From Pectobacterium peruviense (GTDB lineage: Bacteria > Pseudomonadota > Gammaproteobacteria > Enterobacterales > Enterobacteriaceae): a DNA stretch of 64,000 bases. The notes under the pieces are model-generated. The model was not told the origin of the DNA. It saw nothing but the letters and a program-made list of their open reading frames with translations, and made no database searches. Each line of letters begins with the position of its first letter. The stretch's first letter is position 1. The position numbers and the translations under genes are program-made. The stretch is taken from positions 1 to 64,000 of the forward strand of contig NZ_LXFV01000020.1 of the NCBI RefSeq assembly GCF_002847345.1, given 5' to 3'. Below, piece by piece: positions 1 through 64,000 of the stretch.

Positions 1-65
1 ATCCGTCTGGCGGGTGGTGTTTTCAAAACGATCGTGTTATCAAAACGCTCGAATAACTAAAACGA

Positions 66-425
66 TCAATGCAGGATGAACTCGCGATACTTTTCCACCA
101 GCGTCAGAAAATCATCCAGACCGCATAGAGACAGGCTCTCTTCGTCGTAATAACTCATGCCCTCCTCCAGCTCATCCGTGGTGAAAGAGAGCTGATTCGC
201 TTGCACCATCACTTCTTCTTCATCCAGCAGCAACGTATATTCGTGGCCCACTCGTCGCCACTGCCGCTCGCTGCCTGCGACGGAACGCGCCGCATCCTCA
301 ACGTCAGTCAATATCGTTAGCTGGCCTTTCACTTCTTCATTGAACCAGTGCCCAATCGCTTCATGTCCCATCGACATACGAACGATGACCTGACCCGTCA
401 CATCCCGCAAAAATTCATAGTCCAT
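66..425 (-). CDS. yacL: YacL family protein (UPF0231)
   Basis: Small soluble protein of 119 residues, the usual length of the YacL/UPF0231 family, whose molecular role is not established. The start (ATG at 425) has GAGG about 8 bases upstream on the minus strand. The protein is acidic, with many Glu/Asp residues and no signal peptide or membrane segment. It lies directly downstream of acnB in the same direction, as in E. coli, but a strong terminator separates the two, so it probably has its own promoter. Recognition rests on the sequence and on synteny; no function is claimed. Confidence 0.9.
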
Positions 426-542
426 GATGCCATCCTCACTGTGATGTTTCTTTTGTTCAGTTTAGTCGCCTCTACACCCTATCGTCGTGATGCACCTTCA
501 CCTTTGATGTTGCAGATGCACAAGGTGGAATGGAGCAGGCAG

Positions 543-568
543 AAAAAAAGGAGGCACAAGGCCTCCTT
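543..568 (-). terminator. Rho-independent terminator of acnB
   Basis: On the minus strand, an 8-bp stem (AAGGAGGC pairing with GCCTCCTT, loop of 5) is followed by seven T residues. It begins 28 bases after the acnB stop, so it should end the acnB transcript before yacL. Confidence 0.85.
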
Positions 569-595
569 CGGTGTAGGGATGCGAACTATAGCGAG

Positions 596-3193
596 TTAGA
601 CAGTCGTCTGGAAGATCACACCATCGGCTTTCTCGGTATATTGACCTAACTGGTCAAAATTCAGATAGCGATAGGTGTCCTGCGCGGTTTTATCCACTTG
701 CGACATGTAGGTCTGGTACTCTTCCGACGTCGGCAAACGGCCCAGCAGCGAGGCAACCGCAGCCAGTTCCGCAGATGCCAGATAGACGTTGGCACCGGTT
801 CCCAAACGGTTCGGGAAGTTACGGGTCGACGTAGAAACGACGGTCGCACCATCAGCCACACGCGCCTGGTTACCCATGCACAGCGAGCAGCCTGGGATCT
901 CGATACGCGCACCGCTCTTGCCAAACACGCTGTAGTAGCCTTCTTCCGTCAGCTGTGCAGCGTCCATTTTGGTCGGTGGCGCAACCCAGAGGCGAGTCGG
1001 CAGCTGGCCTTTGTGGCTATCCAGCAGTTTACCCGCCGCACGGAAGTGTCCGATGTTGGTCATACAGGAACCGATGAAGACTTCATCAATCTTCTCGCCC
1101 TGCACGTCAGACAGCCAACGCGCATCGTCTGGATCGTTCGGCGCACACAGGATCGGCTCTTTGATGTCGGCCAGATCGATGTCGATCACCGCCGCATACT
1201 CAGCATCGGCATCCGCTTCCAGCAGTTGCGGATCCGCCAGCCATTTTTCCATACCCTGAACACGACGTTCCAGCGTACGACGATCGCCGTAACCTTCGGA
1301 GATCATCCACTTCAGCAGCACGATGTTGGAGTTCAGATACTCGATGATCGGCGCTTTATCCAGCTTGATGGTACAACCAGCCGCAGAACGTTCCGCCGAG
1401 GCGTCGGTCAGTTCAAACGCCTGCTCGACTTTCAGATCCGGCAGACCTTCGATCTCCAGAATACGACCAGAGAAGATGTTCTTCTTACCTTTCTTCTCAA
1501 CGGTCAGCAAACCTTGCTTGATGGCATACAGCGGAATGGCGTGAACCAGATCGCGCAGAGTAATACCCGGCTGCATTTTGCCTTTGAAGCGCACCAGAAC
1601 GGATTCCGGCATGTCCAGCGGCATCACGCCCGTAGCCGCAGCGAACGCCACCAGCCCAGAACCCGCAGGGAAAGAGATGCCGATTGGGAAACGGGTGTGG
1701 GAGTCACCGCCCGTACCAACGGTATCCGGCAGCAGCATACGGTTCAGCCAGGAGTGGATAACACCATCGCCCGGACGCAGCGATACACCGCCACGGTTCA
1801 TGATGAAATCAGGCAGCGTGTGGTGCGTGGTCACATCAACTGGCTTCGGATAGGCCGCAGTGTGACAGAACGACTGCATCACCAAGTCAGCGGAGAAGCC
1901 GAGACAAGCCAGATCTTTCAGCTCATCACGAGTCATCGGCCCGGTGGTATCCTGTGAACCCACGGATGTCATCTTAGGTTCGCAGTATTCATCAGGGCGA
2001 ATACCCGCGACGCCACAAGCGCGGCCGACCATTTTCTGCGCCAGTGAGAAGCCTTTTTTGCTGGCTTCAACCGCTTTGGAAATACGGAAGACATCGCTGT
2101 GCGGCAAGCCCAGTGACTCACGCGCTTTAGACGTCAGCCCGCGTCCGATGATCAGTGGAATACGGCCACCGGAGCGCACTTCATCCAGCAATACGTCGGT
2201 CTTCAGGGCAAATGTCGCCAGCACTTCATTCGTATCATGACGGCGTACTTCACCTTCATACGGATAGATGTCGATCACATCACCCATATTCAGATCGTTA
2301 ACATCAACTTCGATCGGCAGCGCACCGGCATCTTCCATAGTGTTGAAGAAGATCGGGGCGATCTTTCCGCCCAGCACCACACCACCGCCGCGTTTGTTCG
2401 GAACATGAGGAATGTCTTCACCCATGAACCACAGCACGGAGTTGGTGGCAGATTTACGCGATGATCCCGTACCGACGACGTCACCGACGTAAGCCAGAGG
2501 GAAGCCTTTCTTGTTCAGTTCTTCGATCTGTTTGATCGGGCCCACGTTGCCAGGCTGATCGGGATCAATGCCTTCACGGGCGTTCTTCAGCATCGCCAAC
2601 GCATGCAGCGGGATATCAGGGCGTGACCAGGCATCAGGTGCCGGAGACAGGTCATCCGTGTTAGTTTCACCGGTGACTTTAAAGACGGTAACGGTAATTT
2701 TTTCCGCCAGTTTCGGGCGGGACAGGAACCACTCGGCATCAGCCCAGGATTGAATCACTTTCTTGGCGTGCGCATTGCCTGCTTTCGCCTTTTCTTCCAC
2801 ATCATAGAAGTTATCAAACATCAGCAGCGTCTGGGACAACGCTTTCGCGGCAATCGGTGCCAGCGTGTCGCTGTCTAACGCATCAATTAGCGGATGAATG
2901 TTATAACCACCTTGCATGGTGCCCAGCAGCTCAATCGCTTTTTCCTGGCTAACCAAGGGGGAAGTGGCTTCGCCTTTAGCGACGGCAGCCAAAAAGCCAG
3001 CCTTCACGTAGGCGGCTTCATCAACACCGGGCGGAACACGGTTAATCAACAGATCAAGCAACGCGTCTTCTTCGCCTGCTTGGGGATTCTTGAGTGACTC
3101 AACCAGCGCGGCCATCTGCGTGGCATCTAACGGTTTAGGAACAATTCCCTGCGCAGCCCGCTCAGCTACGTGCTTACGGTATTCTTCTAGCAC
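596..3193 (-). CDS. acnB: Bifunctional aconitate hydratase 2 / 2-methylisocitrate dehydratase
   Basis: AcnB interconverts citrate and isocitrate in the TCA cycle through a [4Fe-4S] cluster and also acts on 2-methylisocitrate; the apo form of the family can bind mRNA. The open frame extends to 3259, but I place the start at the GTG at 3193. It has GAGGAG six bases upstream and gives 865 residues beginning [13 protein letters not shown], the same length and start as E. coli AcnB. The N-terminal HEAT-like domain is followed by the swivel domain and the catalytic domains. Cluster-ligand cysteines are visible in GSCMTN and in CSLCMGNQ near the C terminus. It is monocistronic: a terminator follows, and a CRP-like site lies about 190 bases upstream. 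Confidence 0.97.
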
Positions 3194-3636
3194 GACGTTC
3201 TCCTCGCTCTCATTGTCTTCATTATGCCCGGCGCTCTTGTTCCCACTTGTGGTGTCCATGCCTGGGTGTCAGCGTGTGGATGTAAGGTAGCAGAGTGTCC
3301 GGTCCAGCCTCGTCAGCATATCAGGATTTGAATTGATTGTTAATTCGTTCACATAATAGCAACATTAATTTTTATTCAACTGTGCTATGTGACCAATGTC
3401 ACTATCACTGAAAAATACCGACATCAGCAGAATAGCATGTCCCTGACAGCGCACACTAACTATGCTGATTTAACCACGTAATATGTGGGTTTTTAACAAC
3501 ATAACGTGATTAAGCATCGTCTAAGGACGCAGAGATAATCAGAATGTTCGCAATAGAGTCTGGATAAGTGTTAACAGATGATAGGGCCCCCACGGCAACA
3601 ATGCCGGATGGCTTCATTGATAACAGGAAAGACTCC
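3194..3636. other. Divergent intergenic region acnB / DUF3060 gene
   Basis: 443 bases without a supported gene. It is AT-rich near 3330-3420, where the acnB promoter probably lies, and contains the CRP-like site. A short CGGCA/TGCCG hairpin lies just upstream of the DUF3060 start. I see no small ORF with a convincing ribosome binding site. Confidence 0.6.
3385..3406. promoter_or_regulatory. Candidate CRP-cAMP site upstream of acnB
   Basis: TGTGA-N6-TCACT (3388-3403) matches the CRP core TGTGA-N6-TCACA at 9 of 10 positions. E. coli acnB is activated by CRP, so control of acnB is the most likely role. The site lies about 190 bases from the acnB start and 230 from the gene at 3637, so it could serve either. 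Confidence 0.55.
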
Positions 3637-4143
3637 ATGAAGATGAAACGGTATCTGCACGTGGTTTCTGCCACACTTCTGGCGTTCACCGCATCTGTCT
3701 ATGCCGCACCTATCGAACTGGAGGGTATCGGCTTAACACGCGATATTCCTTGTAATGGTAATGATGTCAGTATTTCAGGCAACGGCAATAACATCGCCCT
3801 CACAGGCAAATGTGCCGCGATTTCCGTCACGGGTTCCGAGCACAACGTCACATTCGATACCGCCACATCGCTTACCGTGACCGGTTCCGAGATTGCCGTT
3901 ACAGGTCAATCAACCGGAGACCTGACCGTCGCCGCCTATAAAAACACGATCCGCACTCACATTGTTGCCGATGATAAGCCAGTAAAGGTGAACGTAACCG
4001 GCACGGAGCATCATCTCGATTTTGATTTTAACGGGCCTGCTCTGGTCTCTTTCAATGGCATAAGTAACCGCCTCTCATGGGGCGGAACAGAGCCGAAATT
4101 CTCGTCTAGCGGCGCCAATAACGTCATCAAACAAAAACCCTAG
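3637..4143 (+). CDS. Exported DUF3060-domain protein
   Basis: 168 residues from the ATG at 3637, which has AGGA about 8 bases upstream; an in-frame ATG at 3568 lacks a good site and would place a non-signal sequence before the signal peptide. A signal peptide (basic MKMKR, hydrophobic core, cleavage expected after VYA near residue 24) is followed by repeated motifs of the type ISGNGNNI, VTGSEHNV, VTGTEHHL and FNGISNRL at roughly 20-residue spacing. This is the pattern of the DUF3060 family, which is predicted to fold into stacked beta strands. Two Cys (in PCNGN and GKCAA) could form a disulfide in the periplasm. Function is unknown. The gene stands alone between acnB and the rtcB-like gene. 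Confidence 0.8.
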   Translation: MKMKRYLHVVSATLLAFTASVYAAPIELEGIGLTRDIPCNGNDVSISGNGNNIALTGKCAAISVTGSEHNVTFDTATSLTVTGSEIAVTGQSTGDLTVAAYKNTIRTHIVADDKPVKVNVTGTEHHLDFDFNGPALVSFNGISNRLSWGGTEPKFSSSGANNVIKQKP

Positions 4144-4197
4144 TCTGGACAGATAACCACAAATGCCCAACAACGGGCGCTGGCGATGAAGAACATA

Positions 4198-4228
4198 CGC
4201 CCCAATCAACCACTCGCCGATTGGGGCG
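4198..4228. terminator. Hairpin between convergent genes
   Basis: A perfect 10-bp stem (CGCCCCAATC pairing with GATTGGGGCG) with an 11-base loop lies between the convergent DUF3060 gene and rtcB-like gene. No clear T-run follows on either strand, so its termination activity is uncertain. Confidence 0.45.
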
Positions 4229-4278
4229 CAATGCTCAGTACAAAAGTATTGAATCTATTCCTTCAGGGGCGGGTCACA

Positions 4279-5679
4279 TCAGGCCTTAAACGTCAGCCAC
4301 GGGCGTAACCGTGCAACAGGTTGAATCAGCCCTGACTGTTCCTGAATATCAATCACGGGCGTCACCGGTTTATAGGCCGCGGGGGCTTCTTCCCGCAGGC
4401 GCTCGTCCTTCAGCGTAATACATTGCCAGGGCAGCGCATCGACTTGATTCGCCGTATCGATCTTGTTACGCATACTCTGCCGACGCTCGGCACGCCCTGC
4501 ACCGTGTGAACACGACCACAGCCAATCGGGGTTCCCTTTCCCAGTAACGAGATAGGAGTAATCCCCCATTGAACCGGGAATCAGCGCAAACTCCCCAGCT
4601 TTTGCGGGTGTCGCCCCTTTGCGATGCAGGTTCATTCCATGTTCCGGCAGAATGATGTTATGTGATAGATCAACAACCAGCTTGCTGGTATCTCGCGTGA
4701 ATACCTGCTTCCAAGAAGAACGGATCAGTTCCGTCAGTACAATCCGATTGATCCACGCATAGCGGGCAGCGACGCCCATGGCCTCCATATAATCCGCCGC
4801 GTGTTCATCAACCAGACCAAACAGGCCGGAGGCCGGATATTTCTCCCCAGTTGGCCAGCAGGTGCGCGCTTTATCAATCCCGCGGTGGCCGACATAAAAG
4901 CCAACGTCTCGTGAACCGGTGTGAATCATAACGACGACCTCTCCTTCCTTCACACCAGCCTGATACGCCGCATGTCGGTCCAAAACGGCATCGACAATTT
5001 GCAGCTCAACGAAGTGGTTACCCGACCCGACCGTGCCCAGACTGGAAGGACGAATAATCGCACGAGGCGCAAAAAACGGCTCGGGCGCATGTCGACTATG
5101 GGCGTGAATCGCCTCGGTTCCGGCGATGGAGGCAAGCTCAGCCGACAGTCGTTGGAAGTCCACGTCCTGCCAAAGCCCCTGCATAGGCAGTGCCGCCAGC
5201 CACGCCGACAGCCCCTCATCAAAGAGCGCAGAAAACGAATCCGGCGTGACGGGAACATCGCGCTGATCCAGAAGTAACGTATTTTTGAGCGCCTGAATCA
5301 GCGCGGGTTTGTGCTCATTGGCATCCGCATGATGCACGCCCGTGGTCAGCAAGCGCATGCCGCAATTGATATCCGTCCCAATCGCCGCAGGGATAACGAA
5401 GTTCTCCGTTGTGGCAACAATACTGCCGACGGGCGCAAGCGTACCGGGGTGGAAATCCGGCGTCGCGCGAGCGGCACAGACGTGCGCATCACTGCCCGGC
5501 ATATGAACAGAGGCAAAATCCAGCAGTTGTTGAACCGCCTTCTCTTCCAGCGGCAACGCTTCCGGCAACAGAATTTGCGCTTCTGCGCGCTGCCTGCGGA
5601 GATGATAAATAGAATGTTGGTAATCGGTGTCTATCCCCAAACGGGATAAACGTTTTTGTAAGCGAGTGAATGTAGACAT
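4279..5679 (-). CDS. RtcB-family RNA ligase
   Basis: RtcB proteins are GTP- and Mn-dependent ligases joining 2',3'-cyclic phosphate (or 3'-phosphate) RNA ends to 5'-OH ends in RNA repair or tRNA splicing. The metal and guanylylation residues of the family are all in place: Cys106 in DINCGMR, His in GSGNHFVE, His in HTGSRD, His in LSHN, and the presumed guanylylated His in SHGAGR. At 466 residues it is longer than E. coli RtcB (408), and the segment after SHGAGR (AERRQSMRNK) departs from the usual pattern, so it is a separate subfamily and not the rtcBA operon gene. I chose the ATG at 5679 (AGGT about 10 bases upstream); an in-frame ATG at 5715 lacks a ribosome binding site. No rtcA or rtcR is nearby. 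Its divergent neighbour is an ArsR repressor. Confidence 0.88.
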   Translation of the reverse strand: MSTFTRLQKRLSRLGIDTDYQHSIYHLRRQRAEAQILLPEALPLEEKAVQQLLDFASVHMPGSDAHVCAARATPDFHPGTLAPVGSIVATTENFVIPAAIGTDINCGMRLLTTGVHHADANEHKPALIQALKNTLLLDQRDVPVTPDSFSALFDEGLSAWLAALPMQGLWQDVDFQRLSAELASIAGTEAIHAHSRHAPEPFFAPRAIIRPSSLGTVGSGNHFVELQIVDAVLDRHAAYQAGVKEGEVVVMIHTGSRDVGFYVGHRGIDKARTCWPTGEKYPASGLFGLVDEHAADYMEAMGVAARYAWINRIVLTELIRSSWKQVFTRDTSKLVVDLSHNIILPEHGMNLHRKGATPAKAGEFALIPGSMGDYSYLVTGKGNPDWLWSCSHGAGRAERRQSMRNKIDTANQVDALPWQCITLKDERLREEAPAAYKPVTPVIDIQEQSGLIQPVARLRPWLTFKA

Positions 5680-5705
5680 GGTGCTACCTAGAAAACAAAA
5701 AATCG

Positions 5706-5724
5706 CTCCTCCCATTTCGAGGAG
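5706..5724 (-). promoter_or_regulatory. Hairpin in the rtcB-like leader
   Basis: CTCCTC pairs with GAGGAG around a 7-base loop holding an in-frame upstream ATG, 27 bases before the chosen start. It could mask a ribosome binding-like GGAGGAG. The role is inferred only. Confidence 0.3.
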
Positions 5725-5769
5725 AAGGTTGTTTTTCCTGCAGCAGCAGATTCATGAAAGGATGTCAGG

Positions 5770-5799
5770 TTATTGTAAGGAGGAACGACCTTATTGTAA
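5770..5799. promoter_or_regulatory. Two 9-bp direct repeats, possible operator
   Basis: TTATTGTAA occurs at 5770-5778 and 5791-5799, exactly 21 bases apart (two helical turns), in the 259-base space between the rtcB-like gene and the arsR-like gene. A CGCGGGT/ACCCGCG hairpin lies next to it at 5816-5835. The spacing suggests a protein-binding site serving the divergent pair; the binding protein is not known. Confidence 0.4.
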
Positions 5800-5938
5800 A
5801 CCGCAGGTAGCATAGCGCGGGTTCCATCACCCGCGGCTTTATCGATGCTAGTCATTCTCCTCACTCAAGGTCGAGGGTATGGTAAGCTCAATACATTAGG
5901 CATCACTAAATTAGTCAGTAACGCACGGCGGAGTGAAT

Positions 5939-6250
5939 ATGGCGTTGAGTAATTCGGATCGGGAATTCATGCAAGACGGCGCGGCAAAAGCAGCGGCATT
6001 GCTGCGCGCGATTGGCAACGAAAACCGGCTACTGGTGCTTTGCTTACTCATTGAGCACAGCGAAATGTCGGTGGGTACGTTACTTGAGCATATCCCGCTG
6101 AGCCAGTCCGCCCTCTCGCAACATCTGGCAAAAATGCGTGAAGAAGGGCTGATTAGCTATCGGCGCGAGTCACAAACACTGTACTACCGCATCGAAAATC
6201 ACGACGTAGAGAAAATCGTCGCCACCTTAAAAGCCCTTTTCTGTCCCTGA
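5939..6250 (+). CDS. ArsR-family repressor, YgaV/BigR-type (two-cysteine)
   Basis: 103 residues from the ATG at 5939 (GGCGGAG five bases upstream; a GTG at 5933 is an alternative). It has the ArsR winged-helix pattern, with recognition helix region LSQSALSQHLAKMREEGLI and wing YRRESQTLYYRI. Cys35 (in LLVLCLL) and Cys102 (in the C-terminal LFCP) sit where the YgaV/BigR/SqrR group carries the cysteine pair that senses persulfide or oxidants by forming a disulfide or tetrasulfide link. The metal-binding ELCVCD motif of true ArsR is absent. It is therefore predicted to be a thiol-switch repressor, possibly acting on itself and the divergent rtcB-like gene. The usual partner genes of bigR and ygaV (sulfur dioxygenase, ygaP) are not adjacent. 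Confidence 0.8.
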   Translation: MALSNSDREFMQDGAAKAAALLRAIGNENRLLVLCLLIEHSEMSVGTLLEHIPLSQSALSQHLAKMREEGLISYRRESQTLYYRIENHDVEKIVATLKALFCP

Positions 6251-6261
6251 TAGCGATAATA

Positions 6262-6284
6262 AAAAATTTCCGGGAGAAATTTTT
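6262..6284 (+). terminator. Candidate terminator after the arsR-like gene
   Basis: A perfect 9-bp, AT-rich stem (AAAAATTTC pairing with GAAATTTTT, loop CGGGA) begins 11 bases after the stop codon. The distal arm itself supplies the T-run. Confidence 0.55.
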
Positions 6285-6335
6285 AACGTTGCGCAGCAAG
6301 GGCCCGCGGGGTGACGGCCAGGGATGGCACGCCAT

Positions 6336-6366
6336 AAAAAACGCCACGGGATTTCCCATGGCGTTT
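6336..6366 (-). terminator. Rho-independent terminator of the fepA-like gene
   Basis: On the minus strand, AAACGCCATGGG pairs with CCCGTGGCGTTT (one wobble, loop of 4) and runs into six T residues, 27 bases after the stop codon. Confidence 0.85.
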
Positions 6367-6392
6367 GCGACTCAGTATGACGGGTATAAGAT

Positions 6393-8693
6393 TTAGAACG
6401 ACGTCTTCACGCTGACAAAGAAGGTGCGCCCCGGTTCGTTATAGGTTGCCGCACCGGCACCCGCAATGGTGACAACGTTATTGTTCACCACATCCTGCGC
6501 ATTACCCGCACGGAACAGGCGTTTATCCAACAGGTTCTCTACACCGCCCGTCACGCTCAGGTTCTTGTTAAATTTATAGGTACTGCTTAACCCGAACAGT
6601 GCATAAGGGCTTAACTCATTGGTGGCGCTACCCGTTACGCGCTCACCTTTGTAGTTATATTTCTTCGGCTTCTGGCGACCATACCAGGTCACATCCGCCA
6701 GGAAGGAAAGGCTCTCCGTCGCCTGCCAGTCCACCGATGAGTTCAGCGTAAATTCAGGCGTAATCGACAGGTAGTCACCCGTGGTTTTATTCTTCGACTC
6801 CAGCATCCAGGTCAGGTTGTTACGCCAGTTGATCGTCTCCGTGACAGGAACGGTCAGGTTACCTTCCAGTCCCTGAATGACGGCTTTCGGTACATTGCCC
6901 CATTGGAAAATATTAGCATTAGCATATTGGGAATTAGTACCGCCCACCGCTTTACCAATGACAGTATTGCCTGCTTCAATTTTGTTACGGTAATCGTTAT
7001 GGAAGTAGGTGACGCCCGCGATCAACCCATCGCGGTGAAACTCCAGACCAATCTCTTTATTCAGGCTGGTTTCCGCTTTCAGATCTTCATTGCCGATCAG
7101 GTAGCAAGATGTGCCGCCAGCACAGCCTTGGCCACGGCTATAGAGAAGGTAATTCTCGTTAGTCTGATACAGGTTCGGTGCTTTATAAGCACGAGCGATA
7201 CCTAACTTCAGCGTGTAGTCGTCACCCAATTCCTGCGACAAATTGAGCGACGGACTCCAGTTGGTACCTGCCGTGCTGTGATGATCGACACGCAGTGCAG
7301 GCGTCAGCATAGTGCTGTCGGTCAATTGGACGTTATCTTCCACAAAGGCAGAAGCCAGACGAGCGACAGATTTCTCACTGCGACCACTGCTGCTAAGCGA
7401 ACCCACACTGCCTGCTTCGGTTGTTGTCTGCGAGTTAGAAACCGGGTCTTTCATCTTCTGCTCGTTCCACTCAACCCCGAACGTTAAGACTTGATCGACC
7501 CAGACATTCAGCGGAAGATTCACTTCGTTATGCGCAGTGAAATTATCCAGCTTTATCGTGCCATATTGGTTTGGATTAGTGGTATCAAAAATCCCTTCTA
7601 AACCGCCAGATAGACCCTCAAGGATACGGGTATTATGCGTACGTTCGTATTGCAGATACGACGTAGAGCTGACGCCGCTGTCCCAGTAACCGCGATGTGT
7701 GACCGCAAAATTCTGCCGGTACATGCGGTTGGTTTCCTTGCCATAATTGCTGACGACAAGCGCGTTTGTGTTGGTATTTTGCGAATCGCCCGCATAGATA
7801 TTACCCTGACGGCTGGAACCTGCTTCAAACTCCAGCGACTGCTGCTTGGTCATATCCCAACGCAGGAGGCCATTGATATCTTTGTTGCGTACCCCTTCAC
7901 GCCCAGAAGGCAGTGAAGCTGACTGATTACCCGCGCGCACGGACTGATGTCCTTCATTAATATCGCGTGCATCGGCCTCAGTTTTATTCAGATTGCCGAA
8001 CAGGCGGAAGCTTAGGCTGTCGGTTAGGCCGCCCATCAGGCTGAAATCGGTACGCTTGGTTGCACCTTCCGAGCTATGTTCCGGCTCGTTCAGGTAAGTA
8101 TTCCAGGTACCGTGCCATTCTTGCGTCGGCTGTTTGGTGATGATGTTGACCACACCGCCCGCGGCACCGTTACCATAGCGCGCTGCCGCTGGGCCGCGCA
8201 GCACTTCAATGCGCTCAACCATGTCCGCAGGCACCCAGTTGGTGTCACCGCGAGTATCACGCTCACCGCGCCAGCCGTAACGTACTGCCGTACGGCTCGA
8301 CACTGGCTTGCCATCCACCAGAATCAGCGTGTTTTCCGGTCCCATACCGCGGATATCGATCTGACGATTGTTGCCACGCTGGCCGCTAGTTGAGTTACCG
8401 GACAGATTGACACCCGGCATCGTGCGAATCAGCTCAGACAGATCGTTAGCAGGTGGACGTTTGCTGATATCCTCAGCCGTAATCACCGACACGCCAGGAG
8501 CCTGGCGAGTTTGCTCCGCAGCCGTCACCACCATCGTGTCTCCCGATAGGCTATTCTCGGTCTGATTCTGCACCTGAGGAGCAGGTTCTGTTGAAGGAAT
8601 GGTCGAGGTCTGCGCCGCACTCAGAAACGAAGTCATCCCGCAGCTAACGCCAATGAGCGTCGCCAAATAACGGCGCGATTGTGGTAGTTTCAT
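6393..8693 (-). CDS. fepA: TonB-dependent catecholate siderophore receptor, FepA/PirA type
   Basis: Outer-membrane receptor predicted to import ferric enterobactin or a related catecholate, powered by TonB. From the ATG at 8693 (CAGGAT upstream) it has 766 residues: signal peptide of about 27, TonB box DTMVVTA at 52-58, plug domain with RQIDIRGMGPENTLILVDGKP and EVLRGPAAARYGNGAAGGVVNIITK, then a 22-strand barrel ending in the terminal Phe (VKTSF). Stretches such as GNEDLKAET and NKEIGLEFHRDG follow E. coli FepA closely, including the loop with the disulfide-forming QGC...SCYL. No esterase, ABC transporter or biosynthesis genes adjoin it, so the siderophore may be made elsewhere or taken from other organisms. 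A Fur-like box and a divergent AraC regulator suggest control by iron and siderophore. Confidence 0.9.
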   Translation of the reverse strand: MKLPQSRRYLATLIGVSCGMTSFLSAAQTSTIPSTEPAPQVQNQTENSLSGDTMVVTAAEQTRQAPGVSVITAEDISKRPPANDLSELIRTMPGVNLSGNSTSGQRGNNRQIDIRGMGPENTLILVDGKPVSSRTAVRYGWRGERDTRGDTNWVPADMVERIEVLRGPAAARYGNGAAGGVVNIITKQPTQEWHGTWNTYLNEPEHSSEGATKRTDFSLMGGLTDSLSFRLFGNLNKTEADARDINEGHQSVRAGNQSASLPSGREGVRNKDINGLLRWDMTKQQSLEFEAGSSRQGNIYAGDSQNTNTNALVVSNYGKETNRMYRQNFAVTHRGYWDSGVSSTSYLQYERTHNTRILEGLSGGLEGIFDTTNPNQYGTIKLDNFTAHNEVNLPLNVWVDQVLTFGVEWNEQKMKDPVSNSQTTTEAGSVGSLSSSGRSEKSVARLASAFVEDNVQLTDSTMLTPALRVDHHSTAGTNWSPSLNLSQELGDDYTLKLGIARAYKAPNLYQTNENYLLYSRGQGCAGGTSCYLIGNEDLKAETSLNKEIGLEFHRDGLIAGVTYFHNDYRNKIEAGNTVIGKAVGGTNSQYANANIFQWGNVPKAVIQGLEGNLTVPVTETINWRNNLTWMLESKNKTTGDYLSITPEFTLNSSVDWQATESLSFLADVTWYGRQKPKKYNYKGERVTGSATNELSPYALFGLSSTYKFNKNLSVTGGVENLLDKRLFRAGNAQDVVNNNVVTIAGAGAATYNEPGRTFFVSVKTSF

Positions 8694-9119
8694 CAAAATT
8701 ATCCTGCCCTGTAAGAAATGAATAAGTAGCCTGAAAAAGGTTCAACATCGCAGCCGGTACAGCGACACCTAACGACAATCAGCAAAAGTGCTGAATAACG
8801 GCGGAGATAAAACGCGCAGACGTAGCGGTTATCGGGAGAGAAGCGTCATGCAAACGGAGCATCACGTATCGTTGTTATGAAATACTGTCTGTAATCAATC
8901 AGCCCTTTTCTCCGCATTGCCAGAAATGGAAGATGCATTTATCGTGCAATGTGACCTCCCCAACGAAAAATGCTATTGAGAAGTATTTGCATTACCATTT
9001 TGGCGCGGTCATTGTTACATTTGTCATTCAGGACGGGGTTTGCTCTAGCAGCAAAATGTTTTGCCAAAGCATCAAAATGGAAGGCGCAGGTCGAAGGGTT
9101 TAATCAGGTAGGTAATCAC
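8694..9119. other. Divergent promoter region fepA-like / araC-like
   Basis: 426 bases without a supported gene. The plus-strand frame that begins at 8970 runs through the Fur-like box and has no ribosome binding site at its first ATG, so I treat 8970-9119 as non-coding upstream DNA. Confidence 0.55.
8978..8996. promoter_or_regulatory. Candidate Fur box
   Basis: GAGAAGTATTTGCATTACC matches the 19-bp Fur consensus at about 12 positions, and its ATTTGCATT half is common in Fur sites. It lies between a siderophore receptor and its likely regulator. It is about 285 bases from the fepA-like start, so it may act mainly on the AraC-type gene. Confidence 0.45.
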
Positions 9120-10103
9120 GTGCGCAGCTTCACTCAGTCATCAAAGCCGATCTACAAAGATCACATCGTTCAGCAATCGAGTCTGGTCGCGAATAATTAC
9201 CGTTTTATTGGTCCCCGGCTGATCGATAACACACCGGTGCTATTCGGATCGTTCACGGTTGTGCAGCTCAATCCGCATCTGATCCTGCATACCGCGGATG
9301 TGATTAATCGCCACAACATGAAAACCCAAAACCTGCTGGATGGTGCGATCAAGCTGGCCATCGTGGTGAGCGGCAATGCACATATCTCATTTGGCCATCA
9401 GGAACTGCATCTGGGAGAGAGCCAACCCGCTTCCCTGATTGCACTAACGGAGCCGACGATGTTTACCCGCATCGGCAAGCGTGATGAATATGAACGCACC
9501 ATTACGCTAACGTTCGACAGAGAATGGTTGTACGGCAATATGATGGATACCGTTGGCGACTGGCAGGCTATCCACGATTTCACACAGACTCACCTTGCGA
9601 CACACTTATGGACACCGTCCCGACAGGCGCTGGCAATTGCCTTACAAACGCTGGATGCTAAACCTTGCCAAACGCCGCTCCAGCGCCTTTATCTGGAAAC
9701 GCAGTGCATGAGCCTGATTATCGAAGCGTTTACGTCACTGACCGCCAGCGTGGCGCAGGAGAAAAATAGCGGTGTCAGCCTGCGCGGCTACCATCGAATT
9801 CAGCAGATCAGAGATATGCTGGAAAGCGGCAGCGCCGATCATCTTTCGATGAGTGAAATCGCCAAAAGCGTCAACATGAGCGAAAGCACACTGCAGCGCC
9901 ATTTTCGCCAGACGTTCAATATGAGCGTTTTTGAGTACCTTCGTAACTGCCGTCTACAACGTGCCATGCTAGCCTTGCAAAAAGACGGCATCGGTATTGC
10001 TCAAGCAGCTAGCATCGCGGGCTACAACAGCCCCGCCAACTTTGCCACCGCGCTGCGCCGTGCATTTGGCATTACACCTGGGCAGCTAAAAGACCGCTTT
10101 TGA
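9120..10103 (+). CDS. AraC-family transcriptional regulator (PchR/YbtA-like)
   Basis: 327 residues from the GTG at 9120, which has AGGTAGGT ending six bases upstream. The frame is open from 8970, but the extra 50 residues look non-coding. The N-terminal part (to about residue 220) is a ligand-binding domain of the kind seen in PchR and YbtA. The C-terminal part carries two helix-turn-helix units: LSMSEIAKSVNMSESTLQRHFRQTF, and the second in GIAQAASIAGYNSPANFATALRRAFGITPGQLK. Regulators of this type bind an iron-siderophore complex and activate receptor genes. Its divergent placement next to the fepA-like gene supports that role here. The start is the least certain part. Confidence 0.82.
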   Translation: MRSFTQSSKPIYKDHIVQQSSLVANNYRFIGPRLIDNTPVLFGSFTVVQLNPHLILHTADVINRHNMKTQNLLDGAIKLAIVVSGNAHISFGHQELHLGESQPASLIALTEPTMFTRIGKRDEYERTITLTFDREWLYGNMMDTVGDWQAIHDFTQTHLATHLWTPSRQALAIALQTLDAKPCQTPLQRLYLETQCMSLIIEAFTSLTASVAQEKNSGVSLRGYHRIQQIRDMLESGSADHLSMSEIAKSVNMSESTLQRHFRQTFNMSVFEYLRNCRLQRAMLALQKDGIGIAQAASIAGYNSPANFATALRRAFGITPGQLKDRF

Positions 10104-10116
10104 TTCTAACCACTAA

Positions 10117-10149
10117 TAACCAAATGGAATTTATTATTCCGTTTGGTTA
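10117..10149 (+). terminator. Terminator-like hairpin after the araC-like gene
   Basis: 14-base arms (TAACCAAATGGAAT with ATTCCGTTTGGTTA, one G-U pair) around a 5-base loop, followed by T-rich DNA, 13 bases after the stop. Confidence 0.6.
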
Positions 10150-10211
10150 TTAATTGCTATTCAGCGATGCGCAGTAAATTAGTGTTTTTCTGCCAAGATG
10201 CCTGACAACTC

Positions 10212-11540
10212 ATGACCAATCAGACTGATATCACCGCAACGCTTGCCCACCACATTATCCATAGCGAGCCAAACCAAGACGCGATTGATGCCGCCCGGGA
10301 AGGGGTGACTGACTTCATCTCCACCGCGCTCCCGATCGCACAGGGGGCGATTGCTGATAGCGGGCTCGCGCCGTTAAAGCAGGTATTTAGCGGCACGGAC
10401 AGCCTGACGCGTAGTCTGATTTTGGGTTATGCCGGTCACGTACTGGATTTTGACGATTATCATCCTGCATTTCGCGGCCACCCTAGCACCGTCATTCTAC
10501 CTGCGCTGTTTGCCCTTGCTGCGGAGGATTCATCCGTTACGGAAGATGCGTTTTTGACAGCCTATGTGGTAGGCGTAGAAGCCGCTGGCAGAATCGGGCT
10601 GGCGTGCGGCCCGCGTCATTACAGTCTCGGCTATCACAACACGGCCACGCTCGGCGCTATCGCCGCTGCGGCTGCGGCGGCACGTCTGTCTGATGCATCA
10701 ATAGAGCAAACACAAACTATTCTTGGCTTAGCCGCCACACAGGCCGCTGGGTTGCGGGCGCAGTTTGGTTCAGCGGTCAAACCGTTACACGCCGGGCTTT
10801 CTGCCAGAGCAGGATTAACCGCCGTCAAGCTGGGGTTAGCAGGCTTCGAGGGCAACAAGCAGTTGGTGATTGATGCGTTTCTTGCCGCGCATGGCGATCA
10901 AAAACAGCAGCCAGCACTGCTGGTTGAAAACTGGGGAGCGCCGTGGCGCATTCTTTCTCCCGGTCTGGAGTTCAAGCGCTACCCAACCTGTGGCGGAACC
11001 CACAGCGCCGCCGAAGCCGCGTTTGCGTTGCGGGAGCAGTGGCATGAGCAAAATGGTGCGGATGCCGATCTGGCCGACGCTATCGAGCGTATCACGGTAA
11101 CCTTCCCGCCGGGCGGCGACGTCGCTCCTTTCATCCGTAACGCGACAAATGGCGTAGAAGCACGATTCAGTCTGGAATATGTCATTGCAGCGGCACTGAT
11201 TGAAGGGGAACTGAAGCTGGCGCATTTTTCAGAAGCGCCAGTTGAAGCAGCAATCTCAGCACTGGCGAAGCGCGTCATACGCCGCGCCGATGAAACAGCG
11301 CCACCTGATGAGCTTGACCCAGAAGCACGTTTTCATGAGGTCACCCTGCATTTGCGTAACGGCAGCCCGCTAATCCAGCGCACCACGCGTCAGGAAACCT
11401 CTGCACGGCCAACCGATCTACGAGCTAAATTGCAGCAAACCATCGGTTCTCTGGCTCATCTCGACAGCAACCAGATCGCCGATCGTTGCGCGTTACGGCA
11501 GGAAGGCGATCTACGCTATTTGCTTGGGCTGCTATTTTAA
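10212..11540 (+). CDS. MmgE/PrpD family protein
   Basis: 442 residues, typical of the MmgE/PrpD fold, which includes 2-methylcitrate dehydratase (PrpD), cis-aconitate decarboxylase and iminodisuccinate epimerase. Family hallmarks are VLDFDDYHPAFRGHPSTVILPALFAL near residues 78-104, GYHNTATLGAIAAAAAAARL near 140-160, and KPLHAGLSARAGLTAVKLGLAGF near 196-218. The substrate cannot be assigned. It is not next to prpB or prpC, so a methylcitrate role is doubtful, and a decarboxylase or racemase of a dicarboxylate is equally possible. No strong ribosome binding site precedes the ATG. It stands alone, convergent with the lipoprotein gene. Confidence 0.85.
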   Translation: MTNQTDITATLAHHIIHSEPNQDAIDAAREGVTDFISTALPIAQGAIADSGLAPLKQVFSGTDSLTRSLILGYAGHVLDFDDYHPAFRGHPSTVILPALFALAAEDSSVTEDAFLTAYVVGVEAAGRIGLACGPRHYSLGYHNTATLGAIAAAAAAARLSDASIEQTQTILGLAATQAAGLRAQFGSAVKPLHAGLSARAGLTAVKLGLAGFEGNKQLVIDAFLAAHGDQKQQPALLVENWGAPWRILSPGLEFKRYPTCGGTHSAAEAAFALREQWHEQNGADADLADAIERITVTFPPGGDVAPFIRNATNGVEARFSLEYVIAAALIEGELKLAHFSEAPVEAAISALAKRVIRRADETAPPDELDPEARFHEVTLHLRNGSPLIQRTTRQETSARPTDLRAKLQQTIGSLAHLDSNQIADRCALRQEGDLRYLLGLLF

Positions 11541-11585
11541 CAATGCTGGTTTTAACAAAATACTGGCTTTAACGGGATGCTGATT

Positions 11586-11613
11586 GCTGTCGATAACCAT
11601 CATTATCGGCAGC
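11586..11613. terminator. Hairpin between convergent genes
   Basis: GCTGTCGATAA pairs with TTATCGGCAGC (one mismatch, loop of 6) between the MmgE/PrpD-family gene and the lipoprotein gene. There is no strong T-run on either strand. Confidence 0.4.
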
Positions 11614-11648
11614 ACTATTCTCGACAACAACCATACCGTCAGATCGAC

Positions 11649-13361
11649 TTAATCTGCCTGATGGGAAATTAATTTCCCTTTTTCATCAAATATCGTCACG
11701 CCCGGTACTCTGGAATAATTCCCTTCGCCCTCTGATTTATAACGGGTCGCCAGTATATGGGGAGACTTGTATTCAAACTCAAAATAGCCATCATCAGGAT
11801 TAGCAACGATTAGCTTGCCTGTACTGTTGATAAGACCTTGCTCTACTTTGAAGTAGCTATTATCAAAGTTGGTTTTGAAAAACGACGCCTCGCCATACTG
11901 AAACAGGTTCTTTTTCTCTTGTGCAGGAATAGCTGGGAAACGCGCCACATCAAGCTGACGTAATACATGCAGAAACATCAAGCGTTCCAGCGGCGTTCCT
12001 GCATCTTTCGGTACTAAAAATTGTAATGTGAGCCCACTTCCCACATTCACATCGTATTCATAGCCGACAAACGCGCTGTCGCCATAAATAAAAATGTCAC
12101 CCGCTTCTTTACCTTCGGGGACGATCTCTTTGGTTTCAGCCATGAGTTCAGGAATCGATTCGGGAACGATCTTAAAATAAATGTCATATTTAAACACTTC
12201 TGATGGAAACCGTATTTCAATGCGCGTTTTTGACATGCTGCGTTTAATAAAACGCTCAGGCTTCTCCATACGTTGTTCGAGTTTTTTCCAAATAGCCTGA
12301 TGCATTTCTGCGATATTAAATTCATCCGCAATCTTTACACCATACTTCGCTTCCAACGCCTGCGGAGATAATGCTAGATCGTACATCGACAGCGCTTGTT
12401 CGCCACGATAGCGTTCATCCATCGTACGCAGTACGGCAAATGCTTTGGCTAACGCGGCGGTGTCCTCAGCATTCGCTAACCCAATAAAATAGCGCTGTTT
12501 AGCCTCATCATATTGAAAATAAACAGCTTCCAATTTTCCTTGTTGATTATCGTATGCCGCGCCGTTTTCCGACTGGAACAACACGCCCTTTTGTCCTGCC
12601 AGCCATGACGTCAGATTAAAATCTGCTTTCGCCGCGCTCACGGTGAATAGGTCAAAGTCAGTTTTATTCTGTCGATCTCGATAGGAATAGATCTGCGTGT
12701 CTTTATTTTCCTGGTCGATAAGCAGACGTCCCATTCTGCGGATATAAGTCCCGTGCTCCCACAAACTCAGCTTGTCATACATGGCAAACGGCAGCTTAAT
12801 CGTAAAATGTTCTTCAGGATAAAAGGGAACTCCGGGGAAATCGCTCATCGGTGCACGGTTAAATGCCTCTTTCTCTTTAAGAAGTTGCGCCTGATAGGCT
12901 TTTTTGCGATCTTCAAAACGTTGCTTAATCTTGAGTAAATCGGGTGACTGTTCTTCCGTCTTTTTCAAGACCATCGTGATTTCACAGAAATAAAATGCAC
13001 AGGCAGCGCTTTTATCCGATACGAACTGAACCTTGTTTTTCCCGATGATTTCTAGCGTGTGCCACGAACCGTTTATCTGTACTCGATTATCTTTTATGTC
13101 CTCGGTATGTTCGCCATCTACGCTGTAGTAGTTCACCTGAGTCGGTGTCAGATTAAAATAGATGTCGTTTTTAATGCCTTTAAGACCTTGCGTGATATGT
13201 TCCTGAAGATCATCTCTGTTTTTATTGGCTTCAGGACTTTTACTGTTATCAAACACAACGCGAATATCCTCAACCAGATATTTCCCCTCGCTACGTGTTT
13301 TTTCGCCATTACAACCCGACAGCCATAGCACCATCATGATAATGCCCAGGTATTTCTTCAT
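11649..13361 (-). CDS. Predicted lipoprotein of unknown function
   Basis: I do not recognise this protein. From the ATG at 13361 it has 570 residues and begins with a lipoprotein signal, MKKYLGIIMMVLWLSGC; the Cys at residue 17 would be lipidated. The residue after Cys is Asn, not Asp, so transport to the outer membrane is expected. The mature part is rich in Lys, Glu and aromatic residues, with no membrane segments. It has a likely disulfide pair in AACAFYFCE and two stretches (near 190-290 and 365-520) of mixed alpha/beta character. The DNA is visibly richer in A and T than its neighbours, which together with the unknown family suggests horizontal acquisition. The gene lies 114 bases downstream of the hydrolase gene, in the same direction; whether they are co-transcribed is unclear. 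Confidence 0.7.
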   Translation of the reverse strand: MKKYLGIIMMVLWLSGCNGEKTRSEGKYLVEDIRVVFDNSKSPEANKNRDDLQEHITQGLKGIKNDIYFNLTPTQVNYYSVDGEHTEDIKDNRVQINGSWHTLEIIGKNKVQFVSDKSAACAFYFCEITMVLKKTEEQSPDLLKIKQRFEDRKKAYQAQLLKEKEAFNRAPMSDFPGVPFYPEEHFTIKLPFAMYDKLSLWEHGTYIRRMGRLLIDQENKDTQIYSYRDRQNKTDFDLFTVSAAKADFNLTSWLAGQKGVLFQSENGAAYDNQQGKLEAVYFQYDEAKQRYFIGLANAEDTAALAKAFAVLRTMDERYRGEQALSMYDLALSPQALEAKYGVKIADEFNIAEMHQAIWKKLEQRMEKPERFIKRSMSKTRIEIRFPSEVFKYDIYFKIVPESIPELMAETKEIVPEGKEAGDIFIYGDSAFVGYEYDVNVGSGLTLQFLVPKDAGTPLERLMFLHVLRQLDVARFPAIPAQEKKNLFQYGEASFFKTNFDNSYFKVEQGLINSTGKLIVANPDDGYFEFEYKSPHILATRYKSEGEGNYSRVPGVTIFDEKGKLISHQAD

Positions 13362-13474
13362 CACCTCATCCCTGTAAAATTGAAAAGCCCCTGAATGCGA
13401 CAGCACACAGAGGCGAGTCATGCATCAGTAACCTGATGTTATCAAAAAACTTATTACAATTCAGGCACCGCTGG

Positions 13475-14653
13475 CTAGGGTTTCAGCCATTGATCCAGAA
13501 AGCTAAAGACTTCTTCCTGTTGTTCCTGATAGAAGACGTGTCCCAGTTCAGGCCAGATCTTGGTTTGCAGCTTGATGTCCGCCCGCTGGGATTGCCACAC
13601 CTTGTGCATCTTGGCGTAGGCATCTTCAACGGATTGCGTCGGGAACAGCTTGTCTTGGCCGCCGTTAAATAACAGCATCGGTTTTGGCGCGGCGACACTC
13701 GCCACATCAGGGAAATCAAAGCGCGTCGATAGTCCCGGATGCAGCATGTAGAATGCCGACTGGCCTCTCAGCACGTTATTTCCCGGCGTCATTAACCCGT
13801 CGTACGTACCAATCCAAGATACCGCCGCGGTTGCCGCCACCTTGTCAGACAGCGCAGCTAGCTGCCAGGCACGATACGCGCCCATTGAAAAACCGACGAC
13901 GCCGATACGTTGTTTATCAACCTGCTCAAGCGATGCCAGAAAATCCGTCGCCCGCATATCCTCATAGGCCATCAGCCCGGCGAGTGAACGCCCAAGATTA
14001 AAGAAATTACTCGCCAGCGCCTGCTGCTGCTCATATTTGATCGGCCCGCGCGATCCCCAACCTAACGCATCCACCGCCAGCACCACATAACCCCGCTTCG
14101 CCAGTTCATCGCCGACAAAACGACCAGTGAAGAACTTATCTGCCCACGCCTGTGCGGAAGTAAGCTGTTCGTCATTGCCCCACGGCTTGATCATCTTCTC
14201 TTTGCCGATATCAAACTTAGCGCCGTGATCGTGCAGCAGGATCACCGCCGGATGAGGCCCCGCGCTTTTTGGCGTCAGGAGCAACGCGTCTACGCGGCTT
14301 TCATCAGTCAGATTGAAAGCGACCTTTTCTGCCGTGTAACTGCCACGATCCTGTTTTTCAATCGCCTGCGGTGCAAAGTCTTTGGTAGAGTCAGGCGTCA
14401 GAAGCAGCGAACGCAGCGTTTTTCTCGACTGGGATTGCCACTGACTAAAATCCGTAAAATTTCCAGATAGCCAGGAATCGGAGTAGGTCATTTGCTGTTT
14501 AAGCTGCGGATAAAATGAAGGCAGTCCTTCATCCGTCACCGCCTGATCCGCCGCTATTTGAGAGTGAGGGTTCATATCGTTCGCCATCAGTGAAGGGCTG
14601 GCTAGCAACGCCGCCAGTAGCCAGACAGAGGAGCGTAAGGTATTCAGATTCAT
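13475..14653 (-). CDS. Secreted alpha/beta hydrolase (dienelactone hydrolase/esterase-like)
   Basis: 392 residues from the ATG at 14653 (GAGG five bases upstream). The signal peptide is hydrophobic, with cleavage likely after LMA near residue 24. The alpha/beta hydrolase core shows the oxyanion-side motif ILLHDHGAKFD, the nucleophile elbow GFSMG, the acid in NGGQDKLFP and the base His in ELGHVFY, so the Ser-Asp-His triad is complete. The size and the long N-terminal region resemble acetyl-xylan-esterase-like and other polysaccharide-associated esterases. A periplasmic or secreted esterase is likely, but the substrate is not known. It follows the MFS gene but is separated from it by a terminator. 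Confidence 0.78.
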   Translation of the reverse strand: MNLNTLRSSVWLLAALLASPSLMANDMNPHSQIAADQAVTDEGLPSFYPQLKQQMTYSDSWLSGNFTDFSQWQSQSRKTLRSLLLTPDSTKDFAPQAIEKQDRGSYTAEKVAFNLTDESRVDALLLTPKSAGPHPAVILLHDHGAKFDIGKEKMIKPWGNDEQLTSAQAWADKFFTGRFVGDELAKRGYVVLAVDALGWGSRGPIKYEQQQALASNFFNLGRSLAGLMAYEDMRATDFLASLEQVDKQRIGVVGFSMGAYRAWQLAALSDKVAATAAVSWIGTYDGLMTPGNNVLRGQSAFYMLHPGLSTRFDFPDVASVAAPKPMLLFNGGQDKLFPTQSVEDAYAKMHKVWQSQRADIKLQTKIWPELGHVFYQEQQEEVFSFLDQWLKP

Positions 14654-14755
14654 CATAACCTCAAAAATAAAACATCGTTTCTTTTTTGAGGTTTGATTGT
14701 AATTGACGCGGCTAAAAATAAATGGACGGAGCGCGCATTATGCGAAGCAGCAGGC

Positions 14756-14776
14756 AAAAAATTTGGCGCTGCGCCA
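14756..14776 (-). terminator. Terminator of the serine hydrolase-MFS operon
   Basis: On the minus strand, TGGCG-CAG-CGCCA is followed by AATTTTTT. It lies immediately after the MFS stop codon. Confidence 0.65.
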
Positions 14777-14778
14777 TC

Positions 14779-15975
14779 TTACCGCCGTGCCACGGGGAAA
14801 CCGTGTTGTCTGGCAGACCACACCACAGCGAACGCAATCAATAACAACGCCAGCAGTACCGGAGAGAATGCAACGACACCAAAACGCTCCAGCAGAACAC
14901 CACCGATGATACCTCCCCCTGCGATAGCCATGTTCCAGACTGTGACCAACATAGACTGTGCGACATCAGCCCCCTCCTCAGCCGTTCTGACAATTGCCGT
15001 TTGGAACAGTGTCGCGGCACCGCCAAAGGCGAGTCCCCAGACTGCCACCGCCGCATAGACCACAACGGGTACATCACCTGCCACGCCAAGCGCCAGTACA
15101 GAAAGGCAGAACAATGCCGAGCAGGCAAGCGTCAGGGCTCGCAAATGGCGATCAATCAGCACGCCAACGATCCAGATCCCCAGCAGTGATGTGATGCCGA
15201 ATACCAGCAGCACCAAACCAGTCTGTTCGACCATGCCCGCCGCGGCAAGAAACGGCGCAATGTAGGTGTAGAGAATGTTATGCGCCAGTACAAAGGCCAA
15301 CACCACGCATAGTACGGGTCGCACGCCTGCTACGGTGAACACTTGCCTCAGCGACAGCCGCTTGCCTACTGGCTGTCTGGCAAAATCCGGTACCTGTACG
15401 CGTACCCACAACATGAGTATGACGGCTAAACCACTCATCATACCGAAACACATTCGCCAACCGATCAGGTTGCCAAGAAAGGTGCCAGCGGGCACGCCGA
15501 GTGACAATGCCAATGGTGTGCCGACCATCGCTATCGCAATAGCGCGTCCCTTCTGGTGTTCAGGCACCATACGGGCTGCATAGCCAGCCAGTAGTGCCCA
15601 TAGCAGACCCGCTGCAATACCCGCCAGAAAACGCGCCGCCATCGTCAGCACATAGCTACCGGAAAACGTCGTAATCGTATTGGCAACGACGAAACCTGCG
15701 ATGGCTGCCAACAGCAACGGGCGGCGACGTACACCTTGCGTCGCGGCGGTCAACGGGATCGCAGCTACCAGAGAACCCATAGCATAGATAGTGACGGTTT
15801 GTCCGACCCAGGCTTCGGATACCGCTAGCCCTTGTGCCATTTGCGGCAGCAGACCCGCAGGCAGCGCTTCGGTCAGGATAGTGATGAAAGCAGCCATAGC
15901 TAGCGCAAGCAGTGAGGCAATGGGCAAGTTGTCGCGCGGTGTCCTCGTCATTGAAGTTGTGATTGAGGCTGTCAT
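14779..15975 (-). CDS. MFS transporter, DHA1 drug/metabolite exporter type
   Basis: 398 residues with twelve predicted membrane segments. The pattern between segments 4 and 5 (AARFLAGIAAGLLWALLAGYAARMVPEHQKGRAIAI, motif C region) fits the DHA1 exporters related to AraJ, NepI and YdhP. It probably pumps a drug, sugar or small metabolite out using the proton gradient; the substrate cannot be told from sequence. Its ATG overlaps the end of the serine hydrolase gene by four bases (ATGA), so translation is coupled and the two products probably act on related compounds. A divergent LysR gene is the likely regulator. Confidence 0.88.
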   Translation of the reverse strand: MTASITTSMTRTPRDNLPIASLLALAMAAFITILTEALPAGLLPQMAQGLAVSEAWVGQTVTIYAMGSLVAAIPLTAATQGVRRRPLLLAAIAGFVVANTITTFSGSYVLTMAARFLAGIAAGLLWALLAGYAARMVPEHQKGRAIAIAMVGTPLALSLGVPAGTFLGNLIGWRMCFGMMSGLAVILMLWVRVQVPDFARQPVGKRLSLRQVFTVAGVRPVLCVVLAFVLAHNILYTYIAPFLAAAGMVEQTGLVLLVFGITSLLGIWIVGVLIDRHLRALTLACSALFCLSVLALGVAGDVPVVVYAAVAVWGLAFGGAATLFQTAIVRTAEEGADVAQSMLVTVWNMAIAGGGIIGGVLLERFGVVAFSPVLLALLLIAFAVVWSARQHGFPVARR

Positions 15976-17165
15976 TGCTCTGTCTCCAACGCGCCATACA
16001 CCGCATCACGCAGATCGGTGACAAAACGCCCCGACATCCCCTCATACATCGTGTTGGTGAAAGCCACCACGCTCAAACCTTGAGTTCGATCGACAAACCA
16101 TGAATGACCGTAGGCACCGCCCCAACGCCAGGTGCCTGATGACTCCGGCGACTCAGCTAACTGCGGATCGCGCAAGACCGAGAAACCGAGGCCAAAACCG
16201 CAACCCGGTGCATTGGGCAATTCCAGACCCTGTGTCTGATCGCGTCCCATCTCCTCGATCAGCGCGTCAGGCAGCGGTACACCGCCCCCTTTACGCAGCG
16301 CTTCCAACAGGCGCAGCAGATCCCACGGCGTACCCGCCATGCCAGCACCGCCCGATGGAAAAGCCTGTGCATCAAAGATGCGGGCGAGACTGTAGGTGAT
16401 GCCGATTGCCCCTTCAAAAGGGGAAACCGTTTCACCTTCGGCCAAGCGATGCGGCTGTGGAGTATCGTTCACGTAAGTCGTCGTCAGGCGCAATGGATCA
16501 CGCACAACGAAGCCAGTATCGTGCATACCCAGCGGGTCGGTCACCAGTTGGCGTACCGCCTCGTCCAGTGATGAACCGTGAATGTGCTCGATCAAGGCTC
16601 CCAATACATCCGTTGCCAACGAATAGCCCCAGGCCGTTCCCGGCATGTATTGCAGTGGAACGCTGGTGATACGACGCAAATTCTCATTCAAGCTAATGCC
16701 GGAAGCATCCATACCATCCGACACCCCCGCTTGCGCGTAGGGGCCATCCGCATGAGCCTCGAAAAATCGATAGCTTAAACCCGCGGTGTGGCTAAGCAGC
16801 TGTCGCACGGTAATGCGCGCCGGGCTGCCATCGAGCAGTCGGGGCTGGAACGTTGGCATCCAGCGAGTAATATCCTCATCCAGATCGAGCCGACCTTGCG
16901 CCACAAGCACCAGCGCCGCTACGGACACGATGGGCTTGCTCACAGAAGCCAGCCGGAAGATGGCGTCCAGCGCCATCGGGCGAGCATTCTCTCGGTCAGC
17001 CCACCCAGCAGCCTGCTGATGAATCAATTCACCGTTGCGTGCTACCAGCACGACGGCACCAACCAAACGACGCTCGTCTAGCGCTTGTTGAACGACGGCC
17101 TGAACTTGGGCTGAGAGATGCGCTGGTGAAGCACCGATATGCAGGGGAAATGCGGGAATTATCAC
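15972..17165 (-). CDS. Serine hydrolase of the beta-lactamase (class C/EstB) family
   Basis: 397 residues starting at a GTG (17165) with AGGA eight bases upstream. It has the SxxK catalytic motif at Ser74-Val-Ser-Lys77 (in LASVSKP), a Tyr motif in AWGYSLATDVLG, and a C-terminal GGAYGHSWFVD in place of the KTG box, as in EstB-type esterases. No signal peptide is evident, so it is probably a cytoplasmic esterase or amidase and not a resistance beta-lactamase. It is the first gene of a two-gene operon with the MFS exporter and is divergent from a LysR regulator, an arrangement that suggests handling and export of one compound. Confidence 0.85.
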   Translation of the reverse strand: MIIPAFPLHIGASPAHLSAQVQAVVQQALDERRLVGAVVLVARNGELIHQQAAGWADRENARPMALDAIFRLASVSKPIVSVAALVLVAQGRLDLDEDITRWMPTFQPRLLDGSPARITVRQLLSHTAGLSYRFFEAHADGPYAQAGVSDGMDASGISLNENLRRITSVPLQYMPGTAWGYSLATDVLGALIEHIHGSSLDEAVRQLVTDPLGMHDTGFVVRDPLRLTTTYVNDTPQPHRLAEGETVSPFEGAIGITYSLARIFDAQAFPSGGAGMAGTPWDLLRLLEALRKGGGVPLPDALIEEMGRDQTQGLELPNAPGCGFGLGFSVLRDPQLAESPESSGTWRWGGAYGHSWFVDRTQGLSVVAFTNTMYEGMSGRFVTDLRDAVYGALETEQ

Positions 17166-17281
17166 GAAATGTTCCTTTCATCAATGAGCGTTCCCGTTAC
17201 GATAGAAAATCGACAATTAAAGAAAAAGTAGGCTACAGTTCCTCGATATACGGAACAAAACATCCGCAATGGGGAAGCAGT

Positions 17282-18178
17282 ATGGACAGCCTGAATGGTT
17301 TTGTGGTGTTTGTGCAGGTGGCCGAAACGCGTAGTTTCGTTGCTGCGGGTAGATTACTAGGCGTGTCAGCGTCTGCCGTGGGGAAAAGCGTCGCACGGCT
17401 CGAAGAAAAGCTAGGCGTGAGGCTGTTTCATCGCAGTACCCGCAGTATCACACTGACGGCTGAAGGCTCACTATTTCTCGCGCGTAGCCGACGTATCCTG
17501 GCCGAAATTGAGGCAGCAGAGCTGGAACTGTCACAGACCAATGCCGCACCGCGCGGGCGCCTGCGGGTAAGCCTGCCGTTGGTTAGCTCACTCGTGCTCC
17601 CCGTGCTCGGCGACTTCATGCGCGAATATCCCGAAATCGAACTGGAGCTGGATTTCACCGATCGGATGGTGGATGTCATTGAAGAAGGGTTCGATGCCGT
17701 AGTACGGATAGGCGACCCCGTTGACTCTCGCCTCACCGCACGTAAGCTGGGCACCTTCGGTTTTCTGCTGGTGGCTGCGCCAGGCTACCTTGCTCATCGG
17801 GGAACGCCCAAGACACCTGCCGACCTGATGCAGCATGCCTGTCTGCACTATCGCTTCCCCAGCAGCGGCAAGCTAGAGCCATGGGCGCTACGGCTTGCTC
17901 CCAACGAACCAGAGTTGCAGTTGCCTACGTCGATGATCTGCAACAATATCGAAACGCGCGTCTGTTTTGCACTACAAGGACTGGGAATCGCTTACCTGCC
18001 GGATTTCTCTATCCGCGAACAGCTGGCCGAGGAGCTGCTACAGCCGATCCTGAGCGACTACGTGGAACGCGGCGGCGTCTTCCATATGCTGTGGCCTGCG
18101 AGCAAGCACCCGTCGCCAAAAGTGCGTGCACTGGTGGATTTCCTCTGTGCGAGGGTGTTTCCCGCGTCTGATACATAA
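17282..18178 (+). CDS. LysR-family transcriptional regulator
   Basis: 298 residues from the ATG at 17282 (GGGGAAG upstream), giving the standard LysR N terminus MDSLNGFVVFVQVAETRSF. The frame is open further upstream, but that would extend into the divergent hydrolase gene. The winged helix-turn-helix spans residues 1-60 (SFVAAGRLLGVSASAVGKSVARLEEKLG), and the rest is a periplasmic-binding-protein-like effector domain of the DsdC/YafC-like group. It is separated by 116 bases from the hydrolase-MFS operon on the opposite strand, so it most likely regulates that operon. The end of the gene abuts the lpd terminator. Confidence 0.9.
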   Translation: MDSLNGFVVFVQVAETRSFVAAGRLLGVSASAVGKSVARLEEKLGVRLFHRSTRSITLTAEGSLFLARSRRILAEIEAAELELSQTNAAPRGRLRVSLPLVSSLVLPVLGDFMREYPEIELELDFTDRMVDVIEEGFDAVVRIGDPVDSRLTARKLGTFGFLLVAAPGYLAHRGTPKTPADLMQHACLHYRFPSSGKLEPWALRLAPNEPELQLPTSMICNNIETRVCFALQGLGIAYLPDFSIREQLAEELLQPILSDYVERGGVFHMLWPASKHPSPKVRALVDFLCARVFPASDT

Positions 18179-18209
18179 AAAAAATCCGGCACCTTTACGG
18201 TACCGGATT
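18177..18209 (-). terminator. Rho-independent terminator of lpd
   Basis: On the minus strand, AATCCGGTACC pairs with GGTGCCGGATT (one G-U pair, loop of 5) and is followed by eight T residues. It ends the pdhR-aceEF-lpd transcript. Confidence 0.88.
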
Positions 18210-18238
18210 GAATTCACGCTATTCGAACCTGAAAGAAC

Positions 18239-19663
18239 TTACTTCTTCTTCGCTTTCGCATTCGGCAGGTCAGTGATGCTGCCTTCAAAGATTTCAGCTG
18301 CCAGACCAACAGACTCATGCAACGTTGGGTGCGCATGGATGGTCAGTGCGATATCTTCTGCATCACAACCCATTTCGATCGCCAGACCGATTTCGCCTAA
18401 CAGTTCGCCACCGTTAGTACCGACAATCGCACCACCGATAACGCGGTGAGTTTCTTTGTCGAAAATCAGTTTGGTCATACCTTCAGCGCAGTCGGACGCG
18501 ATAGCACGGCCAGACGCTGCCCATGGGAAGATCGCGGTTTCGTAACTGATGCCTTTCTCTTTGGCTTCTTTCTCAGTCAGACCCACCCAAGCGACTTCCG
18601 GTTCGGTATAGGCGATAGAAGGAATCACTTTCGGATCGAAGTAGTGTTTCTTACCGGAGATTACTTCGGCAGCAACATGGCCTTCATGCACGCCTTTGTG
18701 CGCCAGCATCGGCTGACCGACGATGTCGCCGATAGCATAGATGTGCGGCACGTTGGTGCGCATTTGCTTATCCACGTGGATGAAGCCGCGATCGTCAACT
18801 TCCACGCCCGCTTTACCTGCATCCAGGTTTTTACCGTTCGGTACACGACCGATAGCAACCAGAACCGCATCGTAACGCTGTGGCTCGGCTGGCGCTTTTT
18901 TACCTTCCATCGTCACATAGATGCCGTCTTCTTTGGCTTCTACTGCCGTCACTTTAGTTTCCAGCATCAGATTAAACTGCTTGCTGATACGTTTGGTGAA
19001 GACCTTAACGACATCTTTGTCAGCGGCCGGAATCACTTGATCGAACATTTCAACGACGTCGATTTGTGAACCCAGAGCATGGTAAACCGTACCCATTTCC
19101 AGACCGATGATACCGCCGCCCATCACCAACAGACGTTCTGGGACGCTTTTCAGCTCCAGCGCATCGGTAGAATCCCATACACGCGGGTCATCATGAGGAA
19201 TGAAAGGCAGTTGGATCGGACGTGAACCCGCAGCGATAATCGCGTTATCGAAGTTGATCGTCGTTTTGCCGTTTTCACCGTCAACTTCTAGCGTGTTGGC
19301 ACCCGTAAATTTGCCCAGACCGTTAACGACTTTAACTTTACGGCCTTTCGCCATACCCGCCAGACCACCGGTCAGTTGGTTGATGACTTTTTCTTTCCAC
19401 AGACGGATTTTATCAATGTCGGTTTTAGGTTCACCGAACACGATACCGTGTTCCGCCAGTGCTTTGGCTTCTTCAATAACTTTGGCAACGTGCAGCAGGG
19501 CTTTGGAAGGAATACAACCGACATTCAGACACACCCCACCCAGCGTGGAGTAGCGCTCTACCAGTACGGTTTCCAGACCCAAATCCGCCGCGCGGAATGC
19601 AGCAGAGTAACCCGCGGGGCCGGCACCAAGTACCACTACCTGAGCTTTAATTTCAGTACTCAT
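18239..19663 (-). CDS. lpd: Dihydrolipoyl dehydrogenase (E3)
   Basis: Lpd reoxidises dihydrolipoamide on the E2 subunits of pyruvate and 2-oxoglutarate dehydrogenase and on the glycine cleavage H protein, passing electrons to NAD through FAD and a redox disulfide. It has 474 residues, as in E. coli, from the second of two ATGs (19663; GAGG five bases upstream). Visible are the FAD-binding VVLGAGPAGYSAAF, the redox pair in GGVCLNVGCIPSK, the NAD-binding GGGIIGLEMG and the C-terminal catalytic HAHPTLHES. It is the last gene of the pdh operon, about 235 bases behind aceF, and probably also has its own promoter in that gap, as in E. coli. Confidence 0.98.
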   Translation of the reverse strand: MSTEIKAQVVVLGAGPAGYSAAFRAADLGLETVLVERYSTLGGVCLNVGCIPSKALLHVAKVIEEAKALAEHGIVFGEPKTDIDKIRLWKEKVINQLTGGLAGMAKGRKVKVVNGLGKFTGANTLEVDGENGKTTINFDNAIIAAGSRPIQLPFIPHDDPRVWDSTDALELKSVPERLLVMGGGIIGLEMGTVYHALGSQIDVVEMFDQVIPAADKDVVKVFTKRISKQFNLMLETKVTAVEAKEDGIYVTMEGKKAPAEPQRYDAVLVAIGRVPNGKNLDAGKAGVEVDDRGFIHVDKQMRTNVPHIYAIGDIVGQPMLAHKGVHEGHVAAEVISGKKHYFDPKVIPSIAYTEPEVAWVGLTEKEAKEKGISYETAIFPWAASGRAIASDCAEGMTKLIFDKETHRVIGGAIVGTNGGELLGEIGLAIEMGCDAEDIALTIHAHPTLHESVGLAAEIFEGSITDLPNAKAKKK

Positions 19664-19868
19664 CATGACCTCTTAATTGATTTCCGGCGGGTCTGTGACG
19701 TCACACCCGTCATCATTCAGATTTAGGGCGCATTTTTAATAACGCCCTCTTCCACCGGGACGTGTCTTTGCCACTGTAGTTTACAAAATCGTTAACAATT
19801 TTGAAACAACAAGCGACTAACGATTTGTCCTTGATCACTGACAGCTGTAACAAATAACAGCTTATCAG

Positions 19869-19896
19869 AAAAAAGCCGGCCGTCAGGCCGGCTTTT
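19869..19896 (-). terminator. Terminator between aceF and lpd
   Basis: On the minus strand, AAAAGCCGGCC pairs with GGCCGGCTTTT around a 4-base loop and continues into T residues. It starts 4 bases after the aceF stop. Partial read-through would set the lpd level. Confidence 0.85.
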
Positions 19897-19899
19897 CGA

Positions 19900-21777
19900 T
19901 TACATCACCAGACGGCGGATGTCAGACAACGTATTGTTAATGATGGTAATGAAGCGAGCACCATCAGCACCGTCAATGACACGGTGGTCGAAGGACAGAG
20001 ACATCGGCATCATCAGACGCGGAGTGAACTCTTTACCATTCCAGACCGGTTCCATCGCGGACTTAGACACACCAAGAATAGCAACTTCCGGCGCATTGAC
20101 GATCGGCGCAAAGTGCGTAGTCCCGATACCGCCCAGGCTGGAGATAGTGAAGCAACCACCCTGCATTTCGCCTGCGGTCAGCTTACCGTCACGGGCTTTC
20201 TTGGAGATCGCCATCAATTCACGAGACAGTTCGACGATACCTTTCTTGTTCACGTCTTTGAACACTGGAACCACCAGACCATTCGGGGTATCAACTGCTA
20301 CACCGATGTTGATGTATTTCTTCAGCGTCAGACGTTGAGCATCTTCAGACAGTGAACTGTTGAAACGTGGCATTTGCTCAAGCGCAGCAGCAACGGCTTT
20401 CATGATGAAGACAACTGGGGTGATCTTCACATCCAGTCTACGCTTCTCAGCTTCGACGTTCTGCTGTTTGCGGAACGCTTCCAGATCGGTGATATCAGTT
20501 TTATCGAAGTGCGTAACGTGCGGGATCATCACCCAGTTACGGCTCAGGTTAGCACCAGAGATTTTCTGGATGCGGCCCAGTTCCACTTCTTCAACTTCAC
20601 CAAACTTGCTGAAATCGACTTTCGGCCATGGCAGCATGCCTGGCAGACCGCCGCCAGCGGCAGCAGTTGGCGCAGACTCAGCGCGTTTCACGGCATCTTT
20701 CACGTAAGCCTGAACGTCTTCGCGCAGGATACGGCCTTTACGACCAGAACCCTTCACTTTCGCCAGATTCACGCCGAATTCACGTGCCAGACGACGAATA
20801 ACCGGCGTCGCGTGAACGTAAGCGTCATTCTCAGCGAAATCGCTCTTGCCTTCCGCTTTCGCAGCCGGTGCAGCAGCAGGTTTTGCCGCCGGAGCCGGTG
20901 CAGCCGCTTCCTGCTTAGCAGCCGGAGCTGGTGCAGCGCCTTCTACTTCGAAGACCATGATCAGTGAGCCGGTTTTAACTTTATCGCCGGTGCTGATTTT
21001 GATTTCTTTAACCGTACCCGCAAACGGCGCAGGGACTTCCATCGAAGCCTTGTCGCCTTCAACGGTGATCAGTGACTGCTCAGCCGCGATTTTATCGCCG
21101 ACTTTAACCATCACTTCAGTCACTTCAACTTCGTCGCCGCCGATATCCGGTACGTTAACTTCTTTCGCCGCAGAGGCCGCTGGTGCAGCAGCAGGTGCCG
21201 CTTCAGTTTTCTCTGCTGAGGCTGCAGGTGCACTGCCCGCCACTTCGAAGACCATGATCAGAGAACCGGTAGAGACTTTATCGCCATTGCTGATTTTGAT
21301 CTCTTTAACCGTACCGGCGAAAGGTGCCGGAACTTCCATAGAAGCTTTGTCGCCTTCTACAGTGATCAGAGATTGTTCAGCAGCAACAGTGTCGCCCACT
21401 TTAACCAGTACTTCGGTCACTTCAACTTCGTCACCGCCGATATCCGGTACGTTGACTTCTTTCGCCGCGGAGGCCGCAGGTGCAGCAGCCGGAGCCGCTT
21501 CTTTCTTCTCTTCTGCCTTAGCAGGTGCAGCGTCAGCTGCACCGTCGGCGGAATCGAAAATCATGATCAGTTTGCCGGTTTCAACTTTGTCACCGACAGA
21601 GACTTTAATCTCTTTCACGACACCAGCCTGCGGAGAAGGGACTTCCATAGAAGCCTTATCACCTTCAACCGTGATCAGCGACTGTTCAGCTTCAACTTTG
21701 TCGCCAACCTTCACCAGCACTTCGGTGACTTCAACTTCATCTGCACCGATGTCCGGTACGTTGATTTCGATAGCCAT
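19900..21777 (-). CDS. aceF: Pyruvate dehydrogenase E2, dihydrolipoyl acetyltransferase
   Basis: AceF carries acetyl groups on swinging lipoyl arms and transfers them to CoA at the core of the pyruvate dehydrogenase complex. 625 residues: three lipoyl domains with the lipoylated lysines at about 41, 144 and 243 (each in [10 protein letters not shown]), joined by Ala/Pro-rich flexible linkers; a peripheral-subunit-binding domain near 320-360 ([18 protein letters not shown]); and the catalytic domain ending with His598 and Asp602 in [13 protein letters not shown]. The three-domain layout matches E. coli AceF (630). The gene lies 14 bases downstream of aceE and is co-transcribed with it. Confidence 0.98.
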
Positions 21778-21791
21778 GTAATCTTTACCTC

Positions 21792-24455
21792 TTATGCCAG
21801 ACGCGGGTTGACTTTATCTGCATCGATGTTGAATTTAGTGATGGCATCAGCAACCACTTTCTTATCGATTTCACCGCGTTTAGCCAGTTCACCCAGAGCC
21901 GCAACCACGACGTAAGACGCATCCACTTCGAAGTGGTGACGCAGGTTCTCACGGCTGTCAGAACGACCGAAACCGTCAGTACCCAGTACGCGGTAATCGC
22001 TAGCTGGGATGAAGTTACGGATTTGCTCAGCAAACAGCTTCATGTAGTCAGTAGATGCAACTGCTGGCGCATCGCTCAGTACCTGAGCCACGTAAGGTAC
22101 GCGCGGGGTTTCGGTCGGATGCAGCATGTTCCAACGCTCACAATCCTGGCCTTCGCGAGCCAGTTCAGTGAAGGAGGTTACGCTGAATACGTCAGAACCG
22201 ATGCCGTAGTCTTTAGCCAGAATCTGAGACGCTTCACGTACGTGACGCAGGATAGAACCAGAACCCAACAGCTGAACTTTACCTTTGCTACCTTCAACCG
22301 TCTCCAGCTTGTAGATACCCTTACGGATACCTTCTTCCGCACCCTGCGGCATCGCAGGCATGTGGTAGTTTTCGTTCAGCGTGGTGATGTAGTAGTAAAT
22401 GTTCTCTTGCGCGTCGCCGTACATGCGGTGCAGACCATCATGCATGATCACTGCAACTTCATAGGCAAATGCCGGATCGTAGGAGATACAGTTCGGGATG
22501 GTCAGCGACTGAATGTGGCTGTGACCATCTTCGTGCTGCAGACCTTCACCGTTCAGCGTTGTACGGCCTGAAGTACCACCGATCAGGAAGCCACGCGCCT
22601 GTTGGTCACCCGCTGCCCAGCACAGGTCGCCGATACGTTGGAAACCGAACATGGAGTAGTAGATGTAGAACGGAATCATCGGCAGATTGTTGGTGCTGTA
22701 AGACGTTGCCGCCGCCAGCCAGGAAGAACCTGCGCCCAACTCGTTGATACCTTCCTGCAGAATCTGACCTTTCTGGTCTTCTTTGTAGTAGGCAACCTGC
22801 TCACGGTCCTGCGGGGTGTACTGCTGGCCTTTCGGGCTATAAATACCGATTTGGCGGAACAGACCTTCCATACCGAAGGTACGCGCTTCATCAGCGATGA
22901 TCGGAACCAGACGATCTTTGATAGATGGGTTCTTCAGCATCACGTTCAGGGCACGTACAAACGCGATAGTGGTAGAGATTTCTTTGTTCTGCTCTTCCAG
23001 CAGCGTACGGAAATCTTCCAGCGTTGGCAGTTCCAGCTTCTCGTCAAAGTTCGGCTGACGAGACGGCAGGTAACCACCCAGCGCCTGACGGCGTTCGTGC
23101 AGGTACTTGTACTCTTCGGAATCTTTATCGAAGGTGATGTACGGCAGACTTTCGATGTTTTCATCGCTAACTGGCACGTTGAAGCGGTCACGGAAGTAAC
23201 GCACGCCATCCATGTTAACTTTCTTAACCTGGTGAGCGATGTTCTTACCTTCCGCCGCGTCGCCCATACCATAACCTTTAATGGTATGCGCCAGAATAAC
23301 GGTTGGTTTGCCTTTGGTGTCCTGCGCTTTTTTCAGTGCAGCGTAGACTTTCTTCGGATCGTGACCACCACGGTTCAGTGACCAAATCTGATCGTCGCTC
23401 CAGTCTTTAACCAGTGCAGCCGTCTCCGGGTATTTACCGAAGAAGTGCTCACGCACATAGGCACCGTTTTTGGATTTGAAGGTCTGGTAGTCACCGTCGA
23501 CGGTTTCTTCCATCAGTTGGATCAGTTTACCGCTGGTATCTTTACGCAGCAGTTCGTCCCAACGGTCACCCCACATCACTTTAATCACATCCCAGCCAGC
23601 GCCGCTGAAGATGCCTTCCAGTTCGTTGATGATCTTGCCATTACCCGTAACCGGACCATCCAGACGTTGCAGGTTACAGTTGATAACGAACACCAGGTTG
23701 TCCAGTTTTTCACGAGTCGCGATGGTAATCGCACCCTTGGATTCTGGTTCGTCCATTTCGCCGTCGCCCAGGAAGGCATAAACGGTTTGCTTAGAGGTAT
23801 CTTTCAGACCACGGTTTTCCAGATACTTCAGGAATTTAGCCTGGTAGATGGCACCAATCGGGCCCAGACCCATAGATACGGTCGGGAACTGCCAGAAGTC
23901 CGGCATCAATTTAGGGTGCGGATAAGAAGACAGACCTTTACCGTGAACTTCCTGACGGAAATTGTTCATCTGGTCTTCTGTCAGACGGCCTTCAAGGAAG
24001 GCACGAGCGTAAACGCCCGGAGAAATGTGGCCCTGGAAGTAGACCAGGTCGCCGCCGTCCTGCGCAGTGCGAGCACGGAAGAAGTGGTTAAAGCACACTT
24101 CATAGAAAGTGGCGGAAGACTGGAAAGAAGCCATGTGGCCACCCAGATCCAGATCTTTTTTCGAAGCACGCAGCACTGTCATGATCGCGTTCCAGCGGAT
24201 TGCTGAGCGAATACGACGTTCCAGATCCAGATTACCAGGGTATTCCGGTTCGTCTTCCACTGCGATGGTGTTGATATATTGACGTGCAGCTGTACCAGCA
24301 GCAACGCTAACACCGCCTTTACGCGCTTCACCCAGAACCTGATCTATCAGGAACTGAGCGCGCTCAACACCCTCTTCACGGATGACCGATTCGATCGCCT
24401 GCAGCCAGTCGCGGGTTTCGATCGGATCCACGTCATTATTTAAACGATCTGACAT
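21792..24455 (-). CDS. aceE: Pyruvate dehydrogenase E1 component
   Basis: Thiamin-diphosphate-dependent decarboxylation of pyruvate and acetylation of the E2 lipoyl group. 887 residues, the same length as E. coli AceE. The ThDP-binding motif [12 protein letters not shown] lies near residues 230-241, and the N terminus ([21 protein letters not shown]) that binds E2 is present. It is the first structural gene of the aceEF operon; the 142-base gap to pdhR contains a long palindrome. Control is expected through PdhR and read-through from the pdhR promoter. Confidence 0.98.
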
Positions 24456-24492
24456 GGTTATTCCTTATCTTCTCTAATAAGTTGGTTTGTTG

Positions 24493-24554
24493 GAGCCTGT
24501 CTTCGTGCATTCTGGCTTATGTTTGCTATAAGCAAAACGCATGAAGACAGGCTC
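24493..24554. repeat. Nested palindrome between pdhR and aceE
   Basis: The outer arms are 16 bases (GAGCCTGTCTTCGTGC at 24493-24508 against its complement at 24539-24554, 15 of 16 matching). Inside is a second stem, GCTTAT/ATAAGC (24515-24520 with 24528-24533). Together they form a hairpin of about 62 bases in the pdhR-aceE leader. No T-run follows, so it is not a standard terminator. Confidence 0.7.
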
Positions 24555-24597
24555 ATCGTCGTGATTGCCGCATTCAGAACACCAAAAATACGTGTGC

Positions 24598-25362
24598 TCA
24601 GTCCTTGCGTTGCTGGAGCCGACGCAACGATCTCTCGCGCCGACTATGTTCCCGGTTAAGATCCAGCAATACTTCTTCAATAAACGCCAGATGGCGGTGT
24701 GATGCTTCGCGCGCCTTTTCTGGCTCACGGGCAACAATCGCCTCAAAGATGCTGGCGCGATGAATGCTCACCTGAGCCAGCACTTCACGGCTCAAATAAA
24801 GCAATTCAAAATTCTGCCTCACGTTCTGTTCGAGCATCGGCCCCATACAGCGCACCAAATGCAGCAAAACCACATTATGCGTGGCTTCTGTTACAGCAAC
24901 CTGATACTGCATAACGGCTTCTGACTCGGCGTCCAGATCGCCCGCTTCCCTCGCCTTCTCAATCACGGCATGACAATCCCGGATACGTTGCAGATCCGAC
25001 TCTGTGCCACGCAACGCAGCATAGTAGGCAGCAATGCCTTCCAGCGCATGACGCGTTTCAAGAAGATCGAACTGTGATTCGGGATGTGTGCTCAGTAATT
25101 CTGCCAGCGGATCGCTGACACTTTGCCATAGATTGGCTTGAACGAAGGTACCACCACCCTGACGGCGCAAAAGTAAACCTTTGGCTTCCAGACGTTGAAT
25201 GGCTTCTCTCAGAGAAGGGCGGGAAACATCAAACTGTTTTGCCAGTTCGCGCTCCGGTGGGAGCTTCTCGCCGGGGCGCAAGGTTCCCTCAAGGATCAGA
25301 AACTCCAGCTGCTGTTCAATCACATCTGACAGTTTGGGCTGACGGATCTTGCTGTATGCCAT
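24598..25362 (-). CDS. pdhR: Pyruvate-responsive repressor PdhR (GntR family)
   Basis: PdhR represses the pyruvate dehydrogenase operon and some respiratory genes until pyruvate releases it from DNA. 254 residues, as in E. coli. The N-terminal GntR winged helix ([30 protein letters not shown]) is followed by an all-helical FadR-type C-terminal domain (residues 90-240). It is the first gene of the operon, and a full PdhR operator lies 33 bases upstream of its start, showing autoregulation. Confidence 0.97.
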
Positions 25363-25394
25363 AGTGAATTCTTCTCTGCGAATGGCGCGGAGTC

Positions 25395-25411
25395 AATTGG
25401 TAATACCAATT
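25395..25411. promoter_or_regulatory. PdhR operator
   Basis: AATTGGTAATACCAATT fits the PdhR consensus ATTGGTNNNACCAAT, centred about 40 bases upstream of the pdhR start. A weaker GTGGTATTACCAT lies at about 25539-25550 and may be a second half-site. Confidence 0.9.
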
Positions 25412-25939
25412 TCAAAAACGTGACGCTAAAGTAACAAAGTATTCACCTTCTGTCCATAAGGACCTTGAGCTAAATCACCAATCCCACCAGATTTTAACAA
25501 ATGCACGAGAAACATGCGGCAAAGTGATAGCCCGCCTGTGGTATTACCATTAATCCCCCCTGTCTATATTTTAACTTTTTTGAAACGTAAAGCAGGCGAT
25601 GCTGAACCGTTTAAACGCACAAATAGTGAATAATTACTCAAAAAACAAGATTTTTTATTCTCACAAAGATAGCGTGATCACACATAGCACCCTATCGGGG
25701 TAAGCACCATTTTTACAGCGGGGATAAAGAGATAATAAAAGGGAGTAAACCTAAAGAAGTATTCCCCTCCAACCCCCCACCAGCTTTTCATCATCAGGGG
25801 TTCAATCAAAGAGAGATAAAAACTTTGATGTGACGATAGTTTTTAATTATCAGACTATAAGAAATCAGTGCAATCTTGCGCACTTACCACTATTCTCTGG
25901 CAAACGGTAGATGTTTCATTATTTAAAGAAACACCATCC

Positions 25940-25980
25940 CGTAAAAATAAAATTACACAAACGTACAGTCACTAATACGT
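25940..25980. promoter_or_regulatory. Candidate pair of TyrR boxes upstream of aroP
   Basis: CGTAAA-N6-ATTACA (25940-25957) matches the TyrR consensus TGTAAA-N6-TTTACA at 10 of 12 positions. A weaker match (7 of 12) at 25963-25980 sits exactly 23 bases further on, the spacing usual for strong and weak TyrR box pairs. E. coli aroP is repressed by TyrR. Confidence 0.55.
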
Positions 25981-26031
25981 GTGTTCGTTCACACCGTGTT
26001 TTTTACTTGCACTGGCAGAGGATTAAATTTG

Positions 26032-27390
26032 ATGGATAATCAACAAACGGACGGCACGCTAAAGCGTGGTTTGAAAAACCGTCATATACAGTTGATTGCC
26101 TTGGGTGGCGCGGTAGGTACTGGCCTCTTTCTTGGTATTGCGCAGACAATCAAAATGGCTGGGCCATCGGTCCTGCTAGGCTATGCGATTGGCGGCCTGA
26201 TCGCGTTTCTCATTATGCGCCAACTGGGCGAGATGGTAGTTGAAGAACCGGTAGCCGGATCGTTCAGCCACTTTGCTTATAAATATTGGGGCGATTTCGC
26301 TGGCTTTGCATCTGGATGGAACTACTGGGTGTTGTATGTTCTGGTCGCCATGGCCGAACTCAGCGCCGTAGGGATTTACGTCCAGTACTGGTGGCCAGAC
26401 ATACCGACCTGGGTATCCGCCGCCGTCTTCTTCCTGCTGATTAACGCCATCAATCTGGCGAACGTCAAAGTCTACGGTGAGATGGAGTTCTGGTTTGCCA
26501 TCATCAAAGTCGCAGCGATTATTGGCATGATCGTCTTTGGTGGCTGGCTGCTGCTCAGCGGTACGGGCGGGCCGGAAGCCACCGTGACCAACCTGTGGGC
26601 GCAGGGCGGATTCTTCCCGAATGGCGGACTTGGTCTGGTCATGGCGATGGCCGTTATTATGTTCTCATTTGGTGGCCTCGAACTCGTCGGGATTACCGCA
26701 GCAGAAGCGGATAACCCAGAGAAAAGCATTCCACGCGCTACCAATCAGGTTATCTACCGTATCCTGATTTTCTACATCGGTTCACTCGCTATCCTGCTGT
26801 CACTTTACCCATGGGGAAAAGTGGTGGAAGGCGGTAGCCCGTTCGTCATGATCTTCCATGAGCTGAACAGCAACGTTGTGGCGACGATACTGAACGTCGT
26901 AGTACTGACAGCAGCGCTATCGGTGTACAACAGCTGTGTTTATTGCAACAGCCGCATGCTGTTTGGACTGGCGAAACAGGGGAATGGGCCGAAAGTACTG
27001 GAAACTGTCGATAGCCGTGGCGTACCGGTTGTCGCTATCGGTATCTCTGCGCTAGCGACGGCGTTGTGTGTGCTGATTAACTACCTTATTCCCGGCAAAG
27101 CATTCGAGCTATTAATGGCGCTGGTCGTCTCTGCTCTTGTGATTAACTGGGCGATGATCAGTCTGGCGCACCTGAAATTCCGTGCGCAAAAGGATAAAGA
27201 AGGCACAGTGACCAAGTTTAAAGCGCTGCTTTATCCGCTGGGTAACTACATCTGCCTGCTGTTCCTGGCGGGTATACTGGTCATCATGTTCCTGACGCCG
27301 GGCATTCAGATTTCCGTCATGCTGATTCCAGTCTGGCTGGTTATTCTGGGCATCGGTTACTTCATCAAAAAGAAAAATCAGGCGAAGTAA
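26032..27390 (+). CDS. aroP: Aromatic amino acid transporter AroP
   Basis: Inner-membrane permease of the amino acid-polyamine-organocation superfamily, importing Phe, Tyr and Trp with protons. 452 residues from the ATG at 26032 (AGAGGATT upstream); twelve membrane segments. The signature GLKNRHIQLIALGGAVGTGL and EEPVAGSFSHFAYKYWG follow E. coli AroP nearly residue for residue, as do VLTAALSVYNSCVYCNSRM and the C-terminal PLGNYICLLF. PheP is the closest alternative, but the AroP location next to pdhR and the residue pattern favour AroP. It is monocistronic, with its own terminator. Confidence 0.95.
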   Translation: MDNQQTDGTLKRGLKNRHIQLIALGGAVGTGLFLGIAQTIKMAGPSVLLGYAIGGLIAFLIMRQLGEMVVEEPVAGSFSHFAYKYWGDFAGFASGWNYWVLYVLVAMAELSAVGIYVQYWWPDIPTWVSAAVFFLLINAINLANVKVYGEMEFWFAIIKVAAIIGMIVFGGWLLLSGTGGPEATVTNLWAQGGFFPNGGLGLVMAMAVIMFSFGGLELVGITAAEADNPEKSIPRATNQVIYRILIFYIGSLAILLSLYPWGKVVEGGSPFVMIFHELNSNVVATILNVVVLTAALSVYNSCVYCNSRMLFGLAKQGNGPKVLETVDSRGVPVVAIGISALATALCVLINYLIPGKAFELLMALVVSALVINWAMISLAHLKFRAQKDKEGTVTKFKALLYPLGNYICLLFLAGILVIMFLTPGIQISVMLIPVWLVILGIGYFIKKKNQAK

Positions 27391-27417
27391 ACCTCAGCGT
27401 TAACCGCATCTTTTTCC

Positions 27418-27441
27418 ATGGCCGACTCTGTCGGCCATTTT
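27418..27441 (+). terminator. Rho-independent terminator of aroP
   Basis: ATGGCCGAC pairs with GTCGGCCAT (loop TCT) and is followed by TTTCATATTT, 28 bases after the aroP stop. Confidence 0.8.
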
Positions 27442-27573
27442 CATATTTGCCATGTCCATCACACTTTTCCTTACCCAACTCATTTGTCCATTTTTGCAAC
27501 CGATTTCATACGCTCTTTTATCCCTATCGAGAGGAATAATCGTGTTTACACGTTAAGCACAGGAGTCGTATTC

Positions 27574-29007
27574 ATGAAGAACAACGCACTGTCTGTTAAA
27601 GAAAAGATCGGCTACGGAATGGGTGATGCGGGATGTAACATGATTGGCGGGGCCATCATGCTATTTCTGAGCTATTTCTACACGGATATCTATGGGCTTT
27701 CACCTGCCTTGGTCGGCACTCTGCTACTCTCCATTCGCGTTATCGATGCTGTCACGGACCCGATTATGGGTGCAATCGCCGATCGAACCCAAAGCCGCTG
27801 GGGTCGCTTTCGGCCTTACCTGCTTTGGGTCTGCGTACCCTACGTTCTGTTCAGCGTACTCATGTTTACCACACCGGACTGGAGCTATAACGGCAAGGTC
27901 ATCTATGCCTTCGTCACTTATTTTCTGATGTCACTGACCTACACTGCGATCAACATCCCCTACTGCTCGCTGGGTGGCGTGATCACCGCGGACCCGCATG
28001 AGCGGGTTTCCTGTCAATCATACCGCTTCATTATGGTAGGCATTGCTACGCTTATTCTCTCTTCGACGCTGCTGCCAATGGCCGAATGGTTCGGCGGCGA
28101 AGACAAAGCGCGCGGTTACCAAATGTCGATGGGTGTGATGGCGATCATTGCCTTATTCATGTTTCTGTTCTGCTTTGCCACCGTTCAGGAGCGGATCAAA
28201 CCTGCCATCCCCACCAATGACGCGCTAAAAGCAGACTTGAGAGACGTCTGGAAAAATGACCAATGGCCGCGAATCCTGCTATTAACCTTGTGCAACGTCT
28301 GCCCAGGATTTATTCGCATGGCGGCCACGATGTACTACGTCACCTGGGTGATGGAAAAATCCGTCTCATTCGCCAGCCTGTTTATCAGTCTCGGCGTCGT
28401 CGGCATGATGTTCGGCAGCGCGCTGGCAAAACCGCTTACCGACCGTTTCTGTAAGCTGAAAGTGTTTTTCTGGGTCAACATCGCACTGGCGATCTTCTCC
28501 AGCGCCTTCTATTTCTTCAACCCTCACCTAACCAATTTTATTCTGGTGATGTACTTCCTGCTAAATGTCCTGCATCAAATCCCTTCACCGCTCCACTGGT
28601 CGCTGATGGCCGATGTGGATGACTACGGCGAGTGGAAAACCGGCAAGCGGATCACGGGGATTAGTTTCTCAGGCAATCTATTCTTCCTGAAAGTCGGGCT
28701 AGCCATTGCAGGGGCGATGGTCGGTTTCCTGCTGTCCTACTATGGTTATGACGCCAATGCCAAACAGCAAAATGCAGAGGCAATGAATGGCATCATTATG
28801 TTGTTCACCATCATTCCCGGCGTTGGCTATTTGATCACCGCAGGCGTTGTACGTTTACTGAAAGTCGATCGCCAGCTCATGCAGCAAATACAAATTGATC
28901 TGGAAAAGCGCCGTAATAACTATCGGGAACTGAGCGATAGCCGTGGCGATCATGCACTCAACGTCAAAACAGGAGGAAAGAATGATGAACCCACATCAAT
29001 GGCCTAA
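27574..29007 (+). CDS. GPH-family sugar:cation symporter
   Basis: 477 residues from the ATG at 27574 (AGGAG eight bases upstream). Twelve membrane segments; the N-terminal VKEKIGYGMGDAGCNMIGG and the RVIDAVTDPIMGAIADRTQSRWGRFRPYLLW stretch with the conserved Asp and Arg residues mark the glycoside-pentoside-hexuronide:cation family (MelB, UidB, XynP). It imports a glycoside together with Na+ or H+. The stop overlaps the GH43 gene that follows, so the two form an operon; from that partner an arabino- or xylo-oligosaccharide is the likely substrate. This operon lies between aroP and ampE, where E. coli has neither gene. Confidence 0.9.
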   Translation: MKNNALSVKEKIGYGMGDAGCNMIGGAIMLFLSYFYTDIYGLSPALVGTLLLSIRVIDAVTDPIMGAIADRTQSRWGRFRPYLLWVCVPYVLFSVLMFTTPDWSYNGKVIYAFVTYFLMSLTYTAINIPYCSLGGVITADPHERVSCQSYRFIMVGIATLILSSTLLPMAEWFGGEDKARGYQMSMGVMAIIALFMFLFCFATVQERIKPAIPTNDALKADLRDVWKNDQWPRILLLTLCNVCPGFIRMAATMYYVTWVMEKSVSFASLFISLGVVGMMFGSALAKPLTDRFCKLKVFFWVNIALAIFSSAFYFFNPHLTNFILVMYFLLNVLHQIPSPLHWSLMADVDDYGEWKTGKRITGISFSGNLFFLKVGLAIAGAMVGFLLSYYGYDANAKQQNAEAMNGIIMLFTIIPGVGYLITAGVVRLLKVDRQLMQQIQIDLEKRRNNYRELSDSRGDHALNVKTGGKNDEPTSMA

Positions 29008-29941
29008 CCCACTGATTGAACAACGGGCAGACCCTTTCATTCTTCGCCATACGGATGGTCAGTATTATTTTATTGCCTCGGTCCCCGAATACAATCGGCT
29101 CGAAATTCGTCGGGCCAGCTCGCTGGAAGCACTTTCCCATGCCACCCCGGTGACGATCTGGCGCAAGCATGAACGCGGCCCCTTAAGCTCGCTGATTTGG
29201 GCACCGGAACTGCATGTGATTGATGGCAAATGGTATGTCTATTTCGCCGCAGCACCGACGGAGGAAATCAAGGAGGGTTTATTCCAGCACCGCATGTTTG
29301 CACTGGAATGCGCGGATAGCGACCCGCTTACAGGCAACTGGGTTGAAAGAGGACGGATTTACACGCAGTTCGATACCTTCTCACTGGATGCCACGCACTT
29401 TGAACATAGAGGAAAGCGCTACTATCTGTGGGCGCAAAAAGATCCCGCCATTGCGGGCAACTCGAATCTGTATCTGGCGGAAATGGAAAACCCGTGGACG
29501 CTGAAAGGCACGCCTGTCATGTTGAGCAAACCGGAACTGCCGTGGGAAGTGATCGGTTTTAAAGTCAACGAAGGTCCCGCCGTCATTAAGCACGGCGAAC
29601 GCATCTTTATCACCTATTCAGCCAGCGCCACCGATGAAAATTACTGTATCGGCTTACTGTGGGCGGATGCGGATAGCAATCTGTTGAGCCCGACAAGCTG
29701 GCATAAATCGCAGCAGCCGGTTTTCACCACCAGTTGGGAAAACCGGCAATTTGGGCCTGGGCATAATAGCTTTACCCAAACAGAAACGGGCGAGGATGTG
29801 CTGGTTTACCATGCCCGCAATTATACAGAGATCGAAGGCGATCCGCTGTATGACCCGAACCGCCATACGCGGATTAAAACGTTCAGTTGGGATCGTAACG
29901 GCATGCCCGCGTTCGGCGAGCCTCCTGCAGACAGACAATAG
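28982..29941 (+). CDS. Glycoside hydrolase family 43 enzyme (arabinofuranosidase/xylosidase)
   Basis: 319 residues from the ATG at 28982, preceded by a full AGGAGG five bases upstream (the next ATG at 28985 is an alternative). It shows the five-bladed propeller pattern of GH43 and its catalytic acids: Asp in QRADPFI (near residue 17), Asp in SLDATHFEH and Glu in KVNEGPAVI. No signal peptide, so it should act in the cytoplasm on sugars imported by the symporter whose 3' end it overlaps by 26 bases. Alpha-L-arabinofuranosidase is the commonest activity in close relatives; xylosidase cannot be excluded. This fits use of plant cell-wall arabinan or arabinoxylan fragments. Confidence 0.88.
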   Translation: MMNPHQWPNPLIEQRADPFILRHTDGQYYFIASVPEYNRLEIRRASSLEALSHATPVTIWRKHERGPLSSLIWAPELHVIDGKWYVYFAAAPTEEIKEGLFQHRMFALECADSDPLTGNWVERGRIYTQFDTFSLDATHFEHRGKRYYLWAQKDPAIAGNSNLYLAEMENPWTLKGTPVMLSKPELPWEVIGFKVNEGPAVIKHGERIFITYSASATDENYCIGLLWADADSNLLSPTSWHKSQQPVFTTSWENRQFGPGHNSFTQTETGEDVLVYHARNYTEIEGDPLYDPNRHTRIKTFSWDRNGMPAFGEPPADRQ

Positions 29942-29943
29942 AT

Positions 29944-29980
29944 GAAAAACAGGTGCGCTGGGAAATCAGACCAGCGCACC
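29944..29980 (-). terminator. Terminator of ampDE, overlapping the ampE stop
   Basis: GGTGCGCTGG pairs with CCAGCGCACC around a 9-base loop that contains the ampE stop codon. On the minus strand it is followed by TGTTTTTC. It also lies just after the convergent GH43 gene. Confidence 0.75.
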
Positions 29981-30820
29981 ATATATTGTCAGGAGTGCGA
30001 CCACGACCACCAGCACCAGCGTCACCTTTTTCGCCAGCGTCACAGCGGCTTTGGGTGTTTCTACAGGTTCGATGTGGGATTCACGCGCCAGAGAAAATTG
30101 AGCGAGCTGAGTTAACACCCAGTATTGCGAGCTGCGGGAATCTCCCAGCGATGCGAACCAGGCAGGCAGCGCTTTTTCGCCGTGCCCCAGCAAGGCGTAA
30201 GCCGCACCGGCTAGACGAGCAGGAATCCAGTCAAGCCAATGCAGCAAGCTATCAACGCCGGACTGGGCGCGTTCCAACGGCGTGTTGTGCCGTGCCAGCC
30301 AGGTCTGTCTGGCACGTAAAAATGCGTATCCCATCAGCGTAATCGGCCCATAAGGCCCAGCGACGACGAACCAGAATAGCGGGGCTAAATAGAACCGGAA
30401 GTTTATCCACAGCAATGCGTTTTGCAGTTCTTTCAATTGCTCGCTTTCGCTCGTGCCCACTGGCAGACCGTGAATCAGCGCCAGTTCAGCCGCCATTTCA
30501 CGGCTGGCATCCGCCTCGCCGCGCTGTGCTGCCTGTAAATAGCGCCGATAGTGCTGACGGATTTCACCCGCGCCAATGCACATCAGGCTGATGATGATCC
30601 ACAGCAAAAGAGAAATCAGGCCGAACAGAATGCCGCTCGTTAGCCACAGCAATCCGGCTACAATGCCCATGCTGCATAGCGTCAGGAACAGCGTTTGAAA
30701 TAAAGACGGAGACGGAACATGCCGGAACACCACTTCAAGCCGGTGATCGATCTGCCAGTGCTCCCCCTGTTTGAACAACCGTTCCCATGCCAGCGTAAGC
30801 AACAGTGTAAACAGCGTCAT
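29966..30820 (-). CDS. ampE: Regulatory signalling modulator protein AmpE
   Basis: Inner-membrane protein of 284 residues with about four membrane segments, first described with AmpD in beta-lactamase regulation; its biochemical role is not settled (a cobalamin-biosynthesis-like CbiB/CobD fold has been noted). The N terminus [22 protein letters not shown] is characteristic. The start overlaps the ampD stop by four bases, showing translational coupling. No AmpC or AmpR gene is in this window. Confidence 0.95.
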
Positions 30821-31392
30821 TGGTCTAGGCTCCCTTTGTTCTCTGTCCAGTTTTCTTGTAGCAGAAGATGATAGCCGTCCCAGTCAAATGCTGGGCCGGG
30901 GTCGGTTTTACGACCTGGAGCGATATCGCTATGCCCGGTAATTCGTGACGGCGTGATGGGGTAATCCCGCATTAATAGGTGCGTAATCGCAGCCAAAGAG
31001 TGATATTGCTCCGTGGTAAAAGGCAGCGTATCCGTCCCTTCCAGCTCGATACCAATAGAGAAATCATTGCAGCGTTCACGGCCTTCAAACACCGAGACTC
31101 CGGCATGCCAAGCACGTTGATTGAAAGACACATACTGTGTGGTTTGCCCGTCGCGGCGGATCAGGCAGTGTGCCGCCACGCGTAAATGGGAAATATCGGC
31201 GAAATAGGGATGTGCCGTAGGATCTAAGGTAGCGGTAAACAGTTGATCAATATACGGACCGCCAAACTCACCCGGCGGCAGGCTGATATTGTGAATCACC
31301 AGTAAAGAAGGCACCTCATTATTCGGGCGACCATCATAATGCGGTGAAGGCGTGTGTGTAATATCGGATAACCAGCCATTTTCCAAAAGCAT
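30817..31392 (-). CDS. ampD: 1,6-anhydro-N-acetylmuramyl-L-alanine amidase AmpD
   Basis: Cytoplasmic zinc amidase that releases the peptide from anhydromuropeptides in cell-wall recycling and thereby lowers the AmpR inducer. 191 residues, close to E. coli AmpD (183). Zinc ligands are His34 (in [14 protein letters not shown]) and the His and Asp of [20 protein letters not shown]. It is the first gene of ampDE. Confidence 0.97.
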
Positions 31393-31810
31393 CGGCGATA
31401 ACCTCGCATCGTATCGTTAGCCGGCTGAATCAGGCGAAAAATCAGTTTCAGGAGTAAAACAATTGGAGCCAAAAGTCCTTGTATCCAAGATACCATGTTT
31501 CACGCCATGCTATCTATCCAACTAGATATCAATAGATTTTACCATTCGTTTTGCGATTTTTTCGCTGTTTTTCCGTCAGCATTCAATCTCTACATCCTTT
31601 TTAGCAACGTAAAATCCCCAACACCATTATGTGATAAAAATCACATTACAAATGTAATATTGCAATAAAAGGCAATCGTTTTCGTGCATTGCGTCTATTT
31701 TTACTTAAAATGCATGACAAAATTATCTTCTGATTTTTTTAGATATTACCAAAACTTATTTTGCGGTCTTACGCACGACGTAAATAACGTCTAACATTAT
31801 GGTACTTAAC
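31393..31810. other. Divergent ampD / tsx intergenic region
   Basis: 418 bases without a supported gene. AT-rich from 31500 onwards. It contains a consensus CRP site and TTGCAAT/GCATTGC elements resembling CytR half-sites (about 31660-31695), as expected for tsx. Confidence 0.6.
31627..31648. promoter_or_regulatory. CRP-cAMP site upstream of tsx
   Basis: TGTGATAAAAATCACA (31630-31645) is a perfect TGTGA-N6-TCACA core with AT-rich flanks, about 170 bases upstream of the tsx start. E. coli tsx is activated by CRP and repressed by CytR. Confidence 0.85.
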
Positions 31811-32671
31811 ATGAAAAAAACTTTCGCTGCAGGCGTCTTGCTCGCACTGTCATGCTCAATGCCTGTCCTGGCCGACAGCAATAAAGCCGAATACCTATCC
31901 GACTGGTGGCATCAGAGCATTAACGTCGTCGGCAGCGCCCACACGCGCTTCGGGCCACAGCTGAACAGCACGACCTACCTGGAATATGAAGCATTTGCGC
32001 GTAAAGACTGGTTCGATTTCTACGGCTACGCCGATGCGCCTAAATTTTTCGGTGGCGATCCCGACAGCCGTGGCATTTGGGACAAAGGCTCTCCGCTGTT
32101 TGTCGAGATCGAACCGCGCTTCTCTATTGATAAACTGACAGGAGCTGACCTGAGCTTTGGTCCGTTCAAAGAGTGGTACATCGCCAATAACGTTATCTAC
32201 GATCAGGGTCGCAATAGTGGTTCACGTCAAAGCACCTGGTACATGGGCTTAGGCACCGATATTGATACTGGCACCGATCTGTCTCTCTCATTGAACGGCT
32301 ATGCCAAATACCAATGGCAGAACTACGGCGCAGCGAACGAAAATGAGTGGGACGGCTACCGCGTAAAAGTGAAATACTCTTACCCGCTGGGCTCGCTGAT
32401 GGGCGGTAACGTCTCTTATATCAGCTTCACCAATTTCGATTTCGGTTCAGAACTGCGTGATAAATCGAATTCAAGCCGCACGAACAACTCCATTGCCTCC
32501 AGCCATATTTTGGCTCTGGGCTACGATCACTGGCACTACTCTTTCGTCGCACGTTATTTCCACAATGGCGGCCAATGGGCTGATGGCGCAGAACTCAATT
32601 TCGGCAAAGGCCCGTTTGAAGTGAAATCTACCGGCTGGGGCTACTATCTGGTTGTCGGTTACAACTTCTAA
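31811..32671 (+). CDS. tsx: Nucleoside-specific channel-forming outer-membrane protein Tsx
   Basis: Twelve-stranded outer-membrane channel for nucleosides and deoxynucleosides; in E. coli also the receptor for phage T6 and colicin K. 286 residues from the ATG at 31811; signal peptide [21 protein letters not shown]. The mature start ([17 protein letters not shown]), [24 protein letters not shown] and the terminal Phe (VVGYNF) match E. coli Tsx. No strong ribosome binding site is seen, and an ATG at 31799 is possible. In E. coli tsx lies elsewhere, so its position between ampD and nadC is a rearrangement. Confidence 0.95.
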
Positions 32672-32682
32672 AATGACATCTC

Positions 32683-32714
32683 CTTTCCGGCGACCACGCA
32701 TGTTCGCCGGAAAG
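32683..32714 (+). terminator. Stem-loop after tsx
   Basis: A perfect 11-bp stem (CTTTCCGGCGA with TCGCCGGAAAG, loop of 10) lies 12 bases after the tsx stop. No T-run follows, so it may stabilise the 3' end instead of terminating. Confidence 0.5.
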
Positions 32715-32767
32715 TTAAAGAAAGTAATACATTGAATTACAAAGACTATTCATTCTGGATGTCCTGA

Positions 32768-33706
<939 letters not shown>

Positions 33707-34025
33707 TCACATCCCTATTTCTACCGACGAGGTGCCATTTCGCACCTCGTTCGCATTTCTTCATCTCCCATCACATCGTAACAATACTATCTCCCAACTC
33801 CGCACGGACTTCCTGTCCTGATAATGTGAATAATGCGTACCTGCCCGCAAAAATTTTTCAATCCTCTGCAAATTCCTAAAAATATGTCGTAGCGCTTTCC
33901 TGTTTTCATTTTCCCTCCTCGTCAGCCTTCACGCCCTTTTCTATGCTGCCAGCCATTCGTATGAATTGATGCATCGCTATCTTTGCGCACCACAGAAATT
34001 TATATCCAACAACAGGGAAATCAAC
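33707..34025. other. nadC-ppdD intergenic region
   Basis: 319 bases. Apart from the nadC terminator I see no element I can name; a search by eye for a CRP-S (Sxy-dependent) site upstream of ppdD gave no convincing match. Confidence 0.5.
33727..33750 (+). terminator. Terminator of nadC
   Basis: ACGAGGTGC pairs with GCACCTCGT (loop CATTTC), 20 bases after the stop, followed by a short T-rich stretch (TCGCATTTCTTC). Confidence 0.7.
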
Positions 34026-34472
34026 ATGACAAAACAACAAGGATTCACACTGATTGAGCTGATGGTCGTCATTGCGATCATAGCCATCCTCAGCGCCATT
34101 GGCGTGCCGGCCTATCAAGGCTATCTGCAAAAAGCGGCGCTGACGGACATGCTACAAACAATGGTGTCTTATAAAACGCCAGTCGATCTCTGCGGTCTGG
34201 AAAATGCCGCATTTACCGCCTGCAACGCAGGAAGTCAGGGAATTCCGAGCAGTAAATCTTCACGCTATGTCAGTGCCGTTAGCGTCGCTCAAGGGGTCAT
34301 TACGCTAACTGGGCAAGCCACTCTGCAAGGTCTGCGCGTTATTCTGACGCCAACGTGGGATACCGAAACGGGCGCTTCACGCTGGACGAAAAACTGTGCC
34401 ACGGATGACAACGCAGAGAGCCTGCAATCGGCCTGTCAGGACGTTTTCCGTTTCGATAATACGGCGGGTTGA
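34026..34472 (+). CDS. ppdD: Type IV prepilin PpdD
   Basis: Major pilin of the chromosomal type IV pilus. 148 residues from the ATG at 34026 (AGGGA upstream). The class III signal MTKQQG|FTLIELMVVIAIIAIL is complete: cleavage by the prepilin peptidase after Gly6, N-methyl-Phe as first mature residue, and Glu at position 5. Four Cys are visible, two near the middle (DLCG, TACN) and two in the C-terminal part (KNCAT, SACQD), giving probable disulfides. First gene of the ppdD-hofB-hofC operon. The prepilin peptidase and secretin genes are not in this window. Confidence 0.95.
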   Translation: MTKQQGFTLIELMVVIAIIAILSAIGVPAYQGYLQKAALTDMLQTMVSYKTPVDLCGLENAAFTACNAGSQGIPSSKSSRYVSAVSVAQGVITLTGQATLQGLRVILTPTWDTETGASRWTKNCATDDNAESLQSACQDVFRFDNTAG

Positions 34473-34474
34473 TC

Positions 34475-35947
34475 ATGACTGATTCGTCCTTGTCCTCCGA
34501 ACATACTCTCAGCGAGTTACAGACACTGTGTCGGCGTTATCAGGCATTACTGCTGAGTCTTGATGAACAAACGCTGTCAGTTGCCGTCACCACGTCTCCT
34601 TCTGCGGAGATGATTGCCGCACTGCGTTTCGCCAGCAATCGTCGAATTATGGTGGAACAATGGCCACAGGCCAGAATGGAACAACAGCTTAATCCAGTGA
34701 ATGCCGTTGCCGAACCCACAGAGACTTACCAAACCAGCGCCGATCGTTCCAGCACCGGGCAACAGGATCAGGATGACGCCTCCCCAGTAGCGCAATTTAT
34801 CCATCAAACGCTGCGCCTCGCCGTTCAGCGCCGCGCTTCTGATATCCACTTTGAGCCGTTGTCAGACAGTTATCGTGTGCGGCTACGGATTGACGGTGTG
34901 TTGCAGGCAATATCCGCGCCCCCTCCCGAACTGACAAACCGAATTACCGCGCGACTGAAAATCATGGGTAAGTTGAATATTGCAGAAAGGCGATTGCCGC
35001 AAGACGGTCAATTCAGCCTGATGCTGGATCAACAAGCCTACTCGTTACGCATTGCTACCCTTCCCGTGCAACAAGGAGAAAAAGTCGTACTGCGTATTTT
35101 GCAAACGCACCAGCAAGAACTGGCGCTGGATAAGCTCGGGCTCACCGCAAAAGCATTGCAGCAGGTTATTAGCGTGCTGAGCGCTGCACAAGGCATGCTG
35201 TTAGTCACTGGCCCAACGGGCAGTGGAAAAACGGTGACGCTTTATAGCGCGATACGCTGGCTGAACGATATCAGCCGCAATATCTGTAGCGTGGAAGATC
35301 CCGTCGAAATCCCTTTGCAGGGAATCAACCAAACGGCGATAAATCCTAAAGCCGAGCTGGGATTTGGTCGAATTTTACGTGCGCTGCTGCGACAGGATCC
35401 AGACGTCATTATGATTGGTGAAATTCGCGATACCGAAACCGCAGAAATTGCAGTAAAAGCCGCACAAACCGGCCATCTTGTCATGTCCACGCTACATACC
35501 AATTCTGCCGTAGAAACCCTGACTCGACTCAGTCATCTGGGCATTCCCGGCTATCTGTTAGCCGCAGCGCTAAAGCTCATCGTCGCACAGCGTCTTGTAC
35601 GTCGGTTATGCCCGCACTGTAAGACACCGGGAGAGCCCCTACTCTCCCTGCCAAGCAACGTATGGCAAGGGCCATTACTCCATTGGCAAGCCAGCGGCTG
35701 TAGCCACTGTTTCTCTGGCTACTATGGGCGCGTCGCGCTCTATGAATTGCTCCCCATCACACCGGATTTTCAGGCAGCGTTAGCAAGCAACGCCAGCGTG
35801 GGGGAATTATCTGCTCTGTCACGCAACTCAGGTTTCCCAACACTACTAGCCGCAGGACTGGATCTGGTCAATGACGGCCTAACCTCGCTTGCTGAAGTCT
35901 ATCGTGTTGTAGGCGATGAACACTCAATAAATCAGGAAGCGCAATGA
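34475..35947 (+). CDS. hofB: Type IV pilus assembly ATPase (GspE/PilB family) HofB
   Basis: Cytoplasmic hexameric ATPase that powers pilin assembly. 490 residues from the ATG at 34475, two bases after the ppdD stop (a TTG at 34469 is possible). The Walker A GPTGSGKT, the Asp box (SVEDPVEIPLQGINQ), Walker B (RQDPDVIMIGEIRD) and His box (AAQTGHLVMSTLHTNSA) are intact. The zinc-binding Cys set (LCPHCKTP and SGCSHCFSGYYGR) typical of GspE/PilB is present. It ends in a four-base overlap with hofC. Confidence 0.94.
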   Translation: MTDSSLSSEHTLSELQTLCRRYQALLLSLDEQTLSVAVTTSPSAEMIAALRFASNRRIMVEQWPQARMEQQLNPVNAVAEPTETYQTSADRSSTGQQDQDDASPVAQFIHQTLRLAVQRRASDIHFEPLSDSYRVRLRIDGVLQAISAPPPELTNRITARLKIMGKLNIAERRLPQDGQFSLMLDQQAYSLRIATLPVQQGEKVVLRILQTHQQELALDKLGLTAKALQQVISVLSAAQGMLLVTGPTGSGKTVTLYSAIRWLNDISRNICSVEDPVEIPLQGINQTAINPKAELGFGRILRALLRQDPDVIMIGEIRDTETAEIAVKAAQTGHLVMSTLHTNSAVETLTRLSHLGIPGYLLAAALKLIVAQRLVRRLCPHCKTPGEPLLSLPSNVWQGPLLHWQASGCSHCFSGYYGRVALYELLPITPDFQAALASNASVGELSALSRNSGFPTLLAAGLDLVNDGLTSLAEVYRVVGDEHSINQEAQ

Positions 35948-37149
35948 AGCTAGAACGCTTATATCACTGGCAGGGCATCACGTCCGAGGGTGAATTTACC
36001 GAAGGTGAGCTCATCAGCACACACCGCCAGCACGTCTATGCCAGCCTAATCACACAAGGCTACCAACCGCTTCTCGTAAAAGTCGGTCATTACCTGTCAC
36101 TCCGCTACTGGAAGCGCGAACAGCTCGGCGAATTAATCAAACAGCTCGCTGCCCTGCTACAAGCAGGATTGCCGCTGCTGGAAGCATTAAAACTGGTGTC
36201 AGAACAGCATGAGCGCCCCGGCTGGCGCTGCGTATTACGAGACGTTCGCACTCAGGTTGCTCAAGGAAGTTCGCTATCTGAGGCATTGCACGTCTATCCT
36301 CATATCTTTCCCGTTCTGTACCGCTCCCTCATTGCCGTCGGCGAATTAACAGGGAAACTAGATACATGCTGCCTACAGCTAGCTCAGCAGCAAGAAAAAC
36401 AATCCAGACTGCAACAGAAAGTCATCAAGGCGTTACGCTATCCCTGTTTTGTTTTAGCCATCGCCATATTGGTCAGTATGATGATGCTGATTCTAGTTTT
36501 ACCTGAATTTGCGACGCTCTACTCCTCGTTTAACGCGCCATTACCGTGGTTTACCCGGCAGTTGCTTCATCTGGCAGATATTATCGCTGGTTACGGATTC
36601 ATTGGGTTGCTGGTACTAAGTTGTCTGATACTGGGTTACACCCGACTGAGACAGAAAAAACCATTATGGAAAATAAGGGAACAAGAATGGTTGCTGAAGC
36701 TTCCCGTGGTATCCAGCCTGCTACGCGGTAAATCGCTGAATCAGATATTTACTATTCTGGCGATGACGCAACATGCGGGTTTGACGCTTCCGGAAGGGCT
36801 GGATGCCGCCGCGACGATCCGTCACCCGCTTTATCAAGCCGCGATTCAACAGATACAGGCGCAGTTGCATCAGGGCACGTCGCTATACCATGCCACACAA
36901 CATCACGCTGCGCTGTTCCCTGCACCTTGTCCACAGTTGATTCGCGTTGGCGAAGAAACCGGTGCGCTGGATGCGATCTTTACACAGCTGGCAGAATGGC
37001 ACGAGGGGCGGGTACAACAGCAGGCAGACATGCTGACACAAACGCTGGAGCCGTTACTGATGATGGTCGTAGGGGGAATGGTCGGGGCGCTGGTGATTGG
37101 CATGTATTTACCTATCTTCCAACTGGGGAATGTATTGGCCGGTGCCTGA
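35944..37149 (+). CDS. hofC: Type IV pilus inner-membrane platform protein (GspF/PilC family) HofC
   Basis: Polytopic inner-membrane protein anchoring the pilus assembly ATPase. 401 residues with the two repeated GspF domains (about 75-195 and 275-395) and three membrane segments (near 170-190, 210-235 and 370-390). The repeats contain LIKQLAALLQAGLPLLEAL and IFTILAMTQHAGLTLPEGLD. It starts four bases before the hofB stop, so the two are translated together. Last gene of the operon, convergent with guaC. Confidence 0.93.
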   Translation: MKLERLYHWQGITSEGEFTEGELISTHRQHVYASLITQGYQPLLVKVGHYLSLRYWKREQLGELIKQLAALLQAGLPLLEALKLVSEQHERPGWRCVLRDVRTQVAQGSSLSEALHVYPHIFPVLYRSLIAVGELTGKLDTCCLQLAQQQEKQSRLQQKVIKALRYPCFVLAIAILVSMMMLILVLPEFATLYSSFNAPLPWFTRQLLHLADIIAGYGFIGLLVLSCLILGYTRLRQKKPLWKIREQEWLLKLPVVSSLLRGKSLNQIFTILAMTQHAGLTLPEGLDAAATIRHPLYQAAIQQIQAQLHQGTSLYHATQHHAALFPAPCPQLIRVGEETGALDAIFTQLAEWHEGRVQQQADMLTQTLEPLLMMVVGGMVGALVIGMYLPIFQLGNVLAGA

Positions 37150-37233
37150 ACCGACCAATACGACACGACAACGTCTACAAATCAGATCGCACCACCACCG
37201 TTAACAGCAGAAAGATGGAATCTGAAGACACAA

Positions 37234-38274
37234 CTATCCGTTGAAAATACGGTTTTCCTGCTCGGCTACGCGAATAAACGTTGTGCGCTTCGTTAGCTCT
37301 TTCAAACGGGATGCACCAACATAGGTACAAGCCGAACGCAAGCCACCAAGGATATCGCGTACGGTATTATCTACCGGACCGCGTAGTGGCAGTTTCACGG
37401 TTTTTCCTTCTGCGGCACGGTACTCCGCCACGCCGCCGACGTGACGTTCCATCGCAGATGCGGAACTCATCCCGTAGAACAACATCATTTTCTCACCGTT
37501 TTCTTCAACGATGGTTCCTTCACATTCATCATGTCCTGCCAGCATACCGCCCAGCATGACAAAATCGGCTCCGCCACCGAATGCTTTCGCGACATCGCCC
37601 GGCATCGCGCAACCGCCGTCGCTTACAATTTGTCCGCCGAGACCATGTGCCGCATCAGCACATTCAATCACTGCGGAAAGCTGAGGGTAACCCACCCCCG
37701 TTTTAACACGCGTTGTGCAGACAGAACCGGGGCCAATACCGACTTTCACGATATCCGCGCCAGAGAGAATGAGCTCTTCCACCATTTCACCCGTCACCAC
37801 GTTTCCCGCACAGATAACCTTGTCTGGACAGGCCTCACGCACTTTTTGTAGGAACGTGACAAAGTGCTCAGAATAACCATTTGCTACATCGATACAGATA
37901 AATTTCAGTTCAGACGACAGCGCCAGAATTTGCTTTAACTTGATGAAATCAGCATCAGATGTCCCGCTCGAGACCATGACATGGCGTAATACCGATTCTG
38001 GTGCACGCTGCACAAACTGGGCCCATTGCTCGACAGAATAGTGTTTATGGACAGCCGTCAGAACATCAAAAGAAGCCAGGACCTCCGCCATACTAAACGT
38101 ACCCACGGTATCCATATTGGCGGCGATAATCGGAACACCGGACCAGTTGCCTCCGGCGTGAAGGAAGGTGAATTGACGTTCTAGTTCAACGTCGGAGCGG
38201 CTTTTCAGCGTCGAACGCTTTGGCCGGATGAGAACGTCTTTAAAGCCTAACTTTAAATCTTCTTCAATACGCAT
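37234..38274 (-). CDS. guaC: GMP reductase
   Basis: NADPH-dependent deamination of GMP to IMP in purine salvage. 346 residues from the ATG at 38274; the frame is open to 38373, but [22 protein letters not shown] is the E. coli-type start. The IMPDH/GMPR barrel is complete, with the catalytic Cys in [11 protein letters not shown] and the phosphate-binding [26 protein letters not shown]. Same place and order as in E. coli, convergent with hofC. Confidence 0.97.
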
Positions 38275-38565
38275 GAGGTTCGAGTTCCTGGTGAGTGACG
38301 GCGGAATGTTCAGTATCGTTACTGGGCTAATCGTGTTTGAAAAAATAATGCCCTTTACCAGTGACGTTATCATACGCAGGAATAATCCTGCGGCAAGACT
38401 GCGATTTTCACTTTATTTGGGATAAAATCAGAAAAATTTACCTATTGCCTAACAAGATGATAGCGTGGAGCAAACCACGGCTTATGCCTGATTGGCTCAA
38501 GGGGGTGGAAATGTATCCCTCTCCCTTGAAAATAGTAGAAATGTTAATTTTTCAACACGAGTGCA

Positions 38566-39192
38566 ATGACATACATCGTAGCCTTAACGGGCGGTATCGG
38601 CAGCGGGAAAAGCACCGTAGCCGACGAATTTGCCAAATTAGGGGCCACTATCGTTGATGCAGATATCATCGCGCGTCAGGTAGTCGAACCTGGAAAACCC
38701 GCACTGGATGCCATTAGGCTCCGGTTTGGCGATCCCGTGCTCAATGACGATGGTTCATTGAACCGTACCGCGCTGCGCCAACGAATTTTCTCCTCGCCAG
38801 AGGAGAAACAGTGGCTGAATAATTTGCTCCATCCGTTGATCCATCAGGAAACACAGACCCAGTTTCAGACCATATCCACACCGTACATTCTGTGGGTCGT
38901 CCCTTTACTGGTGGAGAACGGTTTACAACAGCGAGCACAACGTATTCTGGTCGTCGATGTAGACAGAGAAACACAGCTTGAACGCACACTGGCCCGCGAT
39001 GGAATCAGTCTGCAGCAAGCAGAAAACATACTGGCAGCACAGGCAACCCGAGAACAGCGCCTGGCTTGTGCCGATGATATTATTGATAACAGTCGCTGCC
39101 CAAACGAGCTGGCTCCACAGGTTGCGGAATTACACCGCCATTACCTGGAGTTAGCCGCCTCCGCAGCCGACAGGATGGCTAAGAATGAGTGA
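38566..39192 (+). CDS. coaE: Dephospho-CoA kinase
   Basis: Last step of CoA synthesis, phosphorylating the ribose 3'-OH of dephospho-CoA. 208 residues (E. coli 206). P-loop [15 protein letters not shown] at residues 6-20, then the [10 protein letters not shown] substrate motif and the lid region with [11 protein letters not shown]. It overlaps zapD by eight bases and is the first gene of coaE-zapD-yacG. Confidence 0.97.
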
Positions 39193-39937
39193 CGCTTCCT
39201 CAACGATTTTATTTGAATATCCGCTGAACGAAAAAACACGTACCTGGTTGCGTATCGAGTCATTACTGCAGCAGTTGCATCAAAACCACTCCCTGACCGA
39301 CATGGGAAGTGCCCTGACATTTTTTCGCGCCATCGCCGAGTTGCTTGATGTGCTGGAACGCGGAGATGTACGCACCGAATTGCTGAAAGAATTGGAGCGC
39401 CAACAGCAAAAACTGCTGCAATGGAGTGATGTGCCGGGCGTTGATATGGAGCGCATCCACTCGCTACGACGTCAGTTGAAAGATCTGTCCAGTACGCTAA
39501 TGGCAGCACCGCGGATGGGGCAATTCTTACGTGAGGATCGCCTGATTGGCATGGTACGCCAGCGGCTCGGTATTCCCGGCGGGTGTTGCAGTTTCGACTT
39601 GCCAACGCTACATAGCTGGCTACATCAGCCTCAGGATCTGCGCGAGAAATTGGTTTCAGGCTGGCTTAATTCTTTGTCACCACTCAAACAAGCGCTGGAT
39701 ATGATCCTGGAACTCATCCGCCACTCAGGGATATTCCGACCGCAGACCAGCCTGAATGGTTTCTTTCAGGACAATGCCTCTGATGCGGATCTGCTGCGTT
39801 TGCGTCTTGAACAGATGCATCAACTCTATCCACAGATATCCGGCCATAAGACGCGCTATGCTATCCGTTTTCTGCCATTAGATAGCGAAAACGGCCATAT
39901 TCCGCCTCGTTTAACGTTTGAACTGGCCTGCTGTTAG
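39185..39937 (+). CDS. zapD: Cell division protein ZapD
   Basis: FtsZ-associated protein that binds the FtsZ C-terminal tail and bundles filaments at the Z ring. 250 residues, the E. coli ZapD (YacF) length is 247. An alpha-helical N-terminal part with coiled-coil character (about 15-110) precedes a beta-rich domain. [19 protein letters not shown] at the start is diagnostic. Translationally linked to coaE; yacG follows after 72 bases. Confidence 0.96.
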
Positions 39938-40009
39938 ACTCAGCCCTGATAAACGAAAACGTGTTAAGCATCAAATAGATATTCAGTACAAATAGAGTGA
40001 AAAAAATTT

Positions 40010-40204
40010 ATGACAACAGAGATTACGACGGTGAAGTGCCCAACCTGCAAGCAGGCGGTCATCTGGGATGAAAACAGCATCTATCGCCCATTTTGCAGCA
40101 AACGTTGTCAGCTCATCGATTTGGGCGAATGGGCTGATGAAGAAAAGCGCATTCCGAGTGATGATATGGTTTCAGACAGTGAAGACTGGAGCGAAACGCG
40201 CTAA
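40010..40204 (+). CDS. yacG: DNA gyrase inhibitor YacG
   Basis: Small zinc protein of 64 residues that binds the GyrB C-terminal region and inhibits gyrase in E. coli. The zinc site is CPTC (residues 9-12) and CSKRC (28-32); the tail is acidic. Last gene of coaE-zapD-yacG, convergent with mutT. Confidence 0.95.
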
Positions 40205-40243
40205 TAGCCACGTTTCGCGATAACGACTTCAGACAGGATTCAA

Positions 40244-40639
40244 TTAAAGCGATTTCAGCCAGCGGATCATCTCCGCATTCGCTGGCGGAAACTCCTTCTC
40301 ACGTAATTCTTCTACGCTCATCCAGCGAGATTCCTGACCTTCACGGCCATAGGGTTCTCCTTGCCACGTTTCAACCAGAAAGAAATGAAGCGTGATGATT
40401 CTCTCCGGCGTAGAAAACGTTTTATCGTTTAGCGGCTGGGGTGCGATAGCCTCAATACCCGTTTCTTCGTGCAGTTCACGAATCAGAGCCTGCTCGGGGT
40501 TTTCTCCCACTTCAACTTTACCGCCGGGAAACTCCCACATCCCTGCCATATGAACACCATCAGGGCGACGAGCAATGAAATATTGCTGTTCCGTATTGCG
40601 GATGATGCCCACCGCGACGGATAACTGTTTTTGCGTCAT
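40244..40639 (-). CDS. mutT: 8-oxo-dGTP diphosphatase MutT
   Basis: Hydrolyses 8-oxo-dGTP to keep oxidised guanine out of DNA. 131 residues from the ATG at 40639 (AGGA eight bases upstream); the frame is open further, but E. coli MutT (129 residues) starts at the same place. The Nudix box GGKVEVGENPEQALIRELHEETG is complete, including REXXEE. Downstream of secA, as in E. coli, but a terminator lies between. Confidence 0.95.
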   Translation of the reverse strand: MTQKQLSVAVGIIRNTEQQYFIARRPDGVHMAGMWEFPGGKVEVGENPEQALIRELHEETGIEAIAPQPLNDKTFSTPERIITLHFFLVETWQGEPYGREGQESRWMSVEELREKEFPPANAEMIRWLKSL

Positions 40640-40664
40640 GACCATTCCTATCAGATTCTTATCA

Positions 40665-40691
40665 AGTAAAAGGCGGTCAATGACCGCCTTT
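40665..40691 (-). terminator. Terminator between secA and mutT
   Basis: AAAGGCGGTC pairs with GACCGCCTTT (loop of 3); on the minus strand TTTTACTT follows. It begins 28 bases after the secA stop. Confidence 0.75.
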
Positions 40692-40718
40692 GTACTTATC
40701 ACATTTTAATCACTGGAT

Positions 40719-43415
40719 TTAGCTCTGCAAGCGGCCGTGGCACTGCTTATATTTCTTGCCTGAGCCACATGGGCAAGGATCGTTACGTCCAATTTTACGG
40801 TCTGCCTGCGCCGGTGAACCCGTATTTAGGCTGTCTTCTTCCTGATGACTAAACTGCTGCTGCTGCGCCAAACGCTCTGCTTCTTCACGGCGTTGCAGCT
40901 CCAGCGCTTCGATTTCTTCCGGCATTCTCACCTGAACTTTGCTCAACGTACTGATCACTTCATATTTCAGTGATTCCAACATCGCGGCAAACATAGAAAA
41001 CGACTCACGCTTATATTCTTGTTTCGGATCTTTCTGTGCATATCCACGCAGGTGGATGCCCTGACGCAGGTAATCCATTGCCGCCAGATGCTCTTTCCAC
41101 AGGGAATCCAGCGTCTGCAGCATCACGCCTTTCTCGAAGTTGCGCATGACTTCATTGCCAACCACTTCTTCTTTGCGGTGATAAACTTCAAGCGCCTGTT
41201 GGAAAATACGCTCACGCAGCGTTTCTTCGTGCAGTTCAGGCTCTTTATCCAGCCACGCCTTGATCGGCATATCCAGATCGAAATCGTTCTTCAGGCGCTG
41301 TTCCAGACCTTCCGTATCCCACATCTCTTCCAGAGACTGCGGCGGAATATAGCTGTCGATGGTCGTTTTAAATACATCTTCACGAATACTGGTGATGGTT
41401 TCACTGATATCGGACACGTCCAGCAGCTCGTTACGCTGCGTGTAGATCGCACGACGTTGATCGCTCGCTACATCATCGTATTCCAACAGCTGTTTACGAA
41501 TATCAAAGTTACGGCTTTCTACTTTGCGCTGGGCGTTAGCAATCGCCTTGGTGACCCACGGGTGCTCAATGGCTTCACCTGGTTTCATACCCAATTTACG
41601 CATCATGTTAGAAACACGATCGGAGGCAAAAATACGCATCAGCGCATCTTCCATCGACAGGTAGAAACGTGATGAACCCGCATCCCCCTGACGACCGGAA
41701 CGACCACGAAGCTGGTTATCGATACGACGAGATTCATGGCGCTCAGTACCGATAATGTGCAAACCGCCCGCCGTCAGCACAGCATCATGACGCACTTTCC
41801 AGGCTGCTTTAATTTCTGCAATTTGCTCATCATCTGGGTTTTCCAGATGTGCCACTTCTGCTTGCCAGCTACCGCCCAATACGATGTCCGTACCACGACC
41901 GGCCATGTTGGTTGCGATAGTGACAGCGCCAGACTGGCCAGCCTGAGCGACGATATCTGCTTCCATCGCGTGGAACTTCGCATTCAATACATTGTGCTTG
42001 ATGCCCGCTTTCTCGAGCGCTTGAGAAACCACTTCGGATTTCTCAATGGAGATCGTACCAACCAGAATCGGTTGACCTTTTACGGAGCGGTCTTTGATAT
42101 CTTCAATGATGGCATCGATTTTTTCCTGCTCGGTCATGTAGACCAGATCAGGCAAGTCTTTACGAATCATCGGACGGTTGGTCGGCACCACAATCGTATC
42201 CAGCTTATAAATGGAGCTGAATTCAAAGGCTTCGGTATCTGCCGTACCGGTCATCCCCGCCAATTTTTCATACAGGCGGAAGTAGTTTTGGAAGGTAATG
42301 GAAGCCAGCGTCTGGTTTTCATTCTGAATGGCCACCTTCTCTTTCGCCTCTACAGCCTGATGCAGACCATCGGACCAGCGACGCCCTTGCATGGTACGGC
42401 CTGTGTGTTCGTCAACGATGATAACTTCACCGTCTTTCACAATGTAATCCACATCGCGGGCAAACAACACATGCGCACGCAGCGCGGCGGTAACATGGTG
42501 CATCAGCATAATGTTCGTCGGAGAGTACAGTGATTCCCCTTCCTCCATAATGCCTTCTTTCACCAACAGCTCTTCTACCAGAACCAGACCACGCTCGGTG
42601 AGGTTCACCTGACGCGCTTTCTCATCAACAGAGAAGTGACCTTCGCCGTGGAAGGTATCCGAATCTTCTTTATCCTGACGAATGAGGTGAGGAATAATTT
42701 TATTGACGCTGATATAAAGCTCGGAGCTATCTTCAGCCGGGCCGGAAATGATCAGCGGCGTACGTGCTTCATCGATCAGGATGGAGTCAACCTCATCCAC
42801 CAGCGCGTAGTACAGCTTACGCTGCACACGTTCTTCCGGGCTGAACGCCATGTTATCGCGCAGGTAGTCAAAACCGTATTCGTTATTGGTGCCGTAGGTG
42901 ATGTCTGCGGCATAAGCTTCACGCTTCGCTGGTGCAGGCATCCCCGGCAGGTTGATACCCACGCTCAGGCCAAGGAATTCAAACAAAGGACGGTTATTTT
43001 CGGCATCACGCTGTGCCAGATAATCATTCACGGTAACCACGTGTACGCCACGGCCAGTCAGCGCGTTCAGGTACGCAGGTAACGTTGCCGTCAGCGTTTT
43101 ACCTTCACCAGTACGCATCTCCGCAATGCAACGTTCGTTCAGTACCATACCGCCGAGAAGTTGCACGTCGAAGTGACGCATGCCAAAGACACGCTTACTG
43201 GATTCACGCACCACGGCGAAGGCTTCTGGGAGCAAGTTTTCCAGCTTTTCGCCTTTTTCCAGACGAACACGGAACTCCAGCGTTTTCGCTTGAAGTTCCT
43301 CATCTGAAAGTTTTTCCATTTCTGGTTCTAAACGACTAATAACATCAACATTTTTACGCATACGACGCAGCGTACGATCGTTACGGCTACCAAAAATTTT
43401 GGTTAGAATATTCAT
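40719..43415 (-). CDS. secA: Preprotein translocase ATPase SecA
   Basis: Motor ATPase that drives unfolded secretory proteins through SecYEG. 898 residues from the ATG at 43415 (E. coli 901); earlier in-frame codons to 43466 are not expected to be used. Walker A is [11 protein letters not shown]; helicase-type Walker B is in [14 protein letters not shown]. The C-terminal zinc site [14 protein letters not shown], which binds SecB and lipids, is complete. The first residues are [21 protein letters not shown]. No strong ribosome binding site precedes the ATG, which agrees with translation controlled by the upstream secM. Confidence 0.97.
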
Positions 43416-43532
43416 GACCATAATAGTTTTAATCTCACAAGTGCCACGTATCCAGTGGCAACACAATATCTAAAACCTGAGAAACTCAGCGAAAACGGGA
43501 GAAATTTCTTCAGCTAATTATCCATTACACTT

Positions 43533-44048
43533 TCAGCTGAGAAAATAGGGCCCTGCACGGATGCCGCGAATTTGGGCAAGCCAGATGCCGATTTGATGAT
43601 GTGCCTGAGGATAAAAAGTGACTCGCCCAGCGTGGGGGGAGATCACAAAGGGATACTGGAAATCCTGCGTCAGTAACGCATTTAACGTATCCAGTAAGAC
43701 CAGAGAATGGGGCTGTAGGTCGTCAACCTGTTGCGTATTGACTGTCTGTGGCGTCGTCAACGCAAAAGAAAGATGGCGAATTACCGTACGAATCGCATGC
43801 TGATGCCAGTAATCAACGCTATAGGACGAGCGTCGATGCGCTTCTTTGAGCGCCACCAGATCGGTAAGACTCAGTGATACACTATTCTGGCGACTAACGC
43901 TTGAGGTTGAATTAGGGAGTGAGGCAATATCCTGTGAGTCGTTCAGGCTTGTCGGCAGACCAAGACTCGCCGCGACCATCCCTAATAAGAGATGCGGCCA
44001 GAAATAACGTCTGCCAAATTGTCGCCAACGATTTAGAATACCAATCAC
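43533..44048 (-). CDS. secM: Secretion monitor SecM (arrest peptide) with variant motif
   Basis: SecM stalls its own ribosome when export is slow, opening the secA ribosome binding site in the downstream hairpin. 171 residues from the GTG at 44048, which has GGTGGA upstream and gives the E. coli-like start GILNRWRQFGRRYFW; the ATG at 44057 has no spaced ribosome binding site. A long signal peptide (residues about 10-35, PHLLLGMVAASLGLP) and SYSVDYWHQHAIRTVIRHLSFA match E. coli. The arrest region reads HQIGIWLAQIRGIRAGPYFLS: GIRAGP and the Trp are kept, but the Phe of E. coli is His and Ile156 is Leu. The gene ends 117 bases before secA. Confidence 0.9.
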   Translation of the reverse strand: MIGILNRWRQFGRRYFWPHLLLGMVAASLGLPTSLNDSQDIASLPNSTSSVSRQNSVSLSLTDLVALKEAHRRSSYSVDYWHQHAIRTVIRHLSFALTTPQTVNTQQVDDLQPHSLVLLDTLNALLTQDFQYPFVISPHAGRVTFYPQAHHQIGIWLAQIRGIRAGPYFLS

Positions 44049-44074
44049 GAGTAACATCCACCGGAGCCAGGTCT

Positions 44075-44602
44075 ATGCGTGATAGCCGCCCACAATCACT
44101 GGAATTTCTGTTTGATAGCGCATCCATGTCGGGTAAAGGCCCGCTACAAGATGTGCAACAGCGCGCTATCGCCTTATTAAAACTCAACCGTGCCGTACGC
44201 GGATTACTGCCTGCACCGTTGCACCCATGGTGCCGCGTCGCTAATTACCGGCAAGGTTTGCTGATCCTGGAAACCGCCAACGCCAGTTGGCTTATGCGGT
44301 TACGTTACGAACAGCCTGCGTTGCTCTCTGCATTACGCGCACAAATACTACCATCATTGGCTTCAATCGACATCAGGATTAATCCAACGCTTGCCGCAAA
44401 AGGGCATGAAATCGTGAAAAATAGTGATATTTCAGCGGCGGAAAATAGCGAGGGCAAACCGTTGCGTCAATTGAGTGAGCAAAGTGCGGAGACATTGAGG
44501 ACGTTAGCAGGCAATAGCCCAGAAAAACTCAGAAAGATATTAGAACGACTGGCTTCACTGGCCGGAGAGAGTACCAGTAAAACCAGTCGTAATAAGAAGT
44601 GA
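44075..44602 (+). CDS. dciA: DUF721/DciA-family protein
   Basis: 175 residues from the ATG at 44075 (GGAG and AGGT upstream; the frame is open back to 43919 inside secM but is not expected to be used). DciA is the ancestral loader of the replicative helicase DnaB; in E. coli that job belongs to phage-derived DnaC. The core NRAVRGLLPAPLHPWCRVANYRQGLLILETANASWLMRLRYEQPALLSALR is the DUF721 domain (residues about 35-95), followed by a Ser/Lys/Leu-rich tail predicted to be helical. DciA near secA and lpxC is also seen in Vibrio. It is divergent from secM by 26 bases and convergent with lpxC. The family call is firm; the function in an organism that probably also has DnaC is not known. Confidence 0.85.
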   Translation: MRDSRPQSLEFLFDSASMSGKGPLQDVQQRAIALLKLNRAVRGLLPAPLHPWCRVANYRQGLLILETANASWLMRLRYEQPALLSALRAQILPSLASIDIRINPTLAAKGHEIVKNSDISAAENSEGKPLRQLSEQSAETLRTLAGNSPEKLRKILERLASLAGESTSKTSRNKK

Positions 44603-44614
44603 TTACTTCAGGCG

Positions 44615-45565
<951 letters not shown>

Positions 45566-45636
45566 CTAGTATATACCAGGCTCGGTGGCACAGTTTAGCA
45601 CAAAGAGCGGAGATTCCAACGTTATCTGGCAGCAAA

Positions 45637-46788
45637 TTAGTCTGCCTGCTTACGCAGAAACGCCGGGATATCCAGATAGTCTGGCTCTTTATTCGTCTGC
45701 GGATTCTGGTCGTTAACCACTTTAGCAGCCGGTTTTTCCTGCGCCAGCGGCGTCATACCGTGTTGCTGATAACGATGATCCATCACAGGTTGGCTGGCCT
45801 GCTTGTTCGTTACCAGAGTAATCTCAGGACGTTTGTCCATGCCAATACCCGTCGCAACAACCGTTACACGCAGTTCATCATTCATTTCCGGATCAAGCGA
45901 CGTACCGATTACTACGGTCGCATTGTCGGACGCGAATGCACGAATGGTGTTACCTACTGTCTCGAACTCATCCAGACGCAGGTCAAAGCCTGCCGTGATG
46001 TTGACCAACACGCCACGTGCGCCGGACAGATCGATATCTTCCAACAGTGGGCTGGAGATCGCCATTTCTGCTGCTTCTTCTGCACGGTCTTCACCACGCG
46101 CAACACCGGAACCCATCATGGCATAACCCATTTCGGACATCACGGTACGCACGTCTGCAAAGTCGACGTTCATCAGGCCAGGACGCGTGATCAGCTCGGC
46201 AATACCCTGCACCGCACCTTTCAGTACATCATTTGCCGCACCAAATGCATCCAGCAGGGAAATACCGCGCCCCAGCACTTTCAGCAGCTTGTCGTTTGGA
46301 ATCGTGATCAGCGAGTCGACGTGCTTAGACAGTTCGGCGATACCCTGCTCCGCAAACGCCATACGCTTTTTGCCTTCAAAGTTGAAAGGCTTGGTCACCA
46401 CAGCAACGGTCAGAATGCCCAGGTCTTTTGCTACTTCGGCCACAACCGGTGCAGCACCTGTGCCCGTACCGCCGCCCATACCAGCAGCGATAAACACCAT
46501 GTCTGCACCTTCTAGTGCTGCACGCAGTGCTTCGCGATCTTCTTCAGCCGAATTACGGCCAACTTCCGGGTTAGCGCCTGCGCCCAGACCTTTAGTGATG
46601 CCACTACCGATCTGAATCGTCTGGCCAACAGCCGTTTTACGTAATGCCTGCGCATCCGTGTTGACCGCAAAGAATTCGACGCCTTCGATGCGCTCGCGCA
46701 CCATGTGTTCGACGGCGTTACCGCCGCCGCCGCCGACGCCGATGACTTTAATCACCGCGTCGTTGGTTAATTCCATTGGTTCAAACAT
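45637..46788 (-). CDS. ftsZ: Cell division GTPase FtsZ
   Basis: Tubulin-like GTPase forming the Z ring. 383 residues, as in E. coli. GTP-binding [11 protein letters not shown] near residues 19-29, the tubulin signature [18 protein letters not shown] at 106-123, the T7 catalytic loop with [11 protein letters not shown], and the conserved C-terminal tail [14 protein letters not shown] that binds FtsA, ZipA and ZapD. 68 bases downstream of ftsA; further promoters probably lie inside ftsQ and ftsA. Confidence 0.99.
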
Positions 46789-46856
46789 AATTTCTCTCCG
46801 TTTGTGCCTGTAACTGCGAGATCATAAAACTGTGCCAGGTGATCTCTTTGATAAAA

Positions 46857-48113
46857 TTAAAATTCTTTCCTCAACCAGCTGTTGATTCTCTTGAACCAGT
46901 TGCTCACTGAGGCACGTTTTTCGACTTCATGCTCACCACCTAGGTGAGATTCTTTTCCGTAATGGAGCAACCCAACCGCTGTTGAGTAATAAGGCTCTTG
47001 GGCATAATCCGTCAGCCCTGTTATGTTCATTGGTTGTCCAATACGCACCTGTGTGTGGAACACACGCTGCGCACAGGCCGCCAGACCGTCTATTTGCGCG
47101 GCACCGCCCGTCAGCACAATCCCTGCCGCCAGATGGTGTTTCACGCCTTGTTGACGCAACTGCTCCTGCAACTGTAAAAGTTCATCGTTCACCAGATTCA
47201 ACAGCTCGGTGTAACGTGGTTCAATCACTTCCGCTAATGTCTGTCTTTGCAGACTGCGGGGTGGACGTCCCCCAACGCTTGGGACCTCCACATTCTCATC
47301 TTTGCCGACGATCGCACCTAATGCACAACCGTGGCGTACCTTGATCGCTTCGGCATCCGTCGGCGGCGTACCGAACGCATAGGCAATATCGCTGGTAACC
47401 ACATTGCCTGCATACGGAATCACTTTAGTGTGTCGCAATGCACCGCCGGTATAGACCGCGATATCCATTGTACCGCCACCGATATCAACAACGCACACGC
47501 CCAGCTCACGTTCGTCTTCTGTCAGCACCGCATAGCTGGAAGCCAATCCCGCAAAAATCAGCTGGTCGACCTTTAAACCACAGCGTTCAACGGCTTTAAC
47601 AATATTCTTCGCCATATCGTTATGGCAGGTTATCAGGTGGACTTTCGCCTGCATACGCACGCCGGATAAGCCAACTGGGTTTTTAATCCCTTCCTGATAA
47701 TCGATCGCATATTCCTGTGGAATCACATGGAGAACACGGTGTTCATCGCGCACACGCACAGACTTAGCGGTATGCACCACGCTTTCCACGTCATCCTGCG
47801 TGACCTCTTCTTCTGAAATAGGCACCATCCCTATTTCATTCTGGCAACTGATATGTTTTCCCGACAGCGCCAGATACACGGAGGAGATCTGGCAGTCTGC
47901 CATCAACTCAGCCTGATCAATAGCGCGCTGAACACATTTAACGACCGACTCCAGATCGTTTACGCCGCCTTTATCCATACCGCGTGACGGGCAACTGCCT
48001 ACGCCAATAATATTGACCATGCCATCGGGCAGAACTTCCCCTACCAGCGCAGCCACTTTTGCTGTACCGATTTCCAGCCCAACTACCAGTTTTCTGTCCG
48101 TCGACTTGATCAT
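46857..48113 (-). CDS. ftsA: Cell division protein FtsA
   Basis: Actin-like ATPase that tethers FtsZ to the membrane and recruits later division proteins. 418 residues (E. coli 420). Actin-family phosphate motifs GLEIGTAKV and VVDIGGGTMDIAV, and the C-terminal amphipathic membrane helix VSNWFKRINSWLRKEF. Its ATG at 48113 forms an ATGA with the TGA that would close the extended ftsQ frame, but because ftsQ now stops earlier there are 53 bases between the two genes. Confidence 0.98.
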   Translation of the reverse strand: MIKSTDRKLVVGLEIGTAKVAALVGEVLPDGMVNIIGVGSCPSRGMDKGGVNDLESVVKCVQRAIDQAELMADCQISSVYLALSGKHISCQNEIGMVPISEEEVTQDDVESVVHTAKSVRVRDEHRVLHVIPQEYAIDYQEGIKNPVGLSGVRMQAKVHLITCHNDMAKNIVKAVERCGLKVDQLIFAGLASSYAVLTEDERELGVCVVDIGGGTMDIAVYTGGALRHTKVIPYAGNVVTSDIAYAFGTPPTDAEAIKVRHGCALGAIVGKDENVEVPSVGGRPPRSLQRQTLAEVIEPRYTELLNLVNDELLQLQEQLRQQGVKHHLAAGIVLTGGAAQIDGLAACAQRVFHTQVRIGQPMNITGLTDYAQEPYYSTAVGLLHYGKESHLGGEHEVEKRASVSNWFKRINSWLRKEF

Positions 48114-48166
48114 TGTTGTTTAGCCTGTGCCTGTTTCTGGTTACTGTTCTGTTGCTGATCAATGTC
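48110..48166 (-). pseudogene. Orphaned 3' tail of ftsQ beyond an in-frame stop
   Basis: Immediately after the ftsQ TAA the same frame reads DIDQQQNSNQKQAQAKQQ and then TGA, with the TGA overlapping the ftsA ATG. The end (NQKQAQAKQQ) resembles the E. coli FtsQ end (NQAQAEQQ), so this is what used to be the end of the coding region. If the TAA is real, these 18 codons are untranslated except by read-through. Confidence 0.75.
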
Positions 48167-48210
48167 TTATTGCTGACCAACTCGTTGCCGATCAACATTT
48201 TGTTGATCAA
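48151..48210. repeat. Degenerate 15-18 bp tandem repeats at the ftsQ 3' end
   Basis: Four diverged copies of a GTTGCTGATCAAC-like unit (plus strand) start at 48151, 48169, 48184 and about 48199. On the coding strand they give [14 protein letters not shown], then the stop, then DIDQQQ. They suggest local slippage or duplication that lengthened the FtsQ tail. Confidence 0.65.
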
Positions 48211-48994
48211 GCAAGGCTGGAGCCCAGCCTATCGCGGCTCCGCTGTCGTACCGCAAATCCACATGGCTGAGACGTTTGTTTTCGCTCTGAGCCTGCCGCT
48301 GCAACAACGGATATAGCTCGATAAAGCGTTGCAGACGTTTGGCCCTATCGTCCCGCCCCAATTCAAGGCGAGTATCATCATCTAATCCTAGCTGCCACGA
48401 ATGTCGTGCACTCATCGCAACCATTTTTAACGTAAACTTCCCAGCAGCCAGCGTCTGACTCATTGTGCGATAACCTTCCAGCACTTCGGCTTCACTGCCT
48501 TCCGGGCCATACAGCAACGGCATCTTGCGGTTGCCGATACGTTCAGCGGGTACACTGAACGAATTTCCTTCCGCATCAACCATTAGCTGATCATTCCAAC
48601 GCGCAACCGGAACATATTCAACCAGATGAATCTTTAATTCGTCCGGCCACTGCTTACGCACGCTAGCCTGTTTTATCCACGACAGACGCTCGATCTGCTG
48701 CTGGATCACGTTCACATCCTGTGTCATGAACGTTCCCGGCGAGCCCAACGACAAAATTGCCTGACGGATATCGTCGTTGGTGGTGTACTGCCTTTCCCCT
48801 GTTACTGCCATGCGGGAGAGCGGCAAGCGGCTGGCGTCTTTCATCCACCCGACCACCATCCAGCTACCCCAGACGATCGTCCCTATCACCATCAGCAGGA
48901 AAATTACTCCTGCTAATTGGCCTCCATTACTGCGACGTGTTCCTTTCGTCGGTTCTGGCTCTCGTCCGCGTGTATTCAGCGCTGCCTGCGACAT
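48167..48994 (-). CDS. ftsQ: Cell division protein FtsQ
   Basis: Bitopic divisome protein linking early and late division proteins and binding FtsB-FtsL. 275 residues (E. coli 276): cytoplasmic N terminus, membrane segment (about 28-50), POTRA domain ([21 protein letters not shown]) and beta domain ending [12 protein letters not shown]. The core is complete. After GWAP the tail is not E. coli-like: a pentapeptide-type repeat ([14 protein letters not shown]) runs into a TAA, behind which the original-looking tail continues in frame. The essential region for FtsB binding lies before this point, so the protein is probably functional. Confidence 0.95.
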
Positions 48995-48995
48995 A

Positions 48996-49916
48996 TCAGC
49001 CAGCGAGCTCCAGAATTTTCACGACCAGTTGCGAGAAAGTCAGCCCGCGTTGACGCGCGGCCATAGGAACCAGACTGTGGCTCGTCATACCCGGAGAGGT
49101 ATTCACCTCAAGCAGATAAAAAGCGCCGTCGCTATCCAGCATGAAATCGACGCGTCCCCACCCACTGCAATCCACCGCACGATAAGCCGCCATAGCCAGT
49201 ACTGCTAACGCCTGCTCTTGCTCATCCGACAAACCGCTCGGACAGAAATACTGCGTATCATCTGATAAATACTTCGCTTCATAATCGTAAAACGTACCCG
49301 CAGGCTGAATACGAATAGAAGGCAATACTTCGTCACCCAGGATCGCAACCGTGTACTCTGGGCCGCTCAGCCATTTTTCGACCAGAACATCGTCATCGTG
49401 ACGAAATGCTTCTTCGAGGGCAGCTGGTAGCTCACTGAGCGCGTTCACTTTGCTCATTCCAACGCTGGAACCTTCACGGCTTGGCTTGACGATCAGTGGC
49501 AACCCGAGGTGGGTGAACTGCGCCAATAATGCACTCGCCGCCGTTTCTGAATACTGGCGACGATCCAGCGCCACATACGGCGACACGGGCAACCCCACCG
49601 CTTGCCATACCTGTTTGGTCCGGCGTTTATCCATCGTCAGTGCAGATGCCATGACGCCGCTACCGGTATAAGGCAGCCCCAGGAACTCCAGGACCCCCTG
49701 TAATGTACCATCCTCGCCACCACGACCATGCAAGGCGATGAAAACGTTAGTAAAACCTTCTTCCTTCAACGTCGTCACAGGGAAGTCACGCGTATCAACC
49801 GCATGCGCGTTGATGCCAGCTTCTTTCAGGCCAGCCAAAACCGCCTGACCGGAAAGCAACGACACTTCACGTTCGGCAGAGGTTCCACCAAGCAATACAG
49901 CAACTTTCTCAGTCAT
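48996..49916 (-). CDS. ddlB: D-alanine--D-alanine ligase DdlB
   Basis: ATP-grasp enzyme making D-Ala-D-Ala for MurF. 306 residues (E. coli 306) from the ATG at 49916, with GAGGAAC upstream. N-terminal [29 protein letters not shown], the ATP-grasp core [11 protein letters not shown] and the C-terminal [15 protein letters not shown] are all present. It lies eight bases after murC and one base before ftsQ. Confidence 0.98.
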
Positions 49917-49924
49917 GATGTTCC

Positions 49925-51385
49925 TCATTCGCTTATCTGCGGCTGTAATCTGGAATCAGCCAGTTTACGCGCCAATTTACCGATGTTGCCGGCTCCCTGA
50001 ACCAAGATCAGGTCTTCACCTCGTAGCGCCTGTGACAACAGTTCCGGTAAAGTATCCACATCCGTCACCAGAATCGGATCAATCTTACCTCTTCCGCGAA
50101 TCGTACGGCACAGCGAACGGCTGTCTGCGCCTGGAATCGGCGCTTCTCCCGCGGAATACACATCCAACATCAGCAACACGTCAACCTGTGATAACACATG
50201 CGCGAAATCGTCATACAAGTCGCGGGTTCGCGTATAGCGATGCGGCTGAAAAATCATGACCAGCCGCTTATCCGGCCACCCAGCACGGGCAGCTTTAATC
50301 GTGGCGTCGACTTCCGTCGGGTGGTGGCCGTAATCATCCACCAACATCGCCGTACCGCTTTGCCCATTAACCAGTTCAAGCGGGTACTCACCGAGGAAAT
50401 CAAAGCGACGTCCGGTGCCCTGAAAACGCTCGAGCGCACGCAGAATCGCCTCGTCATCAATTCCTTCATCAGTCGCTACAGCAACCGCCGCCGCCGCGTT
50501 GAGCGCATTATGACGCCCCGGCGCATTCAGCGTGACGTTCAGCAGCGGTTTGTCTTTCCGCTCCAGCGTAAAGTGCCCTTGCGCGCCAGTCTGGCGATAT
50601 CCAGCAACGCGGACATCAGCATCATCGCTAAAACCATACGTGGTGATATGACGGCCAACGCGCGGCAACAGTTCGCGAATAACAGCATCGTCAATACACA
50701 TCACTGCCTGACCATAAAACGGCAAATTGTGCAGAAAATTGATGAACGTCTGCTTCAGGTTCTCAAAATCGCCCTGATAAGTGTCCATATGATCGGCTTC
50801 AATGTTGGTCACAATCGCCACCATCGGCTGCAAATGCAGGAAAGATGCATCGCTTTCATCTGCTTCTGCAATCAGGTAACGGCTTGATCCCAAACGCGCA
50901 TGCGTTCCTGCCGCTTTAACCAACCCACCGTTCACAAACGTAGGATCCAATCCCGCTTCCGCGTAAATACTGGTGACCATCGCCGTTGTGGTCGTCTTAC
51001 CGTGCGTACCCGCGATCGCAATACCGTGACGGAAACGCATCAGTTCCGCCAACATCTCGGCACGACGGATCACCGGAATACGCGCGTCATGCGCGGCGAC
51101 AATCTCTGGGTTATCCGCAGTAATCGCACTCGACACGACAACCACACTGGCGTTCAGAACATTCTCTGCACGGTGGTGGAAATAAATCTGCGCGCCAAGT
51201 TCGGTCAACTGTTGCGTCACCGCATTCGGTGCCAGATCGGAACCGCTAATTTCATAACCTTCGTTGGCCAACACTTCGGCGATACCACCCATGCCAGCAC
51301 CGCCGATGCCGACAAAGTGTATGTGCCGGACGCGATGCATCTCGGGCACGATTGAACGTAGTTTCGCCAGTTGTTGAGTATTCAC
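49925..51385 (-). CDS. murC: UDP-N-acetylmuramate--L-alanine ligase
   Basis: Adds L-Ala to UDP-MurNAc, the first amino acid of the peptide stem. 486 residues (E. coli 491). The Mur-ligase P-loop [12 protein letters not shown], the N-terminal nucleotide fold [18 protein letters not shown], and the [17 protein letters not shown] region at the C-terminal domain are intact. Part of the murG-murC-ddlB order of the dcw cluster. Confidence 0.98.
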
Positions 51386-51447
51386 TTTATTCTATCGTTA
51401 CCTTGTAGCGTCGTCGCACAGCCTTCTGCCCGACAACGTTGTATTAA

Positions 51448-52539
51448 TTAACCATGAGCCACATGTGTGGCCCGACTGCCTGCCGCTGCACTGACTTCCG
51501 CCGCAACCCGCTCGGTTGCATCTGGAATCGCCACTGCGCGGGCTTTTTGCGCCATTGTCAGCAATGTCGTGCGATCCCAACCGGACAACACGTCACTGAC
51601 AGCCGCCACACTGAACTGTGGCTGCTCAATAATTTTTGCTGCGCCAGCCTTTTCCAACGGCAGCGCATTCCAGTACTGCTGCCGATCTTTATGCTGAAAC
51701 GGCACAAACAGCGCTGGCAAACCAGCCGCCGCAATTTCACTGACGGTCAGAGCACCAGAACGACATACCACAACGTCCGCCCACGCGTAGGCTGCGGCCA
51801 TATCATCAATAAACTCGGTAATCTTATGCTGCGTCTGCCCAACATCCTGATAAGCCTGCTGAACGGTTGATAACGCCCCTTTACCAACCTGATGCCAAAT
51901 CGTCACACGATCGCCCAACTGTGCTGCCACACTGGGTAGCGTTTGGTTCAGTACTCTTGCGCCCTGACTACCACCAACAACCAGCACCCTCACAGGGCCT
52001 GAGCGATCGGCTAATCGTGTTTCCGGCGCAGGCAGCGCCAACACATCGGTTCTTACCGGATTACCCACGACATCCGCTTTAGGAAACGCGCCCGGAAACG
52101 CCTGCAATACCTTTTTAGCGATATGGGATAACCAGCGATTGGTCAGCCCTGCAATACCATTCTGCTCATGCAGTACGACTGGAATGCCACACAGCCAAGC
52201 AGCCAGACCGCCGGGGCCGGAAACGTAACCGCCCATACCCAGCACCACATCAGGCTGGTAACGGCGCATAATCGCCCGCGCCTGACGCACTGCCTGAAAA
52301 ATACGGATCGGGGCACTTAACTGCGCCCGAATGCCTTTACCGCGCAAGCCAGAAATGCGGATAAAATCAATTTCGATACCGTGCTTAGGCACCAAATCGG
52401 CTTCCATACGATCCGCCGTACCTAACCAGCGAACCTGCCAGCCCTGCGCCATCAGGTGATGCGCAACCGCCAACCCGGGGAAGACATGCCCGCCCGTGCC
52501 ACCAGCCATCACCATCAAACGCTTGCCTTCGCCACTCAT
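51448..52539 (-). CDS. murG: UDP-N-acetylglucosamine--undecaprenyl-PP-MurNAc-pentapeptide transferase
   Basis: Inner-face membrane glycosyltransferase converting lipid I to lipid II. 363 residues; GT-B fold with [17 protein letters not shown] near the N terminus (residues 13-29) and the UDP-GlcNAc site [25 protein letters not shown]. It overlaps ftsW by four bases (ATGA) and is followed by a 62-base gap before murC. Confidence 0.98.
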
Positions 52540-53738
52540 CGGGCACCTCTCGTAAACGCCTGCGCTTTCGTCAGACGCGTTTCAAAATCAATGCGTAACA
52601 GCAAAACAATCGCCGTCGACATAATCAGCAAACTGGAACCACCGTAACTGATCAGCGGTAGCGTTAGCCCTTTCGTCGGCAGCATTCCCGCTGCCGCACC
52701 AACGTTTACCAGCGTTTGAAAGCTGAACCAAACGCCGATCGAACACGCTAGAAAGCCCGAAAAGCGCTGATCGATCTCCAGCGCCCGCTTTCCGATAGAC
52801 ATCGCGCGAAAAGCGACGAAGAATATCATTAACAACGCCAAAACCACACCGATATACCCCAGTTCCTCACCTAAAATAGAGAAAATGAAATCGGTATGCG
52901 CCTCCGGCAAATATTCCAGTTTCTGTACTGAATTCCCTAGGCCTTGCCCCCAGAATTCACCACGCCCAAACGCCATCAGAGATTGTGTTAACTGGTAACC
53001 GTCGCCGAACGGATCTTCCCACGGGTTCCAGAAAGACGTCACACGCCGCATACGGTAAGGTTCAGCCACAATCAACAGGCCAACAGCAAACCCGCCGGAA
53101 CCAATGATCGCCAGAAACTGCCACATCTTGGCTCCGGCCAGAAACAACATCGCCAAGGTGGTAATAAACAGCACAACCACCGTACCGAGGTCAGGCTGGG
53201 CCAGTAACAGCACCGCCAACACCACCATCACGCCCATTGGTTTGCAAAAGCCCCAGAAGTTATTTCGAACTTCTTCAACCTTGCGCACCATGTAACTAGA
53301 CAGGTAGCAAAACAGCGCCAGCTTTGACAGTTCCGCAGGCTGGATGCGCAATGGCCCCAGCGAAATCCAGCGGGATGCACCGTTGACTGAGCTTCCCACT
53401 GCAAGTACAACCAGCAACATGACCATGGCAAGCAATAGCAACACTGGGCTGTAGCGCTGCCATATCTCCATTGGGATACGTAGCGTGATTAACGACAAGC
53501 CAAATGCCAAACCCAAATAAATCGCATCGCGCTTCGCAAACAAAAACGGATCACTGGCAAGACGCTGCCCAACAGGCATGGAAGCCGACGTCACCATTAC
53601 AAAACCAATCACAGCCAGACCAAGCGTCAGCCACACCAGCGTTCTATCGTACAGAACGATGCTGAGCGTATCGCTTTCGCGCGTCCCCATAACCCAGCTC
53701 TTGATGCGTTCGATAAACGCCATTCCGAAGAACCGCAT
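52536..53738 (-). CDS. ftsW: SEDS peptidoglycan glycosyltransferase FtsW
   Basis: Ten-segment SEDS protein that polymerises lipid II at the septum with FtsI. 400 residues (E. coli 414), with a shorter cytoplasmic N terminus. Conserved [69 protein letters not shown] and the C-terminal [13 protein letters not shown] are present. One-base overlap with murD and a four-base overlap with murG. Confidence 0.98.
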
Positions 53739-55054
53739 TAGCCTAGCTCCTCCGCCAGACGAGCAAATTCATCGCCTCGCTGTTCAAAACTGCGAAACTG
53801 ATCCAGGCTGGCGCAGGCTGGCGACAGCAGCACCATATCGCCGGGCTTTATGCGTTCGGCGATAACGCGCATCGCTTGTTCCATCGTTTCTGTCTGCTCG
53901 GCAATTTCTGGACGCAACGCAGCCAACTGTTGCCCGTCACGACCAAAGCAATACAAGCGAATGCCCTCACCCTGTAAATACGGCACCAGCGGCGAGAAGT
54001 CGGCTGATTTTCCGTCACCGCCTAACAGCAGATGCAAAGTACCTTCTACCGCCAAGCCGCTCAATGCGGCCTCGGTGCTGCCCACATTGGTCGCTTTGGA
54101 ATCATTGATCCACCGCACGCCATTACGCTCAAAGGCCATTTGAAAACGGTGCGGCAACCCGGTAAATGACGTCAACGCCGTCAGCGCAGACGTGCGCGGA
54201 ATCTTCACCGCATCCGCCAGCGCCAGCGCCGCCAATGCGTTCGTATAATTGTGCTGCCCGACAAGCTTGATTTCACGGGTGTTGAGCACCCGTTCACCGT
54301 CCACTCGCAGCCAGGTTTCTCCCTGCTGGCGGTTAAGGTGATAATCGCCAACATCAACACCAAAACTGCGGCAGCGTGCATCCGCACCACGAATCGGCAT
54401 CGTCAGCGCATCGTCAGCATTCACAACACACAAATCTGCGTGTTCATAAATACGCAATTTCGCCGCCCGATATTGCTGTAAACCAAACGGGTAACGGTTA
54501 GTGTGATCTTCCGTCACGTTCAGAATGGTTGCCGCAGCAGCGTGCAGGCTAGTCGTCGTTTCCAGTTGGAAACTCGACAACTCCAGTACATACAGCTGAG
54601 CAGGCTGTTCCAGCAGTTGCAGCGCGGGTAGGCCAATATTGCCACCAACGCCAACCTGCCAGCCTGCGGCAAGCGCCATTTCACCGACCAGCGTCGTCAC
54701 CGTGCTTTTACCGTTAGATCCGGTAATCGCCACAATCGGTGCCTGAGCTTCACGGCAGAACAGTTCGATATCACCAACAATTTCAATGCCAGCGTCGGCG
54801 GCATCACACAGAATCGGCGTCGCCAACGCAACACCGGGGCTGGCGACGATCAAATCGGCGTTCATCAGCCAGTCTTCATTCAGGCTACCGAGATGTCGTT
54901 CTACCTGCTCCGGCAGTTTATCCAGACCCGGCGGACTGATACGGGTATCCACCACGCGCGGTACGACACCACGTGCGAGAAAGAAATCAACACAGGAAAG
55001 CCCGGTCAGACCCAACCCGATAATGACGACTTTTTTACCCTGATAGTCCACCAT
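53738..55054 (-). CDS. murD: UDP-N-acetylmuramoyl-L-alanine--D-glutamate ligase
   Basis: Adds D-Glu to UDP-MurNAc-L-Ala. 438 residues, as in E. coli. N-terminal [22 protein letters not shown]-loop [15 protein letters not shown] and the [16 protein letters not shown] motif. Overlaps ftsW by one base and follows mraY by three bases. Confidence 0.98.
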
Positions 55055-55057
55055 GTC

Positions 55058-56140
55058 TTATCGTACCTTCAGCGTTGCCAGGCCAATCAGCACCAGCATC
55101 AACGAAATAATCCAGAAGCGCACAATCACGCGCGGTTCCGGCCAGCCCTTAAGTTCATAATGATGATGAATTGGCGCCATGCGGAAAATCCGCTGCCCGC
55201 GCAACTTAAAGGACCCAACCTGCAGAATCACCGACAGCGTTTCGACCACGAACACACCGCCCATAATCACTAACAAAAACTCCTGACGCAGCAGGACCGC
55301 AATCGTCCCCAGCGCGCCGCCCAGCGCCAGAGAACCAACGTCACCCATGAACACCTGCGCCGGATAGGTGTTAAACCACAGGAATCCAAGCCCCGAGCCA
55401 ACAATTGCAGTACAGACGATCACCAACTCACTGGCATGACGGATATACGGGATATGTAGATAGCCGGCAAAATTCATGTTCCCTGTTGCCCATGCCACCA
55501 GCGCAAAACCAGCAGCAACAAACACGGTCGGCATGATTGCCAATCCATCCAAACCATCGGTCAGGTTTACGGCATTACTGGTGCCGACGATCACAAAGTA
55601 GGCTAGCGCAACATAGAGCAGACCCAATTGCGGCATCACATCTTTGAAAAACGGTACAACCAGCTGCGTGGCTGGCGTATCTTTACCGATGGAATACATA
55701 GTGAAAGCCACCACTAACGCAATCACTGACTGCCAGAAATATTTCCAGCGGGCAATCAACCCCTTGGTATCCTTGCGGACCACTTTGCGGTAGTCATCAA
55801 CAAAACCGACCGCGCCATAGCCTGCTAGCACGAGAAGTACGCACCAGACATACGGGTTAGACAGATTCGCCCACATCAAAACAGAAACGATAATGGCCAC
55901 CAGAATCATCACGCCCCCCATCGTAGGGGTTCCACGCTTGCTGAAATGTGATTCTGGCCCTTCGTTACGCACTACTTGCCCAATCTGCAAACGTTGCAGC
56001 CAGGCGATCATATGTGGCCCCATCCATAAGGAAATAACCAATGCGGTCAGCAGGCTGACAATGGCGCGGAACGTCAAATAAGAAAAGACGTTAAAACCGG
56101 TATAAAGTTTGGCCAAATGTTCGGCCAGCCATACTAACAT
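55058..56140 (-). CDS. mraY: Phospho-N-acetylmuramoyl-pentapeptide-transferase
   Basis: Makes lipid I from UDP-MurNAc-pentapeptide and undecaprenyl phosphate. 360 residues, as in E. coli; ten membrane segments. The Mg-binding Asp motifs [27 protein letters not shown] and [12 protein letters not shown], and the [13 protein letters not shown] stretch, are intact. It overlaps murF by seven bases. Confidence 0.98.
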
Positions 56141-57495
56141 TGAGCATTCTCCTGTAATGCATGTACAACCTGCTCCATCGCAGCACTGCGTGAGCCTTTA
56201 ACCAATACGCTGATGACGTTATGTTCTGACATCAGCACCTTCAAACGTGAAACCAGTGCAGCTTTATCCTGAAAATGCTCACCATTGCCGCTGGCAATGC
56301 CGATCAATTCACTCAAAGTTCCCACACTCAATACGCGATCGATGCCCGCAACACGCGCCGCCTCGCCCACTTGACGATGACACTCAGGAGCATCATCCCC
56401 CAGCTCGCCCATATCGCCGACAACCATCACGCGGTAACCCGGCATCTCTGCCAATACCTGTGCCGCGGCCGTCATCGAGCCCACGTTGGCGTTGTAGCTA
56501 TCATCCAACAGCAGCTTGCCTTCAGACAAAGCAATCGGAAACAGCCGTCCCGGCACCGCCTGAAGCTGGGATAATCCAGATTTAATAGCTTCCAGCGTTG
56601 CTCCGACGGACATTGCCAGCGCAGTCGCTGCCAGTGCATTCGAGATGTTATGACGACCAGGCAAAGGCAGCAGAACCTGAATTTCGCCAAATGGCGTGTG
56701 TAGCGTGAAACGCGTACCTTGCGCTAAAACGGCTACATCGCTGGCAAAGAAATCAATGTCGCCAGCAGCCTGCGGCGAGAAACGCCAGACCGTTTTATGA
56801 TTCAACATGACCTGCCAGTGCGGGAAATCGTTACTGTCTGCATTCACGATCGCTACGCCGTCTACTGGCAAACCAGAAAAAATCTCACCTTTCGCCTGCG
56901 CCACACCAGCCAGTGAACCAAAACCTTCCAGATGCGCGGCAGCCAGATTGTTGACCAGCGCACTTTCCGGCCGCACCAGATCGGTGGTATAGGCAATCTC
57001 ACCAATGTGATTCGCCCCCAGCTCAATCACCGCAAACTGGTGTTCCGCGGTCAAACGCAGCAGCGTTAACGGCACACCGATGTCGTTATTGAAGTTACCC
57101 GCGGTATACAGCACGGAACCGCACTGACGCAGAATCGCCGCCACCATCTCTTTAACCGAGGTTTTACCGGATGAGCCTGTCAAGGCAACAACACGCGCCG
57201 TTGACTGCTGGCGTACCCAGGCCGCTAATTGGCCCAGCGCCAAACGCGTATCGTTCACCAGCAATTGAGGCACATCAGTAGGTAAGCGCTTACTGACTAA
57301 AAGAGCCGCCGCACCGCCTTTCACCGCATCAGCAGCGTAATCGTGTGCATCAAATTTTTCGCCTTTTAGCGCGACAAATAAGCAACCAGACGACAGCTTG
57401 CGCGTATCGGTTGAAACATCTTCAATATCAATGTTTTCGCCAATCAACTGCGCATTCAGCACCGTGGCAAGCTGCTGCAAGGAAACGCGAATCAT
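56134..57495 (-). CDS. murF: UDP-MurNAc-tripeptide--D-alanyl-D-alanine ligase
   Basis: Adds D-Ala-D-Ala to complete the pentapeptide. 453 residues (E. coli 452). P-loop [18 protein letters not shown] and the [10 protein letters not shown] and [13 protein letters not shown] motifs. Four-base overlap with murE and seven-base overlap with mraY. Confidence 0.98.
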
Positions 57496-58979
57496 GCAAT
57501 CACCCCCAGCAGACGGGCAACGGTGATGCGATCGGAATAATCAAAACGTTGATTACCAACGAGTTGATAATCTTCGTGTCCTTTGCCCGCCACCAGCACC
57601 ACGTCATTTTCCTGAGCCTGCATGATGGCACTGGTGACCGCTTCAGCACGCCCGTGAATCACCTGAACTCGTCCAGCATCCAGCAATCCGGAGAGAATAT
57701 CGGCAACGATGGCCTGAGGCTCTTCACTACGTGGGTTATCATCCGTCACCACAACGCGATCGGCCAGTTGTTCTGCGATGCCGCCCATAAGTGGGCGCTT
57801 ACCTTTATCACGATCGCCGCCGCAGCCAAACACGCACCAGAGTTTCCCCAGACAGTGCAAACGTGCGGCTTCAAGCGCTTTTTCCAGTGCATCAGGCGTG
57901 TGAGCATAATCAACAACGACCGTTGGCTTTCCTTCAGCATGGAAAACTTCCATACGGCCACATACGGGTTGCAGTTGAGATCCGGCGATGACCAATTTAT
58001 CGAGCGGATAGCCAAGAGACAGCAGCGTTGACAGCGCCAGCAGCATGTTACTGACGTTAAACGCGCCCATCAGGCGGCTTTCAATTTCGCCATTTCCCCA
58101 GCTTGAATCAAATGCAATCGTGGCGCCGTTGTCGTGATAATCAATCTGTGTCGCTTTCAGCCAGCGCCCACGGCAGCCGGGGACCAAATTGTTTTCCATC
58201 GTCACAGCAACTGCGTCCGGGAGCTTCGCCAACCAACGCAGCCCGACCTCATCATCAGCGTTGATAATCATCTGCCCCACGCGATACTCGGCAAACAGCG
58301 CCCATTTGGCCGCTTCATAGCTTTCCATATCGCCGTGGTAATCAAGATGGTCGCGGCTCAGATTGGTGAACACCGCCGCGGCAAATGGCAACGCAGCCAC
58401 GCGGTTTTGTACCAGACCGTGGGAAGACACTTCCATTGCGGCAAATGTCGCGCCTTGTTCTACCAGTTGGCTTAACACCTGCTGAATATCGACAGCGGAA
58501 CCTGTCGTATTCTCTGTCGGAATCGCACGACCCAATAGGCCATTACCGACAGTGCCCATCACTGCACTCGTTTCGCCTAATGCTTGGCTCCACTGCGCAA
58601 GAAGCTGAGTCGTTGTCGTTTTCCCGTTGGTGCCCGTTACCCCAATCAGCTGTAACTTTTCCGCAGGCTGCTGATAAAAACGGCCCGCCAACGCGGAAAG
58701 TCGCTGGTTCAGATTACTGAGATACACCACTGGCACACCGTGCATTTCGCGAACAGTGCCATCAGCAGCCTCACCTTCTGCTTCGGCAACAATCGCTGCT
58801 ACGCCTTGCGCAATTGCCTGCGGAATATAGCGCCGTCCATCTGCTTTGTGCCCGACAATCGCGACAAACAGATCCCCGGCAGCCGCAACGCGGCTGTCTA
58901 ATGTCATTTCCCGCAGCGCGCGCGCCGGAGTGTCTTGCACCCACGGCGCAAGTAAATCGCGCAAATTACGATCTGCCAC
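57492..58979 (-). CDS. murE: UDP-MurNAc-L-Ala-D-Glu--meso-diaminopimelate ligase
   Basis: Adds the third residue of the stem. 495 residues, as in E. coli. P-loop [14 protein letters not shown]; the DNPRSEEP motif in [11 protein letters not shown] predicts specificity for meso-diaminopimelate, as expected in a Gram-negative organism. The start lies 14 bases inside the end of ftsI. Confidence 0.98.
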
Positions 58980-60729
58980 CTGATCCCTCTTCTCTATTAA
59001 TTACAAACTCGTTTTTGTCGCCCGTCGGCAACGCATCCGGTTCGATATTCATCGTACGCAGAACGCCGCCCATGATGGCGCCAAAGATTGGCGCAGAAAC
59101 CGCGCCGCCGTAATACTTCCCTGCCTGCGGATCGTTGATCACGACAACCAGAGCAAAACGCGGGTTGCTGGCTGGAGCCACACCCGCCGTGTAGGCAATG
59201 TATTTGTTGATGTACTTGCCATCCGGTCCAACTTTCTTGGCTGTACCGGTTTTAATCGCGATCCGGTAACCTTTGATGGCCGCTTTAGTACCGCCGCCGC
59301 CGGGTAACGCAACGCTTTCCATCATGTGCACCACGGAACGCACAAGCGCTTCAGGGAAGACACGCTCGCCAGGAACAGGTGGATCAACTCGAGTAATCGA
59401 CAGCGGACGGTAAATACCGAAACTGCCGATCGTGGCGTAGACTCGCGCTAACTGTAACGGTGTTACCATCAGCCCGTAGCCGAAAGAGAAGGTGGCCCTC
59501 TCTATGTCAGACCACCGTTGTTTTTGAGGGTATAAGCCACTGCTTTCTCCGACCAGCCCCAAATTGGTCGCTTTTCCTAATCCAAAGCGCGCGTAAGTAT
59601 CTACAAGCGCAGAGGAAGGCATCGCTAACGCCAGCTTAGACACGCCAACGTTACTCGATTTCTGAAGCACACCCGTCAGCGTCAATTCGCTGTAACGCGC
59701 CACATCTTTGATCTCATGACCATTGACGTAATACGGTAGGGTGCTAAGTACACTGTTTTCTTTCACCACTCCGCGCTGCAGCGCCGTCATCACCACCATC
59801 GGTTTAACGGTAGAGCCGGGCTCGAAAATGTCGGTAATTGCGCGGTTACGCATAATGTCTTGCGGCGTACCCGACAGATTGTTCGGGTTATAAGACGGGC
59901 TATTCGCCATTGCCAGCACTTCGCCAGTGTTAACATCAACCAGTACGGCCGTTCCTGACTCAGCTTTGTTAAAGGCAACAGCGTTATTGAGTTCGCGGTA
60001 AACCAGCGCCTGCAAACGCTCATCAATACTGAGCGCCAGATTGTGTGCAGCCTGGCTGTCAACGGAAGAGATATCTTCAATCACGCGGCCAAACCGGTCT
60101 TTACGCACGGTTCGTTCGCCGGGTTGCCCAGTCAGCCAGCGATCAAAGCTTTTCTCTACGCCTTCAATGCCTTGCCCATCAATGTTGGTGAAACCGATAA
60201 GGTGAGAGGTCACTTGTCCAGAAGGATAATATCGGCGAGACTCCTGCCGCAAATTAATGCCCGGCAATTTCAGCTTATGGATGTATTCGCCAATAGCCGG
60301 GTTCACCTGACGCGCCAGATAAACAAAGCGCCCTTTAGGGTTAGCATTGATCTTGGTTGACAGCTGATCTAACGGGATATCAAGCGCATCGGAAAGTGCT
60401 TTCCAGCGTGTATCTAGCGTAATGCCACCACGTTCGTTGACTTCTTTCGGATCGGCCCAGACGGCATTCACCGGCACGCTGACGGCCAAAGGTCGTCCGG
60501 CGCGATCGCTTATCATGCCGCGCGCCGTTGGCACTTCCTGCACACGCAGAGAACGCATATCCCCTTCGCGCACCAGTTTGTCTGGGTTGATGACCTGAAG
60601 ATAAGCCGCGCGAGCCATTAAGCCAGCCATCGCAAGCAGGATACAGCCGCAAAGTAACGCAAAACGCCAGCTAACAAAGCTGGCTTGATCTTCTTGGCGC
60701 TTTAACTTTCCTGTACGGGCTGCTTTCAT
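58966..60729 (-). CDS. ftsI: Septal peptidoglycan transpeptidase FtsI (PBP3)
   Basis: Class B penicillin-binding protein cross-linking septal peptidoglycan with FtsW. 587 residues (E. coli 588): membrane segment near 23-42, non-catalytic pedestal domain, then the transpeptidase with SxxK in [10 protein letters not shown], SxN in KSSNVGV and KTGT in [12 protein letters not shown]. The C-terminal tail, which is processed by Prc in E. coli, is present. 23 bases after ftsL. Confidence 0.98.
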
Positions 60730-60752
60730 GCTTAGCTGGTTGCCTATTTAGT

Positions 60753-61073
60753 TCATTGCTTAACCACAATATTTTCCTGTGACGGATCAACATGCCCCAT
60801 TTGCAGTTTTTCCGTCGCGATCCGCTCTACGCGGCTGTGATCCCCTAACGAGTTTTCCTCTAGGATCAGATTTCGCCATTCAATATCCAACGCATCACGC
60901 TCCAGCAGAAGCTGTTCGCGTTCTGCTGTCAGCAAACGCGTGCGGTGCGCCGTCGTTACCACAAAGACCGCAGAAACCAGCACAGCAACCATCAGCAACA
61001 CCGGGAGCTTTGCATTACGCAGCAAATCCTCACCGATGACGCCAACCAGAGTATGCCGCTCGTTACCTATCAT
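60753..61073 (-). CDS. ftsL: Cell division protein FtsL
   Basis: Small bitopic protein of 106 residues (E. coli 121), forming a coiled coil with FtsB and activating FtsW-FtsI. Membrane segment near 23-43 ([20 protein letters not shown]), then a leucine-zipper periplasmic part with [14 protein letters not shown]-like heptads. The start overlaps the rsmH stop by four bases. The N terminus is shorter than in E. coli; a further upstream start would lie within rsmH. Confidence 0.95.
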
Positions 61074-62014
61074 GCAGGCAATCTCTCAGCGAACCGCAGC
61101 ACGGAACTGCGCGCGCGTGGGTTTTCTGCCACTTCCTCTTCCGAAGGCATCAGTTTCTTTCCAACAGGTTTTAACGTCTGCCCGCCCTGGCTGCGCAACT
61201 GCTCTTCCGTTAACGGCAAGCCAGCTGGCACCTGTGGCCCACGGCTTTGATGCCGAATAAACCGTTTTACAATCCGATCTTCTAACGAGTGGAAACTGAT
61301 CACCGACAGGCGCCCCTGCGGAGCCAGTACGCTCAGTGCGCCTTCTAACGCACGCTCGATCTCTTCTAATTCGCTATTGATATAAATGCGAATTGCCTGA
61401 AAACTGCGCGTTGCCGGATGCTTATGTTTTTCCCGAATCGGACTGGCGGCAGCGATCAACGAGGCCAGCTCTTTTGTCCGCGTCATCGGCTCAGTACGAT
61501 TACGTTCTACAATCGCGCGGGCAATTCGCTTGGCAAAGCGCTCTTCACCGAACGTTTTCAAGACCCAGACAATGTCGTCAGCTTCCGCTTTCATCAACCA
61601 TTCAGCAGCGGACGAACCCCGTGTCGGATCCATACGCATATCCAGCGGGCCATCACGCATAAATGAGAACCCACGCTCAGGGTCATCAAGCTGCGGGGAG
61701 GAAACGCCAAGATCGAGCAGAACGCCATCGATTTGCCCAGTAAGCCCGAGTTCCGCGACATAATCCGCCATGGCGGAAAACGGCCCGTGAATAATAGAGA
61801 AACGTGAATCGTCAATCGCCTTGGCGGCTTCAATGGCTTGAGGATCGCGATCGATAGCTAACAGACGCCCTTCCGGCCCCAGTTGGGAAAGAATCAGACG
61901 AGAGTGACCACCGCGGCCAAATGTGCCGTCGATGTATATGCCGCCGCTGCGAATGTTCAGGCCATTTACTGCCTCATCCAACAGGACGGTGGTATGTTTA
62001 TAATTTTCCAGCAT
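61070..62014 (-). CDS. rsmH: 16S rRNA m4C1402 methyltransferase RsmH
   Basis: SAM-dependent N4-methylation of C1402 in the ribosomal P site. 314 residues (E. coli 313). Starts [20 protein letters not shown]; the SAM-binding [13 protein letters not shown] and [20 protein letters not shown] are characteristic, and the C terminus [15 protein letters not shown] matches. Two bases after mraZ and overlapping ftsL by four bases. Confidence 0.98.
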
Positions 62015-62016
62015 GA

Positions 62017-62475
62017 CTATAGCGATAGGTCCTGCAACCGCCCAGATAAGGGTTCCTGAGTCGATTGTTCAGCGTCAATATCATCCTTGACCTGTTGATA
62101 CCAAGTCTGTTCATCCCACAGTTCAAACTTGTTGAACTGTCCGACTAGCATCACTTCTTTTTTAAGGTCCGCATGCTGCCTTAGCGTATTCGCAATCAAC
62201 AAACGTCCTGCACTATCCATTTGGCACTCGCTGGCATGCCCCAACAACAAACGCTGAACGCGACGTTCAGCGGGGTTCATGCTCGACAAACGAGACAGCT
62301 TTTGTTCAATAATTTCCCATTCAGGTAGGGGATAAAGCAGTAGGCATGGCTGATGCAGGTCAATGGTGCAAACCATTTGACCTTGCGATTCCCCGTTCAG
62401 CATTTCCCGGTATCGGGTAGGCACGGCAAGGCGCCCTTTACTGTCGAGGTTAACCAGCGTAGCCCCACGAAACAT
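62017..62475 (-). CDS. mraZ: Transcriptional regulator MraZ
   Basis: First gene of the dcw cluster. 152 residues, as in E. coli. MraZ forms a ring with two AbrB-like DNA-binding halves; the two DXXXR-type motifs are in [17 protein letters not shown] and [17 protein letters not shown]. It represses its own promoter and the downstream genes by binding the tandem GTGGG repeats seen just upstream of its start. Confidence 0.98.
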
Positions 62476-62503
62476 ACCTGAGTTACCCCTCCATAACCTT
62501 TTT

Positions 62504-62529
62504 CACCACTTTACCCCACAAAATCCCAC
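62504..62529 (-). promoter_or_regulatory. MraZ operator (three repeats)
   Basis: On the minus strand GTGGGA, GTGGGG and GTGGTG occur with an exact 10-base period (62524-62529, 62514-62519, 62504-62509), matching the known MraZ-binding direct repeats. They lie just downstream of the expected transcription start. Confidence 0.88.
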
Positions 62530-62536
62530 CTTTAAG

Positions 62537-62566
62537 AGTGTACGGAGGGTATGAAAACCTTGTCAA
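62537..62566 (-). promoter_or_regulatory. dcw cluster promoter Pmra
   Basis: On the minus strand TTGACA (62561-62566), an 18-base spacer and TACACT (62537-62542) make a sigma-70 promoter that resembles E. coli Pmra in both boxes. Transcription should start near 62530, next to the MraZ repeats. Confidence 0.85.
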
Positions 62567-63364
62567 GCCAGAGCGGACGCGCTTTGGGATTATTCCTGAA
62601 TGAATTGGGGCAGATATAGAGGTAAAAGGAATAAGGAGTCAGAATTAACAAAGATTAACGTCATGATAATTTAAGAGAAATTTATAGCGAAACGGGATCA
62701 TTGCAAACATATAGCGACCAACTCCGGTATCTCGATTATTTTTATTGTCACAAGCTGATACTAAAGATGAGAGCTTTCAGAATAGTCTCATTCGGCCGAA
62801 CACCTTGAATACCAAGGCCTGAGTGAGCACGCAGAATCATACCGTAGCTGTTAACATTTGCTCAATGTCACATTTTTAACATCAACATCGTTAATTTTAT
62901 CTTAACCAGCCAATTTACTTTGCGTTAAGTACTCTCACCGACGAATCCGGCTTTCTGAAAAGAAAAGCAGATTCAGGAAACATGCCGAATAAATTGTACA
63001 TCCCACCTTTCCAGAGAAACCTCAAAAAGGGATATCAGAAGCAGCCCTGTTTTATCGGTCATTTCCTCACTTCCTTTAATGCTTAAACACAATTAAATCC
63101 TCGCAGAAACGCCGCTCGCCCTAAAAAATACAAGTCATTGTTTTTAAAAATTTTAAATTCATTGCCGCGATAAAAAAACGAGAAATTTGTCGGATAGAAA
63201 TAAAGTAGCGGGAAAGTATAAAAAACACTCAAAAATAAATATTTTTACCTAGTATTAAGCCAATCATTCAGTGATGTAAACTACGCAAATAAGATAAGGC
63301 ATGACAAAAAACCACACAAACCAACCTAACCAGTTTATCCGCCCTAATAATGGAGCACCTAGGT

Positions 63365-63802
63365 ATGTTTTCCCCTACGTCACGATTGCGAAGCGCCACC
63401 GCTGATACCTTTGCACTCGTTGTCTACTGTTTCATCATCGGCATGGCGATTGAAATCATGCTTTCCGGGATGAGCTTTGAGCAATCACTGTCTTCGCGCC
63501 TGCTATCTATCCCCGTCAATATTGCGATTGCCTGGCCATACGGGATTTATCGCGATCGCGTATTGAATATGGCCAAACGCCACGGTGGTGACCATTTCCT
63601 GATACGCAGCGTTGCCGATCTGTTTGCGTATGTCAGTTTTCAATCCCCTGTTTATGCGGCGATTCTCTGGGCTATCGGGGCAAATCCGGCACAAATTCTG
63701 ACCGCGGTCACTAGCAACCTGGTGATATCAATGGTGATGGGCGTAACGTATGGTTATTTTCTGGAATATTGCCGTCGGCTATTCCGAGTCGCATTGCCAT
63801 AA
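63365..63802 (+). CDS. alaE: L-alanine exporter AlaE
   Basis: Inner-membrane exporter of L-alanine. 145 residues (E. coli 149) from the ATG at 63365 (GGAG upstream; an in-frame ATG at 63350 is less likely). The start [52 protein letters not shown] and the end [14 protein letters not shown] follow E. coli AlaE. Four membrane segments. In E. coli alaE lies far from cra; here it sits between cra and mraZ, convergent with cra. Confidence 0.95.
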
Positions 63803-63830
63803 AATGAATTGAGATCGGATAAAGAAGAGA

Positions 63831-63850
63831 CGCCATAGCAATCTATGGCG
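63831..63850. terminator. Terminator between alaE and cra
   Basis: CGCCATAG pairs with CTATGGCG (loop of 4). On the minus strand it is followed by TCTCTTCTTT, fitting the end of cra; on the plus strand it comes 28 bases after alaE and is followed by CAAAAATG, so it may serve both. Confidence 0.65.
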
Positions 63851-63868
63851 CAAAAATGCAGATAGAGG

Positions 63869-64000
63869 TTACATACGGCTCAGTGAGCCACGGCGATACA
63901 GATTACGCCGGATACGATTCAAGCCAGGCTTCGGCCTTTTCGGTTCATCCAAACTAGCCAGCACCAACTCCAGTACGCGCTCCGCAACTTCACGATGGCG
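63869..64000 (-). CDS. cra: Catabolite repressor/activator Cra (FruR), 3' part
   Basis: The last 43 codons of a gene that runs off the end of the window. The frame reads [20 protein letters not shown] and continues to [13 protein letters not shown]-stop, matching the C terminus of E. coli Cra ([20 protein letters not shown] ... LYRRGVLSRS). Cra is a LacI-family regulator of carbon flow that responds to fructose 1-phosphate. As in E. coli it lies upstream of mraZ on the same strand, but alaE is placed between them. Only the C-terminal domain tail is visible, with no DNA-binding part. Confidence 0.92.

Follow-up and report, generated by a model that had tools for sequence, protein, structure and literature searches.

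An early stop codon in the FtsQ tail of Pectobacterium removes the overlap with ftsA, and the DNA behind it is conserved as nucleotides

At a stop-to-start distance of 38 nt, termination–reinitiation is reported to be cut by 80–90% in two gene pairs of Escherichia coli and to be abolished in a third (PMC10666635). In the same organism, in which the cell division genes ftsQ and ftsA are joined by an ATGA overlap, 575 copies of FtsA are reported per 147 copies of FtsQ in minimal medium, and 984 per 336 in rich medium (PMC4428075; the same copy numbers, from the same source, are repeated in PMC4462998). As three to four FtsA are thus made per FtsQ, most initiation at ftsA must be independent of termination at ftsQ; if one termination leads to at most one reinitiation, reinitiation supplies at most about 26–34% of the E. 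coli FtsA. With respect to the FtsQ protein itself, residues 257–276 are reported to be dispensable in E. coli (PMC6134095, citing Goehring 2007), and residues 262–276 are not ordered in a crystal (PMC6305486). Among the literature matches listed, none has a title or abstract opening that concerns ftsQ–ftsA coupling or an early stop in ftsQ, and we found no direct test of this coupling in the literature.

The DNA analyzed here is a stretch of 64,000 nucleotides from Pectobacterium peruviense (the window), in which both genes are readily assigned (Table 1). The ftsQ product scores 512.5 bits (cut-off 366) with PRK10775.1, the NCBIfam equivalog for the cell division protein FtsQ, and contains the Pfam domains POTRA_1 (PF08478, residues 58–127) and FtsQ_DivIB_C (PF03799, residues 131–248), both above the cut-off, while the ftsA product matches the Pfam families FtsA and SHS2_FTSA as well as the equivalog PRK09472.1 (900.7 bits, cut-off 409). 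A preliminary description of this DNA had reported that ftsQ is closed early by an in-frame TAA, beyond which the frame stays open for 18 codons up to a TGA that overlaps the ftsA ATG as ATGA; these positions, and the peptide given for the tail, proved to be exact. The distance from the TAA to the ftsA ATG is 53 nt.

Table 1. Features of the ftsQ–ftsA junction in the window (positions are those of the whole stretch)
Feature	Positions	Strand	Remarks
ftsQ coding sequence	48167–48994	minus	275 aa; stop TAA 48167–48169 counted in
Early TAA stop of ftsQ	48167–48169	minus	aligned codon is Gln in the genus genomes that do not stop here, and Gln or Lys in seven outgroup loci
Fast-evolving Gln-rich stretch directly before the ftsQ TAA	48170–48199	minus	10 residues
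Old FtsQ tail past the TAA	48110–48166	minus	18 codons, DIDQQQNSNQKQAQAKQQ (48113–48166), and ancestral TGA 48110–48112; nucleotide-conserved
Shine–Dalgarno-like AGG	48124–48126	minus	−13 to −11 of the ftsA ATG
Nucleotide-constrained block	48082–48137	minus	spans about −24 to +31 relative to the ftsA start, with the wobble positions of ftsQ and ftsA
ftsA coding sequence	46857–48113	minus	418 aa; ATG 48111–48113

FtsQ is therefore shorter by the 18 residues that the preliminary description had estimated, since the frame runs 18 codons past the TAA. The shortened protein has 275 residues, as compared to 276 in E. coli, and retains both Pfam domains. Its GWAP motif lies at residues 256–259 (in E. 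coli, the tryptophan of GWAP is W256) and the stop follows 16 residues past this motif, so that the region matching the E. coli residues up to 256 is intact. Judged by the E. coli reports cited above, the lost residues all lie outside the part of FtsQ that is reported as needed. Jointly with the explanation of the junction proposed below, we consider it likely that the product is a normal 275-residue FtsQ, and that the tail it has lost was dispensable and disordered.

The distribution of the early stop was determined in 25 Pectobacterium genomes, including our own, all of which contain the locus; nine of the 25 loci are identical to named Pectobacterium records across about 1.1 kb. FtsQ is closed early within the tail in 21 of these genomes, 18 of which use the TAA codon of the window while three (L015, L016, and L024) stop one codon earlier and have a glutamine codon at the position of our TAA. 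The remaining four (L005, L021, L025, and L026) have no early stop and carry glutamine codons at both positions. The surroundings of the stop vary as well: CAC replaces the preceding glutamine codon in four of the 18 genomes that stop at our codon, the region just before the stop is longer by 6, 18, or 21 nt in some Pectobacterium species, and a second in-frame stop follows the TAA in two of the 25 genomes (L018 and L019).

In Samsonia, Brenneria, Dickeya, and Lonsdalea, the FtsQ tail is intact, and the frame beyond the TAA is its homologue; together with the recurrence of the early stop in the genus, this makes the arrangement more than a chance occurrence. As the outgroups (Samsonia, Brenneria, and Dickeya) carry the tail without an early stop, we take the open tail to be the older state; in the seven outgroup loci that were read, the codon at the TAA position encodes glutamine or lysine. 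This bears out the earlier proposal that a stop appeared within the ancestral tail, which was rich in Gln and formerly extended to the ATGA. That description had also allowed for the opposite outcome, namely that all relatives might share this TAA and lack a conserved frame downstream; most genomes of the genus do stop there, but the frame behind the stop is conserved as DNA. At the genus level, the TAA is thus a polymorphic shortening of FtsQ and the common state among the genomes examined.

On a tree of the locus, built without the tail from the 25 genus genomes and seven outgroups, the presence or absence of the stop requires at least four changes, and six are required if the trait is scored in three states (no early stop, stop at our codon, stop one codon earlier), although loci of the same genus do not count as independent and interspecies recombination raises such counts on a single tree. 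A linked synonymous marker, CAG at a nearby glutamine codon, is present in all four of the open genomes and in none of the other 21. That the four stop-free genomes have this marker in common fits an exchange of short tracts between species, which explains the pattern of stops at least as well as repeated mutation does.

To compare the DNA behind the stop with the rest of the gene pair, changes were counted on the tree of the 25 genus genomes, excluding the start of ftsQ and the variable codons just before the stop, which align only with gaps. By this count, there are 2.41 synonymous and 0.097 non-synonymous changes per site in the body of ftsQ, and 0.39 synonymous and 0.151 non-synonymous changes per site in the post-stop tail, a synonymous rate about sixfold below that of the body. 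In absolute numbers, the 18 post-stop codons have undergone three synonymous changes versus 18.5 expected from the rate of the ftsQ body (Poisson P 1.2e-5) and seven non-synonymous ones, two of which are stops. This combination of a low synonymous and a raised non-synonymous rate indicates that the tail is kept as nucleotides, without constraint at the level of the protein. Across the stop-to-start boundary, codons 1–11 of ftsA show one synonymous change (16.4 expected) and no non-synonymous change, while the remainder of ftsA has 2.13 synonymous changes per site.

The center of this constraint lies over the ftsA start, where the lowest synonymous rate (0.08) of all 649 windows of 18 codons in the ftsQ–ftsA pair is found; the lowest window lying wholly within the ftsQ body or the remaining part of ftsA has a rate of 0.30. 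The exact window of the 18 tail codons (0.39) ranks 33rd of the 649, behind the start-centered windows and at least one window within ftsA (codons 12–29). Only codons 6, 12, and 13 of the 18 are variable, and some constraint thus extends further up the tail.

A wider set of 82 non-redundant loci from outside the genus, i.e., 85 loci minus three with a broken tail (L044, L051, and L092), shows the same block. Loci whose FtsQ stop precedes the ATG by one or two codons were retained in this set; for the ftsQ profile, 17 of the 82 were left out (eight in which the frame is closed beside the ATG and nine without the start motif). Between −24 and +31 of ftsA, a single base occurs in at least 95% of the 82 loci at 49 of 56 positions, wobble positions included, the exceptions being −24, −22, −9, −8, −3, −2, and +9; from +32 onward, wobble variation is back. 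Among the loci with altered tails, L044, which is titled Serratia marcescens, has a frameshift in the FtsQ tail and a junction like that of Candidatus Symbiopectobacterium (compare L112), and its species label looks doubtful. FtsQ early stops or replaced tails also occur in a Symbiopectobacterium, in Yersinia similis, and in two further genomes of the family (L051, L092, L182, and L183).

The conservation of the ftsA start was compared with that of other genes by scoring, for 60 loci of the family and ten genes, the probability of finding the same codon (ftsW, whose start aligned in 17 of the 60 loci, was left out; starts were aligned in 43 of 60 loci for murG, 54 for murC, 52 for ddlB, and 53 for murD). 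Codons 2–10 of ftsA have the highest same-codon probability of the ten genes (0.851), followed by those of ftsZ (0.728), and in the 24 nt upstream of the start, ftsZ (0.809) exceeds ftsA (0.762). Given these ftsZ values, the ftsA start stands at the far end of a range and is not unique. Two observations were made at ftsZ itself. In this gene, which starts at 46788 and runs downwards, codons 11–20 have a same-codon probability of 0.855 in the 60 loci, a strong synonymous constraint, and positions 46780–46877 of the minus strand, spanning the ftsA–ftsZ intergenic region, match the Rfam family PssrA (RF02797) with 45.7 bits (E 3.6e-6), below the gathering score of 69. PssrA is a plasmid-encoded small RNA of Shigella, and this RNA family may have sequence in common with the ftsZ leader.

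We took a conserved Shine–Dalgarno-like motif at suitable spacing as the mark of a ribosome binding site belonging to ftsA itself, and such a motif was found. An AGG begins at −13 in 55 of the 60 family loci and at −12 in three more, is present in the window, and is kept even where FtsQ ends 25–44 nt upstream with an unrelated tail. A pattern of the junction, allowing up to three mismatches, occurs in 159 of 295 genomes of the family and never twice in a genome; many of the 136 genomes without it are reduced, but not all of them (e.g., G027, G051, and G084). When a 101-nt query covering the junction was compared with 5426 genomes of E. coli, 5374 gave a match, 5362 of them with at least 99% identity, a threshold that allows one base change and with which rare early stops remain compatible; 52 have no match.

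We consider it likely that the early stop represents the loss of a dispensable FtsQ tail together with the ATGA overlap, and that the DNA past the stop has been retained because it serves ftsA as a translation initiation region. This region would be made up of the AGG some 10 nt ahead of the ATG, a leader rich in C and A, and roughly the first ten codons, and would be held at the nucleotide level whether or not ribosomes translating ftsQ cross it. The constrained block would act by loading ribosomes, so that ftsA would be translated by ribosomes loading on its own start region, and the ATGA coupling would probably have been lost at little cost. The Gln-rich tail of FtsQ may in part be nothing other than the CA-rich ftsA leader read in the ftsQ frame; when the stop moved upstream, this leader would still have been needed, and hence would still be conserved. 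One feature counts, we think, against a simple initiation region: a near-invariant constraint reaching to +31 exceeds the usual need of a ribosome site.

As a peculiarity of one strain the early stop would be unimportant, because it is the common state among the genus genomes examined. The natural sequences suggest that the Gln-rich end of FtsQ is conserved less for its amino acids than for its DNA or RNA, in which the ftsA start lies, and that the tight stop–start overlap of ftsQ and ftsA is dispensable. The early-stop junction also offers a simple test of how far FtsA synthesis depends on coupling to FtsQ.

The preliminary description had further proposed that ftsA is uncoupled and that the ratio of FtsQ to FtsA is thereby changed. 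We required, for termination–reinitiation, a stop that overlaps the next start or lies within about 20 nt of it; the short stop–start distance is indeed gone, and the 53 nt found here exceed this range. Judged from the E. coli distances, termination–reinitiation between ftsQ and ftsA has likely been lost in the stop-bearing Pectobacterium, and the resulting change in the FtsQ:FtsA ratio is probably small. A stronger form of the proposal, in which uncoupling shifts the ratio measurably and the effect on division has perhaps been selected, is compatible with the loss of a dispensable tail, but we think it rather improbable. It can draw on the 53-nt gap, given that 38 nt cost three E. coli pairs 80–100% of reinitiation (PMC10666635), and on the stop being present in 21 of 25 genomes, which shows that it does no great harm and might be favored. 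However, the three- to fourfold excess of FtsA over FtsQ in E. coli caps the share of reinitiation at about one-third, and four of the 25 Pectobacterium genomes are stop-free and yet have an identical ftsA start sequence. Moreover, in a survey of 59 other readable family loci (L141, with masked bases, was not counted), the 4-nt ATGA overlap is kept in 40 and absent in 19, of which two overlap by 1 nt, six have gaps of 2–6 nt, and 11 have gaps of at least 25 nt.

Somewhat less probable still, in our estimation, is that the block is a sequence-specific cis-regulatory site, i.e., the target of a small RNA or of an RNA- or DNA-binding protein, that goes beyond ribosome loading. The near-invariance of 49 of the 56 positions and the recurrence of the junction pattern in 159 family genomes are what such a site would lead one to expect, but the constraint is relaxed in distant genera of the family, and in a sample of 274 genomes of the class, taken almost wholly from outside the family, the pattern occurs only once, in our own genome. 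An Rfam scan of positions 46600–49200 gave two matches, both below the gathering score and neither over the junction. Folding argues against the site as well, in that the predicted structure of the window is weak (z −1.76, a value equaled by seven of 200 shuffles) and single-sequence folds of the 60 family loci disagree with one another; a role for RNA structure was accordingly set aside. Within the same fold, the TAA is placed in the loop of a predicted hairpin of nine pairs, an imperfect inverted repeat at 48154–48181. A scan for sigma-70 promoters (47900–48500) yielded a single 9/12 match, with 0.4 expected by chance, and this match does not lie on the strand of the genes but on the other one. 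It is equally doubtful that a near-invariant element of about 55 nt sets the dosage of FtsA through a specific partner, with the Gln-rich FtsQ tail of the Enterobacterales largely a by-product; were this the case, Pectobacterium would constitute a natural experiment separating the element, which is kept, from the tail, which is no longer translated.

Two readings that invoke a further protein have very little to recommend them. Read-through of the TAA, which the preliminary description had suggested could produce both forms of FtsQ, would yield a minor long FtsQ by way of the 18 open codons that lead up to the ancestral TGA, but constraint on the protein was not seen after the stop (seven non-synonymous and three synonymous changes in 18 codons of 25 genomes, a non-synonymous rate above that of the ftsQ body), and L018 and L019 carry a second in-frame stop; the suggestion is thus not supported. 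Nor, in all probability, are the wobble positions of both genes held in place by a small gene that overlaps them in the third frame, as a peptide in that frame would do. An open reading frame of 79 codons beginning with TTG (47971–48210) does span the junction, but in the 60 family loci neither the upstream stop nor the first start codon of that frame has a fixed place; of the downstream stops, the one at +140 is the most frequent, with 22 loci, and others lie as early as +5 (four loci) or +17 (two loci); as no start codon is common to the 60 loci, this candidate was rejected. An extension of the ftsQ frame past the TGA was also considered: its next stop lies at +28 in 53 of the 60 loci, but the conservation of the DNA already entails this, and it adds no independent evidence. 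That the TAA is a sequencing or assembly error, an objection the preliminary description had itself raised, is refuted to near certainty by the relatives, 18 of the 25 genus genomes having a TAA at this same codon.

The junction in the window thus resembles that of E. coli and of most family loci examined in gene order, in the ftsA start region (AGG, CA-rich leader, and ATGATCAAG), and in the frame of the Gln-rich tail. Unlike these ATGA junctions, however, Pectobacterium FtsQ stops 18 codons earlier, and the stop–start overlap is absent. In having lost the ATGA while keeping the AGG and the start, it is similar to the other lineages of the family that have the FtsQ stop ahead of the ftsA ATG; but while the old tail is mostly unrecognizable in lineages with a large gap (with the exception of L140, whose tail is frameshifted), that of Pectobacterium is nearly intact as DNA. 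Finally, the ancestral junction, with its −4 nt overlap, is of the type described as typical of termination–reinitiation pairs by Huber and colleagues (PMC10666635, PMC6728339), whereas the 53 nt that now separate stop and start exceed the 38 nt at which reinitiation is reported to be mostly or wholly lost (PMC10666635).
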